Translations under genes and position numbers: made by a program | Part shown: piece after piece, positions 1-64,000 of the stretch | How positions within the stretch are numbered: the first letter of the stretch is position 1 | How the letters are laid out: each line of letters begins with the position of its first letter | Assembly (NCBI RefSeq): GCF_001457835.1 | Contig: NZ_LN898230.1 | Coordinates: 699,600-763,599, forward strand | Origin: Fenollaria timonensis | Lineage (GTDB): Bacteria > Bacillota > Clostridia > Tissierellales > Peptoniphilaceae | DNA: 64,000 bases | Direction: 5' to 3' | Notes under the pieces: model-generated | The model's input: only the letters and a program-made list of their open reading frames with translations | Told to the model about the DNA's origin: nothing | Databases searched by the model: none

Positions 1-262
1 AAGTACCTTTTTTTCTGTCTCTAAAGTTATTTGGGTTTATCATAACTGGTTTTGCCCAACCGAATTTGAAGAAAATCAAACAAATAGTTCCGATTGGATC
101 AAGATGATGAAGTGGATTTAATGATAATCTACCATCATTTTTTGCTGTTTCATCACCGCAAAGGTATGCTGCGTATCCGTGTGCCATCTCATGAGGTATT
201 ATTGCAACAAGCACAGCTATTGTTCTTATAATAATATCTTGTAAATTAATATCGCCAAACAT
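1..262 (-). CDS. Site-2 protease family (M50) membrane metalloprotease, partial (N-terminal part)
   Basis: Reading down from an ATG at 262 gives an open frame of 87 codons that runs off the left edge. It contains HEMAHG (HExxH zinc motif at residues 24-28) within the first hydrophobic helix, and NPLHHLDPIG near residue 60. Both are typical of the YwhC-like branch of the M50 intramembrane proteases. The start overlaps the pdp stop codon (TAATG), and an AGAGGTG ribosome-binding sequence lies about 8 nt upstream, so it is translationally coupled to pdp as the last visible gene of the recN operon. The C-terminal half, with the second metal-binding motif, is outside the window. The substrate cannot be told from the sequence. 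Confidence 0.85.
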   Translation of the reverse strand, partial: MFGDINLQDIIIRTIAVLVAIIPHEMAHGYAAYLCGDETAKNDGRLSLNPLHHLDPIGTICLIFFKFGWAKPVMINPNNFRDRKKGT

Positions 263-1563
263 TATCTAATCACCTCTAAAATGTGCTTTTCTTTTATAGC
301 TTTGTCGCCATAGACGACGCTAGCTTTTAAATTAGCTAATTGTTCAGAACTTAGTTCCTTATTTGATCTTATTGTAAATAATAAGTCGCTTTTATCAATC
401 TTATCGCCAATACATTTTTCATTTATCAAGCCAACTGTGTAATCAATTTTGTCTTCTTTCTTTAATCTACCTGCGCCTAATTCATTGAGTGTCTTTGCGA
501 TATCTTTAAGCTTATACGAATTTAAATAGCCACTAGTATCTGCCAAAATCTCAGTCTCATATCTAGCCTTATCAAATTTATTAATATCTTCAATATATGA
601 TATATCTCCACCTTGATTGTGAACAAATTTTAAAAACAATTCAAAGGCTTTTCCATTATCTAAAACTCTTTTTATCTTATCTTTTACTTCATTATAATCT
701 ACATCTTCAAGGTTTAGTAGAAGTTCATAAACAATATGATTTATCTCATCATATATATCATCATAAGCTTTAAAATTACCTTTTAAAAAGTCGACTACTT
801 CTATAATCTCTAGATTATTTCCAGCTCTCTTACCAAGAGGTTTGTTCATTGAGCTTATTATACAAGTAGTTTTTCTATTGAATGCTTTGGATACATTAAG
901 CATAGCGTCACAGAGCTCTTTTGCCTTATCAAAGCTTTCCATAAAGGCACCGGTACCACACTTAACATCTATAAGCAAGGAATCATTTCTAAAGCTAAAT
1001 TTTTTACTAAGTATAGATGAGGCTATAAGAGGAATTGAATCGACACTTGCACAAACATCTCTTAGTGCATATAAAATCCTATCTGCCTTTGCAATATTTT
1101 CTGATTGGCTTACTATGAAGAAGCCTAAATCATTAGCTGTTTTTTCTATCCACTCATCGCTTTGATCTACCTTAAATCCAGGAATTGATTCTAATTTATC
1201 AAGAGTGCCGCCTGTAAAACCAAGACTTCTGCCGCTCATCTTTAAAAATTTATATCCCATAGACGCAAGTATTGGACCAAGTATTAAGCTTATCTTGTCA
1301 CCTACTCCACCAGTTGAGTGTTTGTCAAGGATTGTCGAGTCTACTCCTTCGAAATCAATATATTCACCGTTATCAATTATTGCTTTTGTTAAGTAATAAG
1401 TTTCTTCGTCGTTAAGTCCATTTAAAAATATTGCCATAAGTAAACTTGATGTTTGATAATCAGCTATAGATTCGTCTAGAATACCTTTTATAAAGAAATC
1501 AATTTCATTCTTATTTAATAATTTTTTATCTCTCTTTTTCTCAATGATGTTAATTATGTTCAT
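262..1563 (-). CDS. pdp: Pyrimidine-nucleoside (thymidine/uridine) phosphorylase
   Basis: Catalyses reversible phosphorolysis of uridine, thymidine and deoxyuridine to base plus (deoxy)ribose-1-phosphate in the cytoplasm, for nucleoside salvage. The 433-residue length is right for the family. The phosphate-binding signature KHSTGGVGDK is at residues 81-90, and the KCGTGAFM segment near residue 200 is also family-typical. The start overlaps the end of the upstream NUDIX gene by 14 bp, and the stop overlaps the start of the next protease gene, so the group is tightly coupled. The distinction between deoA and pdp is not certain from sequence alone; pdp is the usual Firmicutes form. Confidence 0.93.
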   Translation of the reverse strand: MNIINIIEKKRDKKLLNKNEIDFFIKGILDESIADYQTSSLLMAIFLNGLNDEETYYLTKAIIDNGEYIDFEGVDSTILDKHSTGGVGDKISLILGPILASMGYKFLKMSGRSLGFTGGTLDKLESIPGFKVDQSDEWIEKTANDLGFFIVSQSENIAKADRILYALRDVCASVDSIPLIASSILSKKFSFRNDSLLIDVKCGTGAFMESFDKAKELCDAMLNVSKAFNRKTTCIISSMNKPLGKRAGNNLEIIEVVDFLKGNFKAYDDIYDEINHIVYELLLNLEDVDYNEVKDKIKRVLDNGKAFELFLKFVHNQGGDISYIEDINKFDKARYETEILADTSGYLNSYKLKDIAKTLNELGAGRLKKEDKIDYTVGLINEKCIGDKIDKSDLLFTIRSNKELSSEQLANLKASVVYGDKAIKEKHILEVIR

Positions 1564-2104
1564 TTTTACTCTTTATATAATCGTATGCATAATTAATTGC
1601 AATGATTGAGCTTGCGTTTTGAACTTCACCATACAATACTTTTTTTCTAAGCTCTTCAATTTCGATTTCTTCTACTTCTAAAAATTCGCCGTCATCAAGA
1701 TTTTGTTCTGTTTTAGCTAAGTCTTCAGCTAAAAACAAATCTATCTTTTCGTCAGAATATCCTGGTGATGTATAGAACTCCATAATGTATTTTGGATTCT
1801 CGCAGAAGTATCCTGTTTCTTCTTCAAGCTCTCTACTTGCAGCTTGTACTGGAGTTTCTTGTACCTCAACTAAGCCAGCTGGTACCTCTAACAAAGTTTT
1901 TTCAACAGCTTTTCTAAATTGTCTAACCATTAAAAGCTTTGTGCCCTTTATTGCAATGATGACCACAGCAGGTTTATGCTCTACTATCTCTCTCTTTGAA
2001 TACTTTTTATTAGGCATTTCAATAGTATCAATACGTAAACTTAATATTTTACCTTGATAAATCTTTTCACTTTTTAATGTTTTTTCTACTTCAATATGTT
2101 CCAT
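1550..2104 (-). CDS. nudF: NUDIX hydrolase, ADP-ribose pyrophosphatase type
   Basis: Probably hydrolyses ADP-ribose to AMP and ribose-5-phosphate, a housekeeping function. The complete Nudix box Gx5Ex7REUxEExGU is at residues 77-99 (G77, REL at 91-93, EE, G98), in the position usual for the ADPRase family, followed by a proline/glycine-rich loop. I place the start at the ATG at 2104, because a GAGGA ribosome-binding sequence sits 6 nt before it. An in-frame GTG at 2116 lies inside the recN stop region and has no such site. The gene follows recN by one base. ADP-ribose specificity is a family inference. Confidence 0.88.
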   Translation of the reverse strand: MEHIEVEKTLKSEKIYQGKILSLRIDTIEMPNKKYSKREIVEHKPAVVIIAIKGTKLLMVRQFRKAVEKTLLEVPAGLVEVQETPVQAASRELEEETGYFCENPKYIMEFYTSPGYSDEKIDLFLAEDLAKTEQNLDDGEFLEVEEIEIEELRKKVLYGEVQNASSIIAINYAYDYIKSKNEHN

Positions 2105-2105
2105 T

Positions 2106-3773
2106 CTAGTCCTCACTTTTTAATAATTCTTTTGCATTTTTTATTGCTATATCACTTATCTTACCTGAGCTTAGTAGCCTTGCTAGTTCAATCACTCTTC
2201 CGTCGTAATCTAGTTTTTTAACGTGACTTATAGTTGCCTCGCTATCGCTAGCTTTTTCTACTAAGTAGTGTTCCTCAGCTTTAGCTAATATCTGTGGTAA
2301 GTGTGATATTGATATTATTTGATATTTATCTTTTAATTCTCTAAGTTTATTCGCAAGGCAGCTAGCAGTGTAGCCGCTAAGCCCTGCGTCTATCTCGTCA
2401 AAGATGATTGTGTCAATATTGTCAAAATCAGCGCCTAAATTTTTAATTGCAAGCATTAGTCTTGACATTTCACCGCCAGAAATGATTTCGCTTATGGGTT
2501 TAACTGATTGACCTTTATTTGCGCTCATTAAGATTTCAACGTCATCATAGCCATAATCTTTCATAGTTTTCTTTGCTTCGACCGAAATCTCGACTTGAAT
2601 ATTGCTCATATTTAAAGTTCTTAACTCATCTTCAAGCATTTTTGCAATCTTTTTAGCAAGAGCTTTTCTTTTGAGACTTAAATCACTCGCTTTTTCATCA
2701 TAAGATTTTTTATCTTCTATGAGTGACTTTTCTAATGCTGCTTTTTCTAGCTCTATATTTCTTATTTCATTTAGCTTATTATCTAAGTCTTCTCTATATG
2801 CGTTTATTTCAGCAATACTATTGCCATACTTATACTTAATTTTATTTATTTCATCTAGCCTCTTACTTAATTCATATAGCCGCTCTTGATCGTAGTCAAT
2901 AGAGTCTGAAAAGTATTTTATTTCTTCATTTATATCCTTAATAAGCTCTTGATAGTCCATAAGTTTTTCATACCAAGACTCAGCGTCTTTTGAATACTCT
3001 TTTAAGTCATCAACTAAATTACTCGCGTCGGATAAGATTGAATCTACGCTGTAATTATCACTATCTCTAAGCATTTGATTTATATTATATGCAGTCTTTT
3101 TGATATCTTCGCTCGAGTTTAGTCTTTTTATCTCAGTCTCTAGATCTTCATCTTCTCCATCTAAAATTTCAGCTTCGTCTATTTCATTTTTTTGAAATTC
3201 TATAAAATCTATTTGATTGTCGATATCTTTTTGATTATTAGGAAGCTCTTTTAAACGCTTATTGCTTTTTTCTATCTTTAAATATAATTCATTTATTTCT
3301 TTGAGCAAGGTCTTGTAAGCATTATCACCAAAATAATCAAGTATATTTATGTGCTCATTTTTGTCAAGCAGTGTAAATTGTTCTTTTTGTCCTAATATAT
3401 CAATACTTAAAGCACTTATTTCGCTTAAATCTTTTAGACTTACGCTTATATCGTTGATGTAGTTTTCACTAGGCTTATCTCTATATATAATTCTCTTTAA
3501 AATAAGTGGACTCTTAATTTTAGCGTTTAAAATAGAATTTATTTTGTCTAGTTTTTTATTATCTATATCAATATGAGCTTCTATGCTTGATGAAGCATAG
3601 CCGTCTCTTATTTGATTTTTACTAGCTTTTGCGCCTAGAACTACAGCTAAGGCATCTACTATGATGGATTTACCACTACCCGTTTCTCCAGAAATAGCTG
3701 AGAATCCATCGTTGAAATCAAGATTTAATGAATCAATTATAGCAAAATCTTTTATATATAATTTACTAAGCAT
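2106..3773 (-). CDS. recN: DNA repair protein RecN
   Basis: SMC-like ATPase that acts early in recombinational repair of double-strand breaks. The 555-residue protein shows Walker A (GETGSGKS, 29-36), a long central coiled coil (roughly 150-370), the ABC signature region ISGGEMSR and Walker B (IIFDEIDAG, about 456-464), then a SHLPQ switch segment. It sits in the tlyA-recN order conserved in Firmicutes; the argR gene often found between these two is absent. Four bases separate it from tlyA, so it is co-transcribed with it. Confidence 0.97.
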   Translation of the reverse strand: MLSKLYIKDFAIIDSLNLDFNDGFSAISGETGSGKSIIVDALAVVLGAKASKNQIRDGYASSSIEAHIDIDNKKLDKINSILNAKIKSPLILKRIIYRDKPSENYINDISVSLKDLSEISALSIDILGQKEQFTLLDKNEHINILDYFGDNAYKTLLKEINELYLKIEKSNKRLKELPNNQKDIDNQIDFIEFQKNEIDEAEILDGEDEDLETEIKRLNSSEDIKKTAYNINQMLRDSDNYSVDSILSDASNLVDDLKEYSKDAESWYEKLMDYQELIKDINEEIKYFSDSIDYDQERLYELSKRLDEINKIKYKYGNSIAEINAYREDLDNKLNEIRNIELEKAALEKSLIEDKKSYDEKASDLSLKRKALAKKIAKMLEDELRTLNMSNIQVEISVEAKKTMKDYGYDDVEILMSANKGQSVKPISEIISGGEMSRLMLAIKNLGADFDNIDTIIFDEIDAGLSGYTASCLANKLRELKDKYQIISISHLPQILAKAEEHYLVEKASDSEATISHVKKLDYDGRVIELARLLSSGKISDIAIKNAKELLKSED

Positions 3774-3777
3774 TTGT

Positions 3778-4560
3778 TCACCTACTTAAAGATTCTTTAA
3801 CCAATCTTCTTATATCGATATTACTGTGATTATCATCTCTTGTAAATAGAGCGAGATACTCAATATTTCCTTCTCCTCCCTCTATAGGCGACTTGCATAT
3901 ATCATTTAAATATATACCTTTCTCCCTGAAAGATAGAATCACATTATTTATTGCGTTTATATGTAATTTGGCATCATTAAATATACCGTTTTTTCTCTTT
4001 ATCTTACCTGACTCAAACTGAGGTTTAATTAAGACTATAAGCTTTGTATCTTCTTTCACAAGTATATTAAAAGCATCCGTTAATAATGTGAGTGAAATAA
4101 AGCTAAGATCAGATGTCACTATGTCAAAGTTTTCATTAAAAGTTTCCTTAGTAACGCCTCTAGCATCAAAAGATTCATATGAAATAACTTTTTCATTATT
4201 CTTTAATGATGGATGCAGCTGATCTTTTCCAACGTCAAGTGCATAGACTAAACGCGCTCCACGCTTTACTAAAACGTCTGTAAAGCCTCCTGTTGACGCG
4301 CCTATATCAATACATGTCTTATCATTTATATCGAGTTTAAAAGCCTCTATAGCCTTAATTAGCTTTAGAGCACCTCTAGATACATATCTTGTTATGTCGT
4401 TATCTGAGTAAATATCTATGTCGTCTTCTTCTTTGACATCATAGCTTGGATATAGTAAAGCTTTTCCGTTAACTAAAACAAAACCAGCTAAAACTAATTT
4501 CTTAGCCTTAGTTCTGCTATCAATATTTTTAAATTCACTTATATATTTATCTAATCTCAT
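3778..4560 (-). CDS. tlyA: TlyA family 2'-O-ribose rRNA methyltransferase
   Basis: Predicted S-adenosylmethionine-dependent rRNA methylase, historically called hemolysin A or YqxC. An N-terminal S4 RNA-binding domain covers residues 1-60 (MRLDKYI start, KAKKLVLAGFVLVNG). An FtsJ-like Rossmann domain follows, with the SAM motif DIGASTGGFTD at 85-95 and a later SDLSFISL segment. Length of 260 aa matches the family. The gene lies one base after the oapA stop. The same neighbours, OLE RNA, oapA, tlyA and recN, occur together in other OLE-containing Firmicutes. Confidence 0.94.
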   Translation of the reverse strand: MRLDKYISEFKNIDSRTKAKKLVLAGFVLVNGKALLYPSYDVKEEDDIDIYSDNDITRYVSRGALKLIKAIEAFKLDINDKTCIDIGASTGGFTDVLVKRGARLVYALDVGKDQLHPSLKNNEKVISYESFDARGVTKETFNENFDIVTSDLSFISLTLLTDAFNILVKEDTKLIVLIKPQFESGKIKRKNGIFNDAKLHINAINNVILSFREKGIYLNDICKSPIEGGEGNIEYLALFTRDDNHSNIDIRRLVKESLSR

Positions 4561-4561
4561 A

Positions 4562-5173
4562 CTATTTATTCTTCTTAAATATGTTTTTAAATTTTAAAAT
4601 AATTTTTGATAGAGCAAAAATAATATCTCGATACTTTAACATTGCTACAGACTTGCCTAATGATTTGCCTCCAACAGTTGCAGCAGCAACAGATGCAGTT
4701 ATTAAAGTCCCTAAGATGGCGACATTAACATTATCAAAATGCAAAGCTATCTTTGTCAAAAGCGTCGCACCTAATGCACCTGAGATAATGCCCGCCATAT
4801 CTCCAATTACATCATTGCAAAAACTTGATACTTTATCGGCGTTTTTAATTAGTCCTATGGCGATTTTACCTTCTTCAATATTATTTGATGCCATAGCATG
4901 AAATAGTTTTTCTTCAGCTGTTGTAACGCTTACCCCAATAATATCAAACAATATACCTATCATCATTACAAGTAAAAGAAGTATAACTCCAACTAAAATT
5001 CCAACATCTTCTAATAATATATCAATTATAGAAGAAAGTATTATAGACATAGCAAAAGTAAAGATGGTAATAGATAGCGTCCATTTTAAATCACTTTTAC
5101 CAGCTTTATGTTTTTTATCTTTATTTATTTTATCAATGCTTTTATCTTTATACTTTTTTTTAAAATCTGAAAT
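4562..5173 (-). CDS. oapA: OLE-associated membrane protein OapA, probable ATT start
   Basis: Small integral membrane protein with a Lys-rich cytoplasmic N-terminus and about four hydrophobic segments. The family-typical core FDIIGVSVTTAEE and NADKVSSFCNDVIGD is what I recall for OapA, which binds OLE RNA and has weak similarity to DUF21/CNNM proteins. The first ATG (5050) has no ribosome-binding sequence and would cut the first membrane helix. The frame stays open upstream to a TAA at 5179-5177. In that extension the only plausible start is ATT at 5173, six bases after an AAGGGGTG ribosome-binding sequence, giving 203 residues. No ATG, GTG, TTG or CTG occurs in the 41-codon extension. It lies immediately downstream of the OLE RNA and 1 nt before tlyA. 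Confidence 0.8.
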   Translation of the reverse strand: MSDFKKKYKDKSIDKINKDKKHKAGKSDLKWTLSITIFTFAMSIILSSIIDILLEDVGILVGVILLLLVMMIGILFDIIGVSVTTAEEKLFHAMASNNIEEGKIAIGLIKNADKVSSFCNDVIGDMAGIISGALGATLLTKIALHFDNVNVAILGTLITASVAAATVGGKSLGKSVAMLKYRDIIFALSKIILKFKNIFKKNK

Positions 5174-5211
5174 TTCTTACACCCCTTATAATTAATCGGA
5201 ATTACATTGTT

Positions 5212-5240
5212 ATTATACCATAAACAAAGCTTATATACAA
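5212..5240 (-). promoter_or_regulatory. Promoter for oapA-tlyA-recN operon
   Basis: On the minus strand a TATAAT -10 box (5212-5217) is preceded by TGG, an extended -10. TTGTAT lies 17 bases upstream at 5235-5240. This places transcription start near 5205, giving a leader of about 30 nt before the ATT start. The -35 box directly abuts the U-tract of the OLE terminator. Confidence 0.7.
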
Positions 5241-5241
5241 C

Positions 5242-5270
5242 AAAAAAAGCTGATAGTAATCTATCAGCTT
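5242..5270 (-). terminator. Rho-independent terminator of the OLE RNA
   Basis: A 10-bp perfect stem, AAGCTGATAG (5247-5256) with CTATCAGCTT (5261-5270), closes a 4-nt loop. On the minus strand it is followed by a run of seven T residues. It ends the structured RNA before the oapA promoter. Confidence 0.92.
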
Positions 5271-5813
5271 AGTGGAAACTAAAAAAGTAAATATTACGGC
5301 TTAGGTCCAGTTGGTTTTCCCTTACTAAGGCTATATGTCACCAATCATAGCGGTTTCCCATTAATTTAGTAATTATATTGTCGCCAAATATAATACTGGA
5401 TTGCCACTTAGTCCGCACTGTAATCCCTTTTTAGTCATCTTACGATTTAGTCTAGAAGTTTTCCCAAACAGTATTTTATATCCTTAGCCTCTTTTGCAAT
5501 TTAGGTTTCGATAACTTTTCTTATTGATCTTTGGCCACAAGTTCAATAAAAAGACCTTATCATCCGCACTAGATCACTCAAGGCAAGCTACACTATTTAA
5601 AAAAATAGGTCTACATAAGATAAATCTCACGCCTCCGCGACAGCAGGGTCAACGCCTACATGCCGTTGTAGATCGCCCCATCTGCCTTACTCTCAAAGAA
5701 TGCCCATGACTGGGCGTCACAAGCACAAATCAAGAACTTCATCGATACGCTCTTTGGCGGATTTTTAGCCCCGCCTTCATGATATAGAATACTGACTAGA
5801 ATACTACACCACT
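5242..5813 (-). ncRNA. ole: OLE RNA (ornate, large, extremophilic RNA)
   Basis: About 570 nt without a credible reading frame, bounded by a perfect consensus promoter and a strong terminator. The 5' half is much more GC-rich than the surrounding DNA and has many local stems, for example GGCGG/CCGCC around 5757-5776 and GCCCA/TGGGC around 5702-5716. OLE RNAs are about 600 nt and are encoded next to the gene for their membrane partner OapA, with tlyA and recN nearby. That is the arrangement here. RNase P, tmRNA, 6S and group II intron signatures are absent. The identification rests on synteny, size and partner gene; I could not run a covariance model. Upstream polC transcripts can also read into it because I see no terminator between polC and the promoter. 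Confidence 0.85.
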
Positions 5814-5819
5814 ATGATA

Positions 5820-5848
5820 ATTATACTATAATTGATGTATTTTGTCAA
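5820..5848 (-). promoter_or_regulatory. Consensus sigma-A promoter of the OLE RNA
   Basis: Minus-strand TTGACA (5843-5848), a 17-bp spacer and TATAAT (5820-5825) form a perfect match to the vegetative consensus, predicting a start near 5813. It starts immediately after the polC stop codon. It is one of the strongest promoters in the window, implying high independent transcription of the RNA. Confidence 0.92.
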
Positions 5849-8800
5849 TTAAAATAAGCTTATCTGATTGGTATCATGCATGTCTTTAAAAAAATTAATT
5901 GATTTTAAATATGCGATTACCGTAGCATTTACTTGAGTCCTCTTTTGGAAGTCCTCAATGGAGTTAAACTCTTTAATCTCTCTCTCCCTTATAATGTTAT
6001 TAGCAGGGTCTTTTCCAAGTCCAGCTATAACTGTGAATGGCGGAATAATTTCCCTATCGATAACAGTAAACTTTGTAGCTAGTGATCTATCTAGATCAAT
6101 TGGTGCTATCTTTATATTTCTTAGCTCCATCTCTTTAACTACTTCAGCTAATGACAATAGGTCCTCATCTTTTTTCTTTGGATGAGGATTTTGGGTAATC
6201 TCTCTTACTAAGGAATCTAAATTTTCAAGTCTATGGACAAGAGCATCATAATCAAAGTCATTTATCTTTTGTGTAAAGTATGTTGCATAAAATGCTTGTG
6301 GGTAGTATACCTTATACCAAGCAAGTCTATAGCTCATCATAACATAGGCCGCAGCGTGCGCCTTTGGGAATAGATAAGATATCTTATGACAGCTGTCAAG
6401 ATACCACTCAGGAAGTGGATACTTTTTAATCTCATCCTCATAATTTATAATTATAGTTTCATTGTCAACTATTTTCTTTTGTATTAATGGTTTTCCTTTT
6501 CTAACGAACTCCATAATTTTAAATGCAGTAGACTTATCCATGCCGGCATCAATCAATTGGTTCATAATGTCGTCTCTTGTTGAAATAACTTCAGACATCG
6601 GCACGTTCATTTCATTAACTAGTTTTTCAGCGTTACTGTTCCACACGTTTGTACCATGTGAAAGACCACTTATTCTTACTAAGTCTGAGAATGTTTTTGG
6701 CTTGGTATCTTTAAGCATGCCTCTAACGAAGTTTGTACCAAATTCAGGTATGGCAATAGTGCCAACGCCAAACTTTAAATCATCGCTATTAATACCTAGG
6801 GATTCTGTTGATGAGAAAAGTGATAATACTTTTTCATCGTCAAAAGGTATATCTTCAATTTTGGTATTAGTTAAGTCTTCAAGATTTTTGATTATGTTTG
6901 GAACATCATGACCAAGTAGGTCAAGTTTTAGTATCTTACCGCTTATCGAGTGGTAATCAAAATGAGTTGTTATTATATCAGTTCTCATATCATCAGCAGG
7001 TTTTTGTACTGGAGTAAAGTCTAGTATGCTCTTATTTTTAGGCACTACCATTACCCCACCAGCATGTTGACCTGTAGTTCTCTTAGAACCTTTTATTCTC
7101 TTGCTTAAGAACATTGCGTGTAGATATGAAATGCTTTTATTTTTCTTTTCAAGATAGTCTAAGATACAAGCGGCAGCAGTCTTATCAGCTAGTGTACCAA
7201 TAGTTCCTGCTCTAAAGACAAAGTTTTCGCCAAATATCTTTTCAGTATTTTTATGAGCTGTAAGTTGATAGTCGCCAGCAAAGTTTAGATCTATATCTGG
7301 CTCTTTATCACCGTTAAAGCCTAGGAAAACCTCGAATGGTATCTTTTGTCCATCCCTATTCATCTCATGTGAACATACAGGACAGTTTTTACGAGGAAGG
7401 TCAAAACCCGAATCATATTTCGGATCATCAATAAATTCACTGTGTTTACAATTTGGACATACATAATGAGGTATAAGTGGATTTACTTCAGTTATATCAC
7501 TCATTGTTGCCGCAAATGATGAACCAACAGAGCCTCTTGAGCCGACTACGTAGCCATCAGCATTTGATTGCAAAATAAGTTTTCTTGCTATGATGTATAA
7601 AACAGCATAACCGTTGCCAATTATTGAATCAAGCTCCTTATCAAGTCTCTTCTTGACAATCTCTGGAAGAGGGTCTCCATATATGCTCGTTGCTTTATTA
7701 TAACAGCAGTCCCTTAAGTCTTTATCAGAATTTTCTATAAATGGCGGAAAGGTATCCTTAGGAATTGGTCTGAAATTTTCAAATTTTTCAGCAAAAGCAA
7801 GAGTATTATCAATAACAATTTCCTTAGCTTCTTCTGCGCTTAAATATGGAAAATTCTTTAAAAGTTCTTTAGTAGTTTTAAAATAATGATCGGTATTATT
7901 ACACTCTTTTCTGCTTCCCACAAAGTTTTTTCTATTAAAAACTAAAACGGATCTATATACACTGTCGCTTTGATCTATATAGTATACATCGCCATTAGCA
8001 AGGACAGGTATATCAAGTTCTTTTGCATTATCATATACTCTTCTATTGATGTTTTTAATAGCGTTCATTTCATGAAGACTTTCATCTTCGATCAAGTATA
8101 GATATTGATCTATTGGCTGAAGTTCGATAAAGTCAAAATACTTCATCATTTCTTTTAATTTATCGTTTTCTTCGCATCTAATACAAGCGTTATATATAGG
8201 GCCATTATAAGTGCCGCTTCCGATTAAAAGGCCATCTCTGTTCGCATCTATTTGACTCTTATATACTATTGGCTGTCTATTATAATTATCTATATGTGAT
8301 AGCGAAATTAGTCTATATAGGTTTTTTAAACCAACTAGATTTGTAGCAAATATTGATATTTTATAAACATTGTAATAGTTATTTGACTTTATTTTCGAGA
8401 AAGCTTCAAGATCGTTACAGCCTTGCTCTTTTAATAAATCTAAGAGCTTTAAGAAGACAAAGCCAGTTGCTGTAGCATCATCAATGGCTCTGTGATGATT
8501 TTCTAGAGTTATGTTGAATAAAGATGTTAATGTGTCAAGTTTATGCTTTTTTAAATCTGGTAGTAAGTATCTCGATAGCTCAAGTGTATCAATATATTCA
8601 AAATCAAATTTAACGCCCTTTCTGTGCATGGAACTTTTAATAAATGAAATATCGAACTCAGCGTTGTGAGCTACAAGAACTGAGTCTTTACAAAATTCCA
8701 TAAACTTTTCTAGTAGATCATCGAAAGATGGACAGCCTGCTACGGTTGCATCATCAATTGTTGTTAACTCAGTTATTCTATATGGTATATGAAAGCCTGG

Positions 8801-10102
8801 ATCAGTGAATTCAGAGAAATTATCTATGACCTTACCATCTTGTATCTTTACAGCACCCATTTCAATAATTCTGTCGTCAATAGCTGAAAATCCAGTTGTT
8901 TCCACGTCAAAAACGACAAAGGTATTCTTATTATCTCCTTTGTAATTATTAACTAGTGATTTTGTATCGTCAAATAGATTTGCTTCAACACCATATAGAG
9001 GCTTAATACCTGTTTCTATAGCTGCATCCATGATTTCTGGATAGCTTTGTACAACATATTTGTCCATAAAACCAATGGATTCGTAGCCTCTCTTTTTAGC
9101 TTCTTTAAAGTATTCTTTTGCTGATATGAAACCTTCTTGGCTTGACATTTTTGTGTGAAGACCAATCTCTACTCTTTTAATATCTTCTTCAGCTTCATCT
9201 AATTTTTCTTCATTAATAATTTCATAGCTATATATCTTTATGCTCATTATATTTTGGAAGAGATTAACATTGCCGCAAAGGTATAGCTTAACGCCATTAT
9301 CTATATCATAGTCATAGTCATATTGACCTTCTTTATTCTTTCTAATGAATTTACTAACTCTTATAGCCTCTTCACCATCATCAACGGCAAACTTAAGTAA
9401 AGCGTATTCATCTCTATCAACAAATTCATACTCAAACACTTCTCCTTGTATAGTAATAAAGTCCATATCTGAGCTAATGTCTTTTATTTTAATGCATTTG
9501 TTCTTATCAATTTCCTTTTTCTTTCTGAAGAATGATTTCTTTCCGCTCGCTTCAGCGCTTGGCTCGCTCTTTTTCTTTTCTTCTTTAACAATTTTAAAGT
9601 TTTCACTTATTTGTTCGGCATTGCTCTTTAATTGATCAATAAATTCTTCCTTATTTATAATAATCTCTTTGCATTTAGTTTTTATAGTTTTACCCTCAAA
9701 GCTTGAGCATAAAGATCTCATCAATTCTAAATATGGATTTGCATTGAAACTATCAAGCAAAAGCTGATTATCAAGTGTAAATGTATATACATTATCACAG
9801 TCTTCGCAGTTAAATGATTTATCATCAATATCAGTAAACTCACTTCTTATCAAATCAAAATATACATTGCATTTTGTATATGCTACTGCATTAATATTTA
9901 CATTTGATAAAGAGAATTTTAAAAAAGTAGACTTAATTACTTCGTCTACTTTTTGGCTTAGACTTTGATCTTTCAAATTATAATAATAAGTTATTTTAAG
10001 TGTCTTATCCTTAAGCACAGGACTTTCAAAAAATATCTTATCTTCATTTGAAAGAAAGTCTATATCAATATTCAGTTCTTCAGGTTTAAATAATTTTATC
10101 AT
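5849..10102 (-). CDS. polC: DNA polymerase III alpha subunit, PolC type
   Basis: Replicative polymerase of low-GC Gram-positives, 1417 residues. Visible from the N-terminus: an OB-fold region; a PHP domain starting near residue 310 and interrupted by a DEDDh proofreading exonuclease (VFDVETTGF near 396, HNAEFD, later HHRAIDDA); GSRGSVGSS near 854; a four-cysteine zinc motif (CPNC...CPVC, about 884-912); the catalytic segment EPDIDLNF near 934; and the helix-hairpin-helix/C-terminal region. A charged linker (SEPSAEASGKK) near residue 185 is the only unusual feature. It is the last gene of the rpsB-to-polC cluster, four bases after ispG, and is probably translationally coupled to it. Confidence 0.98.
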   Translation of the reverse strand: MIKLFKPEELNIDIDFLSNEDKIFFESPVLKDKTLKITYYYNLKDQSLSQKVDEVIKSTFLKFSLSNVNINAVAYTKCNVYFDLIRSEFTDIDDKSFNCEDCDNVYTFTLDNQLLLDSFNANPYLELMRSLCSSFEGKTIKTKCKEIIINKEEFIDQLKSNAEQISENFKIVKEEKKKSEPSAEASGKKSFFRKKKEIDKNKCIKIKDISSDMDFITIQGEVFEYEFVDRDEYALLKFAVDDGEEAIRVSKFIRKNKEGQYDYDYDIDNGVKLYLCGNVNLFQNIMSIKIYSYEIINEEKLDEAEEDIKRVEIGLHTKMSSQEGFISAKEYFKEAKKRGYESIGFMDKYVVQSYPEIMDAAIETGIKPLYGVEANLFDDTKSLVNNYKGDNKNTFVVFDVETTGFSAIDDRIIEMGAVKIQDGKVIDNFSEFTDPGFHIPYRITELTTIDDATVAGCPSFDDLLEKFMEFCKDSVLVAHNAEFDISFIKSSMHRKGVKFDFEYIDTLELSRYLLPDLKKHKLDTLTSLFNITLENHHRAIDDATATGFVFLKLLDLLKEQGCNDLEAFSKIKSNNYYNVYKISIFATNLVGLKNLYRLISLSHIDNYNRQPIVYKSQIDANRDGLLIGSGTYNGPIYNACIRCEENDKLKEMMKYFDFIELQPIDQYLYLIEDESLHEMNAIKNINRRVYDNAKELDIPVLANGDVYYIDQSDSVYRSVLVFNRKNFVGSRKECNNTDHYFKTTKELLKNFPYLSAEEAKEIVIDNTLAFAEKFENFRPIPKDTFPPFIENSDKDLRDCCYNKATSIYGDPLPEIVKKRLDKELDSIIGNGYAVLYIIARKLILQSNADGYVVGSRGSVGSSFAATMSDITEVNPLIPHYVCPNCKHSEFIDDPKYDSGFDLPRKNCPVCSHEMNRDGQKIPFEVFLGFNGDKEPDIDLNFAGDYQLTAHKNTEKIFGENFVFRAGTIGTLADKTAAACILDYLEKKNKSISYLHAMFLSKRIKGSKRTTGQHAGGVMVVPKNKSILDFTPVQKPADDMRTDIITTHFDYHSISGKILKLDLLGHDVPNIIKNLEDLTNTKIEDIPFDDEKVLSLFSSTESLGINSDDLKFGVGTIAIPEFGTNFVRGMLKDTKPKTFSDLVRISGLSHGTNVWNSNAEKLVNEMNVPMSEVISTRDDIMNQLIDAGMDKSTAFKIMEFVRKGKPLIQKKIVDNETIIINYEDEIKKYPLPEWYLDSCHKISYLFPKAHAAAYVMMSYRLAWYKVYYPQAFYATYFTQKINDFDYDALVHRLENLDSLVREITQNPHPKKKDEDLLSLAEVVKEMELRNIKIAPIDLDRSLATKFTVIDREIIPPFTVIAGLGKDPANNIIREREIKEFNSIEDFQKRTQVNATVIAYLKSINFFKDMHDTNQISLF

Positions 10103-10106
10103 TACT

Positions 10107-11159
10107 TCACATTCTTTCGATTTCTTTTAAGAGTTCTTCAACTACTTCACTTCTATCAAGCTTTTTTATAACCTTACCCTTTTTAAATAGATAAGCAAAT
10201 TCTTTGCTCATGCTTATACCTATATCAGCGCTTTTAGCTTCACCAGGTCCATTAACCGGGCAGCCCATTACAGCTACCGTTATATCTTTTTTAATATTAT
10301 TAAGTAGTGGCTCTAGTTCTTCAACAATAGGTATGATATTTATCTTAGTTCTAGCACATGTAGGACACGAAACAAGGTTTACTGAGTCTCTACGTATGCC
10401 CAAAGCGCTCAGAATCTTCTTAGCGGCTATAACTTCCTCAAGTGGATCAGATGTTAGCGATACGCGAATAGTGTCGCCTATACCATCTTTAAGAAGCGTT
10501 CCTATGGCAATAGATGATTTAACTATACCAACGGATGGTGAGCCTGCTTCTGTTAGTCCTAGATGAAGTGGATAGTCACATAGACTTGAGAACAATCTAT
10601 TTGCATCTATGCATGTATTTACATCTGATGACTTTATAGAAACTTTTATATTATAAAAATCAAGTTTATTAAGCATCTCTACTTGTTCAAGAGCTCCGTA
10701 TACTAAGGAATTCTCATTAAGACCCTTGTATTTATCAAGTATTTTTTTAGAAATAGATCCAGAATTTGCTCCTACTCTTATAGGCAGATTCTTATCTTTG
10801 CATATTTCGACTATTTCTCTAAGCTCGGCCTCTGAATTAAGATTGCCAGGATTTATTCTTATGCAATCGTAGCCCTCTCTTGCCGCCATTAGCGCAAGTT
10901 TATAATCAAATTGTATATCAGCGATGACTGGAACATGAATTTTTTTCTTTATTTCATTTATAGCTTTAGCGTCTTCTTCGTCGTTCACGGCCATCCTTAT
11001 TATGTCTAGTCCATGATTTTCCATGTCAATAACTTGTTTAACAGTCGCTTCAATATCTTTAGTATCAGTATTTGTCATTGATTGTATTGTTATAGGCGCA
11101 TCGCCACCTATGGCAACTCCACCAACAATTATTTTCTTTGTTTTCTTTCTAATTATCAT
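10107..11159 (-). CDS. ispG: 4-hydroxy-3-methylbut-2-en-1-yl diphosphate synthase IspG (GcpE)
   Basis: Iron-sulfur enzyme of the MEP isoprenoid pathway, converting MEcPP to HMBPP with reduced ferredoxin or flavodoxin as donor. The TIM-barrel N-terminal region includes QSMTNTDTKDIEATV near residue 26. The [4Fe-4S] ligands are in SCPTCART (about 258-266) and MGCPVNGPGEA near 299. The 350-residue length matches the bacterial short form. The start overlaps the rseP stop (ATGA). The dxr gene that normally lies in this cluster is missing here. Confidence 0.97.
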   Translation of the reverse strand: MIIRKKTKKIIVGGVAIGGDAPITIQSMTNTDTKDIEATVKQVIDMENHGLDIIRMAVNDEEDAKAINEIKKKIHVPVIADIQFDYKLALMAAREGYDCIRINPGNLNSEAELREIVEICKDKNLPIRVGANSGSISKKILDKYKGLNENSLVYGALEQVEMLNKLDFYNIKVSIKSSDVNTCIDANRLFSSLCDYPLHLGLTEAGSPSVGIVKSSIAIGTLLKDGIGDTIRVSLTSDPLEEVIAAKKILSALGIRRDSVNLVSCPTCARTKINIIPIVEELEPLLNNIKKDITVAVMGCPVNGPGEAKSADIGISMSKEFAYLFKKGKVIKKLDRSEVVEELLKEIERM

Positions 11160-12175
11160 TTAATCAATCCTTTGATATCATTATACGTTACAAATAAGAA
11201 TAAAAGCATTAGAAGTGAAAATCCAATGATGTTCACAATATATTCCACTTTTTTATTTGGTTTTATGCCAGTTATCATTTCAAATAGAATAAACACAGCC
11301 TTTCCCCCATCTAAAGCTGGAAATGGTAATAGATTAAAGAAGGCAAGGTTTATACTAATTAAACCAAGTAAGAACATAACTGAACTAAATCCGACTTTAG
11401 CTGCACTCGATATGGTCTTAATGATAACAACTGGTCCTGAAACTTCATTCTTTTTTACTTTACCTTTAAATGCTCTTCCTAAAAATTCAAACATAGATCT
11501 GTATGCGTATCTACAGGTATTTATACTCTCTTTAAATGAGCCTAAAAAATCATAACTTACTTTAGGCATTATGCCAAGTTTTTTATACTCAATAACTTGA
11601 CCATCGTCTTCAATTGTAGCCAGTTCAGGTTTAACTTCTATGTCTATAAGTTCGCCGTCTCTTTTTACTCTAAGAGTATCACTTTCATTGTTTGAATTAA
11701 TAATCATATTTCTTAATTCTAAGAATAGTAGTGGCTTTTTACCATTATATGAAATTATTTCGTCATTTTCTTGTATACCGGCTATATATGCAGGTGAATT
11801 TGCTTCGATTTTATCAATTCTCAAATCTGTATATCCACTTTGCATATTAACAATCAAAAAAGCCAATATAGCCAAAACTATATTCATAAAAGCACCTGCT
11901 AGTATAACCACAAGTCTCTTATATGCTTTTGCATTGTCAAAACTTCTTTCGTCAGAGCTGTCCTCGTCCTCACCTTCCATAGCGCAGTAGCCACCAAGCG
12001 GGAAGGCTCTAAGTGAGTAAAGGGTCTCACCTTTTTGCTTTTTGAATATTGCTGGGCCCATACCCACGGCAAATTCATTAACCTTGATGCCAGCCCACTT
12101 AGCCACAATAAAGTGACCAAATTCATGAATTGTTACTAAAACTAAAAATACTAAAATTGCTACTATTATACTCAT
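11156..12175 (-). CDS. rseP: RIP metalloprotease RseP (site-2 protease)
   Basis: Intramembrane zinc protease that cleaves membrane-anchored anti-sigma factors and remnant signal peptides. The HExxH motif (HEFGH, residues 17-21) is in the first membrane helix. A single PDZ domain spans about 115-190 (SPAYIAGIQENDEIISYNG). The second metal motif, NLLPFPALDGGK, is near residue 285, between the last helices. The length of 339 aa is typical for Firmicutes. It lies between cdsA and ispG. Confidence 0.95.
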   Translation of the reverse strand: MSIIVAILVFLVLVTIHEFGHFIVAKWAGIKVNEFAVGMGPAIFKKQKGETLYSLRAFPLGGYCAMEGEDEDSSDERSFDNAKAYKRLVVILAGAFMNIVLAILAFLIVNMQSGYTDLRIDKIEANSPAYIAGIQENDEIISYNGKKPLLFLELRNMIINSNNESDTLRVKRDGELIDIEVKPELATIEDDGQVIEYKKLGIMPKVSYDFLGSFKESINTCRYAYRSMFEFLGRAFKGKVKKNEVSGPVVIIKTISSAAKVGFSSVMFLLGLISINLAFFNLLPFPALDGGKAVFILFEMITGIKPNKKVEYIVNIIGFSLLMLLFLFVTYNDIKGLIK

Positions 12176-12189
12176 TTATAAATTGCTCC

Positions 12190-12954
12190 TTAAAAAAAAC
12201 ATATTAGTACGAACGGACATACGAGTAAAACACTATCAAATCTATCCATAATGCCTCCATGTCCTGGGAATATGTAACCGTAATCCTTAATATTATAATA
12301 TCTTTTAAGCTTTGAAAATATTAAATCGCCAAATTGCGCAACAACAGGCGCTAAAATTAAACCTATATAGTAATAAGGATTTAAATTTAGATTAAAGTAT
12401 CTTGTATAAAAATATGTAATCGCTACAGTTGCGATGTATGAGCCAACCGAGCCTTCTATAGTTTTATTAGGACTTATCCTTTCGATAAGTTTATGCCTTC
12501 CAAAAAGCGAGCCAAAAACATAAGCAAATACATCACTTGATATGGCGATTAAAAATATTAGTATGAGTTTATCCCTATCAATAAAGTTGTAGAAGATCGA
12601 GAACGGAAATATTATAAAATATGTTGTAAATATCAAACTTACAAAAGTTCTTGATGAAAACTTTTCGTCCACAACACTTATGATTGAAAATATTATACTC
12701 ATCATCATAAATATGTATTCATTTGGAAATGTGTTTGTATAAGTATTAATATAAACTAAAATATTAAGTAAGATAGCTAGAGCATAAGAAAAATTCTTTC
12801 TTGTATCTGCCATCATGTGTAAGACTTCATATGAAGCAATAGAGGCGCATAAGAACATACCAAATCTATAGATATGGTTCATGTCATAAATTATTAATAT
12901 AAGTAGTAATAAAACCACTACTGATGTAGCTAGTCTTTTAAAAAAACTCTTCAT
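12190..12954 (-). CDS. cdsA: Phosphatidate cytidylyltransferase (CDP-diglyceride synthase)
   Basis: Integral membrane enzyme making CDP-diacylglycerol from phosphatidic acid and CTP, the entry to phospholipid synthesis. The 254-residue protein has about seven hydrophobic helices. The family signature is at the C-terminus (FPGHGGIMDRFDSVL, about residues 228-242), preceded by the SPNKTIEGSVG substrate loop near 160. The ATG shares one base with the uppS stop codon. Confidence 0.95.
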   Translation of the reverse strand: MKSFFKRLATSVVVLLLLILIIYDMNHIYRFGMFLCASIASYEVLHMMADTRKNFSYALAILLNILVYINTYTNTFPNEYIFMMMSIIFSIISVVDEKFSSRTFVSLIFTTYFIIFPFSIFYNFIDRDKLILIFLIAISSDVFAYVFGSLFGRHKLIERISPNKTIEGSVGSYIATVAITYFYTRYFNLNLNPYYYIGLILAPVVAQFGDLIFSKLKRYYNIKDYGYIFPGHGGIMDRFDSVLLVCPFVLICFF

Positions 12955-13631
12955 TATATTCCTCCATATCTTCTATGTCTAAGAGCAAAGTTCTCTATAG
13001 CTTCTGCAAAATCTTCTTTATGAAAGTCGGGCCATAGTTTTTGAGTAAAGTAAAGTTCACTGTATGCAGATTGCATAAGCAAAAAGTTTGATAACCTTTC
13101 TTCCCCACTAGTTCTGATTATTAAATCAGGATCTGGTATAGATGGATTGTAGAAGTACTCCTTTAAATCCTCATAAGATTTAATTTCCTTATTATCTTTT
13201 TTAGCAAGATTAATAGCCCTAATTATTTCATCTCTCGAGCCATAGTTTAAGCAGATGTTTAGAACAAGGCCAGTATTTTTAGATGTTCTCTCAATTGCTC
13301 CATCTATAACCTTCTTTGAGTCAGAATATATTTCATCCAAATCTCCAGATACAACGATCTTAACATTGTTCTTATCAAGTTCATCAATTTGGCTGTTAAT
13401 ATATATAATTATAAGCTTCATTAAAAACGACACTTCTTCCTTAGGTCTCTTCCAATTTTCTTTAGAAAATGCATATAGAGTAAGATATTTTATGCCTGTA
13501 TCTGAGGCGTACCTTACATTCTCTATAACCCTATTCATACCTTCTTTGTGACCATAAGTTCTAGGCATATTTCTCTTCTTTGCCCATCTACCATTGCCAT
13601 CCATAATTATTGCTACATGATTTAAAATCAT
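12954..13631 (-). CDS. uppS: Isoprenyl transferase (undecaprenyl diphosphate synthase)
   Basis: cis-Prenyltransferase that builds the C55 lipid carrier for peptidoglycan synthesis. The phosphate-binding MDGNGRWAKKR is at residues 10-20, and RTSGEERLSNFLL with SELYF near residues 175-200 completes the active site. At 225 residues it is slightly short but has all conserved regions. It stands between frr and cdsA, after a GC-rich hairpin. Confidence 0.95.
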   Translation of the reverse strand: MILNHVAIIMDGNGRWAKKRNMPRTYGHKEGMNRVIENVRYASDTGIKYLTLYAFSKENWKRPKEEVSFLMKLIIIYINSQIDELDKNNVKIVVSGDLDEIYSDSKKVIDGAIERTSKNTGLVLNICLNYGSRDEIIRAINLAKKDNKEIKSYEDLKEYFYNPSIPDPDLIIRTSGEERLSNFLLMQSAYSELYFTQKLWPDFHKEDFAEAIENFALRHRRYGGI

Positions 13632-13648
13632 AACTATCTCCTTGTAAA

Positions 13649-13675
13649 TAACCCCCCTATAAAGAGGGGGGTTAA
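13649..13675 (-). other. Intercistronic GC-rich hairpin between frr and uppS
   Basis: TAACCCCCC (13649-13657) pairs perfectly with GGGGGGTTA (13667-13675) around a 9-nt loop. On the minus strand it follows the frr stop closely and is not followed by a T-run, so it is a poor intrinsic terminator. It may instead mark a processing or mRNA-stability site dividing the rpsB-frr and uppS-polC segments. Confidence 0.6.
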
Positions 13676-13679
13676 TATT

Positions 13680-14237
13680 TTACACTTCCATTAATTCTGC
13701 TTGTTTAGCTTTTATAATCTCATCAATCTTATCAGTGTATTTATCAGTTAATTTTTGAGCATCGTCTTCAAAAGTCTTTCTATCGTCTTCACTGATATCT
13801 CCATCTTTTTCAGCCTTCTTAATAGCATCCATAAGGTCTCTTCTAAGATTTCTTATAATAATCTTAGTATCTTCACCTTTTTTAGAAACTATCTTAGTTA
13901 GTTCTTTACGTCTGTCCTCAGTTAATTGAGGGAATGGTAAACGAATAAGCTTGCCATCGTTTGACGGTGTTATACCAATGTCTGATTTTTGAATTTCTTT
14001 TTCTATTTCTGGTATTGTTGATGCATCATATGGTTGAATAACTAGTAGTCTTGCTTCAGGTGCTGAAACGTTTGCAAGTTGTTGCAGTGGAGTCATTACA
14101 CCATAATAGCTAACCATAATTTTATCAAGTAGCGCTGGGTTAGCTCTGCCAGCCCTTACTGAGTTAAGATCTTCTTTAAAAACTTCTATTGTTTTATTCA
14201 TCTTTGGTTCATATTCTTGACTAAATCTATCAGGCAT
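13680..14237 (-). CDS. frr: Ribosome recycling factor
   Basis: Splits post-termination ribosomes together with EF-G. The 185-residue protein matches the family length. Conserved features include FKEDLNSVRAGRANPALLD (about 19-37), VSAPEARLLVIQPYD near 59, the EIQKSDIGITPSNDGK segment and RRDLMDAIKK near 131. It is one base after pyrH, in the usual order pyrH-frr-uppS. Confidence 0.98.
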   Translation of the reverse strand: MPDRFSQEYEPKMNKTIEVFKEDLNSVRAGRANPALLDKIMVSYYGVMTPLQQLANVSAPEARLLVIQPYDASTIPEIEKEIQKSDIGITPSNDGKLIRLPFPQLTEDRRKELTKIVSKKGEDTKIIIRNLRRDLMDAIKKAEKDGDISEDDRKTFEDDAQKLTDKYTDKIDEIIKAKQAELMEV

Positions 14238-14238
14238 A

Positions 14239-14946
14239 TTAATCCTCCTTTACAATAGTTCCTATCCTTTCACCTTCAACAACTCTGACTATGTTATCAG
14301 GGTCATCTATACCAAATACTACTAGCGGTATATTGTTATCCATACATAAAGATGTTGCTGTTGCATCCATTATCTTTAAATTCTTGCTAAGTATGTCAAG
14401 ATAAGATAATTTATCAAACTTTTTAGCATCTTTATTTATCTTTGGATCGCTGTCGTAGATACCGTCTACACCCTTCTTTGCTAATAGTATAGCCTCTGCA
14501 TTGATTTCAGCAGCTCTGAGTGCAGCAGTTGTATCTGTTGAAAAGTAAGGATTACCAGTTCCTGCAGCAAATATAACAACCATCTTCTTTTCAAGTTGTC
14601 TAATTGCCCTTCTTCTTATATATGGTTCTGCTACAGCTCTCATTTCGATAGATGTTTGTACTCTTGTAAGTACATCCATCTTTTCTAAAGCATCTTGAAG
14701 TGCAAGTGCATTCATAACAGTGCCAAGCATGCCAATATAATCTGATGTTGCTCTTTGTATATTAAGTGAGTCTCTTCCTCTCCAGAAGTTACCGCCACCA
14801 ACAACTATACCTACTTCAACACCCATTTCAGTTATAGTCTTTACTCTTTTAGCGATTGACTTGATAACCTCGTTATCGATGCCAGTCTTTTCGCTACCAG
14901 CTAAAGCTTCACCACTTAATTTTAAGACGATCCTCTTATAAGCCAT
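14239..14946 (-). CDS. pyrH: Uridylate kinase (UMP kinase)
   Basis: Hexameric amino-acid-kinase-fold enzyme that phosphorylates UMP to UDP. KLSGEAL is at residues 9-15, [11 protein letters not shown] near 47-57, and the nucleotide-binding [17 protein letters not shown] near 128. The 235-residue length is normal. It is in the conserved tsf-pyrH-frr run, with 3-bp spacing to tsf and 1-bp to frr. Confidence 0.98.
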
Positions 14947-14949
14947 ATA

Positions 14950-15597
14950 TTAGTTGCCCATTTGCTTTGCTACTTCAGCAGCAAAATCTTCTTCTCTCTT
15001 TTCTAAGCCTTCGCCAACTTCGTATCTAACGAAACGTCTAATCTTGATGTTTTCACCAATCTTAGCAATTTTATCTTTTAATAAATCATTTACAGTTATG
15101 CTTGGGTCCTTGATGAATGGTTGGTCTAATAAGCATACTCTTTCATAGAATTTATGCATTCTACCTTCAACCATCTTTTCTGCTATGTTTTGAGGTTTTC
15201 CTTCGTTTAGAGCTTGTTGAATAAGAACTTCTTTTTCTTTATCAATAGCTTCTTGAGGAACATCTTCTTCGCATAGGTATTCTGGGTTTGATGCAGCTAC
15301 TTGCATAGCTATATCTTTAACAAAATCTTTGAATTCATCTGTCTTAGCAACGAAGTCAGTTTCTGAGTTAACTTCTACTAAAACACCGATTCTTCCTGAG
15401 TGAATATAAGAAGCAACTAAGCCTTCTGATGCAATTCTAGAAGCTTTCTTTTCAGCTGATGCTAGTCCTTTTTCTCTTAAAAGATCTATAGCCTTATCGA
15501 TGTCACCATCAGTTTCAACTAAAACCTTTTTGCAGTCCATCATGCCTGCGCCAGTTTTTTCTCTTAATTCCTTAATTAATTGTGCACTTATAGCCAT
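14950..15597 (-). CDS. tsf: Elongation factor Ts
   Basis: Guanine-nucleotide exchange factor for EF-Tu. The N-terminal UBA-like domain and signature ([16 protein letters not shown] at about 11-26) are intact, followed by the core exchange segment with [12 protein letters not shown] near residue 77. At 215 residues it is the short form without the second dimerisation subdomain, as in many Firmicutes. It follows rpsB by 9 bases in the same transcript. Confidence 0.98.
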
Positions 15598-15606
15598 ATT
15601 TACCTC

Positions 15607-16350
15607 CTAGTTTTCTTCGTTATTTATTTCTTCTTTTTCTTCTGTTTTTTCTTCAGAACGTTCTTGTTTACCTTGTTTTCCTTCGATAACAGCGTTAGCT
15701 AAAGTTTCAGTGATTAACTTAACCGCTCTGATAGCGTCGTCGTTACCAGGTATAGCTATATCAACTTCATCTGGATCGCAGTTAGTATCAACTAAACCAA
15801 TAACAGGTATACCAAGTATTCTTGCTTCGTTTATAGCTATCTTTTCTTTCTTAGGGTCTACAACAAAGATTAATTGTGGCATTCCGCCCATTTCCTTAAT
15901 ACCATCAAGGTATTTAGATAATTTTTCTTTTTCTGCTCTGATTGTAGCAACTTCTTTCTTAGGTAAAACACTTAAAGAACCGTCTTCTTCCATCTTATTG
16001 TATTCTTCAAGTTTTTTGATTCTACCCTTAATTGTGTTGTAGTTAGTAAGCATACCGCCTAACCATCTTTGGTTAACGTAGTACATTTCACATCTTTTAG
16101 CTTCTGATTCGATAGCTTCTTGAGCTTGTTTCTTAGTTCCTACGAATAGAACCTTTCCGCCTTCTTCAACAACATCTTTAACCAATTTGTAAGCTTCTTC
16201 AACTTGATCAACTGTTTTTTGTAGGTCGATGATATAGATTCCGTTTCTTTCTGTGAAAATAAATCTAGCCATCTTAGGGTTCCATCTTCTAGTTTGGTGT
16301 CCGAAGTGAACACCTGCTTCTAATAAGTCTTTCATTGCAATTACTGCCAT
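15607..16350 (-). CDS. rpsB: 30S ribosomal protein S2
   Basis: Small-subunit ribosomal protein. [15 protein letters not shown] is at residues 13-27, with the [16 protein letters not shown] segment near 95 and the S2 signature [24 protein letters not shown] near 191. The C-terminus carries a charged Glu-rich tail (about 230-247). First gene of the rpsB-polC cluster, preceded by a strong promoter and a structured leader. Confidence 0.98.
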
Positions 16351-16378
16351 GTCTTTCTACCTCCAAGTTTTTTTCTTT

Positions 16379-16440
16379 ACACTTCATTCACCTGCCGCCT
16401 TAACTAATGTTTAGCACCTGAGGCGTACATCGTGAAGTGT
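16379..16440 (-). promoter_or_regulatory. Structured 5' leader of rpsB, candidate S2 autoregulatory element
   Basis: On the minus strand ACACTTCA (16433-16440) pairs perfectly with TGAAGTGT (16379-16386). Inside this, CGCCT/AGGCG (16421-16425 with 16396-16400) closes a second stem, with a small CTAA/TTAG hairpin at its tip. The leader lies between the promoter and the rpsB ribosome-binding site. Ribosomal protein operons often carry such leaders for feedback by the encoded protein. Binding of S2 here is inference, and no Rfam comparison was possible. Confidence 0.6.
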
Positions 16441-16458
16441 GCATATTTTTACTAATCA

Positions 16459-16487
16459 ATTATAACATATAAGTTGATAAAATACAA
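16459..16487 (-). promoter_or_regulatory. Promoter of the rpsB-polC cluster
   Basis: Minus-strand TTGTAT (16482-16487), a 17-bp spacer and TATAAT (16459-16464), preceded by TGT (extended -10). Start predicted near 16452, leaving a leader of about 100 nt. Confidence 0.8.
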
Positions 16488-16560
16488 GCATTTTCTATTT
16501 ATAAAATTATTTTTATCTTTATCTTCTTGAATATGTTTTTCTTATGCTAATGTCATTAAT

Positions 16561-16597
16561 AAAAATGGATGCAGAGCTAATATATAGCCTTGCATCC
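16561..16597 (-). terminator. Terminator downstream of the CapA-like gene
   Basis: GGATGCA (16567-16573) and TGCATCC (16591-16597) form the outer stem, with GGCTA/TAGCT inside. On the minus strand the hairpin is followed by a T-rich tract beginning at 16565. Confidence 0.8.
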
Positions 16598-16616
16598 AAT
16601 CGTTACTAATCAAATA

Positions 16617-17717
16617 TTATTTTTCAAGTTTAATCATATATCCATTCGCTTGTACGTATGAATTGAACTTCTTGTTAATAGCGTTCATATAGTATAGCTC
16701 ATTTAATCTTTCTTGGTCTTTTAATAAGACAGGCCTATTGCCTAGCATCTTTGTCGGAATGTACTTAACTTTGATTTCTTCATCAGCGCTTGGATCTATC
16801 TCTAACTGAACTATAGCTGCCTTATCTGCCCTGCCTCCCATATTTGGGAAGATAAAGTTTCCTAAGCTGTAAAAAATTATACCATGCTTATAATATTCTG
16901 TCGCTTGCATTAAATGAGGATGCGTACCAACGACAACATCAACTCCCGCATCAATTAGTTTATGTGCTGCATTGATATAATCCTTTTCGTTTTTATGATT
17001 ACTTAAGCCTTGCCAATGTATCGATAGAATTAGATAATCAACTTGCGACTTAATCTCTTTAATATATGCTAGTCTTTTGTCAACCTCATATGGGTACATA
17101 CTTACCTGACCAGCCCTTTTGTCTGTAGCAAGCCATGTTCTGCTAGGCACAACTGCATTGAAGGCTAAAAAGCCTATCTTTTTGTTTTTAACTTCAATTA
17201 TCTTTGCGGAAATTGCCTCATCTATCTTTCTTCCACCGCCAACGTATTGTATACCAGCTGTGTCAAGTAAATTCATCGTATCAATAAAACCTTCTTGGCC
17301 ATAGTCAAGTGCATGATTATTGGCAAGATTGACTAAGTCTATGGATGAATTAGCTAGCTCCGCAGCTGTATTAGAATTTGATGCGAAGTTATATTCTTTT
17401 TTTATATTTGCTGGCTTCTTACAATCTGTAATGGCAGTTTCTAAATTTATAAAGCTCATATCATCATTTTGGAATATTTCCCTAACATTCTCCATTGGGT
17501 AAGTCACGCCAAATTGATTAACTTTATTCTTTACATAAGTTGAATATAATACATCACCTGCTAGTGATATAGTTATCTTCTCATCTACTAGAATCAAATT
17601 TTCATCGCTTACTACCACATCTTCAACATCTTCTGCATCTTCAGCGAATGCACTATTGCAGATTAGCATAGATAAAAGTAATGCCAATACTATAGCAGCT
17701 TTAAATTTTTTATTCAT
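16617..17717 (-). CDS. CapA family secreted metallophosphatase-like protein
   Basis: 366 residues with a clear Sec signal peptide (MNKKFKAAIVLALLLSMLIC..., cleavage probably after AFA, about residue 25). The mature part has the CapA/PgsA metallophosphatase pattern: SLAGDVLYS near 51, NLETAITDC near 97, NLANNHALDYG near 135, IHWQG near 233, GTHPHLMQ near 263 and YSLGNFIFP near 282. CapA proteins take part in poly-gamma-glutamate capsule synthesis, but no capB/capC is visible here, so the role is open. It has its own promoter and terminator, so it is a single-gene unit. Confidence 0.85.
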   Translation of the reverse strand: MNKKFKAAIVLALLLSMLICNSAFAEDAEDVEDVVVSDENLILVDEKITISLAGDVLYSTYVKNKVNQFGVTYPMENVREIFQNDDMSFINLETAITDCKKPANIKKEYNFASNSNTAAELANSSIDLVNLANNHALDYGQEGFIDTMNLLDTAGIQYVGGGRKIDEAISAKIIEVKNKKIGFLAFNAVVPSRTWLATDKRAGQVSMYPYEVDKRLAYIKEIKSQVDYLILSIHWQGLSNHKNEKDYINAAHKLIDAGVDVVVGTHPHLMQATEYYKHGIIFYSLGNFIFPNMGGRADKAAIVQLEIDPSADEEIKVKYIPTKMLGNRPVLLKDQERLNELYYMNAINKKFNSYVQANGYMIKLEK

Positions 17718-17745
17718 TTAATCACCCTTTTTACATATTATAATG

Positions 17746-17774
17746 ATTATATAATATAAGAAGAAAATATTCAA
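17746..17774 (-). promoter_or_regulatory. Promoter of the CapA-like gene
   Basis: Minus-strand TTGAAT (17769-17774), 17-bp spacer, TATAAT (17746-17751). An AAAGGGTGA ribosome-binding sequence lies just before the ATG at 17717. Confidence 0.65.
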
Positions 17775-17785
17775 GCTTTCTATTA

Positions 17786-17820
17786 ATAAATAAAAGGAGA
17801 TATGCTCATACATACCTCCT
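17786..17820 (-). terminator. Terminator of the glutamate-fermentation operon
   Basis: A 10-bp stem with one G-U pair (17795-17804 with 17811-17820) and a 6-nt loop. On the minus strand it is followed by TTTTATTTATT. It lies about 15 nt after the EIIA stop codon, closing the ten-gene operon. Confidence 0.85.
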
Positions 17821-17834
17821 AGTAATGAATAATA

Positions 17835-18311
17835 TTAAAGATTAATTTTAAGAGCTATATCTTGATTGGCAACGATGTCTTTTGTCTCGCTCTTATTAAG
17901 TGATTTAACTGCATCCATATTTGTTATGACTATAGGTGTAGTAGCCTCTTTGCCTTGTGACTTGATATAGTCTATGTCAAACTCGATAAGCTTTTGGCCT
18001 TTCTTAACATGGTCACCTTCATTAACAAAGCCTTTGAAGCCCTCGCCATTAAGCTCAACTGTGTCCATGCCGATGTGAACAAGTAGTTCCACATCTTTTG
18101 CCTTTAAGCCAATTGCGTGAAGCGTATGAAATAATTGAACTACTTCACAATCGCATGGTGCATATAGAACGCCTTCTTTTGGTTCTATAGCAATGCCATC
18201 GCCAAGTATCTTTTGTGAAAAGACTTGGTCTTTAACTTCTGTTATGTCTATAAGCTTACCTGTGATTGGCGCATATAAATCAAGTTCTTTTTTCTTTGAA
18301 AATAGTCCCAT
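17835..18311 (-). CDS. PTS glucose-type EIIA domain protein (Crr-like)
   Basis: Stand-alone single-domain EIIA of the glucose family, 158 residues. It has the beta-barrel start (LYAPITGKLIDITEV), the first conserved His in LFHTLHAIGLK, and the phosphorylated His in LLVHIGMDTVEL near residue 90. Both catalytic His residues are present, so phosphorylation by HPr is possible. I chose the ATG at 18311 because GAGGTG lies 5 nt before it; the upstream in-frame ATG at 18323 is inside citF and has no such site. It is the last gene of the glutamate-to-pyruvate operon, one base after citF. A role linking sugar PTS state to amino-acid fermentation, or supplying an EIIA to a distant EIIBC transporter, is inference. 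Confidence 0.9.
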   Translation of the reverse strand: MGLFSKKKELDLYAPITGKLIDITEVKDQVFSQKILGDGIAIEPKEGVLYAPCDCEVVQLFHTLHAIGLKAKDVELLVHIGMDTVELNGEGFKGFVNEGDHVKKGQKLIEFDIDYIKSQGKEATTPIVITNMDAVKSLNKSETKDIVANQDIALKINL

Positions 18312-18312
18312 A

Positions 18313-19776
18313 TTACACCTCATAAATTGCGTCTAATATGGATCCGTCTCTATATTCACTATAGCCAATAATTCTATCTTTCTTCTTGATGTCATTAGGT
18401 TCACCCATAAAGTTATCTGCAATTGCCTTTAGCTCTTGTATTGTCATAACGTTTAGGCCGCTTGCTTTGAATTTTTCAATTAAATCTTGTCTTAATGGGT
18501 TAACTGAAATGCCTCTTTCAGTAACAAGCACGTCTATAGTTGTTCCAGGTGTAGCGATTACATCAACTCTGTTTTTAATAACTGGTAGTCTTGATGAAAA
18601 TAGTTTTGAAACGATAATTGACATCTTTGCTCCAGCTGCTGTATCTTGGTGACCGCCCGAGCCTCCCATTAGCATACCGTCTGCTCCTGTAATAACGTTA
18701 ACGTTAAAATCAAGGTCAATTTCAGTTGCGCCCAGGATAACTACATCAAGGTTATCAACTACTGCAGATACTTCTGGATTACCATATTCAGAGCCGCTCA
18801 TTCTTAAATGATTAGCGTTCTTCTTAATGGATTCGATTGCTTTTAAGTCAAAGCATTGTACATCGTATAATGAAGTGAACAAACCTTCTTCGAGCATATC
18901 TGTTAAATAACCAGTAATACCGCCACTTGCAAATGAGCCCTTGATATTTTCTTTAATCATGTAGTCTCTTAAAAAGTCGGTAACTGCAAGTGAAATTCCA
19001 CCTGCGCCACTTTGGTAACTAAAACCATCTTTTAGTAGACCTGATGCCTTCATTACTTTTAATGTATCCTTAGCAATCTTAAGTCCAACTGGGTCTTTAG
19101 TAACTTTTGTTGTACCGGATACTATACCGTTCTTATCACCAATGCTATCTACCTTTAAGATATAGTCAACATAGTCTTCAGTAATGTCGCTTGGGTAGTT
19201 AGGATAAGCAACAATAGTATCTGTTATAGCAATTTTCTTTTTGGCGTAGATAGCGTCTGCTATTGCATAACCCATTGAGCCGCATGATGCTTCCCCATTA
19301 ACACCAGAGATGTTTCCCATAGGGTCGCATGATGGAGCTGCGATGAAAGCGTAGTCAATGACAACATCTTCATCAATTATACTTCTAGCTCTTCCTCCAT
19401 GTGATTGCATTAGTATTTTGCCCTTTAATTTACCTTTTGAAATAGCTTTTGCTAAATCACCTGATATATATGATGTGATTATATTTGTTATAGTGCCATC
19501 TTCAAGCAAAGGAATAAGTTCTTTGTGAACTGGGAATAGTGATGAAGCCACAAGCGTTATGTCTTTTATGCCTCTTCTTTGAAGTTCAAGCATCATCATG
19601 TTTAACACAGCATCACCATTTCTTAAATGATGGTGCGATGAAACTGTTATACCGTCCTTTAAATCAAGCTTATCAAATAAATCTTTGATGCTTTCATAAA
19701 CTTTGCTTGGCTTTGCTTCTTTTTTAGGATAATCTTTCTTATCTAATATTTTAATATCATCATTATAAAAGCTCAT
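18313..19776 (-). CDS. citF: Citramalate lyase (citrate lyase-type) alpha subunit, CoA-transferase
   Basis: Acyl-carrier transferase subunit of the lyase complex: it exchanges the acetyl group on the carrier protein for citramalate. About 487 residues, the usual CitF length. Family features include TVSSHHHLRNGDAVLN near 43-58, GASCGSMGYAIADAIY-like and VITGADGMLMGGSGGHQDTAAGAK near 365. Context (methylaspartate pathway) favours citramalate rather than citrate as substrate. The second ATG (19776) has better spacing to AGGAGG than the first (19779). It overlaps the end of citE by 14 bp. Confidence 0.9.
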   Translation of the reverse strand: MSFYNDDIKILDKKDYPKKEAKPSKVYESIKDLFDKLDLKDGITVSSHHHLRNGDAVLNMMMLELQRRGIKDITLVASSLFPVHKELIPLLEDGTITNIITSYISGDLAKAISKGKLKGKILMQSHGGRARSIIDEDVVIDYAFIAAPSCDPMGNISGVNGEASCGSMGYAIADAIYAKKKIAITDTIVAYPNYPSDITEDYVDYILKVDSIGDKNGIVSGTTKVTKDPVGLKIAKDTLKVMKASGLLKDGFSYQSGAGGISLAVTDFLRDYMIKENIKGSFASGGITGYLTDMLEEGLFTSLYDVQCFDLKAIESIKKNANHLRMSGSEYGNPEVSAVVDNLDVVILGATEIDLDFNVNVITGADGMLMGGSGGHQDTAAGAKMSIIVSKLFSSRLPVIKNRVDVIATPGTTIDVLVTERGISVNPLRQDLIEKFKASGLNVMTIQELKAIADNFMGEPNDIKKKDRIIGYSEYRDGSILDAIYEV

Positions 19777-20632
19777 CATATTCCTCCTTATAATTGCCAG
19801 ACATCTTTAATGTATTTGTTGCTCTTAGTATGATAGGTCTGTCAACCATCTTACCATCAAGTGAGAATGCGCCAAGACCTTTTTCTTTAGCCTCTTTAAG
19901 AGCTTCCATAACTCTGATTGCATGATCGATATCTTCCTTGCTTGGTGAGAAAATTTCATTAACATGATCAACATGTCTTGGAGATATTAAAGCTTTACCA
20001 GTCATACCCATAGCCTTAGCTTTCTTAGTATCCATAACTAAGCCTTCGATATCGTCTGTATCTGTCCAAGGTGTATCTATAGCTTGTAGACCTAAAGATT
20101 TAGCACATGAAACAATTCTCATTCTTGAGTATTTTATTTCATCTGATTCTTTAGTTCTCTTTGCGCCTAAATCAAGTGTTAAGTCTTCTGCACCTAGTAA
20201 AACGCCTTTTACTCTCTTTGATTTAGCAAGTATATTTCTTGCATCTTCAACGCCTTGAGAAGTTTCAATTAAGCAGAATATATCGTATTTTTGATTATTA
20301 TCATCTAAGTACTTAGAAAGTGCTCCTACTGATTCTTGAGATGCTTTTGCAAGCATGATACCATCGAAGTTTAGATCTTTAAGAGCATCTAAGTCTTTGT
20401 AGAAGTAATCAGTATCAAGAGGATTAACTCTTACATATATATCTGATCCTTCTTTTTCTTCGGACTTAAATGTTTTTAGATATTCTTTAACAAGTCCTCT
20501 TGCCGCATCCTTTTCTGGTAATGATACCGCATCTTCTAAGTCTATAATTATAGCGTCTGCACCTAGTATATCAGACGATTGTAACATGCCTGGATTGTTT
20601 CCTGGCATAAATAACATTGTTCTATAGTTCAT
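19763..20632 (-). CDS. citE: Citramalate lyase (citrate lyase-type) beta subunit
   Basis: HpcH/HpaI-type TIM-barrel lyase subunit that cleaves the citramalyl thioester on the carrier protein to acetyl-carrier and pyruvate. 289 residues, normal for CitE. RTMLFMPGNNPGML is at residues 4-17, IIDLEDAVSLPEKDAAR near 29-45, LIETSQGVEDARNIL near 121-135, and GAEDLTLDLGAKRT near 147. It overlaps citD by 11 bp and citF by 14 bp, as expected for a complex with fixed stoichiometry. Confidence 0.9.
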   Translation of the reverse strand: MNYRTMLFMPGNNPGMLQSSDILGADAIIIDLEDAVSLPEKDAARGLVKEYLKTFKSEEKEGSDIYVRVNPLDTDYFYKDLDALKDLNFDGIMLAKASQESVGALSKYLDDNNQKYDIFCLIETSQGVEDARNILAKSKRVKGVLLGAEDLTLDLGAKRTKESDEIKYSRMRIVSCAKSLGLQAIDTPWTDTDDIEGLVMDTKKAKAMGMTGKALISPRHVDHVNEIFSPSKEDIDHAIRVMEALKEAKEKGLGAFSLDGKMVDRPIILRATNTLKMSGNYKEEYDELL

Positions 20633-20903
20633 TTTGACTCCTTTCGATTGCAGTTCTCATTCTTGCTCTGATAGTAAAGTCTAAAGCGCCCTTATCTTCA
20701 ATTACAATATTTGCCTTAGTAACGCCTTCTTCATCAAGAACTTCATTTATTGCCTTCAAAATCTTATCACCATATTGTTCCTTAACTACTGAATTTAGTG
20801 TGATATCTAATTTATCTGAAGGCTCTATCATAATCATTAGATCATTTGATTCAAGCGAGCCCGCTTTAGCAGCTTTACTTATTACTCGTTCTTTTCTTTC
20901 CAT
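20622..20903 (-). CDS. citD: Citramalate lyase acyl carrier protein (gamma subunit)
   Basis: 93-residue carrier protein that holds the 2'-(5''-phosphoribosyl)-3'-dephospho-CoA prosthetic group. The attachment serine lies in AGSLESNDL (residues 15-23), matching the citrate lyase carrier consensus. It overlaps both the mesaconase small subunit (22 bp) and citE (11 bp). The ligase/activation genes citC, citX and citG are not in this window and would have to be elsewhere. Confidence 0.92.
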   Translation of the reverse strand: MERKERVISKAAKAGSLESNDLMIMIEPSDKLDITLNSVVKEQYGDKILKAINEVLDEEGVTKANIVIEDKGALDFTIRARMRTAIERSQNEL

Positions 20904-21448
20904 TCCAAATACTCCTTCTTACCTTCTATATATAGATCTTTGCCTGTAGAGTCAACTATAACAGTTGCTGGGAATTTTTCTACAGTTATCTCTCTTAAAG
21001 CTTCAGCTCCTAAATCTTCATAAGCAATTATCTTTGCAGTTTTAATTCTATCAGCTATGATAGCAGCAGCTCCGCCTATAGCGGCAAAGTAGCAAGCACC
21101 GCATTCTTTTATTTTATCTTTAACATTGTCATCTCTTTTGCCTTTGCCTATCATACCCATAACACCTGCGTCCATCATTTGTGGCGCATATGGGTCCATT
21201 CTATAGCTTGTAGTAGGTCCAGCTGAACCTATAACTCTACCTGGTTTTGCAGGCGAAGGACCTACATAGTAGATACAAGCTCCCTTTGGGTCAAATGGTA
21301 GTTCTTTTCCTTCATTAAGAAGATCTACTAATCTTTTGTGAGCAGCGTCTCTTGCAGTATATATAGTGCCTGTAATTAATACGTTATCTCCTGCTTTTAA
21401 ATCCTTAAGCGTTTCTCTTGTAAATGGTGTTTTAATTTCTATAGCCAT
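20882..21448 (-). CDS. Mesaconate hydratase (class I fumarase-type), beta subunit
   Basis: C-terminal subunit of an oxygen-sensitive iron-sulfur hydratase, 188 residues. DNVLITGTIYTARDAAHKRL is at about 21-40, YVGPSPAKPGRVIGSAGPTTS near 61, and GKGKRDDNVKDKIKECG near 101. Class I fumarases and mesaconases cannot be separated by motif. The position between methylaspartase and citramalate lyase argues that its main substrate is mesaconate, giving (S)-citramalate. Fumarase activity is an alternative or additional role. Confidence 0.88.
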   Translation of the reverse strand: MAIEIKTPFTRETLKDLKAGDNVLITGTIYTARDAAHKRLVDLLNEGKELPFDPKGACIYYVGPSPAKPGRVIGSAGPTTSYRMDPYAPQMMDAGVMGMIGKGKRDDNVKDKIKECGACYFAAIGGAAAIIADRIKTAKIIAYEDLGAEALREITVEKFPATVIVDSTGKDLYIEGKKEYLEWKEKNE

Positions 21449-21462
21449 AGTAATATCCCCCT

Positions 21463-22302
21463 TTATAATGAAATAACTTTATGTCTAGCAGCGTGACATT
21501 GGATGTTAACAGCTACTGGTAGACCAGCTATGTGTGTTGGATGAGTTTCTATAAATACTCCTAATGCTGTTGTCTTGCCACCAAAACCTTGAGGTCCTAT
21601 GCCTAGTTCGTTTATCTTTTCTAGCAATTCTTTTTCTAAATCTGCATAGAATGGATCTTTGTTATAATCATTAACATCTCTCATAAGTGATTTCTTTGCC
21701 ATGATACATGATTTTTCAAAGTCTCCGCCGATACCTACACCTACTATGATAGGTGGACATGGGTTTGGTCCTGCAGCTTCAACTGATTCTAATATAAATT
21801 TCTTAACGCCTTCAAGTCCATCTGCAGGTTTAAGCATTTTTTGCTTAGACATATTTTCTGAGCCAAATCCCTTTGCTGCGAAAGATATTTCAAATACATC
21901 TCCTTCAACTAATTCATAGTGAATGATAGCTGGAGTGTTATCTTTTGTATTAACTCTATTTATAGGGTCCTTAACAACTGATTTTCTTAAGTAACCTTCT
22001 GTATATGCTTCTCTAACAGCTTCATTTATAGCGTCACTTATAGATCCATCTACATGAACATCTTGACCAATCTTAACAAAACAGATAACCATACCAGTAT
22101 CTTGGCACATTGGAACGCTATCTCTCTCAGCTAGATTGTCATTATCTATAATTGTTGTGATAGTTTCTTTAGCTAGTGGCCACTTTTCTTTATCTCTTAG
22201 TTCAACAAGTCTATCCATTACATCTTTTGGAAGAACTGAAGCTATATCCAAAAGACCTTCTTTTAATTTTTTAGTGATATCACTACTTTTTACTTCTCTC
22301 AA
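21463..22302 (-). CDS. Mesaconate hydratase (class I fumarase-type), alpha subunit
   Basis: 279-residue iron-sulfur subunit of the two-subunit hydratase. Likely cluster cysteines are in PMCQDTGM (about 62-69), GPNPCPPIIVGVGIGGDFEKSC (about 183-204); GIGPQGFGGKTTALGV is near 243. Fourteen bases separate it from the beta subunit. It stands directly after methylaspartate ammonia-lyase, whose product mesaconate is the expected substrate. Confidence 0.88.
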   Translation of the reverse strand: MREVKSSDITKKLKEGLLDIASVLPKDVMDRLVELRDKEKWPLAKETITTIIDNDNLAERDSVPMCQDTGMVICFVKIGQDVHVDGSISDAINEAVREAYTEGYLRKSVVKDPINRVNTKDNTPAIIHYELVEGDVFEISFAAKGFGSENMSKQKMLKPADGLEGVKKFILESVEAAGPNPCPPIIVGVGIGGDFEKSCIMAKKSLMRDVNDYNKDPFYADLEKELLEKINELGIGPQGFGGKTTALGVFIETHPTHIAGLPVAVNIQCHAARHKVISL

Positions 22303-22327
22303 AATTATAACCCCCTATGTATATTAT

Positions 22328-22356
22328 GAAAGTAGCAATAAAATATTGCTACTTTC
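22328..22356 (-). other. Intra-operon hairpin between mal and mesaconase genes
   Basis: A perfect 13-bp inverted repeat (22328-22340 with 22344-22356, AGTAGCAATA core) with a 3-nt loop occupies the 65-bp gap between mal and the mesaconase alpha gene. No T-run follows on the minus strand, so it looks like a mRNA-stability or processing element rather than a terminator. Confidence 0.7.
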
Positions 22357-22367
22357 AATAAAAAATA

Positions 22368-23606
22368 TTATCTGTTATTAACTAGTGCAACTACTCTGTT
22401 CATTTCGTTATTAACGATCATGATACCTTCGTCAACACCCATACCTGGTTTAGCTAATTGTTGGTCAGCTCCTGTAGCCATAGAAATATTTACTAAAACT
22501 TCTGCAGATCTGTTAGTTTCGTTGCAAGTACCACCGCAGTAAGCTCCTACGTGGTGATCTTTACAATACTTAACAGCTTCAATAGTGTTATTGATACCGC
22601 CTAAGTCTGGAGTCTTGATTTGAATCATGTGTCCAGCACCGTTATCTACGAAGTAAACAACATCTTCGTAAGTGTTACACCATTCGTCAGCAACTAATTC
22701 TACGTGAATGTTTTCTTCATCAAGCTTCTTAGTTAAGTCTCTAAGAACTTCCATTTGTCTAGTTCTTTCGCCCATATCCATAGGTCCTTCAATTCTAAGC
22801 TTGAATGGTTTAGCAGCTTCTTCAAGAGTCTTTAGGTATTCAGCCATCTTATCTACGTCGTTGTTGAATGCATCGCCTATAGTTCCATATACGTCGATGT
22901 GGAAGATTGGGCTATATGATTCATTGTGTCTGTGTTCGATAATTCTGTTTCTTAACCAAACAACATAGTCTCTTAAAAGTTCACCGTTTTTACCAGTTTT
23001 TTCTTCAACGTTGTTGAATAGACCGTGTGGTAAAACGTCAGCTTCTTTTATAATCATCTTATCAGCGTTAAGGTATCTGTCATCACCTGATTGAGCAAAT
23101 ATAGGTACTCTATTAATTTCTACGCCTGTATTATATTCTTTCTTAACTACTTCAGCCATAGTTACTTTGTTTGTCTTAGCAACTGCATCAAGTATTGCTT
23201 GAGTGATACCATATCTAATTGCTGTATGAAGTCTCTTGCCATCTACTTGCATGTGGTCGAATTCTTCAGCCATTTCCTTGAATGTAGTTATTTCTCTACC
23301 TTCTAGTTTAGGTGCAATGTTTTTATTGATAAATTCAATAAAATCTTCAGCTAAGAAAAGTGGGTCTCTTCCACCTGCTCCTGAGTATTGAACAGCTGAG
23401 CAGTCACCGTGAGCAACTTGTCCGTCTTCAAGAACAAGCATGACTGAGATTGATTCTCCTGATTGTCTTATAGCTTTAAATCCAGGAGTAACTGGATCTC
23501 CTAAGTAGAACATACCATCATGTTTTGCTCCTAATTTGATAGCCTTTTGGTCATCAAAGTAAAAACCTGTTTTACCTGCTGAGCAGATAACTTTTTTAAT
23601 TTTCAT
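22368..23606 (-). CDS. mal: Methylaspartate ammonia-lyase
   Basis: Enolase-superfamily enzyme that removes ammonia from (2S,3S)-3-methylaspartate to make mesaconate. 412 residues. Features include QYSGAGGRDPLFLAEDFI near residue 80-95, HIDVYGTIGDAF near 238, the metal ligands in VELVADEWCNTYEDV (about 303-317), and the catalytic lysine segment MIQIKTPDLGGINNTIEAV near 329-347. The start is placed at the ATG at 23606, 7 nt after GGAGA; a TTG two codons upstream is less likely. Confidence 0.97.
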   Translation of the reverse strand: MKIKKVICSAGKTGFYFDDQKAIKLGAKHDGMFYLGDPVTPGFKAIRQSGESISVMLVLEDGQVAHGDCSAVQYSGAGGRDPLFLAEDFIEFINKNIAPKLEGREITTFKEMAEEFDHMQVDGKRLHTAIRYGITQAILDAVAKTNKVTMAEVVKKEYNTGVEINRVPIFAQSGDDRYLNADKMIIKEADVLPHGLFNNVEEKTGKNGELLRDYVVWLRNRIIEHRHNESYSPIFHIDVYGTIGDAFNNDVDKMAEYLKTLEEAAKPFKLRIEGPMDMGERTRQMEVLRDLTKKLDEENIHVELVADEWCNTYEDVVYFVDNGAGHMIQIKTPDLGGINNTIEAVKYCKDHHVGAYCGGTCNETNRSAEVLVNISMATGADQQLAKPGMGVDEGIMIVNNEMNRVVALVNNR

Positions 23607-23628
23607 AATCAAGTCTCCTTTTTATATA

Positions 23629-25086
23629 TTAATTATTTTTTGGTCTACCAATTAATTTACCGAAGCCAACTGCAAATATGTCGTCAGTTGTCATGTCAAA
23701 GCTTACTGGACGTCCTTCGAATTTTGCTCTTTCTTCAAGTTTTGCTTTATTGATGTCTAGTATATCTTTTGTGAATGGTAAGTTTCCTGTAAATAAATAT
23801 CTAACAGCACCGTTATTGTCTCTTGCTGGCATCATCTTGCCTGCATTGTACTTAGATGGTGCAAATGGTACGTCCATAACGCCTTGTGCAAAGCCTTCAA
23901 CAGTACCTACCGCTAAATCGCCCTTACCTAATTCAAATAATTTATCAACTATACATTTTGTTTCAGCTTTAATTAATTCAATTTCAGCTCTTAATTCTTT
24001 ACCTTCTGGAAGTAATTGTCCTTCAGTCATGTTTAGAACCATCTTAGTAGCTCTGATACCTTCAGCATTTGCTTCCTTAGTAGGAATACCTATAGCTTCA
24101 TGAGGTGTCTTAACAATAACTTTTGTAGCTCCCGCTAATGAGCCAGTTGCTGCACCCCAAGAGATAACGCCAAATGCCTTAGCTTCGTCTTGAGGGAAAC
24201 CACCCATCCATTGGTGGAATACAGTAGTTATTAAAACATCGTTGTAGCCATATTTCTTTAAATATTCATTTACTTGTTCTTCAAGTGATCTAATAGCTGC
24301 AACGTCTTGAATTAAGTTACCGCATTGGCCATAACCAACTGTAATGTTCTTTACACCTTGTTCAGCAGCTAAAAGTGCTTCTACTATAGCAACAGCGTTT
24401 GATGTTGATGGTGGGCAAAGTGTACCAGTTAGTGGCCCAAATGGTTCTCTGTTTATATGAACGCCATTTTCTTCATAGAAACCAACTAATCTGTCACAAT
24501 ATTGCCAATCATGTAAGCATCTGTCTATTGGTACTGATTTTGCATATGGAACGTTATAGCTTATAGCACCACCTTCGTTTGATGTGAAGCCACCTGCGTG
24601 AATGATTTCAGCAAGTAATCTTGAGTCTGGTGTGCCGTGTCTTGCTTGAAGTGGTTTAGATACAGCATTATAAACCATTCTACAGCCTTTAACACCATGG
24701 TTAACAGCTGGGAATCCATTTAATAATGATCTGCCTTCTTTCATTGATTCTTTGATACCAACTTCACATTCGTCGTATCTATTTTGTCTTGTATATGAGT
24801 CAATTGTTGATGGAAGTAAGTCTGCTCCGCCTTGATCTGTTAAGAACGTTAATAGTTCTATGTGTTTATCAATAAGCGCAACACCAGCTCTTGGTTGTGC
24901 TAATGTCTTACCTTCTCTTTTTGCTTTTGCCATAACTTCGGCAAAGTTCTTTTCTGCAGGTATTTTCTTTAAAAAGTCAATTGCTTCTTGTGAATCAACT
25001 TCAGCTCCTGTGGGCCATTGTTTAAGAACTTTCTCACGCTCAGCGAAAAATTCTTCATCAGTCCATCTTTTATTTTCTACTTTCAT
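23629..25086 (-). CDS. glmE: Methylaspartate (glutamate) mutase, epsilon subunit
   Basis: Large TIM-barrel subunit of the adenosylcobalamin-dependent glutamate mutase, which rearranges L-glutamate to (2S,3S)-3-methylaspartate by a radical mechanism. 485 residues, close to the clostridial enzyme. Conserved stretches include [16 protein letters not shown] near 63-78, [25 protein letters not shown] near 149, [15 protein letters not shown] near 248 and [15 protein letters not shown] near 290. Works with GlmS, which brings the B12. It lies ten bases after glmL. Confidence 0.97.
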
Positions 25087-25095
25087 AGCTTCCCC

Positions 25096-26475
25096 CTATA
25101 TAACTATATATTTCTTCATCATTCTAACTGCCATGTTCTTATCGACCATTGTTAGTAAACCCATAGCAGATAGAATATAATTTTTATCTACTGAAAATTC
25201 AGGATATCTTGGCTTTAATGAGTTTAAATCTTCACTATCATAAAGCCCAGCTTTTAATATTTCTTGTGGGTGTTCTGAATTAACCAGTATACCTCCAGTA
25301 CCTATCATAAGATTAAGTTCAGTTAAGTCCTTACCTATCTGTTGATACATTGTTCCTAGAGGTGAATAAACAGCTTCTACATAGCCGCAATGTCTTTTCA
25401 TTGATATATCTACACAAATCTTTGCCATCATTTCATCGAATTTTATTTCTTTTTCATCGGTGAAAACTAAATCAGTGTGATCGTATCTTCTTTTGAATTC
25501 TTCTTCTACATCATAATCACTGATATCTAAGTACTTCTTAATCATCCTCATTCCAGCCGCTTCATATATACTTTCGGCTGAGTATCTCATACCTAAGTCG
25601 CCTTCAACAGTTCTCTTAGAAATAGGTTCTTCCAAGCCTCTGTAAATTACTCCAGGTTTAGATGGTGCGCCATCAGCTATTGAGTGAATATCTGTTGTTG
25701 CTCCGCCTATATCAACCACAACTAAGTCACCAACGCCATCTTCATCAGGTGTTCCTAAGCTAAGTGCTTCGGCCGCTTTTAAAACAGCTTGTGGTGTAGG
25801 CATTAGTATGCCTGAGATATCATCTTCTATATGAGTCATGCCTTTAGCTTTTGTGATTCTTTCCATAAAAATGTCTCTGATTGTTTCTCTTGCAGGATTA
25901 ACATTGATTTCATTAAGTTTAGGCATAACATTTTCAGTAAGTCTGTACTCAATCTTATCTTTAAATACTTTTTCAATATCGTCGTAGCTGCTCTTGTTAC
26001 CCGCAACTACAACTGGCTTTGTAATACCAAAGTCAGCAATTAATTGAGCATTATGCAAAATTACTTCAGTGTTGCCTCCGTCAGTTCCACCTGCAAGAAG
26101 AATCATATCAGCATTCGAATCTCTAAGCTCTTCAATCTCATGATTGTTCATCTTATATGAATATGTCTTAATAACTCTAGCTCCTGCTCCTAAGGCTGCT
26201 CTCTTAGCTGCTTCTGCAGTTAAATCAGGTACTAGGCCTATGGCAGCTATCTTCAAGCCACCTGCTGCAGAAGAACAAGCTAGCTTCTTAACTATATCAA
26301 GTTCTCCATCGACTTTTGACATAAGCTCCTTATAAGCATTGTGATATCCGTTTGCTACATCTGTTTCAACAGTTGTGTAGCTCTTTGCTGTAGCAATAAT
26401 TTCTTCTTTTTCGATATCTATTAGAGTTAATTTTGTAAATGTGCTTCCAAAATCAATAAAAAGATATGCTTTCAT
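25096..26475 (-). CDS. glmL: GlmL (MutL), glutamate mutase-associated ASKHA ATPase
   Basis: Actin-like ATPase-fold protein encoded between the two glutamate mutase subunits in clostridia; a reactivation or chaperone role for the B12 enzyme is assumed for the family. Phosphate-1 loop FIDFGSTFTKLTLID is at residues 6-20, LLAGGTDGGNTEV near 125, phosphate-2 loop DLVVVDIGGATTDIHS near 250, and a GTGGILV adenosine motif near 398. 459 residues. Its ATG directly follows the glmS stop codon. Confidence 0.93.
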   Translation of the reverse strand: MKAYLFIDFGSTFTKLTLIDIEKEEIIATAKSYTTVETDVANGYHNAYKELMSKVDGELDIVKKLACSSAAGGLKIAAIGLVPDLTAEAAKRAALGAGARVIKTYSYKMNNHEIEELRDSNADMILLAGGTDGGNTEVILHNAQLIADFGITKPVVVAGNKSSYDDIEKVFKDKIEYRLTENVMPKLNEINVNPARETIRDIFMERITKAKGMTHIEDDISGILMPTPQAVLKAAEALSLGTPDEDGVGDLVVVDIGGATTDIHSIADGAPSKPGVIYRGLEEPISKRTVEGDLGMRYSAESIYEAAGMRMIKKYLDISDYDVEEEFKRRYDHTDLVFTDEKEIKFDEMMAKICVDISMKRHCGYVEAVYSPLGTMYQQIGKDLTELNLMIGTGGILVNSEHPQEILKAGLYDSEDLNSLKPRYPEFSVDKNYILSAMGLLTMVDKNMAVRMMKKYIVI

Positions 26476-26898
26476 CTAATCAATTCCCAAGTCTTTTTTC
26501 ATGTCTGCAATTGTTACGTCAGGACTTGTTCCTGGTGGATAAACCCTGTTAAAGCCCATAGCTTTAAATCTAGGTTCAACTTCTTCCCACTTTTGTTTAC
26601 CAACAACGATGTTGCCTCCAACATATAGCGGAATGTCTTTAAGACCAGCTTCATCGCACGCTTCTCTCATGCCTTTACAGTCAATTTCTCCTTGACCATA
26701 TAGTGATGATACACAGATAAGGTCAGCGTTAGTTTCAACAGCTGCGTTGATGAAGTCTTCTTGAGGTGATAAAACACCTATGTTAACTACGTTGAATCCA
26801 GCATTTGTAAAAGCATGGTCCAATATAGTTAATCCAACTGCGTGACAATCTGATCCGATTACCCCTAGGACGATTGTCTTACCATTTTTTTCTTTCAT
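26476..26898 (-). CDS. glmS: Methylaspartate (glutamate) mutase, sigma subunit (B12-binding)
   Basis: 140-residue cobalamin-binding subunit. The base-off/His-on motif DxHxxG is present (GSDCHAVG, residues 15-22; H18 would coordinate cobalt), followed by SxL (SSLYGQG, near 65-71) and GG ([10 protein letters not shown], near 92-101). First gene of the ten-gene operon leading from glutamate to acetate and pyruvate. A strong AGGAGGAG ribosome-binding sequence precedes the ATG. I see no cobalamin riboswitch in the short leader. Confidence 0.97.
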
Positions 26899-26927
26899 AG
26901 TACTCCTCCTATTTGAATTATATACTC

Positions 26928-26956
26928 ATTTTACCACATGTCTGAATAATTTTAAA
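26928..26956 (-). promoter_or_regulatory. Probable promoter of the glmS-EIIA operon
   Basis: Minus-strand TAAAAT (26928-26933) with TGG in front (extended -10), and TTTAAA 17 bases upstream (26951-26956). The predicted leader is only about 20-25 nt. The boxes are weaker than others in the window, which would fit a regulated promoter. Confidence 0.5.
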
Positions 26957-26998
26957 GAGCAAATAATGATTTTTTATGTGTAAAAACAAGCAATGAAT

Positions 26999-27040
26999 AA
27001 AATTAATGTTAATTTTCAAAATATGTCATATATGTCATAA
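26999..27040. promoter_or_regulatory. Palindrome and direct repeats upstream of glmS, candidate operator
   Basis: AAAATTAA and TTAATTTT flank a 2-bp centre (26999-27016), a perfect 8-bp-arm inverted repeat. Next to it TGTCATA occurs twice (27024-27030 and 27033-27039). They lie 45-85 bp upstream of the predicted -35 box, an activator-like position. No known regulator consensus is recognised, and the region is AT-rich, so chance is possible. Confidence 0.3.
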
Positions 27041-27117
27041 ATATTGATGCATTTTTAACATTTTTGCAATTTATATTTTTTTACTTGCAAATAAGAATTG
27101 TTAAATTTTTGTCATAA

Positions 27118-27855
27118 TTATCTAAAAGATTTTATTATCCTCTTAAGATAGTCTTCATCAGCTAAATAATATGTTCCCTCATCTTCATTTGGGTTTGTGC
27201 CAAAATATAATTTATCGTTTGCAAGAGTCGATTTATCTATACATACTTTATTAGATGATATATGGAGCTGATCAACGAGTAGATTGTTTTTAATAAAATC
27301 TACGTTATTCTCCCTCACTCCTCCAGTGATAAATTCAAGCTTGTCATGATACTTTTCATAAAGCGAATTAATTATCTTATATGTATCTGTAATCTTGTTG
27401 TCTCCGCCTTTAGTTAATACACGTTTAAAGCCAAGGTCTATAAGCTTTTTGCAATTGCCATCAAGATCTGGATCTATATCAAAGGCTCTGTGAAAAACGT
27501 TATCCATGCCTTCGCAGTACTTAAGTAAGTATTCATTAGCCTTCATATTAATGCTTCCATCATCATTTAAAGAGCCAAAGACAAAGCCTTTTACACCAAG
27601 CTCTTTGAGAGCAATGATATCTTCTTTCATAACATCTAAATCATATTCAGAATAAGAAAAACCTGCTTGTCTGGGTCTTATCATAGCGACGAAGGGTATG
27701 TCAAGTTCATTAAGTACTTTCTTGCACAAGCCATATGACGGCGTTATTCCACCAAGTACTGTCGATGCAATAAGTTCAACTCTATCTGCCCCTGCTCTTT
27801 GAGCTATAAGAGTTGATTCGAATGAATCAGTGCAAATTTCTAAAGTATATTTCAT
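27118..27855 (-). CDS. cutC: CutC family protein
   Basis: TIM-barrel protein of 245 residues named for copper homeostasis in E. coli, though its biochemical function remains unsettled. Family segments: LEICTDSFESTLIAQRAGADRVELIAS (start region), GGITPSYGLCKKV, FVAMIRPRQAGFSYS near 55-69, GFVFGSLNDDGSI near 90, VFHRAFDIDP near 119 and TKGGDN near 148. A single-gene unit, divergent from the lipase-like gene. A TGGAGGAA ribosome-binding sequence supports the start. Confidence 0.9.
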   Translation of the reverse strand: MKYTLEICTDSFESTLIAQRAGADRVELIASTVLGGITPSYGLCKKVLNELDIPFVAMIRPRQAGFSYSEYDLDVMKEDIIALKELGVKGFVFGSLNDDGSINMKANEYLLKYCEGMDNVFHRAFDIDPDLDGNCKKLIDLGFKRVLTKGGDNKITDTYKIINSLYEKYHDKLEFITGGVRENNVDFIKNNLLVDQLHISSNKVCIDKSTLANDKLYFGTNPNEDEGTYYLADEDYLKRIIKSFR

Positions 27856-27887
27856 AAAAATTCCTCCAATGTGATTTCAGTACTTTT

Positions 27888-27893
27888 ATTATA
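27888..27893 (-). promoter_or_regulatory. -10 element of the cutC promoter
   Basis: Minus-strand TATAAT preceded by TGA (extended -10). No good -35 hexamer is seen. The predicted start is about 25 bases before the ATG at 27855. Confidence 0.5.
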
Positions 27894-27922
27894 TCATAAA
27901 TTGACTTATAATACTTAAAATA

Positions 27923-27951
27923 TTGATTATTACTTAGAAATATAGTATAAT
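27923..27951 (+). promoter_or_regulatory. Promoter of the lipase-like gene
   Basis: TTGATT (27923-27928), 17-bp spacer, TATAAT (27946-27951). An AAAGGTGAGG ribosome-binding sequence precedes the ATG at 27990. Confidence 0.8.
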
Positions 27952-27989
27952 ATCCAAAAGGGGAAGTAATATTTTTAAAGGTGAGGTAA

Positions 27990-28889
27990 ATGGAAAAAAA
28001 TTATTTAGAATTCACGGCAAAGGACAAAACTAAAATAAAATATTTAGAATGGAAAGCTGAAGACCCCAAACTTTGTGTGGAAATAGTCCATGGCATGCAC
28101 GATCACGCTATGAGATACGATGAGTTTGCTAGATTCTTGCAAGATAATGGCATATCGTCATATGCGCTTGACCTTAGAGGCCACGGTATGACTGCTGAAG
28201 ATAAGGATCACTTAGGTATCGTACCTAAAAACAATGCTTGGATGAAGATGGTTGATGACATCGATATGCTAAATTCAATTATTAGAAAAGAAAATCCAGG
28301 TAAAAAAGTCGTTTTGCTAGGCCACTCTATGGGCTCAATACTTGCTAGAACATATGCTTATAAGTATGGCGACCACATTGATAAAATGTTTTTACTATCA
28401 AGCGTTAAGTGCCCTATCTTCTTAAATCAATTATTTAAGGTATTCTTAAAAGTAGTTATTTCAAAGGAAGGCTACGACGCGAAGAATGAATCGCTTAATC
28501 AAAAATCCTTCGACTTCATGAGTAAAAACGTTCAAGAAGATATGCTAACATCAGATCCAGAGGAAAGAGCCAAGTTCTTGCAAGATGAATTGTGTATCTT
28601 TGAATACAGTAACGGCTTCTTCCAAATGCTTATACATGGCGTCGATAAAGCAACTAGAAGAGAAAATTTAAAATATATACCAAAAGACTTACCTATATAT
28701 TTATTTTCAGGTAAAAAAGATCCTCTATCAAACTTCGAGTTAGGCATTAAACAAATATACGGCCTATTAAGAAGCGTTGGTATAGAAGATCTAGAACTTA
28801 TAGAGTATGACAATTTAAAACATGAACTACTTCATGATATTGAAAAGGAAAAAGTGTTTCAGGACATATTAAAAGCTCTTCTTGCTTAA
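27990..28889 (+). CDS. Alpha/beta hydrolase, monoacylglycerol lipase/lysophospholipase-like
   Basis: 299-residue cytoplasmic serine hydrolase. The oxyanion region VEIVHGMHDHAMRYDEFA is at about 31-48, LRGHGMT near 59, and the nucleophile elbow GHSMGS near 112-117. A catalytic Asp (SGKKDPLSN, near 246) and His (NLKHELLHD, near 278-286) complete the triad. The Hydrolase_4/PldB family acts on glycerides or lysophospholipids; the actual substrate is unknown. It is a single-gene plus-strand unit with its own promoter and terminator. Confidence 0.85.
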   Translation: MEKNYLEFTAKDKTKIKYLEWKAEDPKLCVEIVHGMHDHAMRYDEFARFLQDNGISSYALDLRGHGMTAEDKDHLGIVPKNNAWMKMVDDIDMLNSIIRKENPGKKVVLLGHSMGSILARTYAYKYGDHIDKMFLLSSVKCPIFLNQLFKVFLKVVISKEGYDAKNESLNQKSFDFMSKNVQEDMLTSDPEERAKFLQDELCIFEYSNGFFQMLIHGVDKATRRENLKYIPKDLPIYLFSGKKDPLSNFELGIKQIYGLLRSVGIEDLELIEYDNLKHELLHDIEKEKVFQDILKALLA

Positions 28890-28900
28890 GAAGAGCTTTT
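28871..28900. terminator. Bidirectional terminator between convergent genes
   Basis: A 13-bp perfect stem, AAAAGCTCTTCTT (28871-28883) with AAGAAGAGCTTTT (28888-28900), and a 4-nt loop. It overlaps the stop of the plus-strand hydrolase and lies 8 nt after the end of the minus-strand phosphatase gene, with A/T ends on both sides. Confidence 0.88.
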
Positions 28901-28907
28901 GCTTTAT

Positions 28908-30011
28908 CTATTCCATTTCGTCTATATCCACTAATAGCATCGCGAAGTCATCTCTTTGATCGCCAAAGGAGTATTGAAGCACTGCTATGTCTATAGCTTT
29001 AAGTAGTTTATTTGGCTTACTTAGTATTGTTGTTATAAGTCTATCCATACCAAATTCTTCGCCATGAGCGTTTTTACTCTCGACTATACCATCTGTATAT
29101 AAAAACAATTTATCGCCTGCCCTGAGTGCAGTTTTCTTTACTTCATATTCATTTCCTAAGTCTATACTCATTATAGGTCTGCCTTTTGCCTCTAAAACAG
29201 ATATCTTATTATCATTAAATATTATTGGCATCGAGTTGTGACCAGCATTTGCGTAAACAAATTCTTCTTTGTCTGCGTAATAAACCCCGTAGAAAATAGT
29301 TATATATCTGTCACTTTGTAAATTAAGTTCCAAAAACTTATCACTTATATGCTTAAGAGCAATTTCAGGCTTGTAATTATTCTTATTTAAATTTCTAACA
29401 GTTTGTCTAATAAACATAGTTAGCATAGAAGCTGCTATACCATGGCCTGCAACGTCAGCGATGTATATTACATAAGTATCCTTCTCTATCTCAAATATAT
29501 CAAACATATCGCCAGATAGCGTTTCAGTCGCTTCATATAGGTAGTCTATATCAATATTTTTATACTTAGTTTTTACTGGAAGAATGCTCTTTTGTATTCT
29601 TTTAGTTATTTCCATATCATGAAAAACATTTTCATTGCTTTGAATAAGTTGAAGTTCTAGAACCCTCTCTCTTGTAACATCTCTAAAAACTTCAACTATG
29701 GCGATGGGATTCATCTTCTCATCATATATTGGTGAGCACTTCACTTGGTAGTAGTTGTCACCAATGTTTAATTCCTTTTGTATAATCTCATTCTTTTCAA
29801 TTGCGCTAGTTGTTTCACTCGTATCAAGCTTTAAAAAATCATCTAAATCATCAGTATTAGTACCAGTTGGGTCGTAGCCTATCGCATCTTTTAGAGCTTG
29901 GTTAGCATAAAGTATCTTGCCTTTTATATTAACCACCTTAACCCAATCTGCCATGGCATCCAAAACTTCGACGGAGAGTATTTTATCTAATATTTCATCT
30001 TTTCTTTCCAT
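28908..30011 (-). CDS. PAS domain PP2C-type protein serine phosphatase (RsbU/SpoIIE-like)
   Basis: 367 residues from the ATG at 30011, which has GGGGAGGAT upstream; a longer frame to 30050 would overlap the previous gene and lacks such a site. Residues about 10-120 form a PAS sensor domain (ADWVKVVNIKGKILYANQALKDAIG; PAC part with EVFRDVTRER). The C-terminal SpoIIE/PP2C domain has SGDMFDIF near 165, DVAGHGIAASMLTMFI near 185, NAGHNSMP near 259 and DQRDDFAMLLV at the end. It probably dephosphorylates an anti-sigma-factor antagonist in a partner-switching system; no partner is encoded nearby. Confidence 0.88.
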   Translation of the reverse strand: MERKDEILDKILSVEVLDAMADWVKVVNIKGKILYANQALKDAIGYDPTGTNTDDLDDFLKLDTSETTSAIEKNEIIQKELNIGDNYYQVKCSPIYDEKMNPIAIVEVFRDVTRERVLELQLIQSNENVFHDMEITKRIQKSILPVKTKYKNIDIDYLYEATETLSGDMFDIFEIEKDTYVIYIADVAGHGIAASMLTMFIRQTVRNLNKNNYKPEIALKHISDKFLELNLQSDRYITIFYGVYYADKEEFVYANAGHNSMPIIFNDNKISVLEAKGRPIMSIDLGNEYEVKKTALRAGDKLFLYTDGIVESKNAHGEEFGMDRLITTILSKPNKLLKAIDIAVLQYSFGDQRDDFAMLLVDIDEME

Positions 30012-30027
30012 ACTTAAATATCCTCCC

Positions 30028-31152
30028 CTATTTCTCAGGCTTCTTGCCATAAAATTGATAGTAATACGTCTTTAAACTTCCGTTGTAAAGCTTTCTGTTC
30101 TTGTCAGCCTTTCTAGAAAAGTCTCTTTCTATATCTTCATATGAAGTCAAAACATATATCGACCATGTATCTAAATTTTTTATCTTTTTACCAAAATCAC
30201 TGTATAAACTCCTTAGATTATCTTCCTCGAGACGCTTACCATATGGCGGATTTGTAATCATTACTCCGTAGTTATTCTTGATATCTACATCTCTAAAATC
30301 TTTTACAAAAAACCTTATATCATCACTTAGGCCAAGATTTTCAAGATTATGTTTCGCTATGGCAATGGATTTGTGTGATATATCACTCGCGTCGATGTAC
30401 ACCTTTGATTTGTAATCAATCTTTTCCATCGCTTCCATCCTTGCCTTTTTATATAAATCACTGTTTAAAAATTTAAAATTCATGCTATCAAAGTCTCTAT
30501 CTAGTCCAGGAGCAATATTTCTAGCAATTAATAGAGCTTCTATAGGTATAGTACCTGAACCACAGAAAGGATCAAAGAAAGGTCTATCCTTATTGTAAAA
30601 CGAAAGTTTTACAAGTGCCGCTGCCATAGTCTCCTTTAAAGGAGCAGCGCCTTGTTTGTCCCTATAGCCTCTCTTGTGAAGGCTGTCTCCTGAAGTATCA
30701 AGCGTGATACTTGCAATGTCATTTAAGAGAGATATCTCAAGTCTGTGTCTATGCGATGACTTTGTGAATCTACTTATATCATGCTTCATTTGTAGTTTCT
30801 TTATTATAGCCTTCTCAGTAATCCTTTGGCAGTCAGATATTGAGAATAGCTTTGATTTGTGCGAACGTCCCTCAACTATAAAATTAGAGTCTTCATCTAA
30901 AATATCATTCCATGGAAGTTCATATATGCCATCAAAAAGCTCTTCAAAGCTCTCTGCCTTGAAGCTCTTTAAGTTTATTAGTACTCTGTCAGCGCATCTA
31001 AGATTAATATTTGCCCTTGCTATGTCTATGGCATCGCCATTGAAATAAATGTGACCGTTATCAGTTTTTGTAACTTCTAAACCTAAATCATTTAATTCTC
31101 TTTTAACTATTGCTTCTAAGCCAAAAGAACTTGTTGCAATTAATTCATACAT
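30028..31152 (-). CDS. THUMP domain class I SAM-dependent RNA methyltransferase (RlmL N-terminal type)
   Basis: 374 residues. The ferredoxin-like and THUMP RNA-binding regions occupy about 1-165 (starting MYELIATSSFGLEAIVKREL). The methyltransferase domain has the FDPFCGSGTIPIEALLIA motif near 195-212 and the NPPYGKRL catalytic motif near 303. This architecture matches the Firmicutes YpsC-like proteins, which are predicted to make N2-methylguanosine in 23S rRNA; the exact target base is not shown by sequence. Confidence 0.9.
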   Translation of the reverse strand: MYELIATSSFGLEAIVKRELNDLGLEVTKTDNGHIYFNGDAIDIARANINLRCADRVLINLKSFKAESFEELFDGIYELPWNDILDEDSNFIVEGRSHKSKLFSISDCQRITEKAIIKKLQMKHDISRFTKSSHRHRLEISLLNDIASITLDTSGDSLHKRGYRDKQGAAPLKETMAAALVKLSFYNKDRPFFDPFCGSGTIPIEALLIARNIAPGLDRDFDSMNFKFLNSDLYKKARMEAMEKIDYKSKVYIDASDISHKSIAIAKHNLENLGLSDDIRFFVKDFRDVDIKNNYGVMITNPPYGKRLEEDNLRSLYSDFGKKIKNLDTWSIYVLTSYEDIERDFSRKADKNRKLYNGSLKTYYYQFYGKKPEK

Positions 31153-31170
31153 ACTATCACTTCCATAACA

Positions 31171-31199
31171 ATTATAACATATATTAGCTTATTAAACAA
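31171..31199 (-). promoter_or_regulatory. Promoter of the THUMP methyltransferase-PAS phosphatase pair
   Basis: Minus-strand TTGTTT (31194-31199), 17-bp spacer, TATAAT (31171-31176) with TGT before it. The start is about 12 bases before the ATG at 31152. Confidence 0.65.
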
Positions 31200-31283
31200 T
31201 GAATATATTAATAAATATTTTCGTATAAATGTGTATTAAAAATCATCTTTGGGTATAGATTAACTACAAGGGGGTTGATAAAA

Positions 31284-31637
31284 ATGAAATTATCAGAATT
31301 AGTTAAAAGCGCAGATTGGAAGAGCGAAAAGCACGTTCCAGTTATACACGTATCAAAAGAAGCAGACGATTTAAAGGTTTGCGTTAGTGTTGGAGATGAA
31401 ATTGCTCATCCAAACACTCTTGAACACCACATAGCATGGATGAAGTTATTCTTCGTGCCTGAAGGAAAAGAAATTCCTGTTGAAGTAGCTAGCTATGTAG
31501 CATCAGCTCATGGCGAATCAGATTTATTCACTGAACCATCAATGAGCGTTAAGCTAAAAGCTAATGCTAAGGGTACTCTACTTGCATTAAGCTACTGCAA
31601 TATCCATGGTTTATGGGAAAACTCAGAAGAAATATAA
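31284..31637 (+). CDS. Superoxide reductase (neelaredoxin/desulfoferrodoxin catalytic domain)
   Basis: 117-residue single-domain class II superoxide reductase, reducing superoxide to hydrogen peroxide in anaerobes. Iron ligands of the Fe(His)4Cys centre are visible: EKHVPVI near residue 15-21, HPNTLEHHIAWM near 43-54, and the Cys/His pair CNIHGLWEN at the C-terminus. The catalytic Glu/Lys pair is probably in SEKHVP. The ATG at 31284 is used because AAGGGGG lies 9 nt before it; an upstream in-frame TTG directly abuts that site. It has no N-terminal desulforedoxin domain. Single-gene unit. Confidence 0.95.
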   Translation: MKLSELVKSADWKSEKHVPVIHVSKEADDLKVCVSVGDEIAHPNTLEHHIAWMKLFFVPEGKEIPVEVASYVASAHGESDLFTEPSMSVKLKANAKGTLLALSYCNIHGLWENSEEI

Positions 31638-31648
31638 TTTAAGCTTAT

Positions 31649-31678
31649 AAGGATGGGACAAGTGCCCATCCTTTTTCA
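31649..31678 (+). terminator. Terminator of the superoxide reductase gene
   Basis: AAGGATGGG (31649-31657) pairs with CCCATCCTT (31665-31673) around a 7-nt loop, followed by a T-run. Confidence 0.9.
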
Positions 31679-31688
31679 TGCTTATAGA

Positions 31689-31718
31689 TTGACAAATTAT
31701 TTAGAAATATGTTATAAT
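31689..31718 (+). promoter_or_regulatory. Promoter of tyrS
   Basis: TTGACA (31689-31694), 18-bp spacer, TATAAT (31713-31718) preceded by TGT. The leader is only about 20 nt, too short for a T-box riboswitch. Confidence 0.88.
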
Positions 31719-31743
31719 CAAGGCAGTTTAAAGGAGTGATTTT

Positions 31744-32964
31744 ATGAACGTTTTTGACGTGTTAAAAGAAAGAGGTTACATAGATAACTGCAATTATGAA
31801 GATGAATTAAGAAATTTATTAAATAATGAAAAAATTACATTCTACACTGGTTATGATGCAACAGCAAACTCATTAACTATAGGTCACTACATTACGCTTA
31901 TGGTTATGAAACACTTGCAAGCAGCTGGACACAGAGCTATCTGCCTTACTGGTGGAGCAACAACTATGATTGGTGACCCATCTGGTAAGCAAGATATGAG
32001 AAAGCTTCTTACTGAAGAAACTATTAACGAAAATGCTAGAATCTTTGTTGAGCAATTATCAAGATTTATTGATTTTTCTGATGGCAAAGCATTGCACGTT
32101 GACAATAAAGAGTGGCTTCGTGATCTTAGATACCTTGATTTCATGAGAGATATAGGTGTTAACTTTAACGTTTCTAAGATGCTTGCTTACGATTGCTATA
32201 AGAATAGAATTTCTTCTGGACTAACATTCTTTGAAATGGGTTATATGTTAATGCAAGCTTATGACTTCTTAGAGCTATATAGAAAATATGGCTGCGTTCT
32301 TCAAGTTGGTGGATCGGACCAATGGGCTAACATGCTTGAAGGAACTGAGCTTATAAACAAACTTGAAGGTAAACAAGCCTACGTTATGACTCTTAAGCTA
32401 TTAACAAATGCTGATGGCGTTAAGATGGGTAAAACTGTTTCAGGTGCCGTTTGGCTTGACAGAGAAAAAACTACTCCTTATGAACTTTTCCAATACTTCA
32501 GAAATGTTGATGACAGAGATGTTATAAAATTCTTAAAGCTTCTAACTATGCTTCCTATGGAAGAAATAAACGAATTAGCAAAGCTTAAAGACAACGAAAT
32601 TAACAAAGCAAAAGAAATACTTGCTTATGAAATCACTAAGGATGTTCATAGCAAAGAAGATGCTGACAAAGCACTAGAAGCAAGCCGTGCCCTATTCAGT
32701 GGCAATGCCGATTCAGAAAATATTCCAAGTACTACTATGGATAAAAAGCTATTTGAGGACGGTATTGGTCTACTAAACTTACTAAAAGAACTTAATTTAA
32801 CTAAATCAAACTCAGAAGCAAGACAACTTATTTCACAAGGGGGCATACTTCTTAATGGCGAAAAAGAAAGCGATGCATCTAAAGTAATTACACTTGATGA
32901 CTTTAAAGATGGAGAACTTTTAATTAAGAAAGGTAAAAAAGTATTTCATAAAGTTATTTATTAG
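31744..32964 (+). CDS. tyrS: Tyrosyl-tRNA synthetase
   Basis: Class I aminoacyl-tRNA synthetase, 406 residues, TyrRS bacterial form. The HIGH-type motif TIGHY is at about 47-51, TYR-specific residues in FYTGYDATANS near 34, QVGGSDQWANM near 193, the KMSKS-type motif KMGKT near 229, and a C-terminal S4 RNA-binding domain (about 340-406). A monocistronic unit with strong promoter and terminator. Unlike many clostridial tyrS genes it shows no T-box leader. Confidence 0.98.
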   Translation: MNVFDVLKERGYIDNCNYEDELRNLLNNEKITFYTGYDATANSLTIGHYITLMVMKHLQAAGHRAICLTGGATTMIGDPSGKQDMRKLLTEETINENARIFVEQLSRFIDFSDGKALHVDNKEWLRDLRYLDFMRDIGVNFNVSKMLAYDCYKNRISSGLTFFEMGYMLMQAYDFLELYRKYGCVLQVGGSDQWANMLEGTELINKLEGKQAYVMTLKLLTNADGVKMGKTVSGAVWLDREKTTPYELFQYFRNVDDRDVIKFLKLLTMLPMEEINELAKLKDNEINKAKEILAYEITKDVHSKEDADKALEASRALFSGNADSENIPSTTMDKKLFEDGIGLLNLLKELNLTKSNSEARQLISQGGILLNGEKESDASKVITLDDFKDGELLIKKGKKVFHKVIY

Positions 32965-32977
32965 TTAATATCAATAT

Positions 32978-33007
32978 AAAAACAGGGAGCTTCGGCCCCC
33001 CTGTTTT
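32978..33007. terminator. Bidirectional terminator between tyrS and the alkaline phosphatase gene
   Basis: AAAAACAGGG (32978-32987) pairs with CCCTGTTTT (32999-33007) around a GC-rich loop. T-rich ends on both strands let it serve both convergent genes. Confidence 0.85.
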
Positions 33008-33041
33008 CATCTGTAAGCTAATTTTATTTTATTAAAGTTTA

Positions 33042-34529
33042 TTATTTTGCTCCTAAAGATTCCATAAGTTTACTATAGATTTCACTATCGTGATAAGTTC
33101 CTTCATATAGTTCTGCGGTTGCGCCTAGTGCATATATAGGAACTGGAACAGCTGTGTGAGCAAATGTTGACCAGCCTATACCAGCTTTATTGTCAATTAT
33201 ATGAGTTAGTGTAGCGCTAAATGGATCATATCCGCCATATAAAAGGTTTGTTTCTATAGATTTAGTTCTCTTGTCTTTTTCTTTCATTGATTCAGCAAAA
33301 GCTGCTTTCAATTTGCCAAGTTCATAATCATTTAATACGAATAATTCATCTTCCTTCTTAGTGTTTTTATCTTTAACTATTAGTCCAAATGATTCCTTTA
33401 CTAATTTTAGTGCATCTTCAAACTTAAGATTCTTGTTGTTTTTCTTTAATTCTTCAAATTTCTTATCAAATTCAACATAGCTTAATTTTTGCTTGTCAAA
33501 TATTTCAAAGTGTGTGTCGTATCCTGTTCCTTGATAGCCAAGGCTTAGTCCGCCTGTTTCATGGTCAGCAGTAACAAGGATTAGTGTTTCATCTGGATGT
33601 TTTTTATAAAATTCTATAGCTTCTTGAACTGCATCATCAAGTGCTAACACTTCATGTATAGATGAGAAAGCATCGTTAGCATGGCAAGCCCAGTCAACTT
33701 TACCAGCTTCAGCCATGATGAAGAAGCCCTTTTCATTGTCTAGTACTTCGATAGCTTTTCTAACTGTATCTCTTAAAGTCATATCACCCTTCTTTTGATC
33801 AAGTGTATATGGCATAGATCCAGAATCTTGTATTCTTTCAGTAACAGCAAATACTTTACCAGTATTTTTGTTAATCTTTTCAAAATCCTTTTTAGTTTCA
33901 GTTACTGTGTAGCCATTGGCTCTTAAAATATCATAAAGATCTTTTTCTTTTTTATTCTTATCGTCACCAGTTCTGTGTTCAAGTGAGCCACCTGCGAAGT
34001 AATCAAAACCACTTGTAGCCATTTGTTTACCTATTTCGTAGTATTGTTTTCTAGATGTAACATTAGCATAGAAAGCTGCTGGTGTTGCGTGATTTAATGT
34101 AACAGTTGATATAATACCTATCTTTTTGCCTTGAGCTTTCATCTTTTCAGCAACAGTATTAACGTTCTTTTGAAGATCACTTGTCTTACCTATTACTCCA
34201 GATTGAGTTTTATTGCCTGAGCTAATAGCTGTAGCCGTTGAAGCTGAGTCTGGGCAGAAGCTTGTAGAGTCTTCAGTGTTAACAAGACCAACTGTTGGGA
34301 ACTTATAAAACTCTAATGGTTTTATCTCTACTTTATCCTTGTTTCCAGTGTAGATTTGAGCAGCGTTAACTTGAGCGGCTCCCATACCATCACCTATAAA
34401 CAAGAAGACATACTTAGCCTTTTTGGCATTTTTGCTTTCAGCATAGCTTGTTTCGCTTAAAAATGAAAAACTAGATACGAATATAGCTAGTGCTAAAACT
34501 AATACAAAGAATTTAAAATTTTTTTTCAT
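33042..34529 (-). CDS. Secreted alkaline phosphatase
   Basis: 495 residues with a Sec signal peptide (MKKNFKFFVLVLALAIFVSS..., cleavage probably after YAES or nearby, about 30). PhoA-type metal and active-site motifs are present: FIGDGMG near 45-51, the nucleophile serine in CPDSASTATA near 93-102, an AEAGKVDWACHAND metal site near 273-286, and TADHETGG near 320. It hydrolyses phosphomonoesters outside the membrane. No transmembrane C-terminus or LPxTG anchor is seen, so it is free or loosely attached. A GGGGAGAA ribosome-binding sequence precedes the ATG; the promoter is not obvious. Confidence 0.93.
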   Translation of the reverse strand: MKKNFKFFVLVLALAIFVSSFSFLSETSYAESKNAKKAKYVFLFIGDGMGAAQVNAAQIYTGNKDKVEIKPLEFYKFPTVGLVNTEDSTSFCPDSASTATAISSGNKTQSGVIGKTSDLQKNVNTVAEKMKAQGKKIGIISTVTLNHATPAAFYANVTSRKQYYEIGKQMATSGFDYFAGGSLEHRTGDDKNKKEKDLYDILRANGYTVTETKKDFEKINKNTGKVFAVTERIQDSGSMPYTLDQKKGDMTLRDTVRKAIEVLDNEKGFFIMAEAGKVDWACHANDAFSSIHEVLALDDAVQEAIEFYKKHPDETLILVTADHETGGLSLGYQGTGYDTHFEIFDKQKLSYVEFDKKFEELKKNNKNLKFEDALKLVKESFGLIVKDKNTKKEDELFVLNDYELGKLKAAFAESMKEKDKRTKSIETNLLYGGYDPFSATLTHIIDNKAGIGWSTFAHTAVPVPIYALGATAELYEGTYHDSEIYSKLMESLGAK

Positions 34530-34613
34530 AAAATTCTCCCCTTTCTTTGTATTGATTATAGTTCTAATATGTTAAAAATAAGTATAAATGATGTAAACTT
34601 TTTGTAAAAAAAC

Positions 34614-34640
34614 AAAAGTGTATAAAATTAATACACTTTT
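34614..34640. terminator. Bidirectional terminator, separated from the PadR/HAAS operon by the IS
   Basis: AAAAGTGTAT (34614-34623) and ATACACTTTT (34631-34640) form a 10-bp stem. T-runs follow on both strands. On the minus strand it would be the natural end of the padR-HAAS transcript, but IS copy 1 now lies between. Confidence 0.75.
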
Positions 34641-34644
34641 TCTT

Positions 34645-34662
34645 GTTAATATTAAATTATAA
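34645..34662. repeat. Target-site duplication, IS30 copy 1, left
   Basis: GTTAATATTAAATTATAA occurs here and again at 35923-35940, directly flanking the insertion sequence. Its core TTAATATTAA is a perfect palindrome. The last five bases (TATAA) also match the end of the element at copy 2, so the true duplication may be 13 rather than 18 bp. Confidence 0.85.
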
Positions 34663-35922
34663 ATTGCAACAATAAGTTAGCCACCCAGACATCATATAGA
34701 CTAAATGTATAGTATAGCTTAAAAGTATTTATTTTTATTAAACTAGATACTTTTAAGCTGTTTTATTTCCTTTATGAACTCTTCTTTTGCAGTTTTGTAA
34801 TTAAAGATTTTTCTTGGCAAATTATTCATCCACTCGTTTATTCTGTATATTTTTTCTTTTGATACTTCTTCTATTGATGTGCCTTTTTGTATAAATCTTC
34901 GTATTAATTTATGTTGACATTCACTAGTTCCTCTTTCCCATGATGTATATGGATGACAAAAATATATATCTACATATTCTGCTAATTCTGATAAGCTTGA
35001 AAATTCTGAACCATTATCTGATGTTATACTTTTAAATATTTCTTTGTTTAACTGCGCATTATCTTTTAAGAATTTAAGTCCAATGTCTACTGCATCGGGT
35101 GTTTTTCCATGTATTTTTATCAGCTTTTCATATCTTGTTTTTCTTTCTACTAATGTAAGTAGTACTGGATCTGTCTTTTTCTTTTTACCTATAACTGTAT
35201 CTATTTCCCAGTGGCCGAATTCTTCTCTTGTTTGTATTTTATCTGGTCTTTCTTCTATGGATATGCCAAGCTTTTTCTTGTTTTGTCTTGTTCTTCTTGT
35301 GCTATTTTTGTTTTTTCTCTTTACTTTTTCTAGTAGATCTATATTTTTTGTTTTCATTAGTGACTTATTTATCCAGTTGTAGAGGCTTTTTGTTGATGGT
35401 ATTTCTGATGATGGAAAGAGTCTATTTGCTTTTGCGTATCCAACACATACATCTGGAGACCATTTATCTTTTAACATTTTATTGTCTGCCCATTTAAGAA
35501 ATTCGACTATATCTATATATTTTGGTCTTCTTCCGCAAGAAGATCTATTGTTTATATATACCTCATAATTAGTTAAGGCAAAGTATTTTTCATCGTAGTA
35601 AGTATATGTTTTGTTATTACTTTTTATTATTCTCTTTTGCTTTACTGTGCCTTTCTTTATTGCGTTGTTTATTGTCTGCGGGGCTCTATTTAGCCTTCTT
35701 GCTATCTCTCTGTTGCTATGTCCATCTATTTTCCATGCCTGTATTAATGACATTTCATGTAGTGATAGATGTGAATTTTTCTTGCGTTCTGTAAATTCTA
35801 TGGTATAATTTATATGAGTCATGTGTACCTCCGTATAGTTGTTTTTTTGTTTGTTACTAATACTATACCATATGTACACATGATTTTTTTATTTGGTGGC
35901 TAAGTTAATTATACAATCTTCC
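34658..35922 (-). mobile_element. IS30-family insertion sequence, copy 1 (about 1265 bp)
   Basis: Complete element with one transposase gene. Ends are imperfect inverted repeats: 18 of 23 positions match between ATTG...TTAGCCACC at one end and its counterpart at the other, sharing the inner block TTAGCCACC. I set the borders by comparing with copy 2 at 61710-62974, to which it looks identical throughout the stretches I compared. It sits 2-20 bp after the stop codon of the HAAS-domain gene. A 13-bp inverted repeat (AGCTTAAAAGTAT) spans the transposase stop codon. IS30-type elements with long variable palindromic duplications are known, for example IS1630 of Mycoplasma fermentans. Confidence 0.93.
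34743..35822 (-). CDS. IS30-family transposase, copy 1
   Basis: 359 residues from the ATG at 35822, preceded by CGGAGG. An upstream in-frame GTG lies inside the promoter hairpin and is not a likely start. N-terminal helix-turn-helix (SLIQAWKIDGHSNREIARRL, about 25-44) and a C-terminal DDE integrase core: D in GHWEIDTVIG, D in SITSDNGSEF, and E in SWERGTSECQHKLIRRF. All three catalytic residues are present, so the protein should be active. Its translation is identical to copy 2. Confidence 0.95.
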   Translation of the reverse strand: MTHINYTIEFTERKKNSHLSLHEMSLIQAWKIDGHSNREIARRLNRAPQTINNAIKKGTVKQKRIIKSNNKTYTYYDEKYFALTNYEVYINNRSSCGRRPKYIDIVEFLKWADNKMLKDKWSPDVCVGYAKANRLFPSSEIPSTKSLYNWINKSLMKTKNIDLLEKVKRKNKNSTRRTRQNKKKLGISIEERPDKIQTREEFGHWEIDTVIGKKKKTDPVLLTLVERKTRYEKLIKIHGKTPDAVDIGLKFLKDNAQLNKEIFKSITSDNGSEFSSLSELAEYVDIYFCHPYTSWERGTSECQHKLIRRFIQKGTSIEEVSKEKIYRINEWMNNLPRKIFNYKTAKEEFIKEIKQLKSI

Positions 35923-35940
35923 GTTAATATTAAATTATAA
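35923..35940. repeat. Target-site duplication, IS30 copy 1, right
   Basis: Exact repeat of 34645-34662, immediately before the stop codon of the HAAS-domain gene. Confidence 0.85.
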
Positions 35941-35941
35941 T

Positions 35942-36559
35942 TTATATACTTTTATTATAAATGCTAAGCTTTTTATTTTGTAAATATCTTATTATAGCTA
36001 CTGTTCCTCTCCAAGTTAATATTCCTAATGTAGCAAAAACAATTGCAAATAAAATACCAACAATTAAAGCAGATATTCCTTTCAATTCATAATAAACAAA
36101 AATAAATTTAATCTTATCTAAAAAAGATATATTAATAAATCCTTTTAATAATCCCATTATACCAGCTACAAAACAAAGAATTCCTGATAAGAACAAGCCA
36201 ATAGCTAGTGTGAAAAGCGTTGGTATAACAGCTAGCCAAATTAATGAAGAGTATGAAAAAAATAATATATATTTACATAGTGTTTTAATAGATAATTTAT
36301 TAGTTTTAACGAAAGTATCATCAATATAATTACCAGCTAAATCTTTTGCTGAAGGCATTTTAGCAAGAATCTCTTCACTTGATTGACCAGAGATTAACCT
36401 TTCATAAAATGAACTTTTTAACTCAGATAAAATATCTGTTTTCTCACTTACAGGCAAATATCTTAAGTATCTATCAACATGAGTTAAATACTTTTCTAAA
36501 TCATTACTTATTTCTACATCTTTCATGTCAATATCACTCCTTTTCTCTTCATCTTTCAT
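35942..36559 (-). CDS. HAAS/DUF1700-type membrane protein, partner of the PadR regulator
   Basis: 205 residues. The N-terminal soluble part has the HAAS pattern, ISNDLEKYLTHVDRYLRYLP, then EILSELKSSFYERL-like and AKMPSAKDLAGNYIDD (about 15-85). Three hydrophobic segments follow (about 93-125, 153-190). Such proteins are encoded beside PadR regulators and are thought to act as membrane signalling partners. The first 11 codons plus their ribosome-binding site are a 33-bp tandem duplication, so there are two in-frame ATG starts (36559 and 36526), each with AAAGGAGTG about 8 nt upstream. The padR stop is embedded in the first site. Specific signal unknown. Confidence 0.8.
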   Translation of the reverse strand: MKDEEKRSDIDMKDVEISNDLEKYLTHVDRYLRYLPVSEKTDILSELKSSFYERLISGQSSEEILAKMPSAKDLAGNYIDDTFVKTNKLSIKTLCKYILFFSYSSLIWLAVIPTLFTLAIGLFLSGILCFVAGIMGLLKGFINISFLDKIKFIFVYYELKGISALIVGILFAIVFATLGILTWRGTVAIIRYLQNKKLSIYNKSI

Positions 36560-36587
36560 ATCAATATCACTCCTTTTCTATATCGTT
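36522..36587. repeat. 33-bp tandem duplication covering ribosome-binding site and start codon
   Basis: Two near-identical 33-bp units in direct tandem. Each contains AAAGGAGTG, ATATTGA and an ATG followed by AAAGATG; one base differs next to the ATG. Because 33 is a multiple of three, the second copy stays in frame and adds 11 residues (MKDEEKRSDID) at the N-terminus. Boundaries are approximate. Confidence 0.8.
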
Positions 36588-36896
36588 AATATTCTCAATA
36601 AGTTTACACCAGTCACACTTAAGTTTATCCAAATATAAAGTTCCAGATTTTGTTATTCTATAGTATTTTCTTGGAGGTGTACCTTCTTCTATGTTTTGCC
36701 AATACGATTCAAGATAGCCATTTTTCATAAGTCTTCTAAGAAGTGGATAAATTGTACTCTCATTAGTATTAAGCATTGTATACTTGTTTAAAGTTTGAAT
36801 TAAATCATAACCGTATCTATCACATTTATTAATTAATAACAAAACAGCATATTCTAAGGTACCTCTTTTTATTTGTGAAATCCAATCTGTATTCAT
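36567..36896 (-). CDS. PadR family transcriptional regulator
   Basis: 109-residue winged-helix regulator with the PadR core: QIKRGTLEYAVLLLINK at about 8-24, YGYDLIQTLNKY near 28-39, ESTIYPLLRRLMKNGYLESYW near 47-67 and PRKYYRITKSG near 75-85. It probably represses its own two-gene operon with the HAAS partner, since an inverted repeat overlaps the promoter. Its stop TGA overlaps the ribosome-binding site of the partner gene. Confidence 0.93.
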   Translation of the reverse strand: MNTDWISQIKRGTLEYAVLLLINKCDRYGYDLIQTLNKYTMLNTNESTIYPLLRRLMKNGYLESYWQNIEEGTPPRKYYRITKSGTLYLDKLKCDWCKLIENINDIEKE

Positions 36897-36929
36897 TTTA
36901 TTCTCCTTTCATATATACATTGCTTATCT

Positions 36930-36964
36930 ATATACATTGTACCACATAGTATATTTAATGTCAA
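36930..36964 (-). promoter_or_regulatory. padR promoter with overlapping candidate operator
   Basis: Minus-strand TTGACA (36959-36964), 17-bp spacer, TACAAT (36936-36941). An imperfect inverted repeat at 36930-36954 (ATATAC...GTATAT with inner TGT/ACA) covers the -10 box, the usual layout of a PadR autorepression site. Confidence 0.7.
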
Positions 36965-36975
36965 TATATTTATAC

Positions 36976-37010
36976 AAAAAACCTCTCTACTTAATTTAGT
37001 AAAGAGGTTT
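36976..37010 (-). terminator. Terminator of pepF
   Basis: AAACCTCT and AGAGGTTT arms (36979-36986, 37003-37010) with TACT/AGTA pairing inside, followed on the minus strand by a T-run. Confidence 0.85.
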
Positions 37011-37031
37011 AATAATATTTATTTAATAATT

Positions 37032-38792
37032 TTATTCAGTTAATTTTAAGAACTCATCAATTTCTTTCTTTATAGTTTCTAGTGATGCGTCAAAGAATTC
37101 TTCTTTAGTAACGTCTATGCCAACTGATTTGCAGCAATCCTTAATGCTCATCTTGCCTGTGTTTCTTAGAAGTGTATCATATTTATCTATGAAGGCGTCT
37201 CCTTCTTTCTTATATATACTATATAAGCCTCTTGCGAATAATAATCCAAAGCAATATGGGAAGTTATAATAACCAAGGCCGCTACTGTAGTAGTGAGACT
37301 TGCATATCCACATACCCTTATTAAGCATTTCTGGATCTAGTCCGTCTTTAAAAGCTTCTTTTTGTGCATTCATCATGATTTCATCGAAGTCATCTGCATC
37401 AAGCGCACCATTTTTTCTTCTTCTAAATACTTCATCTTCAAATAAGAATCTTGAGTAGATATCAACAACTGTTTGAGCTGCGCCTGAAATAATATTTTCA
37501 AGTATAAATATCTTTTCATCATCATTTTTAGCATCTTTAAGTGCTGCGTTATATGTTATTGTCTCAGCAAATATGGATGCAGTCTCTGCTATAGGCATAG
37601 TGTAGTCTTGATTGATAGGCTCTTCATCAAATATTATTCTTCCATGATAAGCATGACCAAGTTCATGAGCAAAGGTAATCATCGAGTCAAAAGTGCCGCC
37701 GAAGTTTGCTAAAACTCTTGATTCTTTTATTGCTGAGCAACTTGAACAAAATGCGCCGCCAACTTTTCCTTCTCTAGGCTCTGTATCTAGCCAATTGTTT
37801 TCAAAGGCATGTTTAGAAAAATCACCTAATTTATCTGAGAACGAATAGTATTGCTTAATAACAAAGTCTTTTGCTTCATCAAATGTATAAGTGATACATC
37901 CCTTGCCTACTGGCGCGAATGTTTCGTAGTAAGGAAGCTTATCATAGCCAAGTAATTTTGCTTTTCTATTGAAGTACTTAACAAAATCTGGTAAATACTT
38001 TCTAACTGATGACCACATCGCATCAAGTATCTCTTTATCAAATCTTGAATCGATAAGTGTTTTTTCAAGTGGACTTTCGTAGCCTCTTAACTCGCATTCA
38101 TTAATAACTTCGCCCTTGATTGAGCTTAGTGACATTGCTACTGAATCTCTGATCTTTTCATAACATTCTTCTTCAGCTACAAAACTCTTTTTTCTAAGCT
38201 CTTTATCGTCTTCATATTGTAAGTTTCTTATAGCTGGTAGATTTATTTCTTTTACTTCTCCATTTGGGAATTCCACTTTGCTAGTTACTTTACTTGTTAA
38301 ATTAGAGTGAAGTCTGTTCCACTCGTATGAACCTGTTTCTTTTATACGAGCAACTGCTATCTCTACGTCATCACTTAATGAGTGTTTAGCTTGTTCACAG
38401 CCTTCATTCAAAATAAATTTATATTCTTTAAGAGTATCATCTTCATCTATTATCTTATTGATATCATCTATACTCTTTAAAAATTTTGTGTAGACAACAT
38501 TTAGCTCAGTAAACTCTCTACCTATAGCTATAAGCTTTGATTTTTCTGTTAGTGCCTCTTTATTGTTAACGTTTTCACTTAAGTTTAGTGAAACATAACC
38601 ATATAGTCTTGCAGCATAGTTTTCTATAAGATTGGCTTTGTCTACATATTGAAGTAAAACTTTTTTCTTGTCGTCAAAGTTATCTGTGATAAATGCTTTT
38701 AAATCTTTTACTTCTTTTAATATATTGTCATAGTCTTCTTTATATTTAGGATCTGTAAATGATTTATAGTACGCCGATAAATCCCACTTCAT
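37032..38792 (-). CDS. pepF: Oligoendopeptidase F (M3 family)
   Basis: Cytoplasmic zinc metallopeptidase that trims oligopeptides, 586 residues. The zinc site HELGHAYH is at about residues 374-381, with the third ligand Glu in IAETASIFAETI some 25 residues later. The C-terminal HYYSSGLGYYNFPYCFGLLFA region forms the substrate roof. It lies 47 bp after atpC; a hairpin terminator sits between them but no separate promoter is evident, so read-through expression from the atp transcript is likely. Confidence 0.96.
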   Translation of the reverse strand: MKWDLSAYYKSFTDPKYKEDYDNILKEVKDLKAFITDNFDDKKKVLLQYVDKANLIENYAARLYGYVSLNLSENVNNKEALTEKSKLIAIGREFTELNVVYTKFLKSIDDINKIIDEDDTLKEYKFILNEGCEQAKHSLSDDVEIAVARIKETGSYEWNRLHSNLTSKVTSKVEFPNGEVKEINLPAIRNLQYEDDKELRKKSFVAEEECYEKIRDSVAMSLSSIKGEVINECELRGYESPLEKTLIDSRFDKEILDAMWSSVRKYLPDFVKYFNRKAKLLGYDKLPYYETFAPVGKGCITYTFDEAKDFVIKQYYSFSDKLGDFSKHAFENNWLDTEPREGKVGGAFCSSCSAIKESRVLANFGGTFDSMITFAHELGHAYHGRIIFDEEPINQDYTMPIAETASIFAETITYNAALKDAKNDDEKIFILENIISGAAQTVVDIYSRFLFEDEVFRRRKNGALDADDFDEIMMNAQKEAFKDGLDPEMLNKGMWICKSHYYSSGLGYYNFPYCFGLLFARGLYSIYKKEGDAFIDKYDTLLRNTGKMSIKDCCKSVGIDVTKEEFFDASLETIKKEIDEFLKLTE

Positions 38793-38808
38793 AATATTCC
38801 TCCTCTTT

Positions 38809-38834
38809 CAAAAAGAGGGTAGCAAATTGCTACC
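38809..38834 (-). terminator. Terminator-like hairpin between atpC and pepF
   Basis: GGTAGC (38818-38823) pairs with GCTACC (38829-38834) around a 5-nt loop, followed on the minus strand by CTCTTTTTG. Short stem, probably leaky, because the pepF ribosome-binding site follows at once. Confidence 0.65.
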
Positions 38835-38839
38835 TTCTT

Positions 38840-41508
<2,669 letters not shown>

Positions 41509-41517
41509 AATAAACCT

Positions 41518-43023
41518 CTAGTTAAAAGTCTTTTTAAATTCTTCTATCTTTAGTTTTAGCTCTTCTTTTATTTCATCAGTTAATTCTTTTTTCTCTAAAA
41601 TCTTCTTAGCAGTTTCGCTAGAAGTATTTTCCATGTACTCTAGAAAATCATTTTCAAAAGCCTTAACTCTGTCTACAGGAATATCATCAAGATATCTGTT
41701 AGTAACAGCAAATAAAATCATAACCTCTTCTTCGACTTTTAAAGGTTTATATTGTGCTTGTTTAAGTATTTCCATGATTCTTTGACCATGATTTAGCTTG
41801 TCAGCAGTGTCCTTGTCAAGCTCAGAACCGAATTGAGCAAATGCCAATAATTCTCTGTATTGAGCAAGTTCAAGTTTAATACCGCTTGAAACTTTCTTCA
41901 TAGCCTTGATTTGTGCAGCTCCACCAACACGAGATACCGATAAACCTGCGTTTACTGCTGGTCTTTGTCCTGAGAAGAACAATTGTCCTTCAAGGAAGAT
42001 TTGTCCGTCAGTGATAGATATAACATTAGTTGGTATATAAGCAGAAATATCTCCAGCTTGTGTTTCTATGATAGGAAGAGCTGTTATTGAGCCTCCACCT
42101 AATTTATCAGATAATTTTGCGGATCTTTCAAGTAGTCTTGAATGTAGATAGAAAACGTCTCCTGGGTACGCTTCACGTCCTGGTGGTCTTCTAAGTAGCA
42201 ATGACATTGAACGATAAGCAACGGCGTGCTTTGATAAGTCATCGTAGATGATAAGTACGTCTTTACCTGCATACATAAACTCTTCAGCCATAGCAGTTCC
42301 TGCATATGGAGCAATGTATTGTAGTGGTGCTAATTCACTTGCTGATGAACTTACTACTATAGTGTAGTCCATCGCACCATGTTCTTCTAGTACATTAACT
42401 AATTGAGCTACAGTTGAGTTCTTTTGACCAATAGCAACATATATACATATTACGTCTTGATCCTTTTGATTTATTATTGTATCTATGGCGATGGCAGTCT
42501 TACCTGTTTGTCTATCGCCTATAATTAACTCTCTTTGTCCTCTACCTATAGGGATGATGGAGTCAATAGTTTTGATACCAGTTTGTAACGGTTCAGATAC
42601 AGACTTTCTGTCGATGATACCTGGCGCATTAGCTTCGATAGGTCTATACTTTTTGCTTTCAATTTTGCCTTTTCCATCGATAGCTTGTCCTAGTGAATTA
42701 ACTACTCTACCAATAAGCGCTTCGCCTACTGGAACTTCAACGATTCTACCAGTTCTTTTAACTGGATCTCCTTCTTTTAAGTTCTTATCACTACCTAAAA
42801 GTACACAACCAATATTATCTTGTTCAAGGTTTAGTGCCATAGCGTAAACGCCACCAGGTAGTTCAAGTAATTCACCAGCCATAGCATTATCAAGTCCGTA
42901 AACTCTAGCTATACCGTCTCCAACTTCAATAATAGATCCAACTTCAACCGTATCTAATTTTTTGTCATAATTTTTTATTAATTCTTTTATAACTGAGCTA
43001 ATTTCTTCTGGTTTTAACCCCAT
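41518..43023 (-). CDS. atpA: ATP synthase F1 alpha subunit
   Basis: 501-residue non-catalytic nucleotide-binding subunit. P-loop GDRQTGKTA is at about 168-176, [13 protein letters not shown] near 202, and the arginine-finger segment [32 protein letters not shown] near 343-374. One base after atpH; typical length. Confidence 0.98.
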
Positions 43024-43575
43024 TTAGATACTCACCTCACTATTATTTATTAATTCTTTTCTTAATTCGTTCAATTGACCTTTTAGTGTTGAGTCGATAA
43101 GCTTGTCACCGATCTTAACAATTGAGCCACCTATTATAGAATCATCTAAAACATTTTTTAGCTTTACATGAGACTTTAAAGATGCAGTCAATTTTTCTTC
43201 ATATTTTTTTATTTCTTCATCGCTAAGACTGTTTTTAGTAATTATAGTTCCATTCAAAATATTGTTATCTATATCATACACATTGTTAAATTCATCGATT
43301 ATAGACGATATCATGTCAAATCTCTTAGCATCAATTAAAACATATAAAAAATTCATAGTTAAAGTAGATAGATTTTTTTCATAAATATCTTTTACAATAT
43401 CTTTTTTATCATTATTTGATAACAATGGATGCTTAAATACTTCCATCAGTCTAGGGTTTGAATCAATACTTTCCTTTACTAAGTTTAGCTCTTCATAAAC
43501 TAATTTAAGACAATCATCTTCTTTAGATGCTTCGAACATAGATTTTGCATATAAAGTAGTAGCTAATTCTTCCAT
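43024..43575 (-). CDS. atpH: ATP synthase F1 delta subunit
   Basis: 183-residue peripheral-stalk subunit linking b to the top of F1. N-terminal helical bundle (LATTLYAKSMFEASKED, residues 4-20), HPLLSNNDKKDIVKDIY near 47 and the C-terminal VDDSIIGGSIVKIGDKLIDSTLKGQL-type segment near 142-168. It overlaps atpF by 13 bp. Confidence 0.95.
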   Translation of the reverse strand: MEELATTLYAKSMFEASKEDDCLKLVYEELNLVKESIDSNPRLMEVFKHPLLSNNDKKDIVKDIYEKNLSTLTMNFLYVLIDAKRFDMISSIIDEFNNVYDIDNNILNGTIITKNSLSDEEIKKYEEKLTASLKSHVKLKNVLDDSIIGGSIVKIGDKLIDSTLKGQLNELRKELINNSEVSI

Positions 43576-44078
43576 TGTCCACTACCTACTTCTTCTATAG
43601 ACTTTTCTATGATTTCTTTGTCTTTCTTCGTGCTAATATTTTCACCAATTAGTTTTTCAGCAGCTAAGATGGCAATATTAACCATATCGCCTTTCATTTC
43701 GTCCATTGCCATTGACTTTTTATTAGCAAGTTCTTTATCAGCTTTTTCCATAATTTTTCTAGACTCTTCTTTAGCATCATTAACAGACTTATTAACGATA
43801 TCGTCAGCTCTCTTTTTAGCTTGATCAACTATATCGTTTGCTTCCTTTTTAGCTTCTTTTAACTTAAGCTCATAGTCTCTTAATGCTACTTGAGATTTCA
43901 AATTATTTTTCTCGCTATCTTCAATGTTCTTCATTACATAGTCTTGTCTTTTCTTTAGTAAATCTTTTATAGGATAGTATAAAAATTTACGCAAAATAAA
44001 ATACAATACGAGAGTGGCTGTAAGCTGAACAAGCATATTGACTAAATTAAAGTCAACGCTTACATTTAAGCCTTCCAT
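43563..44078 (-). CDS. atpF: ATP synthase Fo b subunit
   Basis: 171 residues: one N-terminal membrane helix (VNMLVQLTATLVLYFILRKFL, about 13-33), a DLLKKRQDYV turn, then a long amphipathic helix rich in Lys, Glu and Ala forming the stator coiled coil to the C-terminus. Six bases after atpE. Confidence 0.95.
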   Translation of the reverse strand: MEGLNVSVDFNLVNMLVQLTATLVLYFILRKFLYYPIKDLLKKRQDYVMKNIEDSEKNNLKSQVALRDYELKLKEAKKEANDIVDQAKKRADDIVNKSVNDAKEESRKIMEKADKELANKKSMAMDEMKGDMVNIAILAAEKLIGENISTKKDKEIIEKSIEEVGSGQWKN

Positions 44079-44084
44079 ACTAAA

Positions 44085-44342
<258 letters not shown>

Positions 44343-44363
44343 TTAAAATTTCTCCTTTCAAAT

Positions 44364-45059
44364 TTAATTTTCTTCTTGTCCCATACCCATTGCAATGTAA
44401 ATCATTGTTATCATTGCGAATATGAAAGTTTGCAGTACACCTGAGAATACATCGAAGTAGATGTGAAACCATGGTGCTACTATTGGTGTAAGTAAATTAC
44501 TTACGAAACCTAGCGCAGCATATACAAGTGCCATGATTAATGAACCACTGACTATGTTACCAAATAAACGGAATGATAGTGATACTGGAAGCGCAATATC
44601 ACCGATAATGTTTATTGGGAATAGTATAAAGATTGGTTCAAAATAACCTTTTATGGAATCTTTTAAGCCATTAACTTTTATCTTGTTATAATGAATCAAA
44701 ACAAAAGTAATTAGCGCTAATGTGAGTGTAACATTAAGATCTGATGTTGGCGGTTTAAAGCCAAATAGTCCCATCAGATTCGCTGTCAATAAAAACATCA
44801 TCAAGCTAAGAATGTAAGGTGCAAAGCCTTCTCTGTTCTTTCCCATAGTTTGTTCGATTAGTGAATCAATTGATGTAACTAAGGTTTCCAGAACACTAAC
44901 AAGGCCACTTGGTCTAGCTTTGTAATCTGTCTTTTTAATTTTGCCATAACAAATAAAGATAAAAATTACTAATGCTAAGACAACTATCACCGAATTGATA
45001 ACGCTTGGTGTTAGTGAATATACATTCTTACCTATCTGAAAGCTTATCGACAATTCCAT
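44364..45059 (-). CDS. atpB: ATP synthase Fo a subunit
   Basis: 231-residue stator membrane protein with five to six helices. The essential Arg is in SLSFRLFGNIVSGSLIMALVY (about residues 164-177). The C-terminal helix pair HIYFDVFSGVLQTFIFAMITMIYIAMG is family-typical. It follows the small AtpI-like gene by 45 bp, with GGGGGT before the ATG region. Confidence 0.96.
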   Translation of the reverse strand: MELSISFQIGKNVYSLTPSVINSVIVVLALVIFIFICYGKIKKTDYKARPSGLVSVLETLVTSIDSLIEQTMGKNREGFAPYILSLMMFLLTANLMGLFGFKPPTSDLNVTLTLALITFVLIHYNKIKVNGLKDSIKGYFEPIFILFPINIIGDIALPVSLSFRLFGNIVSGSLIMALVYAALGFVSNLLTPIVAPWFHIYFDVFSGVLQTFIFAMITMIYIAMGMGQEEN

Positions 45060-45104
45060 CTTATTACCCCCTTTTCATATATTCAAATCTACTGATTTGC
45101 AAAA

Positions 45105-45476
45105 TTATTTACCTATGCCAAACAATTCAACTATAAGAATTGAAAATTTGATCATAGTAAAGCCTATTGCTGTCGTATAAAAATCGAAATTAGGATTCTT
45201 ATATGCCGCATAGAGTATTATACCATATAATAAGAGTCTTAGATAATAATTATTTGTAGTAAACCTCTTACTAGCTTTTGCATCTTTCTCCACTGCCTTT
45301 ATTGCATTTTTGTACATAAGCCTGAAGAATAGCACACTTATGAGTGTTCCTAAGTACAAACCTAAGAGTAAATCCTTTCTGAAACCAAAAAAAATTACAA
45401 TAATAAGGCTTGAAACTATAGCTAAAATTATAGCAACTCTTATATATTTAAACGTAAAATCTTTATCTTTTTTCAT
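45105..45476 (-). CDS. atpI: ATP synthase subunit I-like membrane protein (AtpI)
   Basis: 123 residues with four hydrophobic segments and a charged N-terminus (MKKDKDFTFKYIRV). Its position directly before atpB and its layout match the ATP synthase I chain family, thought to help c-ring assembly or cation supply. Sequence conservation in this family is low, so the call leans on context. It overlaps the upstream gene by 14 bp. Confidence 0.75.
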   Translation of the reverse strand: MKKDKDFTFKYIRVAIILAIVSSLIIVIFFGFRKDLLLGLYLGTLISVLFFRLMYKNAIKAVEKDAKASKRFTTNNYYLRLLLYGIILYAAYKNPNFDFYTTAIGFTMIKFSILIVELFGIGK

Positions 45477-45711
45477 CTTTATCTTTTTCTTGATCTTTAT
45501 TATCTTTTTGTTTTACATAGTATTTAATGCTTCTATAGAAATTATAAAAGCCTGCTAACACTCCTATGACTATGAAAATTATAGAAAAAGTACCATCTGT
45601 CTTAAATAATTTGTCAAGTCCATAGCCAACAAGGTATGAAATAACAATGCTTGATACTATGTCTATGCCGATTTGACCAACTAAGGCTAAAGGTTTTAGT
45701 TTTTCTATCAT
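45463..45711 (-). CDS. atpZ: AtpZ/AtpI family small membrane protein
   Basis: 82 residues, two membrane helices (about 8-30 and 40-62) with the family pattern LVGQIGIDIVSSIVISYLVGYGLDKLF and a Lys/Asp-rich C-terminus (KQKDNKDQEKDKDEKR). First of the ATP synthase-associated genes, 9 bp after the ABC permease, with AAGGTGAT overlapping that stop region. AtpZ proteins are proposed to help Mg2+ supply or c-ring assembly. Confidence 0.8.
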   Translation of the reverse strand: MIEKLKPLALVGQIGIDIVSSIVISYLVGYGLDKLFKTDGTFSIIFIVIGVLAGFYNFYRSIKYYVKQKDNKDQEKDKDEKR

Positions 45712-45720
45712 ATTATCACC

Positions 45721-48700
45721 TTATTCATATGCTTTTAAAGCTCCAACCATATCTGTAGTCTTTAACTTTTTATGAACTATAATCATAACCATGAAGATAA
45801 ATACATATGTTAAAGCTGCAGAAATAACATAGTTATACCACATAATGTGCGATACTAGTTGAATGTTCATAGGCGTAATATATTCAAGAATTAAATTATT
45901 TAATCCAATACCGCCTAAGAAGCCCAAAAGTATTCCCAGTGTTGATAAAAGTATCGTTTCTCTATATACATAGCTTGTTAGTTCGCGCGGATAAAAACCA
46001 AGAACTTTTAGTGTAGCTATCTCTCTAATTCTTTCAGATATATTAACACTATTTAAATTATATAATACTACAAAGGCTAGAGTCGCTGATACAAACAATA
46101 TAAGTATTATAACATATGTTAAGTTTGATAACCAGTCTTTAGCTATGTTTATAGTTTTGAATACATTAAACACATACATTACACTGTCAATTTTTGAAAT
46201 ATCTTTTGTGAAATTGTCTTTGACTTTAACGTCATTACTGTTTAATTTAATTATATCTGAATTATAATCATAATCTTTCTTGAATACTTCTTCATAATAA
46301 GTCTTTGAAACATAGGCATAATGTCCTAAGTAGTTTTCATTTATAGCCCTTACTTTCATTTTGAAGTAATTATTATATGAATCTCTTAGTTCTATCTCAT
46401 CGCCTACGTTTTTACCTAAAGAGTCTAATAGCTTTTTATTAACAATAACTCCATCGTCTGGGATTATCATTTCACCATTGTTATTTAAGTGAACATACTC
46501 AGAAAACTTTTCGTTGTCATCAATAGCCATAAGTATAACGTTTTGATCTGGTATATCAACGGTATCTGCTATTAAATTCTCTGTTCTTATAGACATTTTG
46601 TTTTTAATTTCTTCATTATTATTTACAAAATCGTCATAATCTTTCAATTTATTCTTAGAAAAATCTTTATCATAATTTACAATTACGTCATAATCAAATA
46701 TTTTTCCATATTGTCTATCAATTACTTGAGCTACTGATCCTTTTAATGCAAAACCGAAGAATAAAAGGCTCATGCAACCCGCAACTCCTAGCAAGGTCAT
46801 AAACATTCTTGACTTATATCTAAATGTATTTCTAAATGTTACTTTGTATAGGAAGCTTAATCTCTTCCATATAAATGGTATTTTCTCTAAGAATATCTTT
46901 GATCCTGCCTTCGGTGCCCTAGGTCTCATAAGTTCGCTAGAGTTATGTTTCAAATGCTTTGATAAAACTATGCTTACTGGAACCACTATTGAAAAGTACG
47001 AGATAAATGCACTGATTAGTGGGAAAGTCACATTAAAATATGCTATTGGCTTTTTAAGTGTAAATGATGCTGAATATGTTTTAAATACCATATTTGTTAA
47101 TATGCTTTGTCCTAGTGCTATGCCTATGAATACTCCTAATGTTGTCGCTACAAAGCCATAGAATAAATACTTCTTATATATATCAAAGTTATTGTAACCA
47201 AGTGCTTTGAAGGTACCAATTTGAGTTCTTCTTTCTTCTGCCATACGCATAAGTGCAGTTAGTGCAACAATTGAAGCGATTAAGAAGAAAAATGCTGGAA
47301 AGACTAAGGCTAGTATATCCATTCTATAACCTGAGTCGTAGAACAATTGTAGACCTTCGATATTTTCTCTATCTAAGATATTAAATGTTGGTCTCTTCAT
47401 GTTTTTAAGGACTCTTTTTGCTTCATCTAGGTCGCTCTTGGCGTCCTTTATCTTTTTATCTGCCTTTATCTTTTCTGAATCATATTTTTCGATTCCGTCA
47501 TCATATTCTTTTTGTCCATCAGAAATTTTCTTATTAGCATCATTAAGTTCTCTAAGTCCAGAAGCCTTCTTGTCCTCAAACTCTTTAAGACCGGTGTTGT
47601 ACTTTTCTAAGCCGTCGTTATATTTATCAAAGCCTTCGTTAAGCTTAATCATGCCTTCATCGTATTTAGCTTTGTTTTCAATATAAGTTATTTCTAGCTT
47701 ATCAATATTTTCTTTTAATTCATCTAATTGCGCTTTTGCCTTATCTAGCTCTTCTTTGCCTTTTTTGAACTCTTCAGCTTTATCTGCTGGTATACTTGCT
47801 TCTGGAATTCCAGCCATAGCCTCTACAGCTTTGTCAAATTCTTCCTTTTTAGCAGTATACTCAATCATAGAGCTTTCATAAGTATCTTTTAGTTCATCTA
47901 ATTTAGTCTTTAATTCATCTATTTGGACTTTAGCATCATCTAGATTGCTTTTGTTTTCATCTAGTGTGATTTTGCTATCTTCTAATTCTTTTTTACTGTC
48001 AGCAAGCTTTTTCTCAGCTTCACTTATTGAGTCATTGTATTTCTTTTGACCGTCTTTATAAGATTTATTAGCCTCATCTAATTTTTTCTTTGCATCATCA
48101 AGCTCTTTTTTAGCGTCAGCAAGCTTTTTCTCAGCATCTGTTATCTTGTCATCAGCATCATCAATTTCTTCTCTAATATCGGCTTTTATGCTCTCGAATT
48201 TTTCTATAGATCTCTCATTAAAAGCTGCTATTAAATCTCTTCTGTTTTCTCCGACTATATTTTTATATTCTTTATCTGTTGTCTTTAATCCATCTGTCCC
48301 ATCAATAATAATTCTTGCTTTGCTCTCATCAGTATCATTAAAAGCATCTTTAAGAACATATGCAAAAGAATCATAATCTCCTAAGCCCTTCTTGCTAGTG
48401 CCTTTCATTACTGTAGACATATTCTCAGGAGAAATAACTTTACCAACTACTTTGAATTTGTAATTCTTAAGTATCTTCTTGTTCTCAAACTCAAATTTGG
48501 ATTTTTTACTATCAAATTCTATAGTATCTCCAATATTAAAAGAATGTTTTATAGGGTATGCATCGACAAGTATCTCATCGTTCTTCTCTGGTAACCTGCC
48601 CTCAACAAGTTTAGGCATAGAAATTCTCTCAGGAAGTGACTCAAGATTAATTATTGTTTCGCTTCCCTTCTCAAGAACGTCCTCACTATAGACATACTCT

Positions 48701-48957
48701 ATGTTTTTAATATCTACTACAGATTTAATAATTTCTTTATCTTTATCCTCTAATGAAAATTGTGAGTTTAGATAAATATCCGCAAGATTTGACTCATCAA
48801 TAAAAGTATCTGCTGTTTTTCTCATAAGAGGACCCACAGACTTTAGGCCAGTGTAGACAAATACTCCTAACGTGATTAAAAGAACTATAGAAATGAATCT
48901 GCCTGGAGAATTTTTAATTTCTCTAAATATATCTTTCCATAAAGCAGTTTTTTTCAT
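45721..48957 (-). CDS. FtsX-like ABC transporter permease with long extracellular coiled coil
   Basis: 1078 residues. An N-terminal membrane helix (about 20-40), a large extracytoplasmic part containing a heptad-rich Lys/Glu/Asp/Leu coiled coil (about 255-520, repeats such as AEKKLADAKKELDDAKKKLD), then three FtsX helices (about 550-660), a second helix and extracellular part, and three C-terminal helices. This two-module FtsX architecture with a coiled-coil hook occurs in Gram-positive exporters or cell-wall-hydrolase regulators. Partner ATPase is the next upstream gene. Substrate unknown. Unusually, it lies only 9 bp before the ATP synthase genes. Confidence 0.88.
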   Translation of the reverse strand: MKKTALWKDIFREIKNSPGRFISIVLLITLGVFVYTGLKSVGPLMRKTADTFIDESNLADIYLNSQFSLEDKDKEIIKSVVDIKNIEYVYSEDVLEKGSETIINLESLPERISMPKLVEGRLPEKNDEILVDAYPIKHSFNIGDTIEFDSKKSKFEFENKKILKNYKFKVVGKVISPENMSTVMKGTSKKGLGDYDSFAYVLKDAFNDTDESKARIIIDGTDGLKTTDKEYKNIVGENRRDLIAAFNERSIEKFESIKADIREEIDDADDKITDAEKKLADAKKELDDAKKKLDEANKSYKDGQKKYNDSISEAEKKLADSKKELEDSKITLDENKSNLDDAKVQIDELKTKLDELKDTYESSMIEYTAKKEEFDKAVEAMAGIPEASIPADKAEEFKKGKEELDKAKAQLDELKENIDKLEITYIENKAKYDEGMIKLNEGFDKYNDGLEKYNTGLKEFEDKKASGLRELNDANKKISDGQKEYDDGIEKYDSEKIKADKKIKDAKSDLDEAKRVLKNMKRPTFNILDRENIEGLQLFYDSGYRMDILALVFPAFFFLIASIVALTALMRMAEERRTQIGTFKALGYNNFDIYKKYLFYGFVATTLGVFIGIALGQSILTNMVFKTYSASFTLKKPIAYFNVTFPLISAFISYFSIVVPVSIVLSKHLKHNSSELMRPRAPKAGSKIFLEKIPFIWKRLSFLYKVTFRNTFRYKSRMFMTLLGVAGCMSLLFFGFALKGSVAQVIDRQYGKIFDYDVIVNYDKDFSKNKLKDYDDFVNNNEEIKNKMSIRTENLIADTVDIPDQNVILMAIDDNEKFSEYVHLNNNGEMIIPDDGVIVNKKLLDSLGKNVGDEIELRDSYNNYFKMKVRAINENYLGHYAYVSKTYYEEVFKKDYDYNSDIIKLNSNDVKVKDNFTKDISKIDSVMYVFNVFKTINIAKDWLSNLTYVIILILFVSATLAFVVLYNLNSVNISERIREIATLKVLGFYPRELTSYVYRETILLSTLGILLGFLGGIGLNNLILEYITPMNIQLVSHIMWYNYVISAALTYVFIFMVMIIVHKKLKTTDMVGALKAYE

Positions 48958-48964
48958 AAAATCA

Positions 48965-49663
48965 CTACCATTCTATCTCATCTATAGATTGAATATTATC
49001 ATTAACAAAGACGTTTCTAACCTTTGAGTCGTTAATCTCTATAACTCTATTAGCTATTGGGGCGATGGCTTTGTTGTGAGTAATAATAACTACCGTATTA
49101 CCGTCCTCCAAGCTCCTGCTTTGCAATAGCTTAAGTATCTTCTTACCTGTATGATAATCCAATGCTCCTGTTGGTTCATCACATAACAATAGTTTTGGAT
49201 TTTTTGCTATGGCTCTCGCTATAGCAACTCTTTGTTGCTCGCCACCAGAAATTTGTGATGGGAAGTTATTTGCTCTGTCTTCAAGACCTACATCTATTAG
49301 AACTTGCATTGGATCAATTGCGTCCTTAACTATTTGGCTAGCTAATTCAACATTTTCAAGGCAAGTTAAGTTTTGAACTAGATTATAGAATTGAAATACA
49401 AAGCCTATATCGTATCTTCTGTAAGTGGTAAGTTCTTTTTCATTGTATTTTTGTATGTCTTTGCCATCGATAATTATCTCACCTTCATCAGCTGTATCCA
49501 TGCCTCCAATAATATTTAATAGAGTTGATTTACCAGCTCCGGATGGACCAACTATGACAACCAATTCACCTTTATTAAATGAAAAATTGATATCGTTATT
49601 AGCAACTATAGTGCTGTCACCCATTTGATATCTTTTATACATATGTTTTACTTCTACAAACAT
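48965..49663 (-). CDS. ABC transporter ATP-binding protein (LolD/MacB type)
   Basis: 232 residues. Walker [10 protein letters not shown] is at about 39-47, Q-loop [12 protein letters not shown] near 89, signature [15 protein letters not shown] near 140, Walker [13 protein letters not shown] near 161, and the H-loop ITHNKA near 199. The type that pairs with FtsX-like permeases; its partner gene follows after 7 bp. The upstream nfnB gene ends... starts its own frame 23 bp away, so co-transcription with nfnAB is likely. Confidence 0.93.
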
Positions 49664-49686
49664 TTTCTCACCACTACCTTAAATAA

Positions 49687-51060
49687 TTACTTTGAAAGCG
49701 CCTCATCAATAGCCTTGGCAGCTCTTTTACCCGCTCCCATGGCTTCAATAACTGTTGCACTTCCAGTTACTACGTCTCCACCAGCATATATATAGTCACG
49801 TGAAGTTTTTTCTTCTTCATTAACAATTATGCCGCCCTTTTCATTAAATTTGATTCCAGTACTTGTTTCTTTTATAAGTGGATTTGGTCTTGTGCCTAGT
49901 GCCATGATTACAACGTCAGCTTCTATCTCAAATTCTGAGCCTTCAATCATAACTGGTCTTTGTCTACCAGATGCATCAGCTTCGCCAAGCTCCATCTTTA
50001 CACATTTTACTTTATTAACATCGCCGTTTTCATCAGCTAAAATTTCTACTGGATTTGACAAGAACATAAAATTGATGCCTTCTTCTTTTGCATTTTCAAT
50101 CTCTTCTCTACGAGCAGGCATGTCCTTATCTTCTCTTCTGTAAACAACTGTTACATTCGATCCAAAACGTCTTGCTGTTCTAGCAGCGTCCATTGCAACG
50201 TTTCCTGCACCTACTACAACTGTGTTAACACCTACTCTTATAGGTGTAGCAGTATCTTCTAGATATGCTTTCATTAAGTTTGTTCTTGTTAAATATTCAT
50301 TTGCTGAGAAAACACCGTTGTAATTTTCGCCTGGAATGTTCATAAATACAGGAAGTCCAGCTCCTGTGCCAATAAATACAGCATCGTATTCATCCATAAG
50401 CTCATCAACCGTAACTGTTCTGCCAACAATTGTGTTTAGCTTAATCTTAACTCCTAATGACTTAATATTTTCAATTTCTTTCTTTACAACTTCGTCCTTT
50501 GGTAGTCTAAACTCAGGTATTCCGTATGTTAATACTCCACCCGCTTCATGAAGTGATTCAAGCATAGTAACATCGTACCCAAGCTTTGCTAAATCTGCTG
50601 AGCAAGTGATTCCAGAAGGTCCACTTCCTACTACAGCTACCTTTTTCCCATTATTTTCAGCGTTCTTAGTAAGTCTTATGCCGTGCTTTAATGCGTAATC
50701 ACCAGCATATCTCTCTAATTTACCTATAGCAATAGCTTCGCCTTTCTTGCCTAAAACACAAGTCATTTCGCATTGATCTTCTTGTGGGCAAACTCTTCCG
50801 CAAACTGCTGGTAATGTTGTATAATTAAATAAAACTTCAGCAGCTTCCTTTGGCTTATTATCAGCAAGTTTTTGAATAAATGAAGGTATATTAATATTTA
50901 CTGGACACATCTTCACACATTGAGGATTTTTACATTGAAGACATCTTTTTGCTTCTAAAATGCATTCTTCTTCTGTGTATCCATAACAAACTTCATCAAA
51001 ATTATTGATTCTTTCATTAGGATCTTGATATTTTATTTCAGTTCTTTTAAATCTATCCAT
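49687..51060 (-). CDS. nfnB: NfnB, large subunit of NADH-dependent ferredoxin:NADP+ oxidoreductase (GltD-like)
   Basis: 457-residue GltD/SudA-type flavoprotein. N-terminal cysteine clusters (CLQCKNPQCVKMCPVN near 41-56; VCGRVCPQEDQCEMTC near 89) hold two [4Fe-4S] centres. The FAD-binding VAVVGSGPSGITCS is near 143 and the NADP-binding VVVGAGNVAMDAART near 279, with GGDVVTGSATVIEAMGAG at the C-terminus. Next to NfnA it should form the electron-bifurcating transhydrogenase. Annotation as glutamate synthase small chain is the common alternative, but no GltB is present. The ATG overlaps the nfnA stop. Confidence 0.87.
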   Translation of the reverse strand: MDRFKRTEIKYQDPNERINNFDEVCYGYTEEECILEAKRCLQCKNPQCVKMCPVNINIPSFIQKLADNKPKEAAEVLFNYTTLPAVCGRVCPQEDQCEMTCVLGKKGEAIAIGKLERYAGDYALKHGIRLTKNAENNGKKVAVVGSGPSGITCSADLAKLGYDVTMLESLHEAGGVLTYGIPEFRLPKDEVVKKEIENIKSLGVKIKLNTIVGRTVTVDELMDEYDAVFIGTGAGLPVFMNIPGENYNGVFSANEYLTRTNLMKAYLEDTATPIRVGVNTVVVGAGNVAMDAARTARRFGSNVTVVYRREDKDMPARREEIENAKEEGINFMFLSNPVEILADENGDVNKVKCVKMELGEADASGRQRPVMIEGSEFEIEADVVIMALGTRPNPLIKETSTGIKFNEKGGIIVNEEEKTSRDYIYAGGDVVTGSATVIEAMGAGKRAAKAIDEALSK

Positions 51061-51920
51061 TATCTCAATCCTCCTATTAAGTTACAGAAGTGTTTACCTT
51101 CTTTTTCTATCTTAGAATATTGTCTTGACCTTCTTAAGGCTTCGTTCCAGTCAATTAAGTGACCGTCAAATTCAGGTCCATCAACACAGGCAAAAACAGT
51201 TTTTCCGTCAACAGTTAATCTGCATGCACCGCACATACCGCTACCATCTACCATGATGGTGTTCATTGAAACTATAGTTTTTATATTGTGTTCTTTTGTT
51301 TTTAAACAAGCGAACTTCATCATTATCATAGGTCCAACAACTATCGCATAAGTATATTTTTTGCCTTTATTTGAAATTAAATCTTCTAAACAATCAGTTA
51401 TAAGACCGCTAAAACCATATGAGCCGTCATCTGTTGCTACATAAACGTTCTTAGCAACCTTTTTCATCTCATCTTCAAGTATAATTAACTCCTTGTTTCT
51501 TGCAGCGATTATAACGTCAACATCAACGCCATGATCGTGCATCCACTTAACTTGTGGATAAACAGCTGCAGTTCCTAAACCACCTGCTAGGAATATAATT
51601 GATTCTTTTTTTAATTCTTCTAATGGAATATTGATAAAATCACTTGGTCTGCCAAGTGGACCAGAAACATCCTTTAAAGTGTCGCCTACATTAAGCTCAC
51701 CAAGCTTTTGTGTAGTCGAGCCAATTTTTTGAACAGCTATCATAACTGTTCCTTCTTCAGGATTGCTATCGCATATTGTAAGAGGTAGCCTTTCTGACTT
51801 TTCGTCGATTATAATAATTAAAAATTGTCCAGGTTCTGCTTTTCTAGCAATGTCTGGAGCTTTTATGTACATAAGAAATGTATTTAAAGCAATATCTTTT
51901 TTCTCTGTAATTTCGTACAC
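51060..51920 (-). CDS. nfnA: NfnA, small subunit of NADH-dependent ferredoxin:NADP+ oxidoreductase
   Basis: 286-residue ferredoxin reductase-like subunit. FAD-binding RLPLTICDSN near 54, NAD-binding IIFLAGGLGTAAVYPQV near 109-125, and a C-terminal [2Fe-2S] cluster with cysteines in DGSGMCGACRLTVDGKTVFAC (about 221-241). Homologous to PyrK and sulfide dehydrogenase beta. Adjacent nfnB supports the bifurcating complex that couples NADH and reduced ferredoxin to NADPH. A strong promoter and TAGGAGG precede it. Confidence 0.88.
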   Translation of the reverse strand: MYEITEKKDIALNTFLMYIKAPDIARKAEPGQFLIIIIDEKSERLPLTICDSNPEEGTVMIAVQKIGSTTQKLGELNVGDTLKDVSGPLGRPSDFINIPLEELKKESIIFLAGGLGTAAVYPQVKWMHDHGVDVDVIIAARNKELIILEDEMKKVAKNVYVATDDGSYGFSGLITDCLEDLISNKGKKYTYAIVVGPMIMMKFACLKTKEHNIKTIVSMNTIMVDGSGMCGACRLTVDGKTVFACVDGPEFDGHLIDWNEALRRSRQYSKIEKEGKHFCNLIGGLR

Positions 51921-51968
51921 TTTAAAAACCTCCTAAAAAAATAAATAAAATTACTCAAATATATCTAT

Positions 51969-51997
51969 ATAATATCATAAAACAATTAAATTTTCAA
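51969..51997 (-). promoter_or_regulatory. Promoter of the nfnAB-ABC-atp gene run
   Basis: Minus-strand TTGAAA (51992-51997), 17-bp spacer, TATTAT (51969-51974) preceded by TGA. It is the only strong promoter I see upstream of the run down to atpC. Confidence 0.75.
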
Positions 51998-52010
51998 TAT
52001 TTATAAGCAA

Positions 52011-52033
52011 ATAGGCCCATGTTTATGAGCCTA
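52011..52033 (-). terminator. Weak terminator-like hairpin after the DUF2812-like gene
   Basis: TAGGC/GCCTA arms with CAT/ATG pairing inside form a short stem. The following minus-strand tract (TATTTGCTTAT) is only moderately T-rich. Confidence 0.45.
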
Positions 52034-52047
52034 ATTATCTTATTAAT

Positions 52048-52662
52048 TTACTTCTTATTTTTACTTCTTAAAAATCTATTCTTTTTGAAGTTTAAGAATA
52101 GGATAAATATCAAGATCAATACTTCAACAGCCATCAGCACTTGTACGAAGAGCTTATTTTGTTCAAATGTTCCGCCAAAGACCCTAAAGTACGTTAATAG
52201 TAGTGGTATCATAAGTATTAGAGCTAATATAAGCTTGTTCTCCATCTGTCTTTTGTAATAATAAAGATTGTCATCTTCGCCTAATATCTCCTCTATGCTC
52301 TCTCCTACTTTTGGTTTCATAAGTACATAGATGTGTGTTGCAAATAAACTTGCCTTGTAGCTAATGTCTTGTGAGTTACTATCAAATGTAGCCGCCATAA
52401 ACGAGAACAAAGAAATTTGAGAAGCGCTTATAGGATATTGAAAAATCTCAATATCCTTTTTTCTAGCATAGGTTAAAAACGACTTAACGTCCTTTTCAGG
52501 TCCTTTGAAGTAATATACCTTGTACTCATATTTAGATTCAGTTTTATCAAAATAAAAGTATGAGCCTCTTAAATTGTTCAGCTTATAATTTTCTTCTCCT
52601 ACTTTATTTAGCCATTTCTCCAAAGAATAAATAGGATCTAAAAACTTTTTATATTTTTTCAC
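52048..52662 (-). CDS. DUF2812-like membrane protein
   Basis: 204 residues. The soluble N-terminal half (about 1-130) has the pattern LEKWLNKVGEENYKLNNLRG, YFYFDKTE and YKVYYFKG that I associate with DUF2812. Two membrane helices follow (about 143-162 and 172-192) and a basic tail (NFKKNRFLRSKNKK). It overlaps the brnQ stop by one base and is probably co-expressed with it. No function is known; DUF2812 proteins are often near PadR regulators, which is not the case directly here. Confidence 0.6.
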   Translation of the reverse strand: MKKYKKFLDPIYSLEKWLNKVGEENYKLNNLRGSYFYFDKTESKYEYKVYYFKGPEKDVKSFLTYARKKDIEIFQYPISASQISLFSFMAATFDSNSQDISYKASLFATHIYVLMKPKVGESIEEILGEDDNLYYYKRQMENKLILALILMIPLLLTYFRVFGGTFEQNKLFVQVLMAVEVLILIFILFLNFKKNRFLRSKNKK

Positions 52663-53981
52663 TAAATAACACCCTTTTGATTATTATTATCTATCGCCAT
52701 TTCCAGTACTATAAAGGCAAAGCCAAAGACTATGGCTGGTATTACCCAGGCAAAACCTTCTGATCCTAGTGGGATTCTATCTAAAAAGCTTCTTATATTT
52801 TTAAAATCGCCAATATTAGCAACAGTATCTAACAAGCTTGCCATAAATGCTCCAAGTGTAGCTCCTTTATATATAGCTTTGTATTTTATTTTACTATCAA
52901 ATATATTTAATAAAATGATTACAATAGCAACTGGATATAAGACTGAAAGTATTGGTCCTGAGAATGTTATTATTGAGTCAACTCCGTTTGTTGCGATTAT
53001 TCCGCTAAATAAACAAGTGAATATAACTATAGACTTGTATGTTAATTTGCCATGTGTAAGATCTGAGAAGAACTCTCCAGCTGTTGCTGTAAGGCCTATA
53101 GATGTTGTTAAGCAAGCTAAAGCTACTGTTAAAGCTAAAGCTGCTGTTCCATATTGACCCATAATCTTATTTACCATGAAAATTAAGTTAGCTACTCTAT
53201 TTGGGCTTTCTGGATCAATAGTGAAATAAGCACTGCCAGTTCCGCCGATGTAAACTAGTCCGCCATAAACAAAAGCTAAACAAAAGGCTGCTATGATGCC
53301 AGATATAACTGTCATTCTAAACATGTCTTTTTGACTAGTATAGCCTCTTTTCTTAACACTGTTAATTACAATAGTCGCCATAATTATTGAGCCTATGGCA
53401 TCCATTGTTTGATAACCTTCTTTAAAGCCTTTAACAAAATTTTGTGTACTTCCTGTATTTTTTGGTACACCTATTGGCTTAACTATTGAAGAAATAATAA
53501 TTGTAAATAGTATAACTAATAGTATTGGTGTAAGTATCGAACCTATCTTGTCAACAACTTTTGATTGATTTAATGTAAAAAATAATGTCAATCCAAAAAA
53601 GATTATAGATACTAGTATCGGGCTAACATTACCAAATAGTGGTTGAACAGCTATCTCATATGTAGTGGCGCATGTCCTAGGTATCGCTAATAAAGGTCCT
53701 ATGCATATCATAATTAATGAGCCAAATAAAATTGAGAAAGTTTTATTTACTTTGCCTGCAACATCTTCAAGTCTTCCTCCTGCCTTTGCCGATGCTACAA
53801 CTCCAAGTATTGGTAGTCCTATGCCTGTCATCATAAAGCCAATCATTGCTTTGAACCATTGATCTCCTGCTATGGCTCCTAATGTCGGCGGGAAAATTAA
53901 GTTTCCTGCACCTAAGAACATCGCAAATAATGCAAAGCCTACTACCATTGTGTCGATGATTTGTTTTCTTTTCACTTCCAT
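52662..53981 (-). CDS. brnQ: Branched-chain amino acid carrier BrnQ (LIV-II, Na+ symporter)
   Basis: 439-residue permease with about 12 helices. The signature MFLGAGNLIFPPTLGAIAGD is near 20-39, and an MTGIGLPILGVVASAKAGG segment near 50. The LIV-II family imports leucine, isoleucine and valine with Na+, which fits an amino-acid fermenter with a Na+-type ATP synthase. The first ATG directly abuts GGAGGG; a GTG two codons later (53975) has the normal 6-nt spacing and may be the true start. Confidence 0.93.
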   Translation of the reverse strand: MEVKRKQIIDTMVVGFALFAMFLGAGNLIFPPTLGAIAGDQWFKAMIGFMMTGIGLPILGVVASAKAGGRLEDVAGKVNKTFSILFGSLIMICIGPLLAIPRTCATTYEIAVQPLFGNVSPILVSIIFFGLTLFFTLNQSKVVDKIGSILTPILLVILFTIIISSIVKPIGVPKNTGSTQNFVKGFKEGYQTMDAIGSIIMATIVINSVKKRGYTSQKDMFRMTVISGIIAAFCLAFVYGGLVYIGGTGSAYFTIDPESPNRVANLIFMVNKIMGQYGTAALALTVALACLTTSIGLTATAGEFFSDLTHGKLTYKSIVIFTCLFSGIIATNGVDSIITFSGPILSVLYPVAIVIILLNIFDSKIKYKAIYKGATLGAFMASLLDTVANIGDFKNIRSFLDRIPLGSEGFAWVIPAIVFGFAFIVLEMAIDNNNQKGVI

Positions 53982-53999
53982 CCCTCCATTACCATAGAC

Positions 54000-54028
54000 A
54001 TTATACTATATCCCCGAGCTAAAGTAAA
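54000..54028 (-). promoter_or_regulatory. Promoter of brnQ
   Basis: Minus-strand TTTACT (54023-54028), 17-bp spacer, TATAAT (54000-54005). The start would be about 10-15 bases before the ribosome-binding site. Confidence 0.6.
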
Positions 54029-54163
54029 TATATTTTTAAGATTTTGTAACGTTTTAAAGTATTATTAGCAGCACTGTTAGGTGCATTTAAATAGCAGTGA
54101 TAAAGCAGCGATGATGAAGAATGATTTATCTATCTTGATATAAGCATCAAATGTAAGTTTAAG

Positions 54164-54198
54164 CAAAAAAATAACTCACAGCCTGAGCCATGAGTTAT
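54164..54198 (-). terminator. Terminator of groESL
   Basis: ATAACTCA (54171-54178) pairs with TGAGTTAT (54191-54198), followed on the minus strand by a run of seven T residues. Confidence 0.9.
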
Positions 54199-54220
54199 TC
54201 TATACTTTATTTAATTGATT

Positions 54221-56142
<1,922 letters not shown>

Positions 56143-56180
56143 AATCTATTCCTCCTTATAATATTGTTAATATTTTCTTG

Positions 56181-56207
56181 TTAGCACTCGTCTCTATTGA
56201 GTGCTAA
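56181..56207. promoter_or_regulatory. CIRCE operator (HrcA binding site) of groESL
   Basis: TTAGCACTC (56181-56189), nine bases, GAGTGCTAA (56199-56207): a perfect match to the CIRCE consensus. The HrcA repressor binds it, so groESL is heat-inducible. The hrcA gene is not in this window. Confidence 0.98.
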
Positions 56208-56209
56208 CA

Positions 56210-56238
56210 ATTATATTGTAGTAAATATACCTCAAATA
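56210..56238 (-). promoter_or_regulatory. groESL promoter -10 region
   Basis: Minus-strand TATAAT (56210-56215) directly before CIRCE, placing transcription start inside the operator. The hexamer 17 bases upstream (TATTTG) is a poor -35 box. Confidence 0.6.
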
Positions 56239-56282
56239 TACAAGATAATATAATCGTATTTATTCATATTTATCATTATTAT

Positions 56283-57173
56283 TTATTTATTATCTTGCTC
56301 ATCCTCTTCTTTTTTCATCTTTTTATAATTTTCTCTCATGTAGTAAAAAAGATATTGCTGTGCATAGCCAGATAAATCGCCAAATCTTCTCATGCCATCC
56401 TCTTGTATAAGCTTCTTATTTCTCTCTTCTCCACCGTAGTATAGCTCTTCCATAACTCTCTTAACCCAAACATCGACTGGGAATGAATCAGTTCTACCTA
56501 GTCCAAAGAGTAATATGCATTGAAAGACTTTCTCGCCTATACCAGGCACTTCTAATAAAGTTTTTCTAATATCGTCTACGCTTCTTTCTTTAAGCTCTTC
56601 AAAATTTATTATACCCTCTTGAACCATTTTTGAAGCAATAACTATCCTTTCAGATCTAAAGCCAGCTCTTGCATACTCCTTTATGTCCTCAGGCTTTGCA
56701 TTAGACAGAGCCGCTGGACTCGGAAAAGCATAGTACTCTTCTTCATCAAATGGATTATTTAGCTTCTTTCCGTACATTTGAGATAGTTTCTTAATTGTAT
56801 TCTTAATGTTCTTAATTTGATTATTGGCACTTATAATAAAGGAAATATATGTCTCGAATGGATCCTGTTTAAGTATCCTCATTCCGCCGCCAAAGTCAAT
56901 AGCTTTTCTAATAACTTCATCATTAGCTGATAGCGTCTTCTTAATTGCATCGTAATCTGTATTTAAGTCAAAATAATTTAAGATGTCCTTTTCATCTTTA
57001 AAGTCACCCGCTATCTCTATAGCATCATCTATGGCACGTGCCTCTAAGACCATGTCCCTAAATATAAATCTATATGTTTCTTCATCTAGCTTTTTCCATC
57101 TGAATGCTTGGCCACACTCAAATATATGAGAAGGGACAAAGCTAGTCTGTCCCTTTAATATTATCTTATTCAT
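56283..57173 (-). CDS. ogg: OGG1-type 8-oxoguanine DNA glycosylase/AP lyase
   Basis: 296 residues. An N-terminal OGG_N domain (FECGQAFRWKKLDEETYRF near 18-36) and a helix-hairpin-helix GPD domain with LLEVPGIGEKVFQCILLFGLGRTDSFPVDVWVKR (about 208-240). The catalytic Lys (in GEKVFQC) and Asp (in FPVDVW) of bifunctional glycosylases are both present. It excises 8-oxoguanine opposite C. Last gene of the rex operon; its ATG overlaps the end of the ABC permease by 8 bp. Confidence 0.9.
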   Translation of the reverse strand: MNKIILKGQTSFVPSHIFECGQAFRWKKLDEETYRFIFRDMVLEARAIDDAIEIAGDFKDEKDILNYFDLNTDYDAIKKTLSANDEVIRKAIDFGGGMRILKQDPFETYISFIISANNQIKNIKNTIKKLSQMYGKKLNNPFDEEEYYAFPSPAALSNAKPEDIKEYARAGFRSERIVIASKMVQEGIINFEELKERSVDDIRKTLLEVPGIGEKVFQCILLFGLGRTDSFPVDVWVKRVMEELYYGGEERNKKLIQEDGMRRFGDLSGYAQQYLFYYMRENYKKMKKEEDEQDNK

Positions 57174-58410
57174 TACTCTTTGTCTTTTTGTCCTCTCTTA
57201 ATGCTTTAAACGCTTGTTTAAGCGTCATTCTGTTTCCGTATTGCAGTGTTCCTAGTCTATAGATATCGCATGCAAGCTTATATATGAAGTATGCTGATAC
57301 CACCAATATAGCAAAGGATGCAGCTATCTCTATGATAGAAATATTTAACATACCAGCTCTTATAAACATAACGAATGGAGATGTTAATGGAAAGTATGAT
57401 AAGAATGTAACTAAACTAGATTCCGATCCAGTAGTTAATGCAAATATAGCTCCAAAATAAGCAAGCACAATCAAAAGTGTTGCTGATGATATTGATTGAC
57501 TTACTTCTTCTATCTTATTAACTAGTGCTCCAAGTGTTGCAAATATGAACAGATATAAGAAGAAACCTGCTATCATAAACAAGATGAATGTTATAACTAA
57601 TTGTATAGGTGCACTTGTTATGCTAAATATGTCTGACCAATACTCTTTATTAAATAAGTATCCTACAGCAAAGCCTATAAACAAGAATGATACTTGAATA
57701 ACCGCACTTAGTACTGTCGCTAATACTTTACTTAGTATCAAGTATTTAGGCTTAGTTGATGTTATAAGCAGCTCCATAGTCCTGTCATTCTTTTCTTTAG
57801 CTACTGATGTTGCAGTAATTTGGCCATAAGTTAGTATAATCATATATAGCAAGAATAACAAGAAATATATGATAAAATAGTTTTGCTTTGAGTCTTTTCC
57901 TAAAACTATTTCATTTACTTGGTACTTATTTTCTTCTAAAGTTTTGATTTTTGTATAATCAATTCCTTCTGATTCAATAAGTTTTTTGTATCTGTATTCA
58001 TTTAAATTTCCATCTAAGCTATCGCCCATATCAGTAAGTTTAGAGTTTAAAACGAATTTTTGAATTGAATCTACATCAATTATTGCTCCTCTATCCAGCT
58101 CTTTACTTAGTACATCATCTTTAAGTTTTTCTTCGTCAGTATATAAATGAACTTCATAATTAGATAAAAATGATTTTAATTCGCTTTTGTCAATACTCTC
58201 ATCATTTATAATTACACCTAGCTTTTGTGTTTTGTTAAATTCATCTGTGATAGACTTAAATAAATTTCCTTGTATAAGTCTTGGTACAAAAGCCCCTAAT
58301 AAAGCTAGAACGAAAAATACTACTGTAGTTATCTTATAAGACTTAGTCTTTATAAGCTGTTTAAACTCAAATGATGTTATTAAACCAACTTTATTCTTCA
58401 TCCTTATCAC
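57166..58410 (-). CDS. ABC-2 type transporter permease (NatB-like)
   Basis: 414 residues. N-terminal helix (about 25-43), a large extracytoplasmic domain (about 45-175), and five to six helices in the C-terminal half with the VAKEKNDRTMELLITSTKP coupling motif near 209-227. It resembles the Na+-efflux permease NatB and related drug or peptide exporters. Partner ATPase is the upstream gene, overlapping by 20 bp. Substrate not determinable; Na+ extrusion is one possibility. Confidence 0.88.
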   Translation of the reverse strand: MIRMKNKVGLITSFEFKQLIKTKSYKITTVVFFVLALLGAFVPRLIQGNLFKSITDEFNKTQKLGVIINDESIDKSELKSFLSNYEVHLYTDEEKLKDDVLSKELDRGAIIDVDSIQKFVLNSKLTDMGDSLDGNLNEYRYKKLIESEGIDYTKIKTLEENKYQVNEIVLGKDSKQNYFIIYFLLFLLYMIILTYGQITATSVAKEKNDRTMELLITSTKPKYLILSKVLATVLSAVIQVSFLFIGFAVGYLFNKEYWSDIFSITSAPIQLVITFILFMIAGFFLYLFIFATLGALVNKIEEVSQSISSATLLIVLAYFGAIFALTTGSESSLVTFLSYFPLTSPFVMFIRAGMLNISIIEIAASFAILVVSAYFIYKLACDIYRLGTLQYGNRMTLKQAFKALREDKKTKSNE

Positions 58411-59296
58411 CTACCGCTTCTATGAATATCTCTTCTAGACTTGGTTCATACTTTGCTATGGCTCTAAAATTGTCCTTGCTTATAGCAAACTTAGCTAGTT
58501 CATCAGCTTTATCACTTGTTCTAACGATGATGTCATTATCTTTGATGCTAACATTATCTTGTCCAGCTAAATCAAATATATCTTGTAAATAGTTTACAGC
58601 ATCGTTGTAGAAGCTTATTCTTAGCTTGCCCTCGCCCATATTTTTCTTAATTTCTTTAAGATTACCAGTTAAAACATTTTTGCCATCTTTAATAAGAGCA
58701 ATATTGTCACAGAAATTTTCTACGTGGCTCATTTGATGAGATGAGAATATAAGCAAAGGACCGCTCGCAACAGCTTCTTTGATTAAATCAATAAGTATTT
58801 GAGAGTTAACTGGGTCAAGACCAGAGAATGGTTCATCAAGAATAATGATGTCAGGCTTATTAATAAATGTCTGAATGATTTGTATCTTTTGTTGATTACC
58901 CTTTGATAGAGTATCAAGATTTTTAGCCTTGTATTCACTAAGCTTAACCTTTTCAAGTAGCTCTATAGCATTGTTATGGCTTTCTTTTTTATCAAGCCCT
59001 TTAATCCTACCAAAGTAAATTAACTGATCAAGTATAGCGCTCTTAGCGTACATGCCCCTCTCTTCAGGCAAATATCCTAGCTTAATCTCTTTTCTGTCGA
59101 TTGGCGCGCCGTCAATCAGTATCTTGCCGCTGTCAGCTTTAAAAACGTCCATAAGTATCCTTATAGTAGTCGTTTTGCCAGCTCCATTCCTTCCTAAGAA
59201 AGCAGTTGAACTACCAGAACTAGTCTCTAGATTAATTCCGTGTAAAACTTCTTTTCCAGCGAAGGATTTTTTAATGTCGATTAATTCTAACTTCAT
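58391..59296 (-). CDS. ABC transporter ATP-binding protein (NatA-like)
   Basis: 301 residues. Walker A GRNGAGKTT is at about 35-43, Q-loop GYLPEERGMYAK near 74, signature LSKGNQQKIQIIQT near 129-142, Walker B IIILDEPFSGLDP near 150-162, H-loop FSSHQMSH near 184. The C-terminal DUF4162-like region (about 220-301) is typical of exporters of this type. Shares one base with the rex stop codon. Confidence 0.93.
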   Translation of the reverse strand: MKLELIDIKKSFAGKEVLHGINLETSSGSSTAFLGRNGAGKTTTIRILMDVFKADSGKILIDGAPIDRKEIKLGYLPEERGMYAKSAILDQLIYFGRIKGLDKKESHNNAIELLEKVKLSEYKAKNLDTLSKGNQQKIQIIQTFINKPDIIILDEPFSGLDPVNSQILIDLIKEAVASGPLLIFSSHQMSHVENFCDNIALIKDGKNVLTGNLKEIKKNMGEGKLRISFYNDAVNYLQDIFDLAGQDNVSIKDNDIIVRTSDKADELAKFAISKDNFRAIAKYEPSLEEIFIEAVGDKDEE

Positions 59297-60039
59297 TATT
59301 TACTCTCCTTTCTAGGTCTTCCCCTCTTTTTTGACTCTCTATACCTTCCTAATTCCTTATCATAAACAATATCTTTCGCCCTATTGACATAATCGTCACT
59401 TGTAAAAGTACCATCGTTTTTACATTTAAGTAAATAGTTTAGCGTGAATAAGCTCTCAGATAAAGGCACGTTCTCAACTATAATGTCCTTATCTAAATCA
59501 AGTACAGTCGGAGCAAAATTCCATATCGCCTTTATACCAATCTTTTCATAAGTTCTTGCAACGTCTCTAGCGCTATTACTAGTAACAGCTATGACACCTA
59601 TATCAATAGTATTGTTCTTGGCAAAGTCCTCAAGCTCCGATATGTTTCTAACTTTGATACCATTAAAGCTAAGACCTATCATATTGGGATTGCTATCAAA
59701 TAGCCCAATAAACTTAAATCCGCTCGATTCAAACTCACGCGATTGTATTATTGCTTGACCAATATTCCCAACGCCAGTCAAAATTAAATTCTTTTTATAA
59801 TCAAGACCAAGAACGCCTTTGAGGTCCATGTATATGGTCTCAACATTATATCCATAACCTTGTCTACCCTCAGCGCCAAAAGTATTTAGATCGACCCTGA
59901 TCTGAGAGGCAGTAAACTTAGTGTAAGACGATAGCTCACTTGAAGAGACCCTATGAACGCCCCTTGCGTATAGGTCTTCAAAAATCACATAGTATATGGG
60001 TAATCTTTTAATTGCGTTTATTGTAATATCACGAGCCAT
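59296..60039 (-). CDS. rex: Redox-sensing transcriptional repressor Rex
   Basis: NADH/NAD+-sensing repressor, 247 residues from the ATG at 60039, which has AAAGGTGTGGAG upstream; a longer frame to 60081 lacks a site. An N-terminal winged helix (RLPIYYVIFEDLYARGVHRVSS) binds DNA. The Rossmann motif GVGNIGQAI is near 90-98 and the C-terminal swapped helix (VPLSESLFTLNYLLK) near 200. It has an additional basic tail (RESKKRGRPRKESK), an AT-hook-like GRPRK. It heads an operon with an ABC exporter and ogg. Confidence 0.95.
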   Translation of the reverse strand: MARDITINAIKRLPIYYVIFEDLYARGVHRVSSSELSSYTKFTASQIRVDLNTFGAEGRQGYGYNVETIYMDLKGVLGLDYKKNLILTGVGNIGQAIIQSREFESSGFKFIGLFDSNPNMIGLSFNGIKVRNISELEDFAKNNTIDIGVIAVTSNSARDVARTYEKIGIKAIWNFAPTVLDLDKDIIVENVPLSESLFTLNYLLKCKNDGTFTSDDYVNRAKDIVYDKELGRYRESKKRGRPRKESK

Positions 60040-60071
60040 ATCTCCACACCTTTCATTATTAAAGCAATTAT

Positions 60072-60100
60072 AGTATAACATATAGCGAATTTCTTAGCAA
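60072..60100 (-). promoter_or_regulatory. Promoter of the rex operon
   Basis: Minus-strand TTGCTA (60095-60100), 17-bp spacer, TATACT (60072-60077) preceded by TGT. No clear Rex palindrome (TTGTTAA-N4-TTAACAA type) overlaps it. Confidence 0.65.
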
Positions 60101-60108
60101 TAATTTTT

Positions 60109-60708
60109 TTACATAAGCGGATCTATGTAACCAAGCTCTATAGCTTTATTAAATGCTTGTATAGCGTTATTTACTCCCAGTTTTGAATATATGTTAGATA
60201 TGTGATTATATAAAGTTCTTTCGCTGATAAATAATTTATTTGCTATATCTTTTTTATTACTGCCTTTAACTAATTCTTTCAAAACAATTTTTTCGCTATT
60301 AGTTAATAAAGGCTTATCATTGATTTCAACAATTTTATTATTCCCTTTATAAATTCTAGCTAGTCTTTCAATCAATTCATCAATTTCAATTGATTTATTA
60401 ATAAAATCTCTAACACCTAATTTATAAGCAGTTTCCCTATAGTTTTTTAAATCATAAGATGTTAGTATTGCGATATTAATATCAGGATAAATTTCAAGCA
60501 AATCTTTTATTAAATCAAGACCAGTTTTTTCTGATTTTAAATTTATATCCAAAAGTACTATATCATAATTTTTTATTTGTAAATACTTGAATAAATCGTC
60601 TATTGTTGATACATAGTCACAAAGCTCAATTTCATCATGTTCTTCAAGAAGCAATTTTATTGATGCTCCAAATAGTTTATGATCATCTAATAATATTATC
60701 TTCATCAC
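60109..60708 (-). CDS. Two-component response regulator, NarL/LuxR family
   Basis: 199 residues. Receiver domain (1-120): acidic DD at the start (LLDDHKLF), phosphoacceptor Asp in YDIVLLDINLK near 54, Thr in ILTSYD near 82, Lys in DFINKS near 104. The C-terminal LuxR helix-turn-helix (about 134-196) has LTNSEKIVLKELVKGSNKKDIANKLFISERTLYNHISNIYSKLG in the expected order. It overlaps the kinase gene by 26 bp, so it was translationally coupled to a kinase that is now disrupted by the IS. Confidence 0.94.
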   Translation of the reverse strand: MMKIILLDDHKLFGASIKLLLEEHDEIELCDYVSTIDDLFKYLQIKNYDIVLLDINLKSEKTGLDLIKDLLEIYPDINIAILTSYDLKNYRETAYKLGVRDFINKSIEIDELIERLARIYKGNNKIVEINDKPLLTNSEKIVLKELVKGSNKKDIANKLFISERTLYNHISNIYSKLGVNNAIQAFNKAIELGYIDPLM

Positions 60709-61709
60709 TTACCTCCAGAATTACTTTTGTTTTCAATATATCCTTATTTAATTCATAATCAAGACTACCAGAGTTCATATCAATTAAAAACTTTAGTAAA
60801 AGCAGTCCTCTTTTTGAGTCATTAATCCGTTTAAAATCTTCATCATTAGAGCCATCGCTTTCAATTTCAATAATAATGTTTTTTTCTTCTCTATATAAAT
60901 TGTAATTTAAAAAGCTTGCTTTTGAATGCTTGTAAATATTGTTAATAAGTTCCTTTGAAACTACTGATATAAGTTTAATTAGTTTTACATCACTATCACT
61001 TAAGAAGTTTTCATCAATATTTAGATCAATATTTAAACTTTTATTATATAATGACGAAACATTGTCAATTATTGATCTTATTGATGTATTTATATCTGCT
61101 CTTTCAAAAAGATTAGCTTGATAAAGTTTCATTATCTGTCTTAATTTAGACTCTAGATTCGATAAAACTTTTTTCGCATACTCTACATCAGGATTTTTAA
61201 GTGATAGATAATTTCTACTTGCATAAATATCTTGTATTATCTCATCATGAATTACTCTAGCAAAATTATCTCTTTCCTCGCTCATATATTCTGCTAAATA
61301 ATATAATCTATAAGTTTTTTCATAGCTAAGTTCTTTTTCTTTGATAAAAATAAGGAAAAAGCTTTCTATGAGAAGCATAATTATATGCATGAAGACATTT
61401 ATTACAAATGAATTTATATCAAATAAATATATCATCAATAAAGATAAGACAGCTAAAAGAATTGTAAACACTTGTGCTGAAGCTTTAGATATAGGCAAGA
61501 TGTTTATATCTTTAGCGTTATCTATGAGTAAATATCTTTTAGCATAAATAAATGAAGATACAAGACTAAGTATTATAAAAATGTATTTATAAGAGATATT
61601 TTTTTGTAAACTAAATGCTATAGGTACTAAAGATAATAAATAAAATATAATTGTATGTTTTTTATCAATATTTTTGTTAGAAAGCTCAGTATAAATAAAT
61701 ATATATATT
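60683..61709 (-). pseudogene. Sensor histidine kinase, C-terminal fragment (split by IS30 copy 2)
   Basis: The frame is open from the IS junction at 61709 to the stop at 60683. It encodes membrane helices three to six of the original protein (for example IIFYLLSLVPIAFSL and FIILSLVSSFIYA), then the dimerisation/phospho-acceptor helix with RVIHDEIIQDIY and a HATPase region (KELINNIYKHSKAS N-box, SKRGLLLLKFLID). The phospho-acceptor motif matches NarX/DesK-type kinases; the G1 box is degenerate (SDGSN). A TTG at 61498 could start a truncated 271-residue form, but it has no clear ribosome-binding site. The N-terminal fragment is at 62975-63121. Rejoining gives a 386-residue kinase in frame. Confidence 0.88.
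61697..61709. repeat. Target-site duplication, IS30 copy 2, left
   Basis: AAATATATATATT, repeated at 62975-62987; with the adjoining G the match is 14 bp. The core AATATATATATT is a perfect palindrome. Confidence 0.88.
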
Positions 61710-61750
61710 GGAAGATTGTATAATTAACTTAGCCACCAAATAAAAAAATC

Positions 61751-61811
61751 ATGTGTACATATGGTATAGTATTAGTAACAAACAAAAAAACAACTATACG
61801 GAGGTACACAT
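61751..61811 (+). promoter_or_regulatory. Hairpin masking the transposase ribosome-binding site
   Basis: ATGTGTAC (61751-61758) pairs with GTACACAT (61804-61811), which includes the start ATG and abuts CGGAGG. GTATAGT (61764-61770) pairs with ACTATAC (61793-61799) inside. The internal promoter is probably the extended -10 TGG-TATAGT at 61763-61770, so native transcripts start after the left arm and escape the hairpin, while read-through transcripts would be blocked. The same layout exists in copy 1. Confidence 0.65.
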
Positions 61812-62889
61812 GACTCATATAAATTATACCATAGAATTTACAGAACGCAAGAAAAATTCACATCTATCACTACATGAAATGTCATTAATACAGGCATGGA
61901 AAATAGATGGACATAGCAACAGAGAGATAGCAAGAAGGCTAAATAGAGCCCCGCAGACAATAAACAACGCAATAAAGAAAGGCACAGTAAAGCAAAAGAG
62001 AATAATAAAAAGTAATAACAAAACATATACTTACTACGATGAAAAATACTTTGCCTTAACTAATTATGAGGTATATATAAACAATAGATCTTCTTGCGGA
62101 AGAAGACCAAAATATATAGATATAGTCGAATTTCTTAAATGGGCAGACAATAAAATGTTAAAAGATAAATGGTCTCCAGATGTATGTGTTGGATACGCAA
62201 AAGCAAATAGACTCTTTCCATCATCAGAAATACCATCAACAAAAAGCCTCTACAACTGGATAAATAAGTCACTAATGAAAACAAAAAATATAGATCTACT
62301 AGAAAAAGTAAAGAGAAAAAACAAAAATAGCACAAGAAGAACAAGACAAAACAAGAAAAAGCTTGGCATATCCATAGAAGAAAGACCAGATAAAATACAA
62401 ACAAGAGAAGAATTCGGCCACTGGGAAATAGATACAGTTATAGGTAAAAAGAAAAAGACAGATCCAGTACTACTTACATTAGTAGAAAGAAAAACAAGAT
62501 ATGAAAAGCTGATAAAAATACATGGAAAAACACCCGATGCAGTAGACATTGGACTTAAATTCTTAAAAGATAATGCGCAGTTAAACAAAGAAATATTTAA
62601 AAGTATAACATCAGATAATGGTTCAGAATTTTCAAGCTTATCAGAATTAGCAGAATATGTAGATATATATTTTTGTCATCCATATACATCATGGGAAAGA
62701 GGAACTAGTGAATGTCAACATAAATTAATACGAAGATTTATACAAAAAGGCACATCAATAGAAGAAGTATCAAAAGAAAAAATATACAGAATAAACGAGT
62801 GGATGAATAATTTGCCAAGAAAAATCTTTAATTACAAAACTGCAAAAGAAGAGTTCATAAAGGAAATAAAACAGCTTAAAAGTATCTAG
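61810..62889 (+). CDS. IS30-family transposase, copy 2
   Basis: 359 residues, translation identical to copy 1, with intact helix-turn-helix and DDE residues (IDTVIG, SDNGSEF, SWERGTSE). The start at 61810 follows CGGAGG. The identical copies point to recent transposition and a likely active element. Confidence 0.95.
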   Translation: MTHINYTIEFTERKKNSHLSLHEMSLIQAWKIDGHSNREIARRLNRAPQTINNAIKKGTVKQKRIIKSNNKTYTYYDEKYFALTNYEVYINNRSSCGRRPKYIDIVEFLKWADNKMLKDKWSPDVCVGYAKANRLFPSSEIPSTKSLYNWINKSLMKTKNIDLLEKVKRKNKNSTRRTRQNKKKLGISIEERPDKIQTREEFGHWEIDTVIGKKKKTDPVLLTLVERKTRYEKLIKIHGKTPDAVDIGLKFLKDNAQLNKEIFKSITSDNGSEFSSLSELAEYVDIYFCHPYTSWERGTSECQHKLIRRFIQKGTSIEEVSKEKIYRINEWMNNLPRKIFNYKTAKEEFIKEIKQLKSI

Positions 62890-62916
62890 TTTAATAAAAA
62901 TAAATACTTTTAAGCT
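62873..62916. repeat. Inverted repeat across the transposase stop codon
   Basis: AGCTTAAAAGTAT (62873-62885) and its perfect complement ATACTTTTAAGCT (62904-62916) bracket the stop codon. It could act as a transcription terminator or block incoming antisense transcription. Copy 1 carries the same repeat. Confidence 0.75.
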
Positions 62917-62974
62917 ATACTATACATTTAGTCTATATGATGTCTGGGTGGCTAACTTATTGTTGCAATTTATA

Positions 62975-62987
62975 AAATATATATATT
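62975..62987. repeat. Target-site duplication, IS30 copy 2, right
   Basis: Exact repeat of 61697-61709. Confidence 0.88.
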
Positions 62988-63121
62988 GTAAAAATCAATA
63001 GAACTGATACTAAGTTTATTACAGGAGCATCATTTATGCTTAAATTTAATTTATATAATATTCCCCAATATAGTATGACCGCTAAATGCCCTAATATAAT
63101 TTTTAATAATTTTTTATACAT
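62975..63121 (-). pseudogene. Sensor histidine kinase, N-terminal fragment (split by IS30 copy 2)
   Basis: ATG at 63121 opens 49 codons encoding MYKKLLKIILGHLAVILYWG and a second hydrophobic segment (VINLVSVLLIFTIYIF) up to the IS junction. The ATG follows the stop of the upstream permease by three bases with no clear ribosome-binding site, suggesting translational coupling. After excision of the IS and one duplication the frame continues directly into the fragment at 61696 and below. Confidence 0.85.
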
Positions 63122-63124
63122 AAT

Positions 63125-63766
63125 TTAATAATAAGTAGTAACTATCCTTTCATTTTTTGTATTTATACCCAATAATATTAGAAAAACAATGAGTATTAAA
63201 GCTTTTATTATAAAATATAGCGCTAAAACATTCGTAAATATATAAGTTATATAAGAGACACTTAAAATAATTATATGCAAAACAGCGAAATTTATCTGCA
63301 ATCTATTTATCTTGTTCATATTTGTAATAAAAAGTATTGTATATATAATAAGTAAAGTATATATTAAACTTGTTATGAGCATATTAAAAATTAAATAAAT
63401 TGATAAACTCATTGTATACATACTTAAAACTATTGAAGGTGCTAATATTATAAGTGTTGAAAAATATAATGATGCTATATAATTTATAATGATTTTATTC
63501 TTAGAAACACCATTAGCTAAGATAAACTCTATTCTTTTACTGATCTTATCATTTACAATCGTTGACTTTGCAAGCTCAAGTGCAAATATTATAAATAGCA
63601 TAACTAAGCTATCACTTTTTAATATCTGCATAATTATCTCATTATTTATTGTGCTCTGTCCTACTAAAACAGGTATTAGAGTAAATATAAATGCCATAAG
63701 CGCCATTAGAAGTGCATTCTTATCAAGATTTTTTTCTATATCGTTTTTTATTAAGTCTAAGACCAT
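63125..63766 (-). CDS. ABC-2 type permease-like membrane protein
   Basis: 213 residues, six hydrophobic segments. After the first helix and extracellular loop, AKSTIVNDKISKRIEFILANGVSKNKIIINY (about 66-96) matches the coupling region of ABC-2 permeases. No ATPase is visible; it may be encoded beyond the right edge. It overlaps the upstream gene by 10 bp and precedes the split kinase, so it probably belongs to a transporter controlled by this two-component system. GGAGGG precedes the ATG. Confidence 0.7.
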   Translation of the reverse strand: MVLDLIKNDIEKNLDKNALLMALMAFIFTLIPVLVGQSTINNEIIMQILKSDSLVMLFIIFALELAKSTIVNDKISKRIEFILANGVSKNKIIINYIASLYFSTLIILAPSIVLSMYTMSLSIYLIFNMLITSLIYTLLIIYTILFITNMNKINRLQINFAVLHIIILSVSYITYIFTNVLALYFIIKALILIVFLILLGINTKNERIVTTYY

Positions 63767-64000
63767 GTGCCCTCCTTATCTATAACAGCTTCATTACTTA
63801 ATTTTTTGTATTTAATTATTGAAAAAGATGCAAATATTATTAATAATACAATGTTTATCCCTAATAATACATATACTAAGTTTACATTATGCTTATCTAT
63901 AAACTCTATGATATGCTTTGAAAAAGAAGCTACTAAATAAATTAATAAACTTGAAACAAAGAATACTAAATTTTTAAAAAACTTAAAATTCTTTTGATAT
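63757..64000 (-). CDS. Membrane protein, partial (C-terminal end), probable transporter component
   Basis: An open frame enters from the right edge and ends at 63757, overlapping the next gene's start by 10 bp. The visible 80 residues hold two hydrophobic helices (LVFFVSSLLIYLVASF and YVLLGINIVLLIIFASFSII) and end KLSNEAVIDKEGTWS. Probably a second permease of the same transporter; too little is visible for a firm family call. Confidence 0.65.
   Translation of the reverse strand, partial: YQKNFKFFKNLVFFVSSLLIYLVASFSKHIIEFIDKHNVNLVYVLLGINIVLLIIFASFSIIKYKKLSNEAVIDKEGTWS

Follow-up and report, generated by a model that had tools for sequence, protein, structure and literature searches.

We analysed a 64,000-nucleotide stretch of the Fenollaria timonensis genome (hereafter the window) and found that it very probably carries an OLE RNA-OapA gene pair, and the fresh point is that the host genus has kept OLE without a detectable MpfA-type exporter while nearly all of its relatives show the opposite. 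OLE ranks with the largest bacterial RNAs whose biochemical function is unknown, and its molecular role is unsettled; in Halalkalibacterium halodurans, OLE is proposed to control the export of divalent metal (Mg2+) or tolerance to it, tied to stress adaptation. The window RNA is a well-preserved new example of this already known class, and as a general finding it is not new.

A reading of the DNA made without database searches (the sequence-only reading) had named the RNA as OLE and had proposed a covariance-model search as the check. This search bore the identification out, as the Rfam scan of the 64 kb matched OLE (RF01071) at 5828-5256 on the minus strand with 422.3 bits (E 1.2e-120; gathering score 50), over model positions 1-616 of 616 and hence at full length. 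No other Rfam family matched in the window, and since OLE was the sole match there, identity as a different RNA family, the alternative named in that reading, was rejected. A genome-wide search revealed a single OLE copy in the 1.74 Mb genome. The RNA and its recognizable elements are as follows.

5242-5813, minus strand: OLE RNA gene of about 570 nt, with A5813 as predicted first base and the last T of the terminator run as its end
5756-5775, minus strand: hairpin GGCGGGGCUAAAAAUCCGCC, taken as P4, with an A-rich loop and a core invariant in 21 homologues
5613-5632, minus strand: shortened P7, an 8-bp hairpin
5590-5610, minus strand: shortened P8 hairpin
5533-5536, minus strand: palindrome GGCC in the terminal loop of P9
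5328-5352, minus strand: P13-region hairpin with a GGUGAC loop

In the consensus fold, P1 pairs AGUGG near 5813 with CCACU near 5271, the bases directly before the terminator, and because P1 closes the RNA the predicted transcript runs from about 5813 to 5242. The structured non-coding unit of about 570 nt that had been proposed at 5813-5242 on the minus strand is thereby confirmed in its boundaries. Folded in isolation as a single sequence, the RNA beat all 100 shuffles (z -2.6), and at 88 of the 162 consensus pairs both sides had changed among 21 homologues with pairing kept. At about 570 nt and with this covarying structure, it has the length near 600 nt and the ornate, covarying fold that mark the OLE class. 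Across the three species of the host genus the RNA is 97-98% identical whereas its neighbours diverge (polC 84-85%, tlyA 73-77% and oapA 67-78% identical), so that no other part of the locus is nearly as constrained, and this shows strong selection on the RNA in this host.

Both dimer-contact loops that we tested were present. The A-rich loop, which makes an A-A dimer contact in OLE cryo-EM structures (PMC12286853, PMC12265935), reads CUAAAAA in the window RNA, the stem name P4 for the GGCGGGGCUAAAAAUCCGCC hairpin being our own assignment, and the GGCC palindrome of P9 corresponds to the symmetric kissing contact of the OLE dimer (PMC12286853). The P13 region, which binds OapB in H. halodurans (PMC9723947, PMC12054373), keeps its loop, and P9 is also retained, while P7 and P8 are reduced but present. 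Reduced OLE variants with short P7, P8 and P9 and an often lost OapB site, or without P7 and P8, have been described (PMC11332333); the window RNA resembles these variants 1 and 2 in its reduced P7 and P8 but fits neither, because both P9 and the P13 loop are preserved and its genome encodes OapB and OapC. Membership in variant 1 or 2 was therefore rejected. Separately, the OLE RNA of genome G037 (L012:1501-2052) was found to have lost the distal arm of P9 entirely, and with it the palindrome of the kissing loop known from the cryo-EM dimers, next to an intact oapA.

For H. halodurans OLE, an anti-SD mimic CCUCC has been described in P6 (PMC12054373). The window RNA has no CCUCC(U) in P6 and carries CCCUGCUGUC instead, and CCUCC was present in only 12 of 69 OLE RNAs with a readable P6, so that the mimic is not general; it is a trait of the H. 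halodurans RNA and does not define the class. Its rarity agrees with the finding that mutants M1-M3, in which the mimic is altered, still bind bS21 (PMC12054373).

The RNA lies on the same strand as the following genes.

4562-5173, minus strand: oapA, OLE-associated membrane protein A, by the OapA profile, probably starting with AUU at 5173, which follows AAGGGG
3778-4560, minus strand: tlyA, rRNA 2'-O-methyltransferase, a usual OLE neighbour
2106-3773, minus strand: recN, a usual OLE neighbour
5849-10102, minus strand: polC, upstream of OLE in place of the usual xseB-ispA

As the sequence-only reading had held, the adjoining gene encodes a membrane protein of OapA type, now established by the profile, and TlyA and RecN follow downstream as in the known OLE neighbourhood. 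The window OapA aligned with 20 OapA homologues adjacent to OLE in other genomes, and among 61 relatives a profile of these homologues detected OapA in exactly the 23 genomes that have OLE, two weak extra matches falling on MpfA genes. OapA resembles the MpfA/CorC-type CNNM Mg2+ exporters through a distant relationship with the CNNM transmembrane domain, but unlike them it has about 200 residues, lacks both CBS and CorC domains and is paired with an RNA. Fifteen of the 21 OapA members matched PF01595 (CNNM) at E up to 0.01, the window's own OapA fell below the Pfam CNNM threshold, and the OapA profile gave no match to solved structures. No AUG, GUG or UUG is plausibly placed at the beginning of the window oapA, whose frame opens with AUU at 5173 on the minus strand; the sister species start near the same place with ATG (G002) and TTG (G001), and the AUU may be a rare start codon or an assembly error.

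The remaining partners are encoded elsewhere in the genome. A KOW protein of OapB type lies between adk and infA, an L7Ae protein of OapC type is encoded between rpoC and rpsL, and bS21 is present as well. With OapA, all published core OLE partners are thus present, although OapB, OapC and bS21 are not strict requirements for membership in the OLE class. OapC was assigned by its Pfam family and chromosomal place, and OapB by its place and a by-eye alignment with the same-place KOW proteins of OLE-bearing relatives. Both assignments also drew on the usual make-up of these operons, and they were guided by ybzG and ybxF as described in PMC9723947.

We then compared the occurrence of OLE with that of MpfA. 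OLE was found in four of 130 genomes and two of 39 genera of the host family, namely in the three species of the host genus and in one further genus (G028). A six-frame profile search for CNNM/MpfA exporters, run on draft assemblies, detected none in any of the three species of the host genus, while 126 of the 127 other family genomes had one. The sole other family genome without a CNNM/MpfA match (G135) has no OLE and is a draft in 100 contigs, and its assembly is perhaps incomplete. The OapC-type protein followed OLE, occurring in 4/4 OLE-bearing versus 6/126 OLE-lacking genomes of the family. Among the 61 relatives across the order, MpfA was missing from 11 of the 23 genomes with OLE versus one of the 38 without it, matches falling on oapA itself being excluded from the MpfA counts, and as these counts come from related genomes that share ancestry, Fisher p-values overstate the evidence and are only indicative. 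The exclusion is not strict, because G028 keeps one MpfA and about half of the order's OLE-bearing genomes also have it.

The family pattern agrees with the published anticorrelation of OLE and MpfA across Bacillota (PMC11332333) and places it inside one family, and it lends support, short of proof, to the published proposal of OLE/OapA and MpfA as alternatives. A single lineage supplies all three of the family's genomes that have OLE without MpfA, and the link could on that account be a coincidence of lineage-specific gene loss; however, the same trend appears in the sampled order, as counted above, and across Bacillota at large, and we regard coincidence as possible but rather unlikely.

The distribution also bears on how the host genus came to have OLE. 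In an rpoB tree the host genus branches before the nearest OLE-lacking clade (support 85/81) and G028 sits in a second, mostly OLE-lacking clade, and the order's other families commonly have OLE; vertical inheritance of OLE-oapA with at least two losses is the simplest reading. Horizontal gain of OLE-oapA by the host genus would accord with the presence of OLE in only two genera of the family and with an upstream neighbour that is polC and not ispA. Against such a transfer, OLE adjoins tlyA-recN here as elsewhere in the order, OapB and OapC lie at their usual chromosomal places, the host genus precedes the nearest OLE-lacking clade in the tree, and G028 retains the ancestral order xseB-ispA-OLE-oapA, so that we consider transfer improbable. 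This arrangement, followed by tlyA, dxs or argR, is shared by G028 and other members of the order, the names xseB and ispA being read by eye from translations. The tlyA locus was read in 15 OLE-lacking genera of the family, and in all of them ispA directly adjoins or overlaps tlyA, with no remnant of OLE-oapA.

Several features of the neighbouring genes are recorded here in their own right. In G028 (L020:1501-3568), argR and recN directly follow OLE-oapA, and TlyA was not matched in the genome. The tlyA of G001 is split by a frameshift (L023, L129) and the recN of G002 is broken into several frames (L128), these being pseudogenes or assembly errors. The TlyA of the host genus (window 3778-4560) is unusually divergent. 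It shares about 37-42% identity with a TlyA taken from a different family of the order, and the TlyA of most other genera of the host family is 52-60% identical to that same reference.

We found no literature linking OLE with genera of the host family. Known OLE hosts already include mesophilic anaerobes. Clostridium species are among the anaerobes with described OLE RNAs (PMC12265935, PMC12286853), and 2,822 matches have been reported in Bacillota (PMC11332333), so that its presence in a non-extremophilic fermenter, as the sequence-only reading took the host to be, would not surprise.

The signals for transcription of the RNA are the following.

5843-5848, minus strand: -35 hexamer TTGACA of the OLE promoter, beginning one base past the polC stop codon
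5820-5825, minus strand: -10 hexamer TATAAT of the OLE promoter, after a 17-nt spacer
5247-5270, minus strand: intrinsic terminator stem-loop of 10 bp (z -5.6), followed by a T run

The claim of a perfect promoter and a strong terminator was upheld, as the two hexamers equal the consensus at 12 of 12 positions and a 10-bp stem precedes the T run. Promoter-like sites around OLE were no more frequent than in shuffled sequence, and the perfect promoter was therefore rejected as significant by count alone; what lends it weight is that the hexamers are invariant among the three species of the host genus and the 17-nt spacer between them is not. In 23/23 OLE loci of the order examined, a promoter-like site, mostly TTGAA-17-TATAAT, closely precedes the conserved 5' end; in most loci it beat nearly all shuffled sequences, and in a few (e.g. 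L011, L021) it was weak. The sequence-only reading had set this locus apart as self-contained, unlike the operon-embedded RNA of H. halodurans, which is indeed polycistronic (PMC12265935) where the window RNA is predicted to be monocistronic by its own promoter and terminator. The promoter and terminator stand, but the self-contained arrangement is not peculiar to this locus: across the order, OLE loci as a rule have a promoter of their own, so that the idea of unusual transcription here was rejected and the difference from H. halodurans is order-wide and not organism-specific. Expression in the host, including the strong expression that had been claimed, is predicted from sequence. Since oapA follows the RNA immediately and in the same orientation, the RNA might instead be a long 5' leader of an oapA-tlyA-recN operon, or a segment processed from it, that acts mainly in cis on oapA. 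This is very improbable, given that a strong terminator and an unconserved spacer stand between the two, that P1 closes the RNA just before that terminator and that homologous OLE RNAs bind several proteins in trans (PMC9723947, PMC12054373).

Compared with known systems, the window locus is close to that of H. halodurans in its adjoining oapA, nearby tlyA and recN and encoded OapB, OapC and bS21, as well as in the full-length covariance match and the dimer-loop motifs and P13 loop kept in the RNA; it differs in the shortened P7 and P8, the missing CCUCC mimic in P6 and the upstream polC. With the OLE RNAs of C. acetobutylicum and C. botulinum, seen as dimers by cryo-EM, it shares the A-rich loop and the P9 GGCC palindrome, but its P7 and P8 are shorter than the Rfam consensus.

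Under the mechanism that we propose, in which we follow the OLE literature as giving the best-supported account, a vertically inherited OLE ribonucleoprotein gene pair would give rise, from its own consensus promoter, to a monocistronic OLE RNA of about 570 nt, which would fold with conserved dimer and protein-binding elements and act as a dimer at the membrane together with CNNM-like OapA, OapB, OapC and perhaps bS21. We infer complex formation, dimer formation and membrane placement in this host. The most likely job of the complex would be, as proposed for H. halodurans, Mg2+ export or tolerance control coupled to stress adaptation, and we give the Mg2+ role of OLE in this host about an even chance. 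Since no CNNM/MpfA exporter was detected in the host genus, the OLE complex would carry the Mg2+ job alone there, and OLE may be the only CNNM-type Mg2+ system of the genus.

The family-level swap and the empty sites are modest additions, of interest to specialists. The contrast within the family, in which OLE, oapA and oapC have been lost amid near-universal MpfA save for one genus with the reverse pattern, offers close comparisons for the proposal that the two have overlapping jobs. We suggest tentatively, at somewhat less than even odds, that OLE-OapA-OapB-OapC has fully replaced MpfA-type Mg2+ export in the small-genome host genus, where it may be essential, and that almost all relatives have swapped in the reverse direction by precise loss of OLE-oapA, mostly together with OapC. 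If true, the paired losses in this family would form a natural set in which the role of OLE could be tested.
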